From Glandiceps talaboti (taxonomy: Eukaryota > Hemichordata > Enteropneusta > Spengelidae): DNA of 64,000 nucleotides. Under the pieces are notes generated by a model. The model was given only the letters and a program-made list of their open reading frames with translations, had not been told where the DNA came from and did not search any database. Every line of letters begins with the position of its first letter. Position 1 is the first letter of the stretch. Of this stretch, positions 1-64,000 are shown piece by piece. The stretch spans positions 10,182,501 to 10,246,500 of the forward strand of contig NC_135553.1 in assembly GCF_964340395.1 (NCBI RefSeq), read 5' to 3'. A program made the translations under genes and the position numbers.

Positions 1-37
1 AATCCAAATAAAATACCCAATCCTCATCCATATGGTC
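1..37 (+). repeat. Right end of a foldback MITE, cut by the window edge
   Basis: The first 37 bases match the right arm of the elements at 23848-24192 and 51526-51667 (shared words CCAAATAAA, ATACC and CTCATCCATATGG). The rest of this copy lies outside the window. It sits in an intron of RSAD1. Confidence 0.6.
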
Positions 38-201
38 ACTTTGATATATGATCACTGTGTTAGGTTGTGAAGCTGTGACATTTTTTGAGAGCACACTTAA
101 GGTTTGCTATTTCACAATATACTCATAGTAATCTTGATTTTTACCCAAACACTACAGTTTTGCTACAATGCCATTGGCACTATGTTTATTTTTGTGTACA
201 G

Positions 202-3200
202 ATTCTGTGTCTTTGTGATGACCATATATCATTATATCAACTGACTTTAGAGAGGGGAACAGCATTATTCAAAATGTGTACAAGTGGAAATCTGGTAAGT
301 TAGTTTCTGTTTATGTTAATTGAGATAATATATTGTGAATTGGTAGACCAGATATTTCAAACTTACTGAAAAAAAAGATAGAAAGATAGCAATTCATGTG
401 CTTTGTAATAATATCAACATTGCATTTTATTCTTTTAATTGTTCTTCTTTGTGAAAAATGTTTTATTTTTAATACTTTTCAAACGTAGAATTATTGACAG
501 GGGTCCCTGTGCGCTTTATAATGGATGCAAGACATTTTGCTGTATTTGTGTAAAGGTCTATCATGTTCATGAAACCCCCCCCCCCCCACCTATGTTTTTG
601 TTTGCACAGTACAGTAGGTCCACAATGTTCCTTCTTTTATTCATTGTCAATCTCAAACATTGTTTGCAGCATTTATAACTTTATAGGCCATAAAGGAGCT
701 TTTCAGTAGAATTTTTAGGTTTTTGTGGAAAAGTTTGACCAGGTGTAGATTCAATTTTTCCTCCTGTTCATGTTCAGAGTGTTCCTGATGATGACAGCAT
801 GGCAGAATTATATGAACTAGCTGTTGATACTCTGTCTAATGCTGGGTTTACACGATATGAAGTGTCAAATTTTGCCAGAAATGTAAGTATTAAACTTGTG
901 TACTGAATTTTGAACATTTGCACAATAATACATTGTGTTCTGTTTGTGTCTGCTCAACCTATATAACCTAAAACAACACAACATAACATTATCACTATCA
1001 TTGTGAAACATAACACAACATAACATAACACAACATAACATAACATAGTGCATCCTAACCCATCAACATGACATAACATAACATCGCGTTAGTGCAATAA
1101 GTTCATATCAGCTATACAATTGTGTAGCAGATACAACCTTATCGCACTGACTCGACGATAATATAACATAGTATAACAACATGGCAAAACATAACACCAT
1201 ATAACATAACATGGCATAACATATAAAGACATAACATCACATCACAATACCACATAACATAACACATAAAGACATAACATCACAACACCACATAACATAA
1301 TATGACATAACACATAAAGACATAACATCACAACACCACATAACATTATATGAAATAACACATAAAGACATAACATAACATCACAACACCACATAACATA
1401 ACATGACATAACATAACACACAAAGACAACATCATAACATAACATGACATAACATATAAAGACATAACATCACAGCACCACATAACATAACATCATATAA
1501 AGACATAACATCACAACACTACATAACATAACATGACATAAAATAAGAGAGTATGGCATGACATAAAATAACACAGCAGAACATAACAACACAACACTAT
1601 ATATGGCATAATACATACAAATTCCCAGTACCATGTGACCACAAACAATAGCAGTCCAGAACCATGCTGTGTGTTTTTTAAACACAATACACAACATCTG
1701 TTTTCACTTTAAAATTAACCCCACCCATTCTATAGAATCAATGTAGAATAAAAATAAAAACGGCAAAAATACTCGGTAAAGAGACATGTGCAATTTTTTG
1801 GGCCATGCGTAATTTAAAAAAAAATTTTTTCAAATTCGAAAAAAAAAATGTAAGTGAAATTTATGCTAACATATATTAACTTTAAACCCATTGTAAAATG
1901 ATATGATGTTCATTCAGTGATAAACTGCCTACCACATTTTCTGCATAATTTCTTTGTAAACAATGAAGTCTATATCTACTACAGCTGTTACTATTTATAT
2001 TTGTGAATATTCATTCACTTTTTTTATGATAAATTATATCAGTACAAAAGATTTTGTAACAGACAGAATCTTTATCAGATGGTACTATATTATTTCATTC
2101 AAATCCTATTTCAATGTTAAAATGCTGTAAACCTGGAAATTTTAGCTCAAAAGACTTATTTTTGCTTTTTTTCATTGGAAAGCAAAAACGCAAAATTAAG
2201 TAGTGACTACCTTCTTGTACATGAACACAATGTACCAGTCTGGTAATAAGTTAAAATTAGTCTTTGTGAACTAGCTGAAGACTGTAAAATCGCAAAATTT
2301 TCTAGTGGTGAAAATATTTAGGTTTACAGTATTTTATAGATATCTGTTAGAGTTGATTCAACTAGTTTAGTTCTTATTCTTCGTCTTTCAGACCTCTCTT
2401 TCTTTAGAGACTATGTTGACATCCAGACTAATTTCAACAGACGTTGCCAAAACTGTGTGTTTCACATATTTTTATCTGTGATACTACAATAAGGACAAGA
2501 CTTCAAACACACCAGCTTAATACAAATGAAAACAAAATATGAATGATTGTAACACCCATGAAATATAATATAGACGAAATATACTACGTGTAATCTGGAC
2601 CGGACAAGCTACTACAACTATTGGATATATGAGAGAGCTGAACATAGAGGCTCAGAGAGCCTGCATTCAGAATCAACACTATAAACACTCTTGCAACTGA
2701 AAGCTGATATAAATATATGCATGATGAAATTCACATTATTCATGCAAGTCATTTGTACACTAATTACATATTTCAGTTTGTGTACAAAATTTACTGACAA
2801 AAAATGTAGTTTTGAAATGTTCATGGAACTGGTCACCAAACGTAATATACCAGTACATAGTGTACTCACATCATTATTCACACACAAACAACAGCAAAAC
2901 AATGAACAATAAATTAAAAAACAAACATTGCATGACTTCAGTACTTTGGAATGTACTTTAATAGAATGCCAAAGCGAATCTACATGAGCTAGTCATATTA
3001 GTAATCACTATGACAACAAAATAAACATATTATGAACATTGAGTGACTTTTCAGTGTTTGGGAATATACATAGAATAGGCCATCAGATGAAATGTACATG
3101 AACTAATCACATATCATCTGCGTATCAACAAAGTAGTGATATTTAGAATTAAAACATGAAACATAAATGTCATTTTTCTCCATCCTTTCATTATTATCAT

Positions 3201-6200
3201 TTATCTTTCCTTGTATTCTTTATCTCACTTTTGTTTATTTTCAAAGATAGTATGGTTTCAAGAGCAGATTTCAAAATTTAAAATTAAACCGTACTGTTTA
3301 CTCCTTTGAATTGGATGCTTATATATAGATTTGTTATTCCTCTCTCTGGAGGCCTCTTCCATCCTGTTTGTTAAGTTTTTGTGATGCAATTAGATTTTTT
3401 CCCAAAGGTACAACTTAACACAAGAATCATCTTTTGAGTGATTTTTGCATTCCATTTCATCATCAGGGAGCAGAAAGCAGTCACAACAAAAATTATTGGT
3501 TTGGTGGTCAATATATCGGTGTTGGACCAGGTATGTATGTGCTGTATTCCTTCACTGACAAATAACATACTTCAAAGTGATTCTATCCCCCCCCCCCCCC
3601 CCATCATACTCAATGTATGCAGTGTTGATTTTCAGAACAGAAAGTAATGAATGAAGTGCAAATTGATGGTTGTTAGGGTATTATTATTTGAACATCAGGA
3701 TTCTCATTATAGCCTTGAAATATTCATGAGATCATTAAGTACACTGTATACCTATTAATGGCAGAAATAGCAGATCTATTTCCTGAAACGTACATATTAT
3801 GTAACTTTCGGTCAAAATATCAATTTACAAGAATTACCAATTTTAATATTCACCCAGTTTTTCAGTTTATGAAAGAAATAGTTGCTAATTGTTAGTAAAT
3901 CATGAAACTTACTAAAATTGCAGTTACAGTGATCTGCCTATTATTACTCACTGATAACAGCTTGCTTGCCTTGAAATATCAAATATCGTGTATGCTATCT
4001 TCTTGCCTTCCTAGGTGCCCATGGAAGATTTGTCAGGACAGGAGAAGGGGAGAGAAACAGGGAAGCTAGGATACAAACTCTGGAACCAGATATCTGGATG
4101 GCAGAAGTGGAAATGTTTGGACACGCAACAAGGAAAACTGTAACACAGACACAGACCGACATGTATGTTGAATGAATGTAAATTGGGGACATTCCAGAGT
4201 ATTCTGTTTCAAAGAAGACATTCACTAAGCACCCACAATTTAACCCCAGGTCTCATATTACTGTTATCTTATCTGACTTCTGTGCACATCCTGTAATAGG
4301 GTAATGAGAACAAATGCTGTTACAGGGTCTGTAAATTGGGCATTAAACTTAAAGATTTCATAGTTGTATTCATAGACATGTAACAGGTTTGTTGGCACAG
4401 GCATGCATACAGGTCTGTAATTTGTGGCTGTATACATTGCTGTGATCACATGACCGAAACAGGCCATACACACAGATGGGAACTGGAGATGATAATCTCT
4501 GTGAGCTGATGATACCTTTTTGGATGTTTACACAGTAGAGAAGTAGAAGTAGAAGAGATGTGTGTACAGGGTCATAAATTTGCTCAGATTCCAGAACTGT
4601 ATACATATACACATACATGTAACAGGTCTGTTGGTACAGGTATGTATACACATGTGTAATTTCTGAGAATATCTCACAAACGGGTCATACACATGTAGTA
4701 ATGTTTTAATTGCATGTATAAACAAATGTCATGATGAAATAAGACCCATGGCACACCTGTCACACATGCCATACAGTCATGTACACGTATATAGGTACCA
4801 TCAGATGTAGAAAAGACAGATCTTGTGACATGCCTGTATACACATCAATGTATCAGCAGTGTAACTACATCAGGGTATATAGTAATGTAGCCACACCTCT
4901 GTGGACAGGTTTGTGGCTACAGCTCAGCTAAAAGCCTGTGCTGTCTTCACTGATACAGACCTGTACTGTCACACAGGAATATTACAGAGTCTAAACAAGA
5001 CCGGTTCCAAGGGTGAAATTTTATTTGATGTGTAGACAAACTAGGTTAGTGTATACTAGTAACTTTCAAAGTATTTTTAATTAGATTTTCAGCACTAAAC
5101 TTTTCCACTGTGATTTTTGTGTGTTTATTTTTTGTAGTCTTCAAGAGATACTGTTGTTAGGACTTCGTACAATGGTGGGTATTACAGACTTACGATGGCA
5201 ACAGTTTTCAAATGGTACAAGTCTACAGACTGTGTTTGCTGATTCTGGTGTTCTTGATGAATTTATACAGAATGGACTACTTCAATTTAGTGACCAGTAA
5301 GTTGTTTGGTTGCTTTGCTGACTTTACAAACTTTTTAATCAAGTGAAAATACTCACATAAAAATGTTGATAGATTTGGATGGACTATGAGAACCGTTTAT
5401 CATTTTGCTTGAATACGAAACATGGAGTCATATTGGTCGAATGGTCGGAGTGACTGGCTTGGAAGCTGTAGATTGCAGGTTTGAGCCCAGTCACTGCCAT
5501 TTGCTTCTAAATGGCTAATGTCCTTGGGCAAGATTTGAACTATGATTGTGCCTCAGTCAACCCAGCTGTATAATTGGGGACCTGGTAGGATAGAGGTTGC
5601 AGTGTGAATGCTTTAATCCTATGCGCTTATAGAGGCTGCAATGGATTGTATTCTCCCCAGGGAGTTGAGGAAATATAAATGGCCGTTGTGCCGCTAAAGG
5701 TCCATGCCAGGGGTAATAATTGTAAAGTGCTTTGAGCGCAGAAAATGCTATATAAAAACCAACATTTATAGTTATAAACAAAACTATGGAAATATTGATA
5801 GGTTTTGAAAGGCACTAACATGTGTACCACTTTGTTTTGTGAAATGAATCTAATTTTAATTTCATGGTTAGGTAAAAAAAATGTTAATAGGTAATAAAAG
5901 GCAAGGAAAATACATCAAATAGATCTCAACCTATAAATTGATCCTCCAATTAATAGACTAATTATATGTGTTACTGTATTATGATTGGCAAACTTTGACC
6001 TACTGGCATTGTTCTGTAACTTGATTGTTATTATAATTATGTTCCACAGAAAATGTTGTAATGAGATAACAGCTGAGTTTGCAGGATTTTCACTCTATAC
6101 GTACATAAAACCTTGAATAGTACTATTCTTAGACTGGTACATGTATAATGTTGATGTTGATGAATGCCTTCAGTGGTATTCAAAGTAGTTTGGCGTTGTT

Positions 6201-6891
6201 AACACAGTCAGGTAGCATCAAAGGGATTTTGTTGACATATCGGTATACATGTACCACTGAGTAAATTATGTCTCATTAAACCATCTATGTATGATGTCTG
6301 ATTACCCAGCTTGAGTTCTGTCAATGACTACTTAGTGGAGTAAGTAGACTATCTGACAATACCTTGTAATAGGCAGCAAAAATCACCCCCACCCCCAAAC
6401 AAAACAAACCAAACCAACACAACAAACAAACAAACAAACAAACAAACAAACTGATTAAAAACAGGCGTCAGCTGAATGCCTCCTGTTTTTGCCTGACAAT
6501 TACAGCACTGGGATCATATTTATTTATTTACTTGATATTATCTATGCAAAATCAAATAGTTTAAATTGAACTAGTGCCAACTAAGTTGTCACAAATTGGA
6601 AAATTATAAGGAAAAATTTGTATTAACAAATTATTGCAAATAATAATATTAACACTTTGACGACTTTGTTTCTGTAACACTATGTAATTACACCGTAAAT
6701 ACAGAGTGTCAGCCTTGAAATAGCTTAAATTTAGGTATTAATGATTTTAAAAACATTATTTTGTTTTCTATTTCAGCACATTACAGGCAACATCAAGAGG
6801 ACTGTCTGTTATTGATAGCATTCTACCTGACCTGCTAGTTGGGTTGCAAATATATTACCAAAATTACTCTACCCATCGAAATGATAGCTGA
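202..6891 (+). CDS. RSAD1: RSAD1/HemW-like radical SAM haem chaperone, C-terminal half (5' partial)
   Basis: Six coding exons join in phase: 202-294, 778-882, 3467-3530, 4015-4162, 5138-5296 and 6777-6891 (TGA), giving 227 residues. Recognisable blocks in order are [76 protein letters not shown] and RWQQF. They match, from memory, the C-terminal half of animal RSAD1, a homologue of bacterial HemW once annotated as oxygen-independent coproporphyrinogen oxidase. The family binds haem and a 4Fe-4S cluster and is thought to act in mitochondria. The radical-SAM CxxxCxxC motif and the targeting peptide should lie upstream of the window. All introns are GT-AG. AATAAA at 974-979 of the 6.9-kb line (6974-6979) fits the 3' end. 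Introns carry a minisatellite (966-1610), a tandem duplication (4230-4710) and a SINE (5425-5770). The start of the first visible exon is the least certain boundary. Confidence 0.9.
966..1610. repeat. ACATA-rich minisatellite in RSAD1 intron
   Basis: About 640 bases are built from ACATA/ACACA words. The middle part has a higher-order unit of roughly 45-65 bases containing AAGACATAACATCACAACAC repeated several times. A non-repeated stretch near 1080-1170 interrupts it. The long open frames on the minus strand here (rich in M, L, C, V and Y) are by-products of the repeat. The remainder of this intron, 1700-3466, shows no gene. Confidence 0.85.
4230..4710. repeat. Tandem duplication, about 240 bp unit, in RSAD1 intron
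   Basis: Two adjacent copies share GTAACAGG(T)CTGTTGG-CACAGG, then CATGCATACA/TATGTATACA, then TGTAATTT, and end with a CATACACA word. The first copy runs about 4378-4480 and the second about 4617-4700. Copies are diverged. No coding capacity is recognised. Confidence 0.6.
5425..5770 (+). mobile_element. tRNA-derived SINE
   Basis: An RNA polymerase III promoter is visible: A-box-like TGGTCGAATGG at 5434-5444 and B-box-like GGTTTGAGCCC at 5478-5488, at tRNA-like spacing. The body holds CCTTGGGCAAGA and a CTCAGTCAACCCAGCTGTAT-type stretch. The 3' tail (GTAAAGTGCTTTGAGCGC, then GCTATATAAA) resembles tails shared by widespread animal SINEs and L2-type LINEs, as I recall them. It lies in sense orientation in the last RSAD1 intron. 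Target duplications were not resolved. Confidence 0.8.
6420..6450. repeat. (CAAA)n microsatellite
   Basis: About seven CAAA units occur in the last RSAD1 intron, preceded by a C/A-rich tract. Confidence 0.85.
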
Positions 6892-6973
6892 CAGATTTTA
6901 GAGAAGAATTTTTTTCTCTGTAAATAATTTTTGTACAAACACAAACTAACTGTAAGTGTTCCCTTGAAGATGA

Positions 6974-6979
6974 AATAAA
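6974..6979 (+). terminator. Poly(A) signal of RSAD1
   Basis: A canonical AATAAA lies 82 nt after the RSAD1 stop codon and is followed by T-rich sequence. It is the first such hexamer downstream on this strand. Confidence 0.65.
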
Positions 6980-8814
6980 GTATTTTTATTTGCATAGATG
7001 TGGATTTTGTTTTGTTTTTTTTGGACTGTGTAGTGTGATATTCTGTGTTTGTTATCAACCCAGGTACGTCTGTGTAGCAAAGAACTGGCACAGTTTTGGT
7101 TTTAAGACAGTTGCAGACCCCTGTGGCTCCATGTAGTTTATCTAGATGGAAAAATTGGTCATTTACGGGCACTTCACATCATGCTGGTTGTATATAATGC
7201 TAGTAACTGACAGCATGATGTGGAGTAGTACCCATAATGATGAATCATCCAGTTTTATAGCTTACCAAAACAACATAGTGTGTTTTCTGAGGTTTTAGAA
7301 TTTTTGTGAATATTTATTACTTTTATATGACATAAAACATCATAAGAATGAACAAGAACAAGTAATACCTTTAGAGAAACTTGAAAAATCCTCTTATTCC
7401 AGATATTCCTGGACCACAGCTAAAACAATAGGATAATGAGAAAACTTGTCAACTCAGAAATCTTAGGCATGATGTACCTACATCATATGTAGAAATACAT
7501 TGAATAAACAAAACACTAGATTATTACTTGATCTGCACCATTGGGTGTTGAATACGTGAAAACTTTTCAAAGGCATGGAACACTACGATATCTTACCTTG
7601 AATACCCCTGACAATAGAGAAAACAAAATTGCAATATTTTCATGAATATTTCCTTGTCTAAATGAGACTGTTTATTAACTATACTGTTGTCCTATGTTTA
7701 ATATGGTAAGGGATTTGCTTCCAAAAATTGCTTTGACTCCAGTAATAGAAATATCACGTAACATTTTGCTCATGATTTGAACCAAATTTTATATAATAAC
7801 TCCAGGAGCAGTCGTTTACCGAGTAAATTGACAAAATTTCTTGTGGCTTCACTGCAATTATGTTCTTAAACCTATATTGAATTACTATAGTATCATATGA
7901 CTTCATGAAAGTGCTCACCATGGGAGGGGGTCACTCACTCCCACACCCTCCCCACTAGGGATCATGATGATGCTGTTTCCCTCACATTCAAGAGTGCGAT
8001 GGGAAAAACGTACTGGTTAAGTATCTCCAAGTATAGGTTACAGCCCAATGTGTAGTGTACTGCACATCTTCAGAAAGTGGGACAAGGGTGGAGGGGGGGG
8101 GGGGTAGCGTTACCGCATAATTGTATATATGAAAATCTCTGTAGTAGCTTGGGGGAGGGAGCTACGAAAGTTCTTGGTTCATTGCAAGGGGTAAGGTTGA
8201 CATGTTTTGAGATCGCAAGGGGGGGGGGGGGGGGCTGTGAAATATTTTGACCAAAATATTTTCTCCACAGGCCGGGCCCCCTGCTGTCAATTCTGCATAT
8301 TGATCCCCTTAGTATCGATAGTACAAATTTGTATTAGTGAAATGAAGCAGCAAGTGTCAACAAAATCATTTCAACATTAGCAACAGATATATGCCATATC
8401 CAGTATACTAATCAAATTTGAAAAAATGGATTTTGATACCTGTCAACATGCAAACACATTTATACTGAGATGTATAATATTACACATCATGAATTTTTTT
8501 TATCAATATAGTATTTTAGATACATAATAGATTAATTAATTTCATATTTAATTGTATTTATAATTTCAGGGACAGCATAATTCATGATACATGGATTAAT
8601 TAAAATTTTAATAATACTACAGTTTTGTAAATACGCTTACATCATTATGTTGTTTGTTTTGCTCAAGTCATGTGTGTGTACAGTATAATATAATTATGAT
8701 TATCTTATCTTGTGTTTTGTGCGTGTGTTATTTATTCCGCCTTTTTTCTCAGAAATTGTAAACCTGTGTGACTCAACAGAAAACACATCCTCATGTATTA
8801 CCATTGCAAGTCCT
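6980..8814. other. Intergenic region between RSAD1 and CSNK1
   Basis: No coding exon or RNA gene could be supported in this stretch. It contains two long G runs (8093-8104 and 8219-8234) in a locally G/C-rich patch (7915-8290), and otherwise AT-rich single-copy-looking DNA. Confidence 0.6.
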
Positions 8815-8823
8815 GGAAAGGTA

Positions 8824-9046
8824 CAATCTGATTAAAATCTGATGTTAGATAGGCTGGTTTTCCTGTATTTACCTTTATTCCATCGTTATTGTGTCTTTTA
8901 CGTTAGTTTTTTATTTTCCTGGACGAACGCCTTTCCAAGGCGTTCGTCCAGGAAAATAAAAAACTAACGTAAAAGACACAATAACGATGGAATAAAGGTA
9001 AATACAGGAAAACCAGCCTATCTAACATCAGATTTTAATCAGATTG
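8824..9046. mobile_element. Perfect 223-bp palindromic MITE with 9-bp target duplication
   Basis: The left arm (8824-8933) and right arm (8937-9046) are exact reverse complements around a 3-nt loop (TCC), with no mismatch found over 110 bases. Termini read CAATCTGATTAAAATC. Identical 9-bp direct repeats, GGAAAGGTA, flank it at 8815-8823 and 9047-9055. A 9-bp duplication with long inverted repeats is typical of Mutator-like elements. It encodes nothing and would need a transposase supplied elsewhere. The termini are shared with the element at 16225-17054. It lies about 0.4 kb before the CSNK1 start codon. Confidence 0.93.
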
Positions 9047-9055
9047 GGAAAGGTA

Positions 9056-9477
9056 CTACAGGTAAGCGATATGAATGTCCAACATCCGGGTACTGAACTG
9101 TGTTACTCAAAGGGTACGCAGGCGCAATGATGTCGGCAACCACTGGCCGATGGAAGTAAATAATGGCGATCTGCTTACTTGCTAGACACTGACATACCAT
9201 GAAGAATCGCATCCATCCAACCGCTTCTTTTATATCCTTGCACCCATCTTCCAGCTGAGAGTAGAGTAGAAGAATCGCTTTTGTATCAGACGAAATTTTA
9301 TGCCATTTTCTCCTACGTAGGTGAGTGATATCGGCTCAAATTCACAACAATCTTCCGGGGAGGTGTCGATCTGTTTCCGCTTCTGTGAACGTCATTCAAT
9401 TGATTTCTCATGCATATTTGTATGTATTTTCCACAGTCTGAAATCCGGAGCGTCGCTTCCGAGCTTTGGACTTCAAA
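9056..9477 (+). promoter_or_regulatory. Likely CSNK1 promoter and 5' UTR with an intron
   Basis: This stretch is more CpG-rich than its surroundings. It has an NRF1-like CGCAGGCGCA near 9118 and a YY1-like AATGGCG near 9162. A consensus donor (TACGTAG|GTGAGT at 9320/9321) and acceptor (TTTCCACAG at 9428-9436) suggest a 5' UTR intron removed before the ATG at 9478. Both the sites and the promoter call are inferred from sequence alone. Confidence 0.5.
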
Positions 9478-12400
9478 ATGGAACTGAGGGTAGGGAATAA
9501 GTATCGTTTAGGTCGAAAGATCGGCAGTGGTTCATTCGGAGACATCTACTTAGGTAAGTGAGAGTACGACATTTCGTATTTCCTGGATTTTTTTCTGTGT
9601 TTTGAAAACAGCGAGTGGAACAAGCCAGCCAGCTGCAATGGCTGAACGCCAGGCCACTGGCACTCCTGTGTCAATGGTCATTGTTCTTGACCGTTTAGGT
9701 GTTTTTAGTCGGCGTTTTTCACTGCTTACGTGTACAACAAATCTGAAAGATTGTTTGTTTCGTGTTTTCACAGGTACAAACATAACGAACGGTGAAGAAG
9801 TGGCAATCAAACTAGAATGCGTGAAAACAAAACACCCTCAGCTTCACATAGAAAGCAAATTTTACAAAATGATGCAGGGAGGAGGTAAGTTTATTTTTGA
9901 TTTTTTCTCAAAAATTTTGGTTATTTTTTTTGAGTGGACTTCATACCGCTTGGAATGTATACACCTGTCGCCAGTGTCTATATTTGTATACAAACTTCAG
10001 TATGTATGCCAGCCTTTTGTGTAGTGGCCCTTAGTGATAAATGAGCAGTGTATCAAGTTGGAAAATCGATGCCAAATTGCCCTGTCGAGTTTCAATTTCT
10101 TTCACATATGCTATTCCATTGGGTAGTGGGCGTTTGACCCGCCCGTCTGTCTTGTACTATGACTGTCTGAGATTTGTAACAAAAGATGTGGGCAAGCTTT
10201 GTCTTAGTGTCTATTGTGTTATCGAAATCATTAGTAGATGTTACAATTTACAATACAGAATATAGTCCCTGAAAATAAATTTGTCAGTTTTACATATGTA
10301 TACTTCTCAAACTGATATCCATGTTTTCTAGGTTTCACTTGTATGAAAAAATAGACTTAATTTTGATATAAATTCTTAGTCCAAAGACTGTTTTTACAAT
10401 ATTTAGAGTGAAACCAGTTTTATTGTACAAATTGTCTAATATGTGGGAGGAGCCTCTCCTTGATGACTAATAGTAATTTGAAAATAGTTTGATTGTGATA
10501 CCTATTGTCTCCACATAGTATGGCCATATTGCACTTCTACCCCATCCTGTTTTGATAATCATACACGGATGGATGGATTTGTTATTATTTTAGTGGAGTA
10601 TCTGTTATTAAAAAGGAAGTTGTGGATACCTAAATAGTAATGTAAGGTCATTGACAGATAAAACACACATTATGCCAGAAAATGACACATACTGATGTCA
10701 TCACCGTTTCTGATTACATTGTTGAGGACAGAACAGTATAGTCCATTGCGTGTATTTGTGAGTCTTAGGGATCCCTTTTGTGAAGTGCCTGTTGTTTTTG
10801 TCAGTCATTTGAATCAGGTTAGCCAGCAAACTCTTGCAATATGAGAACTGTTTCATCCTTTTGTTTGGTTGACACTCTGTTGATTCAGTGTTTGGAGACT
10901 TTTTTATGTGGTAAACCAATAGTGAAAAAAAATCCACCTTATTATTGATACAAAAGGGAAATTTTATTTAAGACTATTAGGCTTAGAGCTTGATTATCTG
11001 TGCAATAAATTTTCATTTAGCTGCAACTGGGGTTTTCAGGTCAAAAGACCAATTATCTAATTCCAGTGGTGTCATATGTCAGATCCTGTTTCTAAAATAT
11101 CAAAAACATTGACAATGCGAGCCAGAAACAGCACAGTGTCTGAGAAAAAAGGGTATTGTAAATATGTCAGTGAAATATTATCTGAGATGGTGAGCGGTGA
11201 AGTGTTCATGTTGAAGTTCGATAATAGGGTTGTAAATTAAAAACAGGTCAAGTCATTTGCAAAACATACAGCATATACTACCTGTGATGTTTTTTTTAAA
11301 TGATATATAGCCCAATTATTTTACACTGATAAAAGAGTGGCATTGAAAAACTGAATAAAACATAATTATGCATGTTTTTTTTTGAAAATAACCCCAAAAA
11401 AGCTTGTTTACCAGTATTCTTTATCAGTGAAGGCCAATTTTACAATGGAAGGCCACCTATGCTGAAATATAAATAAATGTATTGTGAGGCAAGGCTTCCT
11501 AGGAATATAGTGGGACACAACTGAATGTATCATTTGTATGTGGGAAATGAGAGCTGCCCCGTTTTTTGTCGTTTTATACTAACTAACGTACACATACATA
11601 TTTTGAACATGACATTGAGTTGAATTGTTTTGTAATACTGTTGGTGAAGTAGTTGAGTAGCTGAATAGCTTCATGAGATGTTAATAGTGTCATATTCATT
11701 GATACACTGTGAACAGTGAACAAGGACATTCCTTTCAACAAATTGTAATGAGTCAAGAATTTTGTAAGATTGAGTCTCTATTTCAACGCCTTGCCCAGTC
11801 TGTGCTGTCTGCTATTCTCAGAAGATACTACAAAGTGGTGATATAAAAAATATGTGCAATCTCTGGAAGAATAACTCTTAAGATATTATTACCAATCAGC
11901 AAATGTTTTAACGCTTGCTGATGGAGAGTAGTGTCTGATTTGTGGTAATGGTTAGTGTACCAGAAAACCCGGTTAGAGCCAGTCAAAACAGGAAAGATAA
12001 GAGAATTGTGTCTGAAAGATGTTATGGAACCAAACAATGGGGGTCAGTAGCTTCCAGATTGTAAGGGTTTAGTATGACCTGTTCGGTTTGTGAATGAATT
12101 GAATTGACAGTGCGGGTATACATTGTTCTTGTGTTCACGGCTATCTATTTCAGCACAGCAAAAGACTGTTGGTGAGCAACAAAAACTGTGCTGTAGTTCT
12201 GCATGGTATATTGTAGAAGGGTATTCAAATGTCAATTTACCTGCCTGTCGCCATGGAAGAACGGAGACGGGTCTGCCACACAATGGTCCAGACGGCTGAT
12301 CATGATTTATGCAAACAAAAGACAACTTTGCTAGACTACAAGCTCTGTATCGTTGTCTGTCAGTCAGTCAGACAGACAATATCTATATAAACATGGCACA

Positions 12401-15400
12401 TATTTAGTCGTAGAATGCTGAAATGTGTCAACAGAAAAAATCTAGGACAGTAGAGTCGGTTATGTTTTTGTTAAAATGTAATAATGCTAGGATGTGTCGA
12501 ACTTTCGTGTACATCATTTGTACATTGTTGTACTAGATTGTAGATGTAACAAATATTATATATGAAAAAAAACAGTGTAGATGATATACTATATCCTAAG
12601 TAAGTGCAGTCTGAGAGTGCTGGGAAAAGATATACATTGGCCAGATTTTATTTCAATGTCCTTCGTGCAGACATTATGTTTGCATGACTGAGATTAAGGT
12701 TTAAGAGTCAGAACTATAAAGTACCATGAGAATATTTCATCTTCATGCGTGGCTTCATGTAACAGTTCTAATGAAATAAAATCTAGCCAGTGTATTTATG
12801 TCTATAATCACTACTTAGTCTAGAATAAAATTTATGTAAACCGTGCCTGGTATAAAACGTAAAGCTGGGACTAGATTTTGAAAATATGTATGTTGTGATA
12901 AGCCATCTTTAGCAGTGTTTTCACCAAGGTGTGGGGACCCTGGTAACAGAGGAGAAAATCATGAAAAATGTATATATTTTTAGTAGCTCGGTTAGATTTT
13001 ACAACCTGACTGTTGTAACAAAAATACACTATTTTGGATGTAATTTCCAAATTACACTACTGATTGTTATATTTGTGGATTGACATTAAATCACTATACA
13101 ACCATACAAAGGTACATAATTTATGACAACACATAAAATTGGTTGTGTAATGTCTGTAGCCCGAGGAATATTGGCCCATTTGTTAACAATAGAATGGGGG
13201 TTTGACTATTTCCGTTTGTGAAACTAAATCATAAAGTGTAATTATTTTTTTTCATTGCAGTGGGCATCCCAACAATAAAATGGTGTGGTGCAGAAGGCGA
13301 TTACAATGTCATGGTTATGGAACTCCTTGGTCCAAGCCTCGAAGATCTCTTTAATTTTTGTTCAAGAAAATTTAGCCTTAAAACAGTTTTACTTCTAGCA
13401 GATCAGTTGGTAAGTAGATGACTCAAGTGATTTATATTATTTTTTTGCGTAAAAATAAGTCTCACATTTCACAACTCAGTGGTTGGATACATATATGTGA
13501 ATCACCTTGTAGTTGAAACTCAGTTACTGTCCTGGTCTGTTCCTGTCATTCAGACTTGTACATAGTGTATATCTAATTGGTGATGGTCGGACACTTGAGT
13601 TTTAGTAGAGTTCAGGAGTAGAGTAGCAGCCAAGGCTGTTTTCTCATCTGTGCGTTGGTATGAGAGATAAGCCTAGAGATTGCCAGTGTTTTGGTTTCAT
13701 GTTAGTCATCTACTCTAATCACTGACCCCGACTCTTGACCATGCTAGATTCATTGGGCTCCGTGACAGCTGGGATTATATTGTTGTGTAAATCCAGTCAC
13801 TTATTGCATTATTGAAATAACATGTGTTCCAAACATTTAGAGTGTGTTGCTGCCTAAAAACTACACATAAAACTAGCTGCAATAGTTGTAGCGTTTGCTG
13901 TGATTTTGAGGGTTTGTTGTTCTGTTTTGTGGGTTTTTTTTCGTTCGATGTTTAACTGGAAGCAAATACTACAATTCCTGTAATGTTAACGCAAATAGAC
14001 GGAAACCATTCAGATCTGAATCACAAAGTAGGGTGGATTTTTCTGCTAAATTACGCCTTACCTGCCAAAAAATTGGACATTTCCTAACTCTACCATTAAT
14101 TACAAAGCCGTCAAGACCCAAGAAATACCCCCAATCCATCAACATCGGCAAAAGTAGCAACACATGCATTATTTTGAAACAGGTAGTATGCTGACATTTT
14201 ACTCACGTTTTCAGCATGATCTCATCTATTTGCATTAACGTTACAGGAATTGTAGATTTGCTTCCAGTTAAACATCTGACTGAAAAAAAGCATAAGACAG
14301 AAGAAAATACCTTCAAAATCACAACAAACACTACACATAAAGCCTGCTTGAAAATGTCGCCATTTTGTGTGAACTGATAGTTTAAGGATTAGGAAAAAAA
14401 TTATGTTCAGGAGTGGCTCATGTACTCTGTTCATGTATAACAAATGAGAGGCAAAATAATTTGTGGAGGTGACCAAAATTTTGCTGACGTCAGCATCAGT
14501 CAGGGGTGTATTACAATAGGTTGTCATTAATGTCCACCCCTGACAATGTTGACGAAAGGTCAGCAAAAATTTCTTATTCACACCCAAATTTTTTTTTGAC
14601 TCTCGTGAGTCGAAAGTTAAATGTGTAAATTACTTTCAGCTAACTATAGAGTTAAAGTATTCAGCCCATATGGTCCAATATACACGAGTCATGTGAACCA
14701 ATGTTTTCAATTAACGTTGTCAAAATTAAAAGCTAAGTGAGGTTTGATGAACAATTCTGTGTACCATTGCTGGTATGTTACGTACAAACCTGGAATCTAT
14801 GCCTGTTCAGTAGTTTGTAGCAGTCAAATGCTCCTTATCCTTATTTAGTAGCTTTTTAAGTTGTTTGTATATATTGCAAAATGTGTCACTTTGGCTGGGA
14901 AATTTCTGTCTGGAGTGCCTACTATCTGTGGGTATTGAATTCTCATATAAACATATTTCTGTCATATATCATATTGCCACAAACATGACAAACTATAATT
15001 GTGTAAATATGATTGTATCCCTGAATTATTATTATATGTCAATGAAAATTAATGCATGAAAATAATGTAATACCCAGAAGTAGTGTTGTGTCAGAATGTT
15101 CTGATAGTCATTCTGTAGCCTACATTATCAAACAGTTCATAGCCCAGAGATTTGGCTATCTTGTTTGAACACGTCATTCACCCAAACAGAGTCAATCAAG
15201 CCAATGTGTAGAGCCAGATTACAGCCAAGTCTCTAGGCTATAGAGTCCACAGTGTTAGGAAATTATTTTACAGCCTCAGGCAGATCACTGTACTTCAAAG
15301 AAATTTCATAAAATTGTTAAAAATTACGGAATGTATTATCATGTAAATTCCATGTTTACATGAAATCAACAAATAAAATTGCACTATTCTTCTATTGCCT

Positions 15401-18400
15401 TCATTATTCCTCTCCATGTAGTAAAAATATAAATGTGGTTTGATTGAACCGACACATTCAGTTTTGTAATTCATGTATAAACTTGACAACTCAGCAGTGA
15501 ATCAAGGAGTTACAGCAATCAGCATGATGTTTGGCATCCTTGAAATAAAATGTTCTAGAATATTAAAAAAAAAAAAAAAATACCAGACAGATTCAATTTG
15601 CCCATCAATATATTCTGGACATGTTTTTAATTTAAAATTCATTACATTCATGTTATCAACCTGGTGACCATACAAATAGGCAAGAATTAAATGTCACTCT
15701 TCTCATGCATACTAACATCTAAACATGTATTGTTAGTTAGGTATCAGAAACAATGAAACCCAAAAAACAAATGGTTTATTATTTAACCTCAGCAAACATA
15801 ACAAAGACTCAAATCAACACTTATTCTGGCTGGTATAAATTGTATGGATGACAATGTATGTAGATTAGAACTAAAAATAGTACCAATGGAACTGCTTCAA
15901 CTTGTGAGACCTGATGCAAGTGAATGCATTCTTGTGGTAATGAGCCTAGTGAAGCAAGAATGTCTTCAAGTATTTCGCTGGAGTTGGTCTTTCCCAGGCA
16001 TAGTGTCAGGATATACCAGTGGCTTAAAACATGTGCCATTCATTAGAGTAAAGTCTGGCTATTATCCAATAGTATCTATGCTTAGACTATAGTACTGTGG
16101 TGAAGTTACAGTGACTATTTTAGAAAATAAGAAGTGCGTCATAGTTTGTAAGTAATTGCAATAAAAAGTTAATTAATTAACCAGAATAATCGAAGGATGC
16201 TGACAGCCTTCTTTACCCAAGGATTAATGTGATTAAAATCCGATGTAGATGTTGGCTAATCGTTCATTGCTTTTTTACCTTCGTTATTTTGCCTGAATTG
16301 ACCTTCTTGGTACATGTTTAACTTTTTATCCTGATCATTTGTACATTTGTACATCTGAACTGGTGCCCATGCCCATGCTGTTCTGCTAAGTGAGCCACAC
16401 AGCCAATGAGGTTGCGTCTTACTTGTCATGGGCATATGCATTGAATATCAACAAACAACAGGGCATTACTTGTGCACACAGGCAACTGACAACGTACAAA
16501 GTATTTCAACTGTGATTGTATTACTATATATTTACGGTAATTAAAGAATTCTTGTTTAGATGTACCTCTATGCATTTCATCTTATCTTACATGTTAGTTA
16601 CATTGCAACGTGTTTCCTGGGTAGTGTTCATGTTTATCTCAATGAACGTGTACGCATTCTCTGTAGTACGCTTCTCCTCAAACGTAAAGTAGTCATGAAG
16701 TATTGTACGATTCATAGAAATATTTGCCAGTTGTGTTATATGAACTCAAAAAAGGGGAAATTTAAGAAATAATTTCTAAAAAAAAATGTCTTTATCGTGA
16801 AAATTTTGGTCGCGTCGCATTGCATTGTGTTGCGTACACTATAACCTGTCTTCAGTAAGACGCAACCTGATTGGCTGTGTGGCTCACTTAACAGAACAGC
16901 GTGGGCATGGGCGCCAGTTCAGATGTAGAGGAGGCGATCAGGATAAAAATGTAAACATGTACCATGAAGGTCAAGTCAGGCAAAATAATGAAGGTAAAAT
17001 AGCAATGAACGATGAGCCGACATCTGCATCGGATTTTATTTTTTAATCAGATTGCCCAAAGATGTGTACCATGTTTCAATCTTTGCATTTTTAAAGGCCC
17101 ACGTAAGATGGGGATTAAAATTTAGATGTGAAAACAATTGTCAGGTAGAGCTACATTATCAAAGAAGTTGTCCCTGAACTCAGAACAATAGACTGGTCCT
17201 ATCTAATCCTCATGGCTCCACAGATGAGATAACACTAATACTAAGCTAGGGGATTCAAACATTTGGCTTAAAAATGAAAACTCTAGGTAAAGGACTGTGT
17301 AGAGGTATACTACATTTGTATATTATGACTCATAATTAGGGAACACAATTTACATGTATATCTATTCACATTATTGAAATTTGAAGCAAGGTGACTGCAT
17401 TCAATGACCTTGGCATACTTAAATTGTAGGAGTGTGTCATTCTGGTAATAAATGTTGTTATATGTATTTAGCCTTCTAGCCTTGACTTTGATCACTGGCA
17501 TGTTGTAATAAATGCAAAGGAGAAGGCCTGCTACTGTTGTGTGTCATATTTAGGTTGGGCAGCATTATACAGCAACAGTGTAACTTTAATTCCAGAATAA
17601 TTTTTTCATTCTATTGTTACTGGCAAACAAAAACCAGAGAAAAGAACCGTCACAGTTCAAAGAGTTGCTGGTACATATGTATGTGTTCATAATGTTTTTT
17701 TTGTGTGAAATATGGAAATTTCAGATTATGGTACTTTGTGAATTGTCAGCCCTATATTTATGGTTTATTGAATTTGTGTGCATGGATTTCAACATTGTAA
17801 TTTACATGGAAGGTCATACATTTGTACATTTTATTTAGATATGCATCGATTTTGTGAAATATGAAAATTCAGAATGTGGTGTTTTTATGGATCACACGCT
17901 ACATGGTTTTCTTGTATATACTTTTTTTGTAGATTAAAATATTGTAATTTACATGGAAAGTTCATAACATTCTATTTTGATTATTCAGTCACTTCTTGAC
18001 AATTTTTGTCAAGGGTGTCACCTTTTCCAGACTGTAGTATTTGTGGAATGATAATTAGATGCAATAAGAGTGACATGGCTGGTCATACCCTGGGGCGTTT
18101 GTGGGTCAAAGTAAACAATCACCTAGAGTGTTTGATTGTAGCAGATGGTAGGACAATCTGATACAATGTCAGATTCTCAGTTGATGGTCTTTGCAGCTCA
18201 GATAGAATTGATGGGGGGGGGGGGGGGGTAAATGACAACGCTTTCAAAATTTGCAGACTATAAAAAATTAAGTTTGATGGAAGATTATCTAGAATTTGAT
18301 GTTTCCGTGTTTTGTGATGAGATAAAATACACCATAAAAAATTTCAAAATCTTTAGATGATGTGTAGTGTGGTGTTTAGTGTTTTGCCATAGACTATTGA

Positions 18401-21400
18401 GTGACATCACCCCAGGGTCTATGGTTCACAATGCTAAATTCTTCCCAGGTCTGCAATGTTTTTGCTAAGGTTGGGAAACCCCGGTAACAGAAAGGGAGAA
18501 TATGATAAAACTGATGTAGTTTCCGATACATTGTACATAATGTTGGTGGGGAACCCCGATAAAATGACGGCGAACTTGGGTAGATTTTACCTACTTACCG
18601 CCCTTAACAAAAACACTGTCATAATATATCATAGTGGGTACTGTCATATCATTTCAAGAGCAAGAAAAAATGTATTAAAAAAAAGGTTAATTTAGTATTT
18701 TGCTCTTTTGTTAGAGAAAATTACTGGCCTGTCAGCTCTCTCATATATTAATTTTGTTGTATCAACTATCATTATAGCCAAGATAACTAACTTGCATGCT
18801 TCAAAACATGTTGAAAAAAAATACTATATCTAAATCGGACGCATGGGACTAGAATTTGTTATACAAAGTGGCTCTGAAGGTATTAATGTACAGTATAATT
18901 TGATTAATGTATTGTAAAATACAAGGTCAATGCTATAGATGTGGGATTATTGACCCCAAGAGTGTGAGCTCTGAAATGATTAAGATAGTAAATATTAATT
19001 TGTATCATTAGATAGCGTGATAATTTCAGTTTTTAACGTGTAATATTTTAAATTAAAAGATTTATCGTGTGGTTGTTTGATACTAGAGTAGTTTCAGGGT
19101 GCAATATCATACTAATGTACCTTTCTTTTCCCCCCAACAGATCAGCAGAATTGAATACATTCACTCCAAGAACTTCATCCACAGAGATGTAAAGCCAGAC
19201 AATTTCCTCATGGGGCTGGGTAAAAAAGGCAATCTTGTATATATCATAGACTTTGGACTAGCCAAGAAGTACAGAGATGCACGGACGCATCAACATATAC
19301 CATACAGGGAAAACAAAAACCTTACAGGGACAGCCAGATATGCCAGTATCAATACACATTTAGGCATAGGTAGGTAGCAATGTCGTTAATTTGTCATCAT
19401 CGACTGAGATAAGTTTTCAAGTCAGTTGTGGTCTGTTCCTTTCATAAGGACCCTTGCAGGACTTGTAATGTGTCACTATTAGTACAAATTGTTGTCATGC
19501 AGTGGCTGTGCACGTCAAGTACAACACTTGAGTTGCATTCAATTTGTCTCTCATCGTAGATTGAATCACACAGATGTCAGTTTTGTTCATTGTAGCCACT
19601 GGAAAACTAGACTTTCCATTCGTCATTATAAATCACACAGTTGTTGTAGCTGTGCTGCCAAGTGAATGATAGCATGGCTTATTAACTATGACAGCAAATG
19701 AATTAGGTGGGAGCCGTGCTATCCTCAAGTGCACTTTACTTCTTCAGTCTCATTCCAACACTATGGGACAGCAATGGTAACTCTGTATTCTAAAGACAGG
19801 AGGCAAATAATACCATAGATTAGTCGTTGTCTCAAGTGTCAAAACCCTGGGGTCAGGCATGCAGGACTTTTGTCAAAGCATTTATTGTTTGATGGGTTTA
19901 GTTTCACTGATTATCAAAGACAGCTATATTAAAACTTTGTGAACATGATGAATTTGGTGTACATTTTATAACTTCATATCTCAATCAGTGAAATTAAAGT
20001 GAAATTAAAACAATTTTGCTAGCCCCAAGGATACAGAAGTGAAATATAAGTTGAGCTAATATAGATACTTATATACTTTGCCACCAACTTTCATGAGCAT
20101 ATAAACTTCTCCATAGGGATATAGCGTAACTTGATGGGAAACAGTCGAACAAACATGTTTACACTGTTTGAAAATACTAGTAGTTCACAGGGTCAAACTT
20201 GTAATTCTTATTGCTGGCATATTGTTTTTATGATTAAGATTATAATTGGTCAGCCATAACTGCCTATTTAGATGCTATTCCTTAATATTTTTCATGGTTC
20301 AGCAAAAGAAAATATGAGTGACCTAAGGGGCCTTTGTCGCTACTCATCTAGCGACTCATAGTGACATCCCTTAGGTCAGGAGTATTTTCCAGCTGAGTGA
20401 AGAAAAATATTGGAGACTAACTGTTATACCAGTGCCAGTAATATCAAAGAAAAATCGGGGAAAGTAATGGCAATCTTGAATGTTTTGACTGATATTTCAA
20501 ACACAGCAGAACCAGTGACACGCACGCATTGTCGTGATGTAGAACGACCAGCGTATATAGTCCATATTTTTTGTTGAACCTGGCTCGTGCATGGTATAAA
20601 TTGTGTTTATGAAAAGATCATAATTATCCAGCCATAACTGTATAATGTTTTTGTACATAGAAGTGAATATGTTTGCACCTTTGTTTCAATTCATTTCTCT
20701 TAAATTTTGTGTCTGTCAAAACTCAGAAAATTAGTTGGCAATAAATGTGTAAGTCTTTGTCATGGTCACACTATATCATATCAAGCTTGTCTTTCAAATG
20801 AAAGGTAGGTTTCACATACAGTGAGGCCACGATAAATATGTGGGCTGTTTCCCAATTTAATTGTGCTGCTTTTTACTGGAGAGCCTATATACCATTGTAT
20901 ACTTCTCCAATATAACGTGTCTATGGGCGTAGTCCAAATAGTGATCACAGGTCATTGTTTTGATGCTTTAGGTATTCAAATCAAGGGGTCATTGACCTGA
21001 TGGCTAATTGTATGTTTTGCTTAGGATGCGTTGCTTACATTGTGATGCATGATACATGTAGTACTACTGTAGGTTGTATTGTATACTTCATTTTCACTGG
21101 GATACACATCTACATTCAAGGTCATTACTGTTATCATCAAGTCCCAGATATGCAACCATTTCCTTCTCTTTGTGTGATGACTGGAAATTCTAGTCCAGTG
21201 ACCTGTTTCTGTTTTCACATCAAAATAACGACAACAGGTCAAAGGTCAAATGCACAGAAAGAAAAGGAATCAGATAAATAAGAATTACATGCTTTGACCT
21301 AAGCAGCAGTGAAATGATTTTACATTATTCGACAATATTTGTGTTTATAGAGAGGGAAAGTATGAATGAAATAAAGTGGTCTTGTCATAGACAAGTAGTA

Positions 21401-24400
21401 ATAAAACCCATATGAGTGCTAGTAGTTTTGTGACTGAATGAAGGAACTGCGGGAGATAATTTCATGCTTTGAAGGAAATAATTGCAATTTTGAATGTGTA
21501 TGTTTGTTCTACTGCTCCACCACCACATAGTCAGTGACATGAATGGGCAGTGTTGTGACATGGAACAATCGGTATTTTTTGTTGTGGTGTGTACAACTTG
21601 GTGAAATTAATAGGAAAATCATGTGACCCCCAGTACTATTGTTCATGTTGGTGTTCTTTCGAAATGCTACTCAAACTAGGATGGTAAGACTAACAATGTA
21701 TATAGAAAAGCAAATTGACACGCTTTTCATTTTTGTTCTTGCAGAGCAAAGTCGAAGAGATGATTTAGAATCACTGGGCTACATGCTAATGTACTACAAT
21801 CTAGGTAGTCTACCATGGCAAGGTCTCAAAGCAGCCACCAAGAGACAAAAATATGAAAGAATAAGTGAAAAGAAGATGTCAACACCAATAGAAATACTTT
21901 GCAAAGGCTTTCCATGTAGGTGATAGTCTTGTCAAATTTCAACTTTGACCCATCACTGCTTTCAAAGTACGCTGGTCTATCTTCTTTTCTTTGCTTTTTC
22001 TTCCCATTTCATATGTCTTCTATGCATAAACTTCTGGATCACCCTAGCTATAAACAGGGTTCTCTACAGGCAGTTAATCAAGTTGTACCTGTATGCATAG
22101 CAAATCATATTTGGTATGTAAATTAGATTATTTACATATCAAAATGTTTTGTTATGTAAATACATGATTTGCATTTAAAACCCAGCTGAGAGTAGGCTCT
22201 TGTCTAGCAAATTAGTTTTGGCATGTAAATTGTGTGATTTACATATCAAAATACTGTTTTTGGTATATCAATACATGATTTGTATATCAAAAACCCAGCA
22301 GAGAGCCTCTTGTCCAGCAGATCAGGGTAGATATGTAAATTGTGTGATTTGCATATCATTTGCTTTTGATATGTAAATATATTATTTGCATATCGTAACT
22401 ACAAATGAAAGTAGAGAACCTTGTATGGTGGCTTATTCCCAATCACACTAGATAATAGACCCTTTCTCTTTCTGTATTTTTCTGTCCAACAGCCGAGTTT
22501 GCAACATACCTGAATTATACTCGGTCATTACGATTTGACGAGAAGCCCGACTACTCCTATCTCCGGCAACTCTTTCGCAATCTATTCCATAGGCAAGGTT
22601 TCACATATGACTACGTCTTTGATTGGAACTTGCTTAAGTTTGTAAGTATTTCATAATTTTTTTGTCTCGGAGTTAGTTTTTGACTAATACTTCTCAACCC
22701 TGTGTCATCAATCTACAGCGGATTTTGCTACGTACCTGAATTATGTCCGATCCTTGGGCTTTGAAGACAAGCCTGACTATTCCTATCTACGACAACTCTT
22801 CCGAAATCTCTTCCACAGGAAAGGTTTCACCTATGACTATGTCTTTGACTGGAACCTCCTCAAAATTAATGTAAGTACAGTATTTCGTTCAGGGTGGCTG
22901 TGTGACAAAGAAATTCATCAATCAAGCAAGGATCCGGGCAAGGTCAAAAGAAGCTGTTGTGTTGGTGATGGGTATAGAAGGTTGATGTGTGGAATTTCAT
23001 TTCATATTTTTACTGTCATTTATGTAGTCAACGATTTCCACAATTATTCCAATATTTTAGTGTTTGTATGTCGGGAAGTTTTTTGCAAGAGATAAAATCT
23101 TGCCAAGTACCTTGAAAATGTTTCCTGTACGTTTGTGTGGTAAATTATAGTGTAATGGAAAGTATTTCAGCTAACAAATTACCCTGCTCTATGAATATGT
23201 TCCTGAAACTTGGCAGAAACACTGCACAGATACCATCACTTTTAGAAATTCTAAGGAAGAAAGAACTCTTTGAAAATGAAGGTCTTTAGAGTTGTAAATT
23301 TGCTTGAACAAAGTAATTCTTTCATTCATGTTTTCACCTAATCCTTAACCAAAATGGTATAGTCTTATTGTATTTTTGCAAGAGACTATTCCATTTAACA
23401 ATAAAGAAGGGAAATAGGGTAAGTGTACTGTTTTATAACTGCTATCTAAAGCAGGTAAGAATGTACTTAGTCTCTGTGAACTGAATATCTATTTTGCATA
23501 TCAACTTGCTTTTCAGATTAGCTGAGTCATCATGATATAGGAGTACATGCAATGTCTTTTGAACAATGGGGGTCATTCATGTGTGGAAACAAGTTCTCTA
23601 TCATTACAGATTAGTCATTGATTTACCACACACTGCAAAAGCCATGATAACAAATTTGATACATAAAATTTGAAACAAACAGGATCATGCAAATCAGTGC
23701 AGATGTCACATGAGATTGTGTGGCTGTTTTATTTTGAGTTTACTTTTGTCTTTTCAGAAATCAGAATCATTTAAAAAACAGTCAATTTCACCAGACAATG
23801 CCAAAACTATGTCACACACACACACACACACACACTTTGTTTAAAATGGCCTTATGGATTAGGAGTTGGTATTTATTTTGGAATGTCCATTCATAACACA
23901 ACTTTATCATGGTGTCCCTTACTTGAAAAATCAACATAAAACAACTTATGCCAAGTCATTGTTTGTAACTCCAATACATTGCTAAAAACTACAAAAAAAA
24001 AATGTGTAAAAATGTTTATTGAACAGACAATAAACATTTTATGCATTTATGAATCTTTTACAATATATTGAGTTACAATCAAGGACTTGGCGTATGTTGT
24101 TTTATGTTGATTTTTCAAGTAAGGATGCCATGATAAAATTGTTTTATAAATTACAAATTCCAAATAAATACCCAGTCGTCATCCATATGGCCACAGTAAT
24201 TACAGACATTAAGTTCAATGTTATACTCAATAATGTGCTGCAATTGTTCTTGTTCTTTCATTTGTAATCAGTTGGTAACTCTGAAATATTTCCTTATCTA
24301 CGTATGTTTAGCACCAAAACGATAAAAGTAGGTGTGTGATATAGTTTAAGCAATGTTTGATGAAATTGATTGCTAGATATCAAGTTTTGTCATCCCTGCT

Positions 24401-26583
24401 TCAAAACTCTCCATGCCCACCCCTTTCCCAACAATGCTCTTCTCTTCTCTAATAGGGTGGTTCTACAAGAACACCGCATGCAGATGATGACAGACGAGAC
24501 CGCGAGGACAGACACCATCCTCGCAGTTCAACCACCAGGGCATTGGCAGGTACAGCCAAGCTAAAACAGGATCCAGGGCCGCCATTAGGTGCCGGTGCAC
24601 CAAGCCCTGCCCCTGGTAAGTTAACACAGCCAAAACAACGACAGAACTGGGGATGGGTGTAATCTCAGTCAGTCTCATCATGTGTACAACATATGGAGCA
24701 ACACAGATTTTATACATCAGTTTTGTAAACATACAGCCTTTGTTTTCTTTGATTTCAAAGTGATTATAGCAACAAAATCAAAACCTAGACAAAAATAACT
24801 ACATGTTTTCTGTAGAAGAAAAAAAAAATGTAATTTTAAATTTAAAAGTACCAGTTATGGTCACAATTTTGCAGCTCTTGTACATATTATTTGTGCCTGA
24901 AAAAGGGCATTTTAATTTGATCTATTTACAAGCCCAGCACCAGTTCTTTTGATTGCAAATTACTTTTTTCTGCTTGTTTTGATGTGCAATATTTCTGCTT
25001 TATTTCCACATTCTGTGTCTAATATTTTCAACTAGCCACTCTTCACCTTTCATCTGTATTGTAACTATCAATGCCACTTTCATTGCGCTTTGAATACTTC
25101 TGCTTCAGAACTATTCCCATTGTCTACTGAAACAACTCATTCAATGAAATCTTCTTTCTCCTGGGGGGGGGGGGGGGGGGGGGGCATTTGTTTGTACACA
25201 GAAAAGTACAAGTTTAGCAAAACAAGATTAACTGTGGCCTAAGAACTTTTTTCCGTCAGTATGCTGTTTAAAAATGTTGAGGAAATATTCACAGAAAATG
25301 GTCAAAGAATCATTCTCTCTGAACAATGAAAAGCTAAGCAAAATTCAATGTTATTCTGTATTTGATGACACCTGCATAATGAAAGCCATAAACTGTTAAC
25401 TAAAATTAGTCATTCTGAGATCTTTCTCAATGTTGTGTATAGATAATGTAAAACAGAATGATATAATCTGAGACTCTTTCCAGACATAGAATTTACAAAA
25501 CTTAGTGTTAACCCTTGTATAGCATCTAGCAGTAGTACAATGGGAATCAGTCACTGGAAATTTACCATGTACTAAACAGGACTTGTTTTTTTTCCCCATT
25601 TCTCATGCATGTTTGTTCTGTCTAGGTTCTGGTGTAGAGCGTAGTAGAATTAGAACTGGTAGAACTAATAAAGACAGGGCCAGTGAGTCTAGAACTGGCA
25701 GGACAAAACATAGGCTACCAGAAACCCACTACAACTAACAACACCACCACCAACAACAACACAAGGGCCACAGATAGCACTAGTACACAAATCCTTTTCA
25801 TATAGTCTCTATTTTGACCAAGAACCTTTCACAGTTTTATTAGTGTATCGAGAGGGGAAGAATTTTGATTTGACAGAAGTAAAACTTTGTATGAGAAAGT
25901 ACTGTTTCTCTTTGTCTATCTCAATATAAGTGAATTCTCTTATGTCTGTATTTTGCAAATGAGACTTTTGTAGACTACACATCTGTATTGTAATAACAGT
26001 CACTTGCATCTGTTGCTAAGGTTTAACACTACTGCATTGATATGTACAACATATGGGTGTTTTCATCCTAGGCAGACCTGCACTACTTGTAAAGCATGTT
26101 GGGTGCACTGTAGTGAATGGAATTGTAACTATTCATGGCACTGTTTAAATTTTTTGGTTATGGCCATATTTGATGGCTTCACCAAATATACCCAGCTTGG
26201 TTTGCCTGGTTAGTGCAGGACCGCTTCATTTCCGCTTTCATTCCAATAGTAACCTTGTCACCTATCATAGTGTTCACTACGGCCATCTACGGCACCGATT
26301 GTACACAGTGTGTTTTATCACTTTTTTGCATTACTTAGCTAATCCATCTCCCCGTCCAGTGTCTCGAGCCGAGGCTCAGAGAAACGTCAGCCGCCGGCTA
26401 CACCGAGGAGTACCTCCCATATCAAGCGCAGATCCCCTCAGGAGGGAACCAACCCGCATGTCAACCTCGTATCCAACCATGAACGGAATGGGCAGTGGAC
26501 CTATCCGACCAGAGACTGCACTCAAAGAAAGAGACCCTGATAACACTGCTAGGTCATCTTCCTCCAGATATCTCAAAAAATAA
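9478..26583 (+). CDS. CSNK1D: Casein kinase 1 delta/epsilon, complete
   Basis: Coding exons are 9478-9553, 9774-9884, 13261-13409, 19141-19369, 21745-21915, 22493-22641 (or 22719-22870), 24456-24615 and 26339-26583 (TAA). The main form has 429 codons; human delta/epsilon have about 415. The start [20 protein letters not shown] is that of the family. Visible are the glycine loop, Lys38 (AIKLE), HRDVKPDN with Asp128, DFG at 149-151, and Arg178, the residue changed in the hamster tau mutant. [13 protein letters not shown], the nuclear-localisation/kinesin-homology stretch, is also present. The tail keeps SPRPVS and RLHRG plus a Ser/Arg-rich end, where human isoforms are autophosphorylated. Family roles include phosphorylation of PERIOD, Wnt and Hedgehog components in nucleus and cytoplasm. 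Delta and epsilon separated within vertebrates, so this is probably the single co-orthologue. Unusual points are the duplicated exon 6 and a second possible last exon. Confidence 0.96.
12913..13030. mobile_element. hAT-like MITE, shorter relative of 18454-18618
   Basis: The left end CAGTGTTTTCACCAAGG and right end GTAACAAAAATACACT form imperfect inverted repeats. The inside shares CCCTGGTAACAG and GGTTAGATTTTAC with the copy at 18454-18618. No target duplication was seen. It lies in the intron before the third coding exon of CSNK1. Confidence 0.5.
13885..14345. mobile_element. Long imperfect inverted repeat, foldback element
   Basis: The left arm (about 13887-14001) and right arm (about 14225-14340) are inverted copies. 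Shared words include TGTGATTTTGA, GATGTTTAACTGGAAGCAAAT, TACAATTCCTGTAA and GCAAATAGA. Arms of about 115 bp flank a core of about 220 bp without a gene. A separate smaller inverted repeat around CAGGGGTG/CACCCCTG follows at about 14473-14575. No target duplication was resolved. Confidence 0.7.
16225..17054. mobile_element. 830-bp Mutator-like non-autonomous element
   Basis: The ends match the CAATCTGATTAAAATC termini of the 223-bp palindrome (left end two mismatches; the right end carries a small internal insertion). Terminal inverted repeats extend about 220-230 bp on each side, ending near the shared GACGCAACCT(G/C)ATTGGCTG block. Flanks CCCAAGGAT (16216-16224) and CCCAAAGAT (17055-17063) agree at 8 of 9 bases, as expected for an aged 9-bp target duplication. 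The unique middle, about 400 bp, has no transposase. It lies in an intron of CSNK1. Confidence 0.85.
17698..17980. repeat. Tandem duplication, about 165 bp unit
   Basis: Two copies share TGTGAAATATGRAAATTCAG and ATTGTAATTTACATGGAAAG-type words in the same order. No coding sense is apparent. It lies in a CSNK1 intron. Confidence 0.6.
18454..18618. mobile_element. hAT-like MITE
   Basis: The ends are CAATGTTTTTGCTAAGG and CCCTTAACAAAAACACTG, inverted copies of each other with few mismatches; CAGTG-type ends are usual for hAT elements. The 165-bp inside has GGAAACCCCGGTAACAG and the related GGGGAACCCCGATAA. No 8-bp duplication was found, so the family call rests on the termini. Confidence 0.6.
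20277..20422. mobile_element. Imperfect hairpin repeat, MITE-like
   Basis: AATATTTTTC and GTGACCTAAGG on the left pair with CCTTAGGTCA and GAAAAATATT on the right, around a short CpG-containing centre (CGCTACTCATCTAGCGACTC). A related sequence downstream (about 20455-20580) recurs in diverged form near 21475-21600. These look like parts of one interspersed family. Confidence 0.5.
22105..22396. repeat. Tandem array of octamer-like words (ATTTGCAT/ATGTAAAT)
   Basis: About two and a half diverged units of about 125 bp. Each contains facing copies of ATGTAAAT...ATTTGCAT or ATTTACAT, then AAACCCAGC(T/A)GAGAG and CTCTTGTC. The word ATTTGCAT is the POU-factor octamer. The array lies between CSNK1 exons 5 and 6a, starting 190 nt after exon 5. 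Confidence 0.7.
22493..22641 (+). CDS. CSNK1D: CSNK1 exon 6a (canonical copy of a duplicated kinase-domain exon)
   Basis: The exon is 149 nt. It enters after one base of a Ser codon and leaves at a codon end. It encodes [15 protein letters not shown], then the [16 protein letters not shown] core, and ends DWNLLKF, the C-terminal lobe of the kinase. Residues that separate it from 6b (Arg in SLRF, Gln in HRQG, final KF) agree with human CK1 delta/epsilon. The acceptor is TTTCTGTCCAACAG and the donor GTAAGT. The downstream intron to 6b is only 77 nt. Confidence 0.93.
22719..22870 (+). CDS. CSNK1D: CSNK1 exon 6b (diverged duplicate, probable mutually exclusive exon)
   Basis: The exon is 152 nt with the same entry and exit phases as 6a. 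It encodes [15 protein letters not shown], the same [16 protein letters not shown] core, and ends DWNLLKIN, one residue longer. Against 6a, changes are E/D, T/V, R/G, D/E, E/D, Q/K and F/IN. The acceptor is CATCAATCTACAG and the donor GTAAGT. Roughly 19 of 50 codons differ silently, which points to long purifying selection rather than a dead copy. Using 6a and 6b together would shift the frame, so the two should be alternatives. Confidence 0.9.
23818..23836. repeat. (CA)n microsatellite
   Basis: A short CA tract lies just left of the foldback MITE at 23848. Confidence 0.8.
23848..24192. mobile_element. 345-bp foldback MITE
   Basis: Left arm (23848 to about 23975) and right arm (about 24060-24192) are inverted copies. 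Ends are GGCCTTATGGATTAGGAG and CGTCATCCATATGGCC, with inner words TTTATTTTGGAA / TTCCAAATAAA, AAACAACTTATGCCAAGTC / GACTTGGCGTATGTTGTTT. The centre holds a smaller perfect hairpin, AAAATGTTTATTG paired with CAATAAACATTTT. It encodes nothing. Related pieces lie at 1-37 and 51526-51667. No target duplication was found. Confidence 0.85.
25163..25184. repeat. 22-nt G homopolymer
   Basis: The longest of eight G or C runs of 12 or more bases in the window. It lies in a CSNK1 intron. Confidence 0.9.
25626..25738 (+). CDS. CSNK1D: Candidate alternative last exon of CSNK1
   Basis: After TTGTTCTGTCTAG an open stretch continues in the phase left by exon 7 (24456-24615). It encodes 37 residues and ends in TAA: a basic Ser/Arg/Thr-rich tail with RTGRT occurring twice, finishing LPETHYN. 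The usual last exon (26339) uses the same phase and carries the conserved SPRPVS/RLHRG tail. This one would therefore replace it and give a shorter protein of about 385 residues. Vertebrate CSNK1D is known to vary its C terminus by splicing. No clear AATAAA follows closely, which lowers confidence. Confidence 0.6.
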
Positions 26584-28039
26584 GAGTTGGATGAGTGAAA
26601 ACGTATTGTCTCTGTGGAAAAAACTTCTGAAAAGATTTATATAATATTTAATTTTGAAGAGGAGATAAAAGTTGACAAGCTCATGCCATCCAAGACAATT
26701 AACTTATTGCGACTCAAGTGAAGGCTGTTGTGATTAGAATCTGTGTTCTTGATACTAAAAACAAATCTGTGCAGCTCACTGTGAAGACGTTTCTTATTTG
26801 TTTGTGTTGAGAACATGCAGAAGGATTTTCTGGCATGTACTTCAGAAATACAAGAGCGTTGGCGCTCCGTTGGCTTTGTTAACAGATACTTGTGTGCATC
26901 GTCAGATTTCTGTTTGAGAAGTGTACAGGATTTCCTCCGCTCAGAACAAGGCTAACGTTTGGTAGAGCTGGCCCACCAAGTTATGTTTATAAGCAGACTG
27001 CTGACAGGCAATCATTATTCTCATCACCATGGGAACCAACATGTCATGACTGAAACTTTTTTCTATCCATGACTATCTTGTGTGTTTTTTTTTTTGTGCT
27101 CAAAAAGTTTCACCCCAAGTTCAAAGGTGTTTTGATATAGCACTCTTTGTTGGGGGGGAAATGTAACAAGTTTGATGAAGTCCAAATTTTTTTGACCAGA
27201 TTCTCTTTTTTGTGTAACATTTTGTGTGATATACATGTAAATATAACGAGTAAACACAACATAGAACCCTGTGGGTAGGATCACTGCTTCTATACAAGGG
27301 ACATTACTGCAAAACAGAAGTGTTTTTTGAGGGTGTGGGAAAGGGGTTATGGGAGAGGGTTGGGGTGAATATTTTGTCACGCACTGCATTTAGACGTTCA
27401 TGCTCGCTTCCTATAGTATACAACACATTGGTTATTTGTGATGCATCTTTTGTTGTATCTGGTTGTGTAACATTACATACATTAATACCATGTTTTAGCA
27501 GTGTCTGTATTTGGTGAAATATATAGTGTACATTGTTCATTGTAGTGTAGATGTATTAAATGCTAAAGGATCACAGTCAAAGCAGACGAAAAATCACTCA
27601 CATTTGAATCACCATAGCAACAACCACAGAAACTGTCACATAGCAGCCATTGCAGCCAAAGTTTAAAGTTGAAGAGTTTGACAGCTGTGTTTTGTTTTTT
27701 TATGACGTGCACATGAAGGGTAAACATGTTTTCCAGAATTTATTTTCTGTTCAGTTCGAAAAGAGACATCTTTTTGCTGCTAGTCAAAAGAGCAGTTAAA
27801 AATCTTTGTATACTGAGGCTGAAAATTAAAATCTTGGAGACCGATATGATTGTAGCAAATGTAAGCCAAGTGTGTGCAACTCTTGTGGCAAATTTTGGAT
27901 GACCTTCAACAGCATATAGCGAAGCTTTCGTGCTCCAAAAAAATGATCACATAGACTTGCTTTGTCGTAATGTAGAACATACAGAAATGATTTATCCATA
28001 TTTTTCACATGATTACAATAACTTGGCCTGCATTTTGTA

Positions 28040-28360
28040 TTGAATACTGCAAATTGGGTTTGCCTGTCCCATTTTGTGGAATCATACACACTTTGAGTAT
28101 AGTTAATGTATCCTTTTGGACAGTCAAACTCAATTCGTAGTCGTAAGACAAAAGTATTGGCTAGTATTAACTTGATCAATGACTTGGCAAGCGTATGGTA
28201 TCTAATGCTACAAATTGGGCTTGACTGTCCCAGTTCGTTAATCAGACCTTGGAGGAAGGACTGTGTTCCTACCTCCATGATCAGACACACTTTGATTTGG
28301 ACAGTCAAATTCAATTTGTAGTAGTGGTCGTCATAAGGCAATGTTTTGGCTAGTAAAAGT
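28040..28360. repeat. Two tandem hairpin units in the CSNK1 3' region
   Basis: Unit 1 (about 28045-28175) and unit 2 (about 28205-28355) each start with CAAATTGGG(T/C)TTG(C/A)CTGTCCCA and end with TTTGGACAGTCAAA(C/T)TCAATT, then GTCGT, then TTGGCTAGTA. Within each unit the first and last blocks are inverted repeats of about 20 bases, so a transcript could fold into two similar stems. Confidence 0.7.
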
Positions 28361-28653
28361 GTCAGGAGATTGAAATGTGTTGTGCAAACTTCAAATTGAT
28401 TGCATATGACAAGTGATCCTATACCTGTATACATGGGTTCTACCACAACAAACTTTCGTAATGTGTGCACATAGTAAGTATTATTGTAGAAATAGACAAG
28501 GTCCTCCCTGTACTTTTTTTTACCCGATTGCACTTCCTTGTTTTAATTTTTCATATCATCAAGAAACCTAATGTTGTCACTTTTTTGTTTGTGGTGATCT
28601 TTTTTCTTTTTTCTTTTTTCCGACAGTACTTTTATTTTTCCTGCTAGACCTCC

Positions 28654-28659
28654 AATAAA
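28654..28659 (+). terminator. Distal poly(A) signal, probable CSNK1 3' end
   Basis: AATAAA about 2.07 kb after the CSNK1 stop is followed within 50 nt by GT-rich sequence (ATGATGTGTGGTTGTGTCG), the usual downstream element. Confidence 0.5.
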
Positions 28660-29029
28660 GAATTTCAACCTGTACAGCATTTCCATAAAATATGATGTGT
28701 GGTTGTGTCGTTATTTATTGGAATGTTACTAAGAGTGCTGTATGGGAATTTGCCATGACATTGTTATAGAGCTTAGTTTGTAAAAGTTGAATGTCTTACT
28801 TGAGTAGCCGTTTCTGTCAATGCTAAATGTTGTTGAGTTGGATGTACGGTAGGAGAATGTTTATTTTGTGTGGTCAAGAAAACTAGACTTTACAAGGTGT
28901 GCCATTGAACATTGGTGAAATGTGAAAATTCTCGGTACCTGAAATAGAATATTACTGCCTAGGTGTGTCATAAGAATAATGGAACATTCAATTTCTTGGT
29001 CAACACCTTAACTTACACTTCACATGCAT

Positions 29030-29250
29030 TACTACAGGCACGCAGGGGAATAAGTCAACCTTCTTGTTCTATTTTGGCCCTTTAGTATGAGGTGAAATGC
29101 TATTGCAGGTACCGAGAATAAGTCAACCTTATTCTATTTTGATGCTCTCGAGCATAAGCTATAATACTATGCAGGTACCGAGCATAAGTTGACCTTGTTC
29201 TTTTTTGACACTAACACGAGGTCAATACATATACAGGTACCTAGAATTGT
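29030..29250. repeat. Tandem repeat, about 70-bp unit, three copies
   Basis: Copies begin GCAGGTACCGAGAATAAGT and continue CAACCTT-TTCTATTTTG. Three diverged units lie in the CSNK1-BUD31 intergenic region. Confidence 0.7.
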
Positions 29251-29639
29251 CAAGTTCAATTTTACTATCCTTTGTTGTGACCTTGACAGCGTGTATATAC
29301 TCCTTGAGAGGTTCAATAGTTTTGGAGAGTTTGGAAAATTGTAATGATACTTGTGAAGTGGTATGTCGTGATACTGAAATTTGCCACTGCTCAACAAGTA
29401 AAGTTTCTGTGCCATGACAAGCCAAGTGGGTGGAAACATATAAATTGACAACAATTACCAGTGCAGTTAGACACACCAACAAATTAGAGTCTGACCATCC
29501 CCTATGAGTGATGTGACTAACAAAAGACTGAAGGCGAGAACTGCTTACAGCATGTACAGTAAATAACCTAAGTTGGTCTCAAAAGAAATGCCTTGGCAAT
29601 CTTAACATTATGTAGTGCCAAACTTGAGGGTAGTTGGAT

Positions 29640-29942
29640 GACATGTAGAAAGATTGATGGTAGTTTCTCCCCTGTGAACACCTATACACTATTTGAGACC
29701 CGCCTAGCTTTGATACACAACTGGAGACTCTTCTAGCTACTTTGGTTATTGATAGCCTTGTTTGTTCACAAAGTCTGTTTTCAGCTACTACAGGGACGGT
29801 GTTAACAAATTAATACCAGTGAAAGATTAATGGTGGTTTCTCCCCTCTGTACATCTGTTTATACACTATTGGAGACCCTTGTAGCTTTGATACACTGCTA
29901 GAGACCCTCAAACGTATGATTAATGATAGTCTTGTTTGACAT
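29640..29942. repeat. Tandem duplication, about 175 bp unit
   Basis: Two copies share AAAGATTRATGGTRGTTTCTCCCCT, TATACACTATT-GAGACC, TAGCTTTGATACAC and TTGATAGCCTTGTTTG-type words in order. Confidence 0.75.
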
Positions 29943-30724
29943 CAGTGATTAAAGCTTGAATGACAAACACTAGGGGTTTTTGTCTTGGGTTCACTGACCA
30001 GCAAGGTACTACCCATACCAGCAGGTCTAATGACCCCTTCTCCAAGGATACTTCTGATCTCAGAAAGATTGCCATACAGTTCATGACGAGAAAAGGTTGC
30101 ATGCTTGGGTCAGATTGTTGTTGTGTGGGTGGATGTGAAACAATGTTTTGGTATGTTGGGGATCTCCACCAAAACTGAAAACTCTGTTGTGTACCCTAGC
30201 TTGTTTGGTAATCCACACAAAATAAATGAGACGTGAAGCATGTGAGTATAAAGGAACTATGAGAGTATTCTGCATGATAAAAACATAGGTCTCTAAACAA
30301 ACTTGTCAGCAAAGAAAAGCTGGGCCCAGAATTCTTCTAGTGTGATGGGGCTGCAGTGAAAAGTTCTCATGTACAGCTTTTCCAGTATGCTGAGTAATTA
30401 GGAACTCTTTAATAAATCATATTTGTATTAATGCAAGAATTTTGATGTTCTAGAGGAATTTTAGGGGAAAATGTATGGCCATACCAACAGATATTGAATT
30501 GAATATTTATTACTGAAAAGAAAAAGAAAAGTTAACATCACAAAAGTAAAATATATGGAAAGGAAAATTGAAACGAATAAAAGGAGTCAGAAAATAGCTG
30601 TAATAAACACATCTGACACCTAGAAACAACAGTTCATGTTTTGGATGAAAATTACATTTGAAATAAATGTTCTATAAAGCTATTGTCAGTAGATGAAATG
30701 ACTTCAAATATTTAAATAGCTCTC

Positions 30725-31165
30725 CATGTTGTATGTTCACCGTTTATTATAAAACGGTTCAGTAGAACCCATGTTCTACATGTTCACCATTTTGAGCATG
30801 AAACAATTCAGTAGAGAACCCATGCTATACATGGTCAGCATTTCTAAAAACAGTTCAGTATAGAACCTGTACTGTACATGGGTCAGCATTTCTAGAAACA
30901 GTTCAGTATAGAACCTGTGCTGTACATGGGTCAGCATTTCTAGAAACAGTTCAGTATAGAACCTGTGCTGTACATGGGTCAGTATTTCTAGAAACAGTTC
31001 AGGAGAGAGTCGTGTTACACGTTCGCCATTTCTAGCATAAAACTGTTCAGTAGAGAATTCGTTTTAATACATGTTCACCGTTTCTGGCTCAAAACTGGTC
31101 AGTAGAGAACCCATGTTTTACATGTTCACCATTTCTAGCATAAAACAGGTCAGTATACTGTTTTA
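30725..31165. repeat. Minisatellite with 48-55 bp unit, about eight copies
   Basis: The central copies have a 48-bp unit including TTTCTAGAAACAGTTCAGTA, then GAACCTGTGCTGTACATG. Outer copies carry TCTAGCATAAAAC in place of TCTAGAAAC and are longer. Inner copies are nearly identical and outer ones diverged, the usual pattern of unequal exchange. Confidence 0.88.
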
Positions 31166-31664
31166 TGAGAGTGATGAGGAGATATCAGCGTTGCCTTTCA
31201 TTAAACACACACACACACCCATCACTTACTGACAGCCAGAAACAAACACAGAAAACCTGGACAATTGAATGTAAAGAACTGTTTGCATTATAAACTTACG
31301 GATTGTTGAGGTTAGGAAGAGAGTACATGGTAGGCTATTGTGATTTGTGTTTCTGTACAGGGACTACTAATATTTATCTTTGGACTCTGGAGACAGACAT
31401 TTCTATTCTCATAACTCAACTCAGACAGGTGTTGACTGTGTACTTTCAAGGACCATTTAAGTATCTCAACATAAAAGCTATATACAAATATTAGCATTAT
31501 TGTATGACTGGCAAATCTACATGAGGGGCGAGTGTAACACAACAATAGTTTGCCACAGGTGTCATGCCAAAATTTACCAGATTTAAACTGAATGACTTGC
31601 TTGCAAGGGCAAAACCATAGATTTTTGGTCTTACACACATTGTTGGAATGCAAAATCCTGAGCT

Positions 31665-32076
31665 ATAGGTATTATAAATGATGTACCCCTTAATTGGAAA
31701 ATTAATTATATGAAACTACGTGAATTTGGAGCTTGCATCGTTAACATATTGCCTAATTATCGAAAATCATTTATTATGCAAATTAACCATTACGATTATA
31801 ACCTACCTCATTAGAAAAACCACTCCACTAAAAGAATGGTCTCCAAAGCCAACCTGTCTTATCTTAGAATTAAACCATCTAACAACCTTATGATAACACG
31901 AATGTCAATCTAATCAGTTCTTGTCATAGGAAAGAATAAGATGTGTAGCAAGTTTCATTAGAATCAATAACAGTAGTTTTTGAGATATCGTGTTCACAGA
32001 CAGACAGACAGACACACACATACACACACACACGCAGACAGATAATAATATAACCTCCCATTTTCAGGCGGTAAAA
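31665..32076. mobile_element. Interspersed repeat with CAGACAGACAGA tail
   Basis: The right part reads AGTTTCATTAGAATCAATAA, then TTTTTGAGATATCGTGTTCA, then (CAGA)n/(CA)n, then GATAATAATATAACCTCCC. This tail design recurs in non-autonomous repeats of many marine invertebrates, as I recall. The left boundary is uncertain. No gene is inside. Confidence 0.5.
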
Positions 32077-33058
32077 ATGGTACAATTTTTTGTTTGTTTT
32101 TAGAGGGACATTCTACAAAGATTTTCAAAAGCTGACTGACTACTAAAGTGTCAATGCTGAAACATCACTCATTGCAATCGTCTCTAATTTGGATACTGCT
32201 AACAAGAACCAAACCAGGGTTGAATATTTCTGAGTTGTGTAGGTATTGAATGTGTGGTTGTGCAGCAAAACAGACATCCGGGCAAAGTAATTGTAGTCAT
32301 CAGCAAAAACGAATGCCTAACAATGTACTCACACCCCATATGTGAAAACAAAAGTATACAACAAATCCACAATGAGGGCGCAATTTACATTACAGTAACA
32401 GAATCCTAAAGCAGACATTTTCAACATGTGTATATAAAAGTTTATTTCAAAGGAATGTGAACTGATGAAAGCACAACACAGAGGCTGTCAGAAAACTGCT
32501 TTCTCAATCAAATGTTACTACTAAATCTGATAATGACCTTTTAACTATCAGCTCAACTCATATTACTATTGAAAGAAAGCACGTTTTTACCTTACGGATT
32601 CAGATATCACATCAATGCATTTATTTTAAGGTTTCACAAAGTACTAGCAAAACAAGTAATATTACTACAAATACACAAATGAGCACAGAAAAATATGAAA
32701 TCCTTGTGAAAGTATAACGATGCTCCAGTAGCAGTGTGCCCTCTAGTGATAGCCAAATTCCATTGCTGTGAGTCAAAATGATAAAAACTGGGATTTCTTG
32801 TGAGTCACCACATAGTAAGAGATTGGAGAACACCAAATTTTGGTGTGTCACTAGAAATTGTGTGCGTCAGTGATGCATCAAATTGGCTTAGAGGGCACAC
32901 TGTTGGTAGTTTGATGTACTGCTTGAATACAGCCATACAGTCCATATATTACACCTAGTACTTTGATATTGAGACAACAATGTAGAAACTTTCATAGCAG
33001 TATACATGATAGTAGTAGTCCACGAAGGTAACAGGATATAAATATAAAACCACATCCA

Positions 33059-33064
33059 TTTATT
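33059..33064 (-). terminator. Poly(A) signal of BUD31, 8 nt after the stop codon
   Basis: On the minus strand AATAAA follows the BUD31 TAA (33075-33073) with only eight bases between. The 3' UTR would be roughly 30-45 nt, unusually short. Confidence 0.6.
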
Positions 33065-33072
33065 GATGATCT

Positions 33073-36000
33073 TTATCCAGAACAACCTGTAATGAAATAA
33101 TATAAACATTACAATTTTTTTATGAATGTTGAACCCCATAGACAGTGGAGAAGAAATTTACCGTCTATGTTGAACAGGCTATCTTCAAATGGTTACATTG
33201 AAACATCACATTAAGATGTAAAGGTGTAATCAAAGTGCCATTGTGTTAATATAATCCAATTTAGAACATGTCATCTATGATTTCCAAACATCATTGAAGC
33301 AAACATTAAGGTGTGTAAAATGTATGTACTGCCCTCTAGAGACTATATTTTTGGTAGTATTGGTGATTTAGGCAAATTTGAGTGTGGTACTCATAAATTA
33401 TAACAGAGAATCTTCATGCCCAATATTGTTCACTTTCGATCACCGCACTTGCCACAAGTTAAATATCCTTCTTCCTAAACGCTAAAGGAATCAAACATAC
33501 ACTTTTTCACATCACTGTCAACACAGCACGACATTTTATAAGTAGAAGCTGGTAGACATTAAGGTATAGACTCTAAGAGTGACATTTTGTTAGGTGTGCA
33601 AAACAAAAGGTAGAAGATGAGCATGATTTCATCTTTGAATGCTCAGTGTACATGAGATGACGATGAAATATATTCCTAAAGATTTTGCACTGCGTCCTAA
33701 TTTTTGTATTTTGAATGGTCTATTGCTCCAGGGATGACGTTGTCATTAGAAACTTGTCGATGTATATTTACAAGGCTTTTCAGAGCTGTAAAGAGAGTTT
33801 GTCTAATAACTGCTGAGTCTGTATTTTATTTAGTTTTATTGATACATTTATGTTGTACTTTCAACTTTTGTATATTCTGTAATTAATACCGTCTATAGTC
33901 ATGATCTAAAATTTCAAAAGTGGTATTTCTTTGCAAATGGGCAGGAGGCCTGGAAATGCAAAATAAACCACCTTTGATTTTATAAGTAAGTTTGCAATTC
34001 AACTTGCAACACTGCTTACCTCTACATCCACAATGAACACACTCTACCACTTTGCCCTGAAAACAGATCATAATGTTGTTATTATTCAAATGTGAATAGG
34101 AGAGAGAACACATAACACCATTACTATAATCATGAGTTCTCAGTATGGATTCTTATAAACCAACAAGTGTTGTTATCATATCAATAACTTTAAGTATTAT
34201 AAATAGTGTTTTTTAAGCTTAGCTCATACATCAATGCAACATTGGGGGGGGGGGGGTGTCCAAAACGAATGGGTGGTGGAAACAACCCAATTGACACTGA
34301 CTACATCTATTACATTTGTTTAAACTACCCCATCAACTTAAAATAAAACTTTGTGTTTATGATAGTGAGTCGAAAGCATGGTTGCTGCTGTGGTATGTGT
34401 GACATGATTGACATGGGAAGGCAGTGAGTTGATAAAAGACCTACATGTAATATTTATAAGTTACATATAGCCCTAACAACATATCTCTATTCTACAATTG
34501 AAACTACAACAAGACCTCACCTCTTCCAGTTTACTTTTAGGAACTCTACAAATACAATTTGTTCCAAAGTTTGTATCTCTTGTCTGTATACATCTAAGGC
34601 AGCATAAATTTTCATATCCTTGTTTCTTCCATTTGGCAATCAGATTTTTGTCAGCATAGCCTTCTTTCATACAATATTCATATAACTCTGTTGAAACAGA
34701 AACATGGTTAGTCACTTAAAACTATCATCAACTGCTGTGATGGGTATTGAAATGAAGTTAACAAAATCACAAATCTACCCAATCAGAATTGTCTCACTAT
34801 GCATTCATCTGAACACAAGAGAGGCCGCTCCTGTGATGAATTCATCCCAATTATGAACTCAGTCCACAACAAACATGGCCCTACAAAGATCTTGGGAAAT
34901 CTTTCACACCTTTGATGCATTTGAAGGTTTCAAAGTGATTACTAAATGGGAAAGGGAAGGGTAGAGGTCCTGTGTGGGAACACTTCACGATGTTAAGGGC
35001 AGGTTAAAAGCTTATATCAGTTTTCACCCTTAAGGATGTGAATGAATAAACAAATAAACCACAATTGATATATTCCAGCCTTCTATTTGTCAGTCAAACC
35101 ATAGACAGTGTCTATGGTCAAACTAAGGTAATGATAATTCATGATTGACTTGTCAGTATGATAAGTGTGGATTGGTCAATCATATTAGCCTAAAAAGTCA
35201 TTGTTACGAACAGTGAGATTATGAGCTTGTACACAATTCCTTTGTTCTCCCCTGTGTCGTGGATGCATTCATAGTCAGGGCCACATTCTAGTCAGTGGTG
35301 TGGGGCTAGGATGGAAGTGGTGTTCAGTTCTCCCAATACAAGTGATAGTACCTTGATGAGTACAGTTATTGCTTTGACCAATATATCTATAACTTTATAT
35401 GGTGAAATATGGCAAACCTATGACCACACTGTCACAAACTCTGAAGTGGACATACCTCTACTAATAGCTCTTCTTTTGTAAAACAAATCAAAGATATATC
35501 TGGATCTTTGGTGATGAAGTTTGAAGATTGGCCAAAGTGATTCAACCTTTCTCTTGCCTTCATGGGGTTCTGTCTCAGCTGTAAAAAAATCACGTCAAGA
35601 TGTTTAACTTGCCTTTCTCAGGTCTAGATAGACAACAGCCATGTACAATATCATCTCACTGCATATTAGATGACAAAGGTAGTCAATCAATCATACCAAC
35701 TTCAAGACACTAGTCAGACTTGAGTGTACCACAACCCTGTACAACCATGGATGTGGTACACCACTATATGACTTTTTATGAGGTTATGGTTTCTGTCACA
35801 ACTATAAGCATGGGCCACAGTAACTAGTAACTTAGCTAACATAGTCACATTTCAGAATTGAAAATTGGTTACATCTTTAGCAATTTTACATTCCACCATA
35901 GCCCTACAAATTAATTATTTGTAAACTAATTAGTAAAACATTAACATATAACAACAATGAGAATGAGATGTGAATGACATTGTCTCTGGCTATTGAATGC

Positions 36001-36532
36001 AATGGGGGGTTACTATTTTAATTCCTAAACATGTGCATAAAATGATGTGTACAATTATAAAATAGCACACTATTGATATTTCAATTTTAATAACCGGTTG
36101 ACTAAGTTCTGAAATGAATACGATCTGTAGTATTTATATTTATTGGTGTGAGTTCATAAACAGGCTTTACAGGATCATGAGGATGGGATGTTGTTTTCAT
36201 GGCTTCTTTTCTGTAAATTATTAGTTCTTCCAAACCTGGGACTACACTGGGTTATATATGTATGTAAAATGATGTGATGTAATTCCGATCAAAACATATA
36301 CGCTGTGGATGCGTGATAATGCATGTAAACAAAGTGAAACATTTGCTTCTCTTCGCAAGACGACAGAATGACGTTCACATTGACTCGGGTTTACCACAAC
36401 GCTCACATTTTGAGTCGCTTCTGCATTTCACAACCTACCTTCCCTCATTTTCTGATCGAGTTCATCTAACGTGGGTTCTATGAGTTCCCAACCATCTGGA
36501 GGGGGTTTCCTGCTCCGTTTCACCTTAGGCAT
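33073..36532 (-). CDS. BUD31: BUD31 (G10), spliceosome component, complete
   Basis: Five coding exons on the minus strand, in transcript order: 36532-36439, 35578-35456, 34687-34521, 34056-34020 and 33086-33073. They give exactly 144 residues, the length of human BUD31. The start [20 protein letters not shown], then [36 protein letters not shown] and [18 protein letters not shown] are almost identical to the human protein. A cysteine-rich zinc-binding C terminus is visible (Cys101, 102, 105, 117, 119, 134, 137, 139, 142), ending CGCRGCSG. BUD31 belongs to the activated spliceosome (NTC-related proteins) in the nucleus. The last coding exon is only 14 nt; it follows TTTCATTACAG and completes G-C-S-G-stop. 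Introns are GT-AG. An acceptor-like TTTACAG just before the ATG hints at a 5' UTR intron. Confidence 0.98.
34244..34256. repeat. 13-nt G run in BUD31 intron
   Basis: A G homopolymer lies between BUD31 coding exons 3 and 4. Confidence 0.9.
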
Positions 36533-36534
36533 TG

Positions 36535-36680
36535 CTGTAAATACGCTGAAATTCGGAGCTATCAACAAGAAGTTATTCCTCGCAGTGTGCCAAACAGCAG
36601 AGTGAATGCTTCCGGTGTATTTTACATTGCATTGTGGGAGTTTTCACGACGGAACATTCCAAATATTTATAAAAGGGGGA
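36535..36680 (-). promoter_or_regulatory. Probable BUD31 5' UTR and promoter
   Basis: Upstream of the minus-strand ATG the sequence is somewhat CpG-enriched. It contains CTTCCGG (ETS-type core) near 36609-36615 and a TATAAAA-like word near 36668. Position relative to the gene is the main support. Confidence 0.35.
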
Positions 36681-36907
36681 GGGTATTATTGAACACTCGG
36701 GTTTAGTCTTTGAAATTCGGATATTGGAAATGAACAATGTTGATATGATTGCCAAAATAAAAAAATAAACAAAACACTTGCATTTAGCAACTAGTAATGA
36801 TAAATTGATTGATTAATACATTGCTCAGTGTAATTATTGGCAGATTGCTTACTGTTGATACTTTAAACATAAGTTGTCTATATTTATAATACATGTACAC
36901 ATACACA

Positions 36908-36909
36908 CA

Positions 36910-36945
<36 letters not shown>
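36908..36945. repeat. (CA)n microsatellite
   Basis: An interrupted CA tract with one TA step lies upstream of BUD31. Confidence 0.9.
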
Positions 36946-36946
<1 letters not shown>

Positions 36947-37857
36947 TTCTTTGCTTTTCTATTATTCATGGTTATTATAAGAAGAGAATGTTTAATGGTA
37001 GAATTTTATTGACATCCATAGACAGTAAAAAGTGTATAGCTACAGTGATAATGTTAGAGGTGGGGGTAGGGGATAGAGTCACTACCAGTAGTGCATGCAG
37101 GATGAAGTAGGCAGGTTCTGAAAATTTTTAATAGGATGGCATGATAACAAATATTTTCTTATAGAAAACCTAAATTTCAATTTGGTTTGAAACCACTTAC
37201 ATGCCGTGTGTGAAACCTCAGAGAGTGTTGATTGGGGAAGGGGGCAGGGTTTGGTAGTTTGAGGCACAGACAAGACTGTCTGTGTTTGAGGTGACAGTGT
37301 TGGGGGGGGGGGGGGGATTAAGAACTTCAACAATCATATGATCATTTTTTTATCTGTTTTATTTAAAGGCTAGTACATTACAATTAAAATGAAATAAACT
37401 TATTTATCTTTTATGCTAATCAAATAAACCATACATACTGACTATCCATTGTCTCTTGGGAGTGTTACACATAGCTGCACCAAGTCCAAGTATTGAAAAC
37501 TCCCTGTGATTTGTGTGTATAAAGTTGATGATTTAATTGTCTATTAAACCAACCAAGTGTGTAATTTTGTAATGTATTATTTGCAATCCTTGTGATATAT
37601 TATACCGGCACTTGTGAGTGAGACAAATATGAGTGAGACAAAGTGACAGTGCTTGTCAAGATGTAAGAGACAGAGTAATTGACAAGAGTCTCTCGATGTA
37701 AATTATGGACAAGGTTACCAAGAAAAAGTTGTAACATTCTCGCTATGAATTTACTAGACTGGACGATTGATAGCACTGGCGAAAATTTCATCCAAGTATA
37801 GTCAGGTCTACTGTTGCTATGATTGCTTTCATCAAAGTTATAGAAACTGTCTTTATT

Positions 37858-37945
37858 TATGCAAATCACATTAATTTATGCAAATACCGTGGGCTTATGC
37901 AAAGAACATTGATTTTATGCAAATCACATTAGTCTGGTTTCTAGA
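37858..37945. repeat. Short tandem array with ATGCAAAT octamers
   Basis: Four units of about 20-22 bp, each with TTATGCAAA followed by TCACATTA or a variant. Three of the four contain the exact POU octamer ATGCAAAT, the fourth has ATGCAAAG. The array lies 1.3 kb upstream of BUD31. Confidence 0.75.
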
Positions 37946-39076
37946 AAGAATGTTACTAGTTTGGCAATTTCAACTCTCCTACAATACTACACTAACTGTT
38001 TTTATTACAGGTAATAAAATGTATACTATAAATGAATTTACTTCCAAAAGAATACCTGCTTTACAGCTGATAACATAAAATACAATCAGCACCACATGAA
38101 GGCCTTCAATACTATTAGTTTATAACAAAGTTCAAATGTTTTAGCAGCATCACTATGTGTGATGGCTACCGACAATAATTTCACCCCCACCCCCACCGCC
38201 ACCCCCCAACAAAATAGTAATTGTATTCCTAGCAGTACAGTAATTTTCAGAGCATATATGTATGGTGTAGACACTTTAAAAAAAAAATTGCAAAATTTGT
38301 GTTAGTCTCACTTATCACTTACCCTAGCACACATTTTTATATAGTTGAAAAATGTTCATCATTCTAAACGCTAAAGCTGTGTTTTTTCTAAACAAAGACT
38401 TTGCTCATAGCTTTGTGTATTTCAGCTAATTTTTTCTATTTTTAATTTTCGTTGTGGATATCTGCTTTCTACACAGTATGCCAGACTGATGTCAATCATA
38501 ATGCTCATTAACATATTCCCATGGCAATCATTAAAGAGGGTGTGCCCAAAAGAAACTTAACTTCAATGAGTCAAAAAAAGCCGGGAAATGATTGTAGATG
38601 TTTGTTATCAATTTTTTTGTTCTACGTAGCACTAGAATTGAGGAATGTACAATTAGATGTAATATTATTCACACCATTTTTCTGTGAATTTCTGAATAAC
38701 CTATGGTACATTATGTTATTGACATCTGACATGAGATACAGTATTATTGATGTCAATCACACACCACAAAGCTAAATTAAATTTAAATATCTCCATGGCA
38801 ACCACATAAAGAGGTGTGGCCATAAAATGAAATTCTGTGGGGTGTGCCATGTGATATACAGGTAAAGGAGACTAATTGATAATTGTGAAAAATACCCCAA
38901 AAAGTGGTATTTAGACCTACGTCACAAGTAAACACCAGTCTCTATCACCATGGAAATACAGTGTATCATTGATTAATCCAATCTCAAATTTTCAGGAATA
39001 TTAGGTGCTTCGTATTCCCCCTTGTAAACACATTCAAGAATATTTCTATCGTGTTCAAGATGTGAAGATATCATTT

Positions 39077-39080
<4 letters not shown>

Positions 39081-39111
<31 letters not shown>
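39081..39111. repeat. (GA)n microsatellite
   Basis: About fifteen GA units. Confidence 0.92.
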
Positions 39112-39114
<3 letters not shown>

Positions 39115-39384
39115 TATGTCTGAATGTCATCTAGAAAAATGCTTATTTATAAAATCCTAAATCCCCCAAAACACAAATATATACATTTCTTTGGTATCAT
39201 CATTTCAAATGCTTGTACAAGAAAGTCAATCACAAAGTTTGCATTGATTGTTGCTTTTCTATACGACTACAGGCTACAATTTCCTGATAATTCAGTCCTG
39301 AAAACTTACAAGAGCAACTTGGCCAAATAAATGAAACATTTTGTACTATTTCAGTAAAATTAAATAAAAGCAGTAACAGCTACA

Positions 39385-39645
39385 TCTTGTACAACTACAT
39401 AAGTAGCAAATACAGTAAGCTCCATTATTTTGTGCCATCAAAAGTATGCATAACTAATAATGAAATCTGTATGGCCATCCCCCAATAGACATAACATATA
39501 TGTATTTTATCGAGCACTGATTCATTAAAATGCATTGTTTTACTACATAATAAGTAACAAACAACAGTAAGCTGAATTACACTACACAATTTTGTATAAT
39601 CACATGTATGCATAACTAATAACGTAATTTGTATGGCCATCAGCA
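39385..39645. repeat. Tandem duplication, about 150 bp unit
   Basis: Two copies share ACAGTAAGCT, ATTTTGT, TATGCATAACTAATAA and TGTATGGCCATC in order. The minus-strand reading repeats the peptide MAIQI-LLVMHT, which is a by-product. Confidence 0.75.
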
Positions 39646-40359
39646 TTTCATCTGGCCTTGCTTAAAATGAATACTAATTATACTGAATTGAACTATACAG
39701 ACTGATCATCTGCTGAAGTTTTGCTTATTCTTAGTACTTGAGCAATGGTGAAATGTGAGCACAAGATGTTGCACAATAAACTAAATTCACTACACAAATT
39801 TATTGCCCCTATTTGTGGAAAATACCAAGCACACCCTGAACTGAAAACTTCATATATTTCTCTCTTTGTATTAGAATAGCCCAATACAATTCACTATAAT
39901 CATACATAATAAACCCTCATTGTCTATACTATGTGACCTAATAGTTCGAAGATGTGGCACTCATGATCTAGGCACCAGTAAGATCAGTTGTATGTGTCAC
40001 TCTGCCCTAACTGCATGGTGCTGGTCTATCGGAAAGGGGTTGACCGATGTGTGAGGGCGCCTGTCATGGTGTACCCTACTCATGATCAACCTCTTGTTTT
40101 CTAGTGAACAGTATTATCAAGCCTGAATTCTATCAGTATCCTTGACTCTTGGTTTGATTCTTGGAAAAAAGGACTGTCCTCTACTTTTATTTTATGGAAG
40201 TTAAAGTGTGATAAATCAGTGAAGTCAGATGTGCAAAAAGTACATTATAGACTGCAATCAGAAGTTCCAAGCTTTATCTATGAAACACTTCTATGGATGA
40301 CTTTAATGAAGGCCCACAATTCAATCACAGGTTTCCACATTAGTGTGATCAGTGGAGCC

Positions 40360-40470
40360 TTAGGAATTTATCAGGATCATATTTTGTTCTGGACCAACTT
40401 TTCTACAGTAAATTCTGGCAGACAACTGTATTTCACATCTAAATTTTAATTCTAATCCGAACTGGAACTT
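40360..40470. repeat. Dispersed repeat, copy 1
   Basis: Contains TGGACCAACTTTTCTACAGT, CTGGCAGACAACTGT and CTAATCCGAACTGGAACT. Related copies are at 58625-58735 and about 61640-61715. The family is unidentified. Confidence 0.5.
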
Positions 40471-42300
40471 TAAAGTAGCTGAGTGTGTAACTGTGGCTCC
40501 AGTTCTGAAGTAAAATCAGTATAATGAATACCCATACACAATATACTCTACAACGTATTAAGGAATAAATCTGAAGAAGAAGAAGAAGAAGTACAAACAG
40601 GCGAGGAACAATGACTGGTGTGTTTTTTTCTTCAAATTTATTAGTAACCAAAATATTATGTCACAACTGCTGACATGACTCTGCTACAAAAAACAACACA
40701 CCTAGTCATATCTACTCGAGATTGCAGAACAAATGAAACAGAATACAGTTTTGATTGTTGGCGTTCTTTTGTAGAGGATGGCAAAGTGAACACTGGTGGA
40801 TGCTGTATTTACGGGCAAAATGGCGAAATGGGAAAATATATTTACACCTGATTTTTCCCTTTGGGCTACCAAACCTTAGGCCACTCATACTTAACTCTAT
40901 GTTTCTCATCGTGGCACCTTACAAATGATGGTTAGTTACAACTAAAAATAAAAGGTAAAAAAGTAAGTGTACATGTCGGTGATACTTTCAATTCATAATT
41001 GCCAAAAAAGATGTCGGAAGGAAACTTTGAAACCATGTGTTTTAATAAATTTCCCTAATTTTAATAATAAACGATAATTTTTGCTCAGATTTGCACTTGT
41101 GGGGTTGCCATCTGACAATCAGTGATGTGATTTTTTTCTATTCATGCCATAGAGGGTGTTAATTTTAATTTCTTTGCCAGAATGGAAAAATACTGGCTGG
41201 TCAGGTCATGAGAACCATAGAATTAATACAAGAGTCCTTAGCAAAAATACTGATTTTGCTAACATCTGTACATGATTACTAAAATTTTGATATTGGCATA
41301 TGCTTCCTACCAGTACAAGATTCAACAGACATGATTTTTATCTATGAACAAAATTGGAATGAACCAATAGTCCTTTTTATTAGGTCAACATATCCTTCAG
41401 ACTTTATCCTGCTTCAACAAAGGAATATGTGTAATTTAAAGTGACCTATATGTAACCAATGGTGGGCAGCTACTGTGGTACACCAATGTGTCAAATTTGT
41501 ATACAGCTCAAAATGAGGAGTGTGTTTTTCTTCTGATTTAGAGTAAATATGACATGATTTAGTCCCTGACTTGATATCCCGTCCTATTGGTATTACAGAA
41601 AGCTTACTGTGGACAAACTAAGATGGATGCAAACTAAAACACTTTTGACAATAAGTCTACAAAAAATTACCAAAGCAAAGGAGTTGGGTTGTATCATTGA
41701 TCATGAATAACAAGTGTTGCTTGCGAGTACTAAAATTTTAACCAATACACACAACATACTTTTGATAAACTGAGAGCTTAAAACTGCAAACAGTCAGTCT
41801 TGTTTACCCTAGGATAGAGGGCGCTGTTGATAAGCTGAGAGCTTTCGACTGCAGTGTTGCTTTACTTCCAGTCCTCAGAATTACAGTACCTGCTATGAAT
41901 GTAATTACATCAAATTTCACAAAAATACTGTTCTAAAATAATTATGTAAATGTATGTTACTACTCAATACTTTGCAATAACAGTTTCGGTGTACATTTAT
42001 CTTGTAATGTTCACAGTAAGCTTTCCATGGTAGTAACCAAATGTTGTGACATTTTGTGTCATATAAAGTTATCAAAAATAACTTTTTATTATGGCCATTT
42101 TTTTTATCTTAAAACCTTTATGTGAGCTTCATAGTACTCCTTCATGGAATAAAATAAAAATAAAACAAACTAAAAATATTCACTTTGTTCCCTGAAACCT
42201 GTATTATAGTACTATTAAAAATACCATGGAATGCTTTTATCAGTTTTGTGTTACTTTTTGTAATGAAATTATTAAGTTTGCCAAAATGTAGAAGTATGTT

Positions 42301-42306
42301 TTTATT
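42301..42306 (-). terminator. Candidate poly(A) signal of OGFOD3
   Basis: AATAAA on the minus strand lies about 250 nt beyond the OGFOD3 stop codon. Confidence 0.45.
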
Positions 42307-42556
42307 GGAGTGAAAGGAGACACATATAAAGAATTGGTTATTTTCTTCAAAGTGTAAAATGAACACCAGTGACAACAGAATTTCAGCATTCCAATGGATT
42401 TTTCTCCCCACTTGTCAAAATGAGTCAAGATAAACCTAAAAGTTGCACAAATCTGTGAAAAAAATTCAATGTTTTCTTGAAGGTTATAACGGTGTAGATT
42501 TATCATGGACTCTTGCACTGTTGTACGGTTGTGTTGCTATGGCAATGATGATGTCA

Positions 42557-43164
42557 TCAAGAGAAGTCAGGGTCACTGATGGCATGTTCCTCGTCACAAG
42601 TGAAAGATACGGTGATGGCATACCGGGTCCCTGATGCCACTTTTTCAACATAATGAAGATTTTCAGATCCAGAGGTGAAGAATGAAAGGCGACCTGCAAA
42701 TAACAATCAAGAATACATGAATTGTAAATTTCAAACTTAAAGAATTGACCAGTTACTTGTCTATAGTAAACCAACGTTGAACCAGCACACTGTAAAACAA
42801 AATTGGTTGCAATACTAATCAACTAAATTGAGAAATTTTATGCAAGGATTGTCAACACTATACGAAAGTTCATATTTGACCATGTCTTTCCACCCGGGGT
42901 AAAGCTTGAGCAGAGGATGTGTAAATGTGGTGTATGAGATGAAGTTCCACCTTTGACTTATAAGTGGTTTATTTACCCAATCGTATAAAATGATTACAAA
43001 ATAATGGTAACAAAAATCAAAAGAGAGAAGGGTAAATGGGGAGTCAAGAAATAGCTTACAGCTAGTCTAGCCTGATCCCCAACATTGTATATTGCGAATG
43101 AAAACAATAAGAGGGTTCAGTCATTAAGATGACTGAAAACATAACTGGGAGAAGAAAATATATC

Positions 43165-43216
<52 letters not shown>

Positions 43217-46200
43217 GTACACACAAAAAAACATTTTTACTACATGAAAAAGTCTAATACAATAAACGAAAAGTCAATACATCTGTAAGTTTACAATTTA
43301 ATCACCTGTACTGCTCTACTAAATATTGTTTAAGAGATTTCCTAAAAATATGTTGGGAATTTTTCGATCTGATTTGGATAGGAATATCATTCCAAATTTT
43401 TGCACCTACGAATGAAATAGCAAACTGACCAGAATTTGTTCTCGCATGGTACAGGTAAAGATTTTGACGATGGCAGAGTCTCGTGTCATATTCATGTTTT
43501 TTGTCACTAAAATAATCGGACAAGATATGTGGTGAGTTAATTCACCCACGGTGATCTCTCCCCTGGGGGACTGTAGACAGTCAAAAGTGGTACTGCGTCT
43601 CGTACTACCCCTGGACAGAGATGGTAGTTAGGTGGGTCACAGGTTGGGTAAATTAGACTTTCATGTAGTGAGAATTTCATGGAATATAGGACTGGAAAGT
43701 TGAAGTCTACCTGGTTCAAGGTGACACATTAAATTTTGTAAATTGTCAACTCAGCAGTGAGAAAGAGGTGATAGCTGATGTAAAGCCAGTGTTTTTTGAG
43801 TACACTATTTGCATAAAAAGATTTGACCTCATTGTGACATACTACATGAATAATATTAATAACTTGATAATAATTCAACGTAAATCTTTAATGACATTTA
43901 AAATATTGACATATAATGACATCTCAAATTTTGACCAAAAATGTAAGAAAACAGTATATCCATGGTTGATAAGAGTAAATGAAAGCTGATATTTTGGGAA
44001 TAACTGCATTGCAAATTTATATATTTCCAAACAAAACGATAGATTCTTACCAACTTTAGGTTCCACTGTCCAGTTAGCTTCTTTATCAACAAATACAAAT
44101 CTACCACCAGTGAAATCGTTACTATAATCAGTTAGATATATCAATGATGTGTAATCAAATGTTTCATATGTTACCTGTATGAGTGGAAATAAGAGAATTA
44201 GGATATAAACAGCTCCATGTTCCATGAGAAAGTAGAGCATGGAAAAGTGACGATAAAACAACATTCACTATTTTAGGACAAAACACACGATTATTAACAG
44301 TTTAGTGTCCATTCTCGTCTGAAAATTAGAGCTTTTTAAAAGAGTTGATAAATCTTAATTCACTGCACTGATAACTTTCCATCCACACAGTAATAAAAAC
44401 AGAGATGAACTTTGATTATCAAATGTCAGATTCCAAGTTATAGAAAGTGAAGATATGCTTTCTTGCAAGACATACAAACTTAAAATGGAGGACTTCTTCT
44501 GGTTGTATATTTCATTGTAAGGGTGGTAGTACATACCTACAACACCCTCTCACACCATCTATACTACAGAAAATTGTCACAATGTTGTATTCTCTCCCAC
44601 CATCTCCAATACGTTGGACCAGAAACATAGCATTACACACATACCACCACATAGTTTGGGTGCTAACGTGGTCTCTAACTAAACCACATGATACCGTATA
44701 GGGAACTAGACTAACCACCACACAAAGGCAGGTTTATACTTACTTTGTCAATGTGTGGATGCCAGTATTCATCATGAACTGTTCTAGCTGGTGCATTGGT
44801 CATTCTTGAAAAGAATGTTGGATGTGTCAAGTGTAGTCTGCTAGGTTTGATTGCAAACTCTGTTGATATCACAGCTTTTATTCTATTTTTAACTGTCCTG
44901 TTGAGGGAATATAAAGAACATTTACAACCATATTTGAACAGAAAGTGTCAGATCAATCAGGCCAGCAGTTTTTGAGATATATGGAAGCTAAAGGAAATAT
45001 ACCTCCAGAGTAATCACTTCCAAATCAGTGCATGTAATTTGTTGAATTTTCCTGTTGGTGTACAACAATGTAGTTAAAGTCAACTTACGTGTAGAGCTGG
45101 GCATCTCTGTGGTTAAAGATGGGTTCCAACTCTTCATTTTCAAGATATCTACATGAATATGTCAAGATGGGTTAAATGAGTTTGATGAAATCGACACATC
45201 TGACTTAGCTATATGGCTAGTCTATCAGGTATGCTGTGATGAGGGGGGAATCACACATCGGTGGCCGGTGAGGACAGAGTGACACAACGTATCTTACAGT
45301 ATATTATTACAAAGAAATGTATATGACTTGACATTTCTGTTTGTGACTATATCTGGTTTGACATTGCTGTTGGACCTGAATATATTGGGCAAAACGTCAT
45401 TGACAAATCAGATAGCCAAGTCTCTGGGCTTCATATCTGACAATTTAATGACTATAAAACACAAAGTCAGTGTTCATGTTGTCGACCTCAGGCAAATTAA
45501 CGAATAAAGATTCACAGGACAATTAAATTTGCAATTTTGCCAGGAACAGGACCAATATCAACAGTCACAGTAGCATGGGTGATGTAATGTCATCTAATGA
45601 ATTAGAAATATTAAAGTTCAGATTTCTCAGAATAAAATTCAGCTCTTTTCCACAATATCTTTTCGAACTTCACATATCTGAAGCTACATATAATAACTTC
45701 GTTGTGGGAGTAAAACAGGCAATAGCCTGACACCGTCTATCTGAGTCATTATCAGTATTTGTACCTTCTGGGGTCATTACACTTTGAATGGTGTAGAATT
45801 TCAACATTCACAAACAATTATCAAGAAATGGTTGTAATTACACATCTATTTACCCAAAAAAATATTGAATCTCATTCCAAATTCTATATACTATACATGT
45901 ATAAGTCAACACCTGCGTTATGAATCAAATTTAATAATTTCAATATTTGATGAAATTTAAACTTCAAAGGGTTTTATACTTAAGATAAATTTCACACACT
46001 TAAATTGCTGTGAGTACAAAAATTAGACGAGATGAGTCATAATGCTACAAGACTCACTCTCCACGTCTCTCAAACTACAACCCTGTCACTATCAATCATG
46101 ATGAGTTTTACATTGTACTACACAATCAGAGTGACTGTAGAGTTTCAATTAGGCAGCACAATGTGTTTTACTACCAAACCAGAGTGACTGTAGAGTTTCA

Positions 46201-47564
46201 ATGAGGCAGCACAATGTGTTGTACTACCAAACCAGAGTGACTGTAGAGTTTCAATTAGGCATTGAACAGGATGTGTTGTACTACCAAACCAGAGTGACTG
46301 TAGAATTTCAATGAGGCAGCACAATGCATGTATTCACATCACACGTCACGAATTACATAAAACAACATACAGTCACTGACATTTTATCTCACTAATAGAA
46401 TTTCTGAATTCAAGTAATAGTCATACTTACTTGTAAAGATTTATAAAACTACTTCCTTTAGAAAGAGCACCAGAGTGAAGATCTAAAATTGATGCCTGTC
46501 AAAGAATCACACAAGTCATCAGTAACCACATGGAGATGTGAAAATTTTACACACAAAACAATAACTGTTAGGCCAAAGAAAAGAAAAAGAATTGTTTCTG
46601 GTCAGGACAGTTTTTCCAAAATGGTGACAACGCAATTTTTTTTTTCAATTTTCAACAAACCTGTCACTCAGTCTATTATTTATGGCAGTGACTGTTCTTT
46701 TTACTTAGTGCTTTGTGTGTATGTGTTTGTTCATGATTGGCTCTGCAGTTGTCTTCACTGAAGTAGGGATGGTTATTTGTATCTTTCCTCACGGATATGC
46801 AGATTGCATGGGCTGGACAAACACAAACACAAAAAAAGAAGACCGACGTGAGGGACAAGAAACAATTCTCTTTTTTTTTTGGCCTTACAATAAAACTGGA
46901 CTGAAGAATCACTCAATAATTCGATATGTATTACAACGAAACCTGTGTCTACAATGAGCTATGAAGAATTAATACAAAAATAATGATTATAAAGCTTAAT
47001 CATTTGTACAATTATTCTTCACAAATATGATATGAATTCTGTGTTTCTGATTCTGCATTGTTCTGACAAAAACAGCTCAGTCGCAAGGTAATACCAGATT
47101 TACTGTGCATGGTCACAGCAGTATGAAAGTCAAATAAGCACCTATTAATTACCAGCTTAAATCACATATATTGCCATAATGGGCCAACATCTTGTAAATG
47201 CATTATAAACCATATGAAAGTCGAATGTGCAGCTATTAATTACCAGTTTAAATCATGTTCACTGCATTGCCAGTGGCCAACATCTTGAAAATACATTGTA
47301 CACCATATCAAACATTTGAATACATCTGATTCAGTCAATAATTGTTCTTATATTCAATGGTCAAAAGACTACATGTTTCCTCATAATATGCTGCTGTGAA
47401 GTATATGGGTGCAATCTGGCCACACGCATGCACGCACGCACGCACCTACCCACACCCACCCACACACACACACACACACCCACCCACACACACCCACCCA
47501 CCCACCCACACACCCACCCACCCACCCACCCACCCACCCACACCCACCCACCCACCCACCCACA

Positions 47565-47645
<81 letters not shown>

Positions 47646-50299
47646 GACACTGTGTTGTGAAGTATATCTGCATGTGTACCGGGGTAATCCGTTTTCAAAT
47701 TGACAGTCAGGACAATGGCTTATTTCATGGCTGTTACTATTCTACACTGTGTGTCTTCTTATATGTTCCTGATATAGAATTATAGATTTAGCTGTAAGAG
47801 TACACATTGTATTCTGTGTTAACTCAGGATTTCAATCGGATATGGAATTACTTGAATTTTGTCAAATACGGAACTGAGATGTGTCAGGGTGCTATTTTCC
47901 TACCAAATCAACGCATCATACTTTCCTGTAGAAAGTGTAAATTTTTCTTTCTTGGTATCATAATTTTGGACCATGATTTACCACATACAAGTTCAAAGGC
48001 TAAATACATCTAAAGCAAGTTCTTTGCAATTTTCATTTTTTGGGAGGCTGTAAATGCTTGGAACTGTTAGTAAATTTTGATATTTTTTTTGGCTGATATC
48101 CAAACCTGTGAAATATTATATTTTAAAAATATACATGTTATACTTAGAGCGATGTCTAGTAATATGTACTTATCAAACAGATGCCAAATCTATTCTGATC
48201 TTCTAACTGGAGAAAGACAAGCTGTCATTTTTTTTATGACATTAAAAACTTGATGCAGACAATAGAAAAATACATATGAAGTGGTACCATGACTGAATAA
48301 TGCAGGGAAATCAATTATTTATAACTAAAATTAGCTGCTAAGAAATCTATAACGCAATAATTAATTGGATGTCACATCCAGCACAGACTAACAATGTAGT
48401 GATGAAGAAGTCATATAACATAATACAGATCATATTTTGTAATTATAAGCACTCTAGTACGAGCTCTAATTGTGTGAAAAGTGACAAAAAAATGCTGTTT
48501 ATATTTCAGGATTTTGACACTTCAACAAATGAGTTTTCATATCATTTTTGAGAATTTTTCATGTACAATGCAAGACAATATTTTCAAGGGATTTCATTCT
48601 CATTACAAGAGAAATTGGCTCTTTTATATTCATGAACTTAATTTCACTGATTTAGGAAGGTATCCATGGTAACAATTGGTATAACACATTCTGAATGGGA
48701 TTTTTATTTTAGTGGAAAACACACCAGTTAAAATGTAAAAATTTAGGGTATTATTATATTATACATGTATGTTATTTTAGAGGTTTTGCGATATTTTCTT
48801 GTACATGTTATCCATAGACCCTAGATCTCCAGGGGGCTGTGGTATACCTCACCAACAGACTGAGATTTGATGGCGAGTTTACTTATCAGGAAGAATTCAA
48901 TATTTTCCTTCTGATCTTCTCAGAAATTGCATTTCCTATGTAATACAATACTACGAAGTTACATTGCAGGGATATTCTTGGACTTTACAGGAGTTGTTTG
49001 AAGGTTTTGAAAGTTCAGGTCTTTCAGAGAGTCTAGATAGTATTTATGCTTGTGTAATATTTTTGTACAAAGTTTGTAAAATCTACCAGAGTTCTGAGTA
49101 GTCCTCTCTCCACAGTAGTGGACTGTGGATATTATTTTGTACAAAATTTAAAAATGTTTGGCCAAAAACAGCAAGAGCATATTACATAAATCTCTTACCT
49201 AAGAAAAGTTGGTAGTTTGGTCTAAGAAAAATAATGAAAATTAAACTTACTCCACCATCTGATCCTCCATATGAAAGACCTTTTTTGGCAATACTGAAAA
49301 TAGAAATAGTGAAAACATTGGGTTTATTTTTGGCAATACTGAAAATTAATAGAAATACTGAAAACATTGTGAGGTTATTTAAATTGAACACAGAAATAGT
49401 CCATTGTGTAAGGTCAGAATTACTTATGTTTGCAGACGAAGTAAAAACAGGACTTGATTCTGACTGCTATCATATTCATCTCTAATTGTCCAATATGATA
49501 CCTTTTGGAGAAGAGACATTTGAAAATTGTGAAATGTTCTGACTTTTGAGGTTTTTGGACACTTGAGCAGATACCATCCTTGTCAAAGATAGGTAAAGTG
49601 AGCAACCGTTAGTATTTGACCACTGGGCATATCAATTCTTGTGTTTTCAATGTGCCAGTACACTGATTACAATAAATTCAACTGTTATTGTTTTGCTTGC
49701 AGCTTTTTGCAGGACAATGAGGAGAAGGCTCGTCTACAACTTGTCAGCATATTAGAGTGTGCAGGGTATTTTGAAGTTTTTCTTACTTGAGTAAACCCCT
49801 AGCTTCTGATTCTGATACAACTCCATCCATAACCACTCTCCCACATCTCACTGGTGTACATCCTGTAAGGAATACAACAGGAAATGACATCATGATTGAC
49901 ACAGGAAAACCATCTTGATGAAAAACAGACATATCATAATTATGCAACCATTATCTTTGCACATTGAAAATTGAAAAAAAAAACATTGTATACTTTTAAT
50001 AGGAAGGGATTTTACAGTCTATCTTGTGGTTATTATTTTCAATACCATTTTATATTCATCTTATTTCATTTTGGCCAACACATAATAAACTAATGCATGA
50101 TGAATTCTAGGGTACCTGACAGTTATCTGAAGAAAGCCTAAATGATATCTGTTGTAAGAAAGTGAGAGAGCGTAGATAATTAATTTGTTAGATGAAACCT
50201 GACATGTGACATTTGAGTATGAATGTGAAATTTATAGGCTGTCTAGAAACAAGTTCAAAATTCCAAGATGCAGGTCATTCCGTCTGTTAGCAAAATTTG

Positions 50300-50347
<48 letters not shown>

Positions 50348-50466
50348 GCGCGAGTGTGTGTGTGTGTGTGCGTGCGTGTGTGTATGTCTGTGTGTATGTG
50401 TATGTATGTATGTGTGTATGTGTGAATGTGTATGTGTGTATGTATGTATGTATGTATGTATGTATG

Positions 50467-50500
<34 letters not shown>

Positions 50501-53500
50501 TGTATGTATGTATGTATGTATGTATGTATGTATGTATGTATGTATGTATGTATGTATGATTTCAGTTTTACTATATCACCATTACAAACATTTACTGAAT
50601 GCTAACATATTGTTCATTTTAATCAAACATACATCAATTTAACTACAGAATGTTAAAGGTTCATGTATTTCATAAATAAAGGAAGACTGTTTTTTTCAAG
50701 GTTAAAGTGTGTCCTTCCATGATTGTAATGTATTCAAGAATGCCACAAACAATAAACATATCAGTTGCAGTGAGAGTAAAATTCAAAGCAGACCCTCATC
50801 TTGTAATACTGTACTTGCTGTCAAAACATGGAAAACGTGACAGAGTGCACTATCCAAACGTCAACATATTATGAATAATGTGAATTTCGCTTTTCTAAAA
50901 ATACTTTGTTGGGATTTCTGCAGGTTCCAGATGTCATTGGAACTAAAAATAAGACAGTCTGTACAACTTGTTTTATATGTCTGCCTGCAGGTGGTTATTA
51001 CAACAACAATACTCATATACTCCATATTATAATTTTTGATGGCAGTATCTTTATTGATATTTTGACATTTTACATGGTGCATATCAAGACAGATAACAAA
51101 GTCTGAAATGTTTTATGATCGTTGTTTCTATAAATGGAGTAATAAAATCCTATCTAGTGTCTGAATTTAATAGGTTAAATAAAAACAGGGTTTTGTTTCT
51201 TGTTCCTGGGCATGTCAACTATGTTACATTGCTTTTTTCCCCAAACCAACAACATTTTCCCCATCATGGAGAGATTCTACACTACTGTTGTGCATTTCCA
51301 GCAGTTTGCTGTCATTTCACAAATTCTGATAGTTCACTTGTCATTGGAAACAAGGTTGTAGGAGTTCATTCTTTTTTCAACACCTATCCAAAATATCTCA
51401 AGCAGAAATGGACAACCTTTGGGAAAGGTTAAGAAAACACTCACATTTATTGGAGACACAGGACAGTAGTTCTCTAACATATACAAATGTAGTGAGACTC
51501 CAACAGACATACAGGTGACAAACTGGTATTTATTTTGGATTTATTGAGTTACAAACAAGGACTTGGCATATGTTATTTCGCATTGATTGTTCAAGTAGGA
51601 ATCCATGATAAAATTGTTTTATAAATTAAAAATCCAAAATAAATACCAAATCCTCATCCATATGGCCACTTCAACACTTGTTTACTGGTTCTAGTGTTGA
51701 TGCTGACATTCTTGCTCAAGTTGCTGTGGATTTTAACTAAAACGGACGAGTCCCTGTCATATGTCACCAACCACCTGTCATTAAATCATTAGATTTTTCA
51801 GTCTAAGGTTGATAGACATAGTAAAATCACAGAAATCAAAGAAAATTCTCCAAAAAAAAATATTTACCTCTAATTCTTTTGTAATCATCATACTCTTTTG
51901 AACAAGGCGTTTGGAAGACTTTTTTATTGTAATGTTCTGTTTGTGATGCCATTGTCTTGATATTATCCTTGCCTCGTATAAACATCAGTCCGATCAGAAA
52001 TAATGCAATGAATGCTACACGTACTGCAGCTCTGCTTACTGCCTTCTTGTAAACTGAGGGATCTGTGGATGTTCTGAGAAAGTGAAAAGAACAATCCGTT
52101 AGATTAAATGCAAGTGATATGGAAACATGGTAATTTTGAAGATATTAAACTGACAACAATATAAAACCATGTTCGCTGCTGAAGTCTGTCTTGAGAATAA
52201 AGGTAACAAACGAGTGGAGGGTACATTATTTTGTCAATGATTGACTTGCAAGATCAAACAGTCTCATCATTCTGATTCAGAAATGCAGTCAATCGTAGTG
52301 TTTAGTACGGAGGCACTTACATACTTGTTCCCCTTATCTAGTGACACATTACGAACTCTGATCCTCGAGGCCATTTTTTTCTCTTGACTGGTACAGAGAC
52401 TATCTAAGTGACCATTTGTTGCTATCAATGAAATGCCTCTATTCAAGTGTTGCAGTACTAGAATTGTGTTGTGAAACACTTCTTTCTTCAAACATCTCAG
52501 CAATCAAGCAATAATGATAAAAGTAAAAAAGAAGACAAAAAAAATCTCAATACAGTAAGAGATACGTGGACAGCTAGACAAACAAAGGAAAAATACAAAA
52601 TTATGAAAAGTCACCCAAAAAAAACTATATTGTTAACTCAGGTTGTGAAAGGAACTAGAAGCACTGTTGTATTTCATTAGCTGTTATTCATATCTCATTA
52701 TTGATAATGTTCAAGTACAAACTAATGGATGCCTGTTGGTAAAATCTGTACATAACAAGGTAATGTTTAGTGTTGCATTACTTCATTTTAAGTGATGTTA
52801 GTACACATACATAAATATAAAAAAATTAAGTTATATTTAGGAGTAAAATAAATTAAGACATTTTTTGGTACAGATATTTCAGATTCTTAGTAATACATAT
52901 CTCAACTATCACAGATCCATATACTGTATTTACCAAAAACTCAATTATAACAAGATTAAAGTAAGCACATTTGCCTAATTGTCTGGTAATAAAAATAGTT
53001 TTATTACAAGCAAGCATACACTTAGATATCTCATAAACATAATTTAGTTGTAATGTATTTGATCTATTATCATCATCATAATTATTACTGCATATCTATT
53101 TCCTTAATCATGTTATTCTTTAGAAGTGATAATTAGAAACAAAAATTGCCACCCAGGTATTGAAGGTTTCAAGTTGCAGTTTAAAACATACACAAAATAT
53201 TAAAACTCTCTTTTAAGAGCAACAAACACTGTGGCACGGGAAAAGCAGAACTCATATCAGATTTACAAATGATATTGAGAACCTTTCGTCTGGTGAGAAC
53301 AGTATTGACGGCATCACAACAACCTGACAATTGAAAAAGTTCTCATCAATCACAAACAAAATGGGCTTTGCATGATTGCACTTGAATGTTTATGACGTGC
53401 TATTCTTCATTCTTATTGCATTAATATAATTCACTGAACAATCCATCAAACCATGGTCCTTTCTACCTCCATGATCAAACTAGCCACAGACCTTTTGCAT

Positions 53501-54009
53501 TGTATACACTGCAGATCTATTATACCATGAGCAGGACGCGATTAATGATTCCATGGTAGAATCCGAGTCGAAATATTGGGCTAGCACGAATTATTAACAG
53601 TTACAGCAATGCATGCATGAACATGATACTATTTACTAAGGCTGGAAGTTCAAGTTGGACTGGGAGCTACGTATGAAAGATAGATAGAACAAGGAAATAG
53701 AAAGAAAACAAAACTATTTTCAAGACCGTGGTTTACATGACCAGTACGTAGATACAATATTGTATGAGAGGACTGCCCTTACAATAGATTGTGTATCTCT
53801 GTGGTTTTCAAAGTTTGCACAGTGTGTCACATTGTTGATCACACGTTATCACCGCAAACCTCCATTCCAACAAACCACTAAACATGCATGCATGCACTAG
53901 CTCACCTGACTTCGTGGGATCGCCTTGCTCTTTCATCGGTATCATCTGTTTCTTTGACATCAGCGTTCTGTGTCCTTTTCTTGGGCTCTTTACGTCTACG
54001 AGCGCTCAT
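42557..54009 (-). CDS. OGFOD3: OGFOD3, membrane-anchored 2-oxoglutarate/Fe(II) dioxygenase, complete
   Basis: Nine minus-strand coding exons, in transcript order: 54009-53906, 52073-51868, 49862-49787, 49293-49251, 46495-46431, 45148-45089, 44897-44744, 44174-44051 and 42693-42557. Phases all agree and give 322 residues (human OGFOD3 about 319). A basic N terminus is followed by one membrane segment at about residues 50-67. Then come CSKEYDDY, CTPVRCGR, KKGLSYGGSDGG and SILDLHSGALS. The oxygenase domain contains HDEYWHPHIDK, FDYTSLIYLTDY, GGRFVF and SGSENLHYVEKV. The iron ligands are probably His233, Asp235 and His291, with Arg301 binding 2-oxoglutarate (prolyl-4-hydroxylase-type fold). The arrangement predicts a type II membrane protein; its natural substrate is not known to me. 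Introns hold a LINE 3' end, a foldback MITE copy and several microsatellites. Confidence 0.97.
43168..43523 (-). mobile_element. 5'-truncated LINE: reverse transcriptase C terminus plus microsatellite tail
   Basis: A 73-codon minus-strand frame (43523-43302) has YDTRLCHRQNLYL, RTNSGQFAISFVGAKIWNDI and FRKSLKQYLVEQ. This is the well-known end of CR1/L2/jockey-type reverse transcriptases (YNTR... G..IWN.IP ... FK..LK.YL). About 90 nt of 3' UTR follow, then a (TATATG)n tract at 43168-43215, as these LINEs often end in a short tandem repeat. Everything 5' of the C terminus is missing, the usual result of incomplete reverse transcription. It lies in the last OGFOD3 intron, same strand as the gene. 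Confidence 0.8.
46112..46328. repeat. 53-bp tandem repeat, four copies, in OGFOD3 intron
   Basis: The unit contains CAGAGTGACTGTAGAGTTTC, AAT(G/T)AGGCAGCACAATGTG and TTGTACTACCAAAC. The third copy carries a small insertion in place of the GCACA block. Copies differ by only a few bases. Confidence 0.9.
47427..47640. repeat. Compound (CACG)/(CCCA)/(CA)n microsatellite
   Basis: About 210 bases of CA and CCCA units, ending in a pure (CA)n tract of about 70 bases. It lies in an OGFOD3 intron. The Cys-Val-, Gly-Trp-Val- and His-Thr-Pro-type frames in it are not genes. Confidence 0.95.
50301..50557. repeat. Compound (GT)n/(GTAT)n microsatellite
   Basis: A GT tract passes through interrupted GT/GC/GTAT steps into a pure (GTAT)n tract of about 110 bases. 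It lies in an OGFOD3 intron, and frames through it are low complexity. Confidence 0.95.
51526..51667. mobile_element. Partial foldback MITE, relative of 23848-24192
   Basis: A nearly full right arm (TTATTGAGTTACAAACAAGG to CTCATCCATATGGCC) follows a left arm cut down to about 15 bases (GGTATTTATTTTGG). The middle of the element has been deleted. It lies in an OGFOD3 intron. Confidence 0.75.
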
Positions 54010-54200
54010 TTCGCTTGGTTAAATTCTACACATACGGTAAAGGTACAAATGTTAGAAACCACTCAGCTGAATGATCATGAGGTCGAAGGTCAGCACGCAT
54101 GCGATTTTTCGTTCATGGTGCACTACCGGTTTTGACGACAGAAAGTTTGGTAGCGGGAAATTTAAACTTTAAAAAAACACACAACCGAACCTAGTACCTT
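54010..54200 (-). promoter_or_regulatory. Probable OGFOD3 promoter and 5' UTR
   Basis: Just upstream of the minus-strand ATG is an E2F-like GCGGGAAA (about 54154-54161) and a few CpGs. Position is the main support. Confidence 0.35.
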
Positions 54201-55900
54201 CACTTAGCATATAACTACTGTAACTTACAAGGTAAACGAACATATTCTTCCTCTTCTTCATGTATTCACAAATTCTAAATACATTTTTCTTGCGGGATGT
54301 TTTACAAGTGACTGTGTTGATTATTTTTAAAGAATAGAATGAGAAAAGTTACTGGGGCTTTCCTTGGTAGGGTAGATCATCAGAGGAGGCTGATTCGATA
54401 CACTGACCCAAAATATTCATACGGGGAAAATACTTCATTGCATCACAGACAAGATTGCATTTGGTGGTATTGCTAGGCTAACTCGTGTACGTCAAGCCCG
54501 CCCCCACATGTCCAAAGTATGGTAATAAAACCAACTTTTGTTAATTTTCCCCATACACTGCACCACAGGGTTACGTATTATTGCTCAGATTGCCGTTTTC
54601 TTAAAGAAATTCTCGCATGAATCCTGCTGCTACAAATGTATCAATCTCTATACTACTAGTAGAAAGAACACAAAAGGGCGGACATCTTCTTTTGTTTAAC
54701 CTTTCAAATATGAACAAAACATGCACATTTGCTCCAAAAAAAACATACCTGCATGAAGAATAGGTGCCAAATAAAGTCATACACTATCACTGGGGGCAAA
54801 AAATGCTTTTGTAACGAGAAAAATGTTTTTCCTTACAGGTAGGAATATATAGTCAAAATGTTGTTATATTTAGTCTGTAGACCAGGAAAACAACAATCTA
54901 AGAAATATTACATGCCCCTATGCACTGCACTGGTACACAGTGTGTATGATGTGAAAATTACGAAAGGACATTTGGGCAGTATAATAATGACAAATTAAAC
55001 TGGCTTACTTTGTGTAACAGGAAGGATCACTGTCATAGAACAGTATACTCATCTTTCCTAATAAAAGTTCCATATTTCTTCAGTTTATGATATGAAATTA
55101 CAGTAACAATGTTACAATATACAAATGGGGGATTTTGCTGTTATTACCACTCACAAAAGTTGTCTTGTTAAATGCAAAATTGTTTATTTTGACAAATTTT
55201 AGCTGACCTCAGCTACTCCAAATTAGTGCAGTCTGAAGTGAAAGATTTTTACTTGGTAAGTGAACACCATCTTCATCTTTTCTTCATTCTGTTTAGCTGA
55301 ATTCTATCATGGGTGATTTTTAAGGCTCACCTAGGAAGCAGAATTCTGTGATTTACAAAAAACTTGCTTAGGTGGCATTATTCTATCACAGTGGCAAAAT
55401 TGATTATTTACAAAACAAAAAACACAGTAACAACTCACCCAAAATTCAACATTCTCCAAAATGTCAAATTGTTTATCCTTGCAACAAGTGACTACAATCA
55501 GAGAGTTGTCTGTATGAAAAAATAACTTCCATGCATTTAGAGAATATTTTTTTTAATAATATATAAATGTCAAAATCAGAGTTATGCTAAAAGCTTTTTT
55601 GGCGAATTTTTTCATCAAAAGATAACATGCGAACAGTTTGAAGCCATGAAAGTTACAAGCTAGAGTTATATGCCAAATCTTTCGGGAGGAACATTTTTCG
55701 TCGTATTCATAATATAACATACTATAACAATGTAATGTGTTATGTTCAATATGAAAAGTCACATTGATCATTGACCATAGACTCTCCACAGGCTAAACAT
55801 GAAAGTGCTTTCAATCATGTAACATGCACGCCCCTACTGCAACTCACTAAAAAGCCACGTTAATTACGTCTGAAATAACCTTTTCAAAGAGTGTTATTTG
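54201..55900. other. Intergenic region between OGFOD3 and the afadin-like gene
   Basis: The two genes point away from each other. No exon, RNA gene or clear repeat was recognised here; the sequence is AT-rich throughout. Confidence 0.55.
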
Positions 55901-55909
55901 AGAGGTTTC

Positions 55910-56199
55910 TTTATCCCGCGTATTGTGTTACTTCTTCAAGTGCTCTACGATTCTCGTCCGTGGTGGCGCGCTTGATCATAATTGAATTACGGAAACACTG
56001 GGCTTGTAAACGGTCACGGTGTTGCAGTCTGACAATGTAGTGAGCTGGTAGTGAGCTGTGTCAAGCGCCGCGATTCACGCGTCTGATTTCAGCGCAGTTA
56101 TGTAGTACACCCGAAACATGGACATCGAGCTACATTAAATGCGACCAGGGCCGAAACTTGTCTAAAATTTGGAGCTTTAATAGTTGGAACTTCATCAAT
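55910..56199 (+). promoter_or_regulatory. Probable promoter and 5' UTR of the afadin-like gene
   Basis: A CpG-richer stretch (GGTGGCGCGCTTG, GTCAAGCGCCGCGATTCACG) directly precedes the start codon. An in-frame upstream ATG at 56158 would add 14 residues. The ATG at 56200 was preferred because the acidic/basic pattern of the protein begins there. Confidence 0.4.
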
Positions 56200-56850
56200 A
56201 TGACGACGAAAGAAGAACTGATAGACGAACTTGTGAACGGCAAGGGTGAACTGGAAGGGCTGTTCGAAAGAAAGCGATCTAGCATCAACATGCTGACTGA
56301 TCCCCGAGTCTTAGCGCACCTTCGAACTTTACATCTACAAGCTCAGGAGGAGCAATCCGAAGATTCTTCTGAAGAGTTAGAAGAATCCTCGCAGCGAGAT
56401 ATTCTGGCGGAGAAAATTTTCAGTTTCAACAGACGTATACACATGGACACTTTCAAGATAACATTGGGAAAGGTATGTGTACACACGTAAACGTAGATTA
56501 ACAGTAGTATTGTAAACAGAATAAGTTTCGTATTACAACTCAATCAATATTGGCATCTTTTGTTCAAAATGTCAGCTATTTTAGATACCAATTTGATGAC
56601 TTTTGCCAGATTTTGAGAAGTAAGTAAGTGGCGAATTTGCTCTTTTTTCAGGGTGTGGATTATGAAGGCGCGGTAAGATTTTACTTCGAAAATAGCGATG
56701 GACAGAAACTTGCCACGAAAGCAATTCGTATAACTAATAACACCACAGTTGGAGACTTATTACCAATTTTAATTGATAAATTCAATTTGAAGAAGTTGGT
56801 GAAAGAAGACCCTACAAGAAAACGAAGCATCTACCAAATTATCGAAGGGG
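56200..56850 (+). CDS. Afadin/canoe-like Ras-association protein, first two coding exons (3' partial)
   Basis: Coding exons 56200-56472 (phase 0 exit) and 56652-56850 give 157 residues; the frame then needs a further exon. Residues 1-65 start MTTKEELIDELV and include an acidic stretch (QEEQSEDSSEELEES). From about residue 68, DILAEKIFSFN, MDTFKITLGKGVDYEGAVRF, YFENSDGQKLATKAIRI and DLLPILIDKFN follow. This agrees block by block, from memory, with the N-terminal Ras-association domain of afadin and Drosophila canoe (FHGVMRFYFQD..GQKVATKCIRV, D+I..L.EKF). Those proteins bind Rap1/Ras GTP at cell junctions. The N-terminal extension is not in the afadin start I recall, so a divergent paralogue is as likely as the orthologue. 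No later exon was recognised up to 64000. Confidence 0.65.
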
Positions 56851-57811
56851 GTAAGTAGAAAAAAGTGCATATAAAGTTAAACGGAAAAACAAAAAACTAA
56901 CGACCCTCTCCCGTAAATAAATGCGGTGTGTGTATGTTTTTTAGTTCCCCGCCCTTTCATTGTGTAGACAGTAAGTGAAGTGAAGCCTGAAGGTTTGCAG
57001 AACTGTGTCGAATTTGCGTAAAAGGGGGGTACACATTAACCTCCAGCATCAATTAGAGTGTTGTAACGGAACAGGAACAGTAGCCGCTTGTCTATCGATC
57101 ATTTCTCAACCATGTTTTATATGTATTCTACCAGTAGCTGTCCTCGCACCGGTACCGCCCCCATTACGAGCACACCTTTTGTCAACTGGGTACCGTTATA
57201 TTTAGTCTCTCGTTTTCTAATGTAGGTACCCGTCTCATTGAATTAATTAGCACATTAGTGACAGTTATTTTTATTGTCTTGTACAATGGGATGTGATAAG
57301 GAGAGTCAGACTAAAATATTGGGTAATTGCTATAGAACGGTAAATACGATTTTTGTCAACAAACTGTTAAGTCCGGAATTAAAATAGGAGAATGTTTTTG
57401 TGGGTAGACCAATTTGCGACTCTGAACACCATCAACACAGGTGCAAGGTAATTTCCATATTACCAAGAACAACTAAACAGCAGTGTGATTACTATTGACA
57501 AAAACACTGTTTTCCATTCCCATGTTTTCTGAATATGTAGTATTCAAATTTCAATGTGAGTTGACAAAATCAATTGAACACTTACACAGAGACTGTTTTG
57601 TGGGCACTTCAGTATGCCTAAAGAATTGGCGACACTTATTAAAAACTAATGACTTTAAAGTGGGTATTGTGTAAAGGTGATCTTCCTTTGAAAAACAAAA
57701 TCAATATTCCTTTGCTGGGCTCTATGCATCTCTTCTATGTCAGAATGTTTATATCTAACACCATTATCTAATTAGTGTGGGTATACTGACTTCAAGCATA
57801 TTATATCAGAT

Positions 57812-57962
<151 letters not shown>

Positions 57963-57977
57963 TATATACACATACAT

Positions 57978-58112
57978 AACTACTGCTGCTAATGTTTAGT
58001 AGTATATGTGTTCTGGACTACTGCTAATATGGTAGTCTAGATACAATGTTTAGTAGTCTGTGTCCTGGACTACTGCTAATTTGTGTCCTGGACTACTGCT
58101 AATTTTGTGTCC
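57978..58112. repeat. Short tandem repeat, CTGGACTACTGCTAAT unit
   Basis: About four copies of a unit containing TGTCCTGGACTACTGCTAAT, spaced 21-65 bases apart and mixed with AATGTTTAGTAGT words. Confidence 0.75.
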
Positions 58113-58624
58113 AACATAATGATCAGCGTTTTTGATATGATGTTTGTATTGCTAACAGGTGTTCACTGAAAGATTAAAAGGTTCAGAATTTAAGTGTGAT
58201 GAATGTACTGGTCTTACACTAAGGCATACTACAATGTGATGTTTTTAGCATATGTATATTAGATATTGTATTACAGTGGTGCTAATTGCCATATTAGCCG
58301 TAACTTAGGGAAGGGAAATATTGATGATCAGTGGTTTTTTTGCTATGATTCAAGAAATCTAGTTACATAGAGGAGAGAAGAACTTTTGTAAAATTTACAT
58401 TGCTTCATATATACCAGTATAGATTGTGAAATGTTTTGATTCGAAAACCCAATGAAATGAAGAGGATTTTTGTCTTAATTTTGTCCAATAAATAAAAAAA
58501 TTAATTACATGGTATTTTGTATAGTTCAAGATTTCAGGATATTTCCATATCCATGCTTAAAAACACCAGGAATTCAATCCCAGGTTCTCTATCTTATCAG
58601 GAGAGTAATATAAGGATTACATGG

Positions 58625-58735
58625 GATCATTCCTTTGTCATGACTGACTTTTCCCTATATATTGCCAGACGACTGTTTTTCTCAACCAAATTTTAACCCT
58701 AATATGAACTGGAACTGGACTTTGAAAATGCTTTT
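58625..58735. repeat. Dispersed repeat, copy 2
   Basis: Shares GGATCATTC, TGCCAGACGACTGT, AATTTTAACCCTAATATGAA and CTGGAACTGG with 40360-40470. Confidence 0.5.
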
Positions 58736-61639
58736 CACTAAGATTTGTAATCGTGATACATTTCCCTCACAAAAGGAACAAAATGTGAGGTTTAAAAGAA
58801 AACAAAAAAAAGTCTATAGATAAAGAATGTAAACTTGCAGCCAAGAGAATAAAGTAGTACTGTCAGTCTAGATGATTACAAGCACAATAACAAATATACA
58901 ATTCAAGGCTGTTGAAGTCAATCAAAATGGATTACTTTGACAACTGTTTTGTACTCTATAAAGTTGTATATATGAAGTTAATTTGTCGTGAAATAAACTA
59001 CGGTAATGGAGACATGCAGACTGCTGAACTTTCATACCATGATTAACCTTTGGGAAAATGTAAGGTATTTTAAAATAGTCGCTTGCTTTTGTTGTTCTAC
59101 CCTAAACATATTACTTTTGCATGTTAAATACTATTTCTCATAACTTGAGTACTGTTTTGCCGAATATTTGGTAGAATTTACAGTCAGTAAATGTCAGAAA
59201 TTCCAGCTAGTAACTTTAGGTACGCTTGAGCTAGCGCTGCATGCAGTATAAAGGCTTCAGTGTAAGTGTACTGGTTGTAAAACATAAAGTAAAGGAAGCT
59301 CATACCTTCATCAAACAGAGGAGACTCACTATAAACAAGGACCAGAGGTATCAAATGCCATAAATTTAAGGACATATTATTCCACCAGTTTCGGTGAGAC
59401 ATTTGCAATGCTGAATAATTAAATCATTGAGTGATCAAGGTTCATAGTAGACAGACTAAAATGGTGCACTGCATTCGTTTCCAATTTTACCATTCCAAAG
59501 TAACTATATTTCACTGCTTGATTCTTGGAATCATGAGCAATGTATTACCCTCCAGTATAAGTGTTGTAAAACATGTTCGTGATTTCTTGAGTCATTTTAT
59601 CCATAGCCTAAAGATTATAGTATCATTAATTGTTTCTGAATGATATTTACAAAATTTAGTAGGAAGTATATTTACAAAGATACATAAGATATTTCTAATT
59701 CACAAATTTGATATTGTTGTAATTATCTGGCAATGTTATGATTATCTGGCTAGATTAAATTACATAAAAATATAAGACTTCTTTGTTATTTTGTTTTAAC
59801 TTTTTTTGAGTATGGGACATTTCCCAAATCAGTAACTGTGGTTAGTGTGGTCTTTTAATTAAGCCAATATGATGTGTCACTGACGTACAGCAGTCACTTG
59901 TGATGCCCCCAAAATCTGGTGTCCCTTTATCCTTTATTATGCGGTGACTCACAAGCCAACGAAGTATTTAAAGCATTTTGACCCACAACAACAAAAATTT
60001 GTTTGTCATTAAAGGGCTTATTTATAGTGGTGTACGTGTGTTTTGGAAAGTAGTCAGTACAAATCATTGTGATTATATTGACTCTCACATCCCAGGAAGC
60101 TTTATCACTCTCCATGTCTTAATGGTAGATCTTCAGATTATCAATACCTACTCTGTTGCGTTTGTTAAAAGGGTAGAATCTGCACTCTCACTATAGTGTA
60201 CAGGGTCCAGGTTGTCTTGAAAACAGATCTAGAAGACTGATTAAAGATGCCAACATCAGATGCTATCGATTCACAACCAGAGGCTTGCTTTATCCTCTTA
60301 AAATACTGCACTGCCACATTTTTCAATTTACATTCTCGCTAACCCAGAGCATGACGTTCGATCGTGATGCTCTCGGCAGTGTGTCTTGGACTATGCTATA
60401 AAGAGGCCTGCGGCAAATCAATGCCAATTTAAAGCTTAGGGAAAGTGGTAGTTTACTGTCAGGCACACTTGATGTGATTACCTTTTAGTGGCCTGGTTGG
60501 AGTCTTTGTTCAAGTACAAGGTAGTGAGGGCTATTTATGTGTACTTGTGTATCTTGAAAGTATGCCAAGATACACTTACGCACTATTATTGCAAGGTTAT
60601 TGCTCTAGTCTTTGACCATGGACTCATAATGTGTTTCCCTCCAAGACTAGCCTGAAGACTGGGCTATTTTGCTTGATAACGTTCAGCGGAAAATTGCAAC
60701 AATATTGTCGAGCCCATAGCCAAATCTCTCGGCTACACTTAGACTGTTAATAGTGATACTTGGTATAAACGTTATCTTCACAGTATATTAGCCACAAGAA
60801 TTTCAAGTTTCTCAAACTGCAAGATTACAGGCACCTGCCGTGATAATTGTGCTCTGACGAATAATGAAACCAAAGCTCTATTAATTATTGAACAAAAACC
60901 CCATTCAGCCCCACTGTTGTCAGAATATGGATTGAAAATCCCGTTAACAAGTGCTGCTTGAAAAAGTATCATATCACTTTGTATTTTACATTATTACACA
61001 CAATTTCTTTTTTAAATGCATAATGTATCAATTTTGTTTTTAGTTGAGAAATAGTCTGTTTATTGAGTCCATTCACAAATATAATACCTCATGGTGACAT
61101 TGAAAATTCAAATTTAAATTGGAAAATCTTTGATTCACCATTTCATGTGAAGGTGCATGGAAATTTTCATCTCAAATAATCATTTCAGTTAGAAATTTAG
61201 TTATGTGAATAGTAAATAAATCACTGTTACAGTGTTAAACTTGTCAATATTAAGATATCTGACAGCACAGATCAACAAAATAAAAATGAAAAATTCACAA
61301 TATTGAGTAGTCCAACAACTTAAAATAAGATATGTGATTGTGAGCAGATAATACAGATATCTATGTAAACATACATCTGGTCACATACTCTGACAGACTT
61401 GAAAAAGACATAGCCCTTAGTTTAAAATGTTTGTAGCTGAAGGCTTTTTTAAACAAATACTTCTTGAACATTTGAAAGTAATGAGGTGTAAAGTGCACCC
61501 ACCCTTGAAAATGACCCGGTTTTGATTTCAGTGTTCTTGGCTTAAATGTACGTGGTCTTTAGGTTAAAAGGGTCTTTTACGAGGTTTAGTCCCACATTCT
61601 TCCGTATAGTGTTGCCATATCAGTGAAGCCATTATTACA

Positions 61640-61715
61640 TAGGACCATTCTTTTTTCACAACCAACTTTTTCTACAGCTTTGCCAAATAAATTTATAATC
61701 CTATTTTGACAATGG
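61640..61715. repeat. Dispersed repeat, copy 3
   Basis: Shares GACCATTCTTTTTTCA, ACCAACTTTTTCTACAG and TATAATCCTATTTTGA with the other two copies. It is the most diverged. Confidence 0.4.
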
Positions 61716-62397
61716 CCGTTAAACTGAATGCACTATGTTTGGATTAAAAACAGTGTCTGCTTTAGTAGCTTTGCCAGAATGTGAGTTGATTCAAGAACAT
61801 ATTCACCAAGGGTTTTCACAGTCATTGTCAACAAGTATTATGGATATGACAGTCGCTATGTTGGGCCCTGCATCTTCCAGCCATAAGGAATAGGTTACGA
61901 AATACATATATTTCTTAAGCAAGTCAAGACAGTGAAATTATATAACCAAGGAATCCATTTTCAAGCTTGGTGTAACAAATATAGATTTTAACAGCGCTTC
62001 ATTTTTTGACAGATTTTAACATAATTTACCCCTAGATTCTTTTTTTTAATGAAATGATAACAGTAAAAGAATTCTCATTATTTGTGAGAGGATGATAAAT
62101 ACACCTAGTAAAGAAAACCATAACTACTCCTACAGGTGGCTTATTAACTTTGAGCCAGTGGAGAAAATACAAAGTACCCTGCAAAGTTTGAAAACTTTGG
62201 AGTTATATCAATAGTAAATGATTGTTTAGTCTTGAAGCTCAGTCTTGAGAGTTAGCTACTCTAGTGTAGTCTTCTCAACATGCCAGAATTGTAAAAGCCT
62301 TGAAAAACTTTTACTCTAAGACTACACTCTTTCAGTCATCACTACTGTCATTAATTAATTAATTCATTTGTTTGTCCATGTGATCTCTATGTCCATT

Positions 62398-62469
62398 TTC
62401 ATTCATTCATTCATTCATTCATTCATTCATTCATTCATTCATTCATTCATTCATTCATTCATTCATTCA
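62398..62469. repeat. (ATTC)n microsatellite
   Basis: About 18 perfect ATTC units. Confidence 0.95.
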
Positions 62470-62499
62470 GAAACTTCACAGACTTCACAAACTTCACAA

Positions 62500-62960
62500 A
62501 CTCCATTCAGTGACTTTAAAAAAGCAATGTTTTTGTATTCTGAAAGTTGTGTGCAATCAACATATTCATTTCCTTGGTCATATTTCTGGCATGTACAACA
62601 CGTATACGGTTGCTAAAACTGTGGGCCTGCCTACTTTTGCTCTCTCCGACTTTACTGATCTTGCAGTACTGTGCAAGGTACGTGTGATTACTGTTGACGA
62701 TAAACATCCAGGGACCACTTAATGCATATTTTGATATTCTCCCATCTGGTTGAAAATGCTCCAAAGTTTGATACAGAAAGAGTTTTGTCCCGTCAGCCAT
62801 CAGATACTAGTTGTATTTATGTTTTTGTGTAGCTCGTCTTTGTTTTTACTCACCCATTTCAGGGGTTTTGTGTATATTGTTTTTATTTATTCTGTAAAGT
62901 TGTGTGTTGTAAACTACTATCCTTTAAGGACTAATAAATGAATAATAATAATAATAATAT
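62500..62960 (+). mobile_element. Possible LINE 3' end with (AAT)n tail
   Basis: The stretch ends TTATTTATTCTGTAAAG, then CTATCCTTTAAGGACTAATA, AATGAATAATAATAATAATA. This is a layout typical of CR1/jockey-type LINE 3' UTRs as I recall them. No reverse transcriptase motif survives clearly, so the call rests on the tail. Confidence 0.4.
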
Positions 62961-63394
62961 ACTGATACGGTGTTACTCTAGCAACAGGACAAAATTGGTA
63001 CAACTGTAAGTTGGAATAAAAATCAGAAATGTTTATGTCATTGCAATTGTGTAGACCTAGATTAAGTTTCCATTTTGTACTTAGGAAGCAATGTTGTCAT
63101 TTTATTCCGGTGACTAGCCTCGTAAAATTTACAGTCTACTTTTTATGTCAAACCATGTGTGTATATGGTGTGTTGTATTGTTCAATCTTTAGAAGCAAGG
63201 AAAGGAAATGAAACTAAATTGGGTGTAGAAAGTGTATTGATGACTGTCATCAAAATAGCAGAAACAAAGGAACTGAAGTCAATCTAGATTGTAAAAACTA
63301 GGAATGAATGGAATGATATGATTTAAAGACGTAGACAGAATGACTAAATCAAGGATATACTCACAATCTTTCACAACTGGCATGGGATAATTGT

Positions 63395-63569
63395 TAGCCT
63401 ACCTGTACTCTTAAAGGACTAATACTACTACACTACTTCAGCCATCATAACTACCATTTAGATTTTTCGACTTTGAAGGACGAACGAAAATGCATAAAAA
63501 ATCAAAATGGCAGTTAGGAGAGCTGAAGTAGTGTAGTAGTATTAGTCCTTTAAGACGACAGGTAGGCTA
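63395..63569. mobile_element. 175-bp MITE with 9-bp target duplication
   Basis: Inverted ends TAGCCTACCTGT and ACAGGTAGGCTA extend to about 50 bp (inner block CTTAAAGGACTAATACTACT against its complement), with three or four mismatches just inside the tips. Exact direct repeats GATAATTGT flank it at 63386-63394 and 63570-63578. Target length suggests a Mutator-like transposase; the termini differ from the CAATCTGATT family. Confidence 0.9.
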
Positions 63570-63807
63570 GATAATTGTTGGTACTTGCAATACCATTTTA
63601 CCTAATGCTAGAGGTTCAAAACTTGAGTGTGTGTGTGTGCATGGAGCTGAAGTCATCATAGTATTGACCAAGAATCGAATGATCGTTATTTTTATGACTT
63701 GCCTGGGTGGTGAAATTCTATATTAGGTAATAAGAATTGCTTGTATGTAGTATCTTTTCTGTTTTATTGGGGAAACTACATATGAGAATAATACTACAAA
63801 TTCCAAG

Positions 63808-64000
<193 letters not shown>

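Follow-up and report, generated by a model that had tools for sequence, protein, structure and literature searches.

The window, a stretch of 64,000 nt from the acorn worm Glandiceps talaboti, an enteropneust hemichordate of the family Spengelidae (contig C6:10182501-10246500 of a genome of 590,416,875 bases in 47 contigs), contains a CK1 delta/epsilon gene on the plus strand at 9478..26583 (window coordinates are used for this gene throughout). Exons were placed by tblastn and their splice sites were then read by eye. Coding exons 1 to 5 (9478..9553, starting from the ATG; 9774..9884; 13261..13409; 19141..19369; and 21745..21915, which ends at phase 1) are supported by tblastn matches, splice sites and the spliced product, and are followed on the same strand by two similar exons, 6a (22493..22641) and 6b (22719..22870), with an intron of 77 nt (22642..22718) between them. 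Coding exon 7 (24456..24615), placed by its splice sites and the spliced product, starts at phase 0, and exon 8b (26339..26583) is the last coding exon. A possible alternative last coding exon, 8a (25626..25738), ending in ETHYN before the stop, is indicated by an acceptor and an open frame. Compared with solved structures, the translation of exons 5 and 6b scores highest against CK1 delta (217 bits for the best structure), followed by epsilon (214), alpha (174) and gamma (144), indicative of membership in the delta/epsilon group, and the tail encoded by exon 8b is delta-like. A genome search in which the best 12 candidates were scored recovered a single CK1 delta/epsilon gene together with an intron-bearing CK1-alpha, a CK1-alpha-like gene lacking introns and a CK1-gamma, a lower bound for the family in which the paralogue names follow in part from features that we take to be typical of each group. 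The intronless gene (L001; C16:3282040-3285357, minus strand) has an open frame of 365 aa and lies on the same contig as the intron-bearing CK1-alpha; we considered it as a possible record of expressed 6b and rejected it, as it is CK1-alpha-like and derives from neither copy. No comparable exon pair was seen in CK1-alpha or CK1-gamma in the stretches of this genome that were searched.

The first-pass annotation had described 6a and 6b as adjacent exons of 149 and 152 nt with good splice sites and the same phases, a description borne out by the gene model and by an independent, gene-blind repeat search, which recovered the pair as a 149-nt direct repeat with 81% identity and a spacing of 226. 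Each exon is preceded by an AG acceptor and has a GTAAGT donor, and both enter at phase 1 and exit at phase 0; as adjacent homologous exons of equal phase and similar length they have the properties by which tandem-duplicated exons are recognised. Between the two copies 23 of 50 codons are identical, 20 differ silently and 7 carry replacements, close to the roughly 19 silent codons and 7 residues estimated at first pass. Exon 6a is the conserved copy and 6b the diverged one, with the replacements E247D, T255V, R259G, D261E, E262D, Q280K and F295I (CK1 delta numbering) and one codon more than 6a, a terminal Asn. Pfam does not distinguish the resulting isoforms; its kinase matches stop at residues 225-228, upstream of exon 6.

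Both lengths, 149 and 152 nt, leave a remainder of 2 on division by 3, and as exon 5 ends at phase 1 and exon 7 begins at phase 0, the reading frame is restored only when exactly one of the two copies is used. Joining 6a to 6b produces a stop after six residues of 6b, in agreement with the earlier statement that using both copies would shift the frame, and skipping both produces a stop at residue 256, so that joint inclusion and joint skipping each lose the frame, as is characteristic of mutually exclusive exons. The spliced product containing 6a and 8b is identical to P0015, the NCBI casein kinase I-like isoform X2 of Glandiceps talaboti, and the product containing 6b and 8b becomes P0001 (NCBI isoform X3) once 7 residues are dropped through an internal acceptor of exon 8b at 26360, 21 nt downstream. 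The two kinase versions proposed at first pass, differing at SL(R/G)F and at KF/KIN, thus correspond to X2 and X3, predicted protein models in which both exons are present, one at a time. NCBI models of this kind generally rest on transcript evidence. The sequence of the 6b isoform is already public as an NCBI model and hence is not new; the recognition of 6b as a member of an exclusive pair may be.

We favour the reading, with a probability of roughly 0.87, that 6a and 6b arose by tandem duplication of one CK1 delta/epsilon exon and that each productive mRNA contains exactly one of them, resulting in two kinases. The stop that follows a 6a-6b join would also be expected if 6b served solely as a poison exon, whose inclusion together with 6a would lower kinase levels by splicing-coupled decay and whose coding capacity would be incidental, and in its favour other genes are known to regulate themselves in this way. 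Preservation of the frame would not be required of a poison exon, however, yet 43 of 50 residues are retained in 6b although silent divergence is saturated, and 6b belongs to a full-length protein model (P0001), which makes this explanation improbable.

The pattern of substitution points to purifying selection on both copies. Comparison of 6a with 6b gives a dN of 0.08 (NG86) or 0.07 (ML) and a dS of 1.86 or 1.74, values based on 50 codons from one species with dS saturated, and 12 of 17 fourfold sites differ. When the 31 observed nucleotide differences were placed at random on the exon, they caused a mean of 20 amino-acid changes (minimum 11 in 20,000 trials) and introduced a stop in 74% of trials, as compared with the 7 changes and no stop observed. 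In another simulation, which constrained 6a and left 6b free (300 runs at each of five distances), the number of changes never fell below 9. This minimum came from the shortest distance, with a mean of only 5.6 silent codons; across all five distances the mean number of silent codons did not exceed 7.6, as compared with the 20 observed. The claim that selection has kept both copies is therefore supported by dN/dS and by neutral simulations that never gave 7 or fewer changes. The intron flanks of 6a and 6b agree at only 12/40 and 13/40 positions, splice signals included. Together, the silent versus replacement pattern, the simulations and the dissimilar flanks suggest that both copies have been retained and that, as judged from the sequence, the duplication of the exon is old; the saturated dS precludes a date. 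All 50 residues of 6a are unchanged in the Ptychodera flava protein P0011 (2/216 proteins in all, P0011 and P0015, see below), which by parsimony places the replacements on the 6b side.

To place the 6b residues among known proteins we used a search weighted to exon 6, which returned 735 proteins of which the best 120 were examined, and an exon-only search for short fragments, which returned 96 proteins, all examined, giving 216 proteins in total. P0001 scored 117 bits in the weighted search and the next protein 97. All seven 6b residues occur together in P0001 only and in none of the other 215 proteins (best 120 of 735 plus the 96), the next best having four. Among these 215 proteins, Asp247 and Lys280 were found in none (21 have no residue at 247), Gly259 in one, Val255 in 5, Ile295 in 13, Glu261 in 56 and Asp262 in 152, so that roughly three of the seven replacements stand out as unusual. 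Clustering of the protein database at 90% identity could conceal a 6b isoform from another acorn worm. Comparison of the 6b protein with a phage collection gave no match. The rarity of Asp247, Lys280 and Gly259 and the finding of no 6b-like protein from another species in this set are what a recent or decaying functionless duplicate, kept by chance or by gene conversion, would lead one to expect. Set against this are the 20 silent versus 7 replacement codons, the open frame and intact splice sites, and the failure of neutral models to reproduce them, with the unrelated intron flanks and a dS near 1.8 arguing further against a recent origin or conversion, so that we regard a functionless 6b as very unlikely. 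That the assembly has set two alleles in tandem is highly improbable, as the silent divergence is far beyond what we would expect of alleles, the intron flanks are unrelated and a 580-bp query of the locus matches only once in the assembly.

The 77-nt intron offers a candidate mechanism for keeping 6a and 6b apart. A branch-like motif with its branch A about 46 nt from the donor had been pointed out at first pass, and TGACTAAT, a motif resembling TACTAA, is present at 22681-22688 with the likely branch A at 22687 (nt 46), 31 nt before the end of the intron. By a rough home-made score the branch candidates are TTTTGAC (A42, 5.4), GACTAAT (A46, 5.2) and TTCTCAA/TCTCAAC (A55/A56, 4.0/3.7); the last AG before the 6b acceptor is at nt 34, and all four candidates fall within the zone open to branching. 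The smallest efficient distance between donor and branch point is about 50 nt in human systems, where introns shorter than 80 nt are spliced less (PMC6692369), a limit which may not be that of the acorn worm, and a survey of human exon pairs lists 57 potential cases (9% of clusters) with a distance below 50 nt (PMC5740500). On motifs alone, A42 and A46 lie under this limit and A55 and A56 over it. Steric blocking of 6a-6b splicing is therefore plausible, and would be relieved if A55 or A56 served as the branch point. Of the nine introns measured in the gene this one is the shortest, the next being 220 nt. CK1-alpha in the same genome has a 93-nt intron with branch candidates at 26, 51, 57 and 65 nt and no clear winner, indicating that short introns do occur in this genome; the scale of intron lengths was set by the introns of the CK1 delta/epsilon gene and by approximate gaps in CK1-alpha and CK1-gamma. 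Of nine acceptors compared, that of 6b is the poorest in pyrimidines (fraction 0.64, versus 0.77 for 6a), and its longest pyrimidine run is 6, versus 14 for 6a. The exon 2 acceptor has a shorter run still (5) but no rival exon, so a weak tract is by itself no mark of regulation. Competing RNA structures of the docking/selector kind were also considered and rejected, as the duplex energies of the 77-nt intron with the neighbouring introns were reached by 24/100 and 48/100 shuffles. Two further features were noted in the flanking introns: a repeat in three diverged copies with spacings of 107 and 110 nt in intron 5 (22099-22391), and a long inverted repeat in the intron after 6b (23847-24193) with 55-nt arms that are 93% complementary within 71-nt arms at 76%, which resembles a small transposon.

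Under mutually exclusive splicing, the two kinase forms would have different sequences towards the C-terminal end of the catalytic lobe, over residues 246-295 and the additional Asn of 6b. The longer pyrimidine run of 6a and its ancestral residues suggest that 6a is the default form, in which case 6b would be the regulated one. Direct joining of 6a to 6b would be hindered by the branch point 46 nt from the donor, and leftover 6a-6b products would presumably be removed by nonsense-mediated decay. All seven changes fall outside the ATP site and catalytic loop, which from the gene model and general kinase anatomy we take to lie in exons 1-4, suggesting that any difference of the 6b kinase would concern the binding of substrates or partners and not catalysis itself. 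The changes Arg259 to Gly and Gln280 to Lys alter charge in the C-lobe, and the 6b replacements would most probably affect how substrates or partners dock, as predicted from their positions. The circadian period is set by CK1 delta/epsilon, which also has roles in the control of Wnt and of cell division. A more speculative proposal, which we think possible but doubtful, is that acorn worms of this lineage split a kinase that ranks among the most conserved in animals into two regulated forms within one gene, that 6b, through its Gly259 and Lys280 (Arg and Gln in 6a) and its KIN in place of KF, docks clock, Wnt or cytoskeletal partners differently, and that a splicing switch does the job of the separate vertebrate delta and epsilon genes. 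A selected second version of part of a catalytic domain amounts to a natural mutagenesis experiment, in which 6b marks positions that can be changed in a living animal though they are hardly ever changed in the proteins examined here. The locus would also provide a compact test case for branch-point-enforced exclusivity in a non-vertebrate deuterostome.

The mutually exclusive exon pair proposed here is of a known sort, located in a gene, CK1 delta/epsilon, that is unexpectedly conserved for such an arrangement. By analogy, its nearest parallel is the pair of JNK exons 6a and 6b with their alternative tails; the two JNK exons are homologous and located in the C-lobe. JNK1/2 (MAPK8/9) are likewise Ser/Thr kinases that combine alternative exons 6a/6b with alternative C-terminal tails, and the choice of exon is reported to alter substrate binding (PMC8699841). 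JNK differs in belonging to another kinase family and in the exon concerned, so that the pairs are not homologous, and the acorn worm pair is known from sequence alone. For the mechanism, the closest likeness is to exons 4a/4b of OGDH, which are kept mutually exclusive by a branch point lying less than about 50 nt from the donor of the intron between them, the distance in ocean sunfish being likewise 46 nt (PMC7969005). Those OGDH branch points are experimentally mapped (PMC7969005), whereas the ones of the acorn worm come from motifs with several candidates. A donor-branch distance below about 50 nt is described as enforcing exclusivity in alpha-tropomyosin as well (PMC6692369). FYN (FynT/FynB) is a further kinase gene with mutually exclusive homologous exons, but it encodes a tyrosine kinase and its pair covers the SH2 linker and the beginning of the kinase domain instead of the end (PMC9741552). 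Among the matches listed in the open-licence literature, as judged by titles and the beginnings of abstracts, we found no paper on a mutually exclusive or duplicated exon pair in CK1, and two surveys of human exon pairs mention neither CSNK1 nor casein kinase in their main text (PMC9741552; PMC5740500).

Within the same gene family, alternative splicing has been described for the tail. Human CSNK1D exon 9, 64 nt long and containing a stop, changes the C-terminus when included, much as 8a and 8b would, and its inclusion is said to alter circadian rhythm (PMC8903011). This exon affects the tail, outside the kinase domain, and the paper does not present it as a duplicated exon (PMC8903011). Alternative exons of CSNK1D, not further specified in the source, are regulated by ESRP2 (PMC10167241). 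When the protein tail was used as query, three of 283 candidates were returned (P0001, P0015 and a Ptychodera protein), all lacking the 8a tail. Exons 8a (25626-25738) and 8b (26339-26583) are two possible last coding exons that would give different C-terminal tails. The alternative acceptor 21 nt into 8b (26339-26360) yields the short form seen in P0001 and in Ptychodera P0011; P0015 has the long form. Outside the acorn worms, the abalone (Haliotis asinina) isoforms P0070 (X5) and P0050 (X7) differ by VS after LKF, as would result from the use of a second donor lying 6 nt downstream where the matching region ends.
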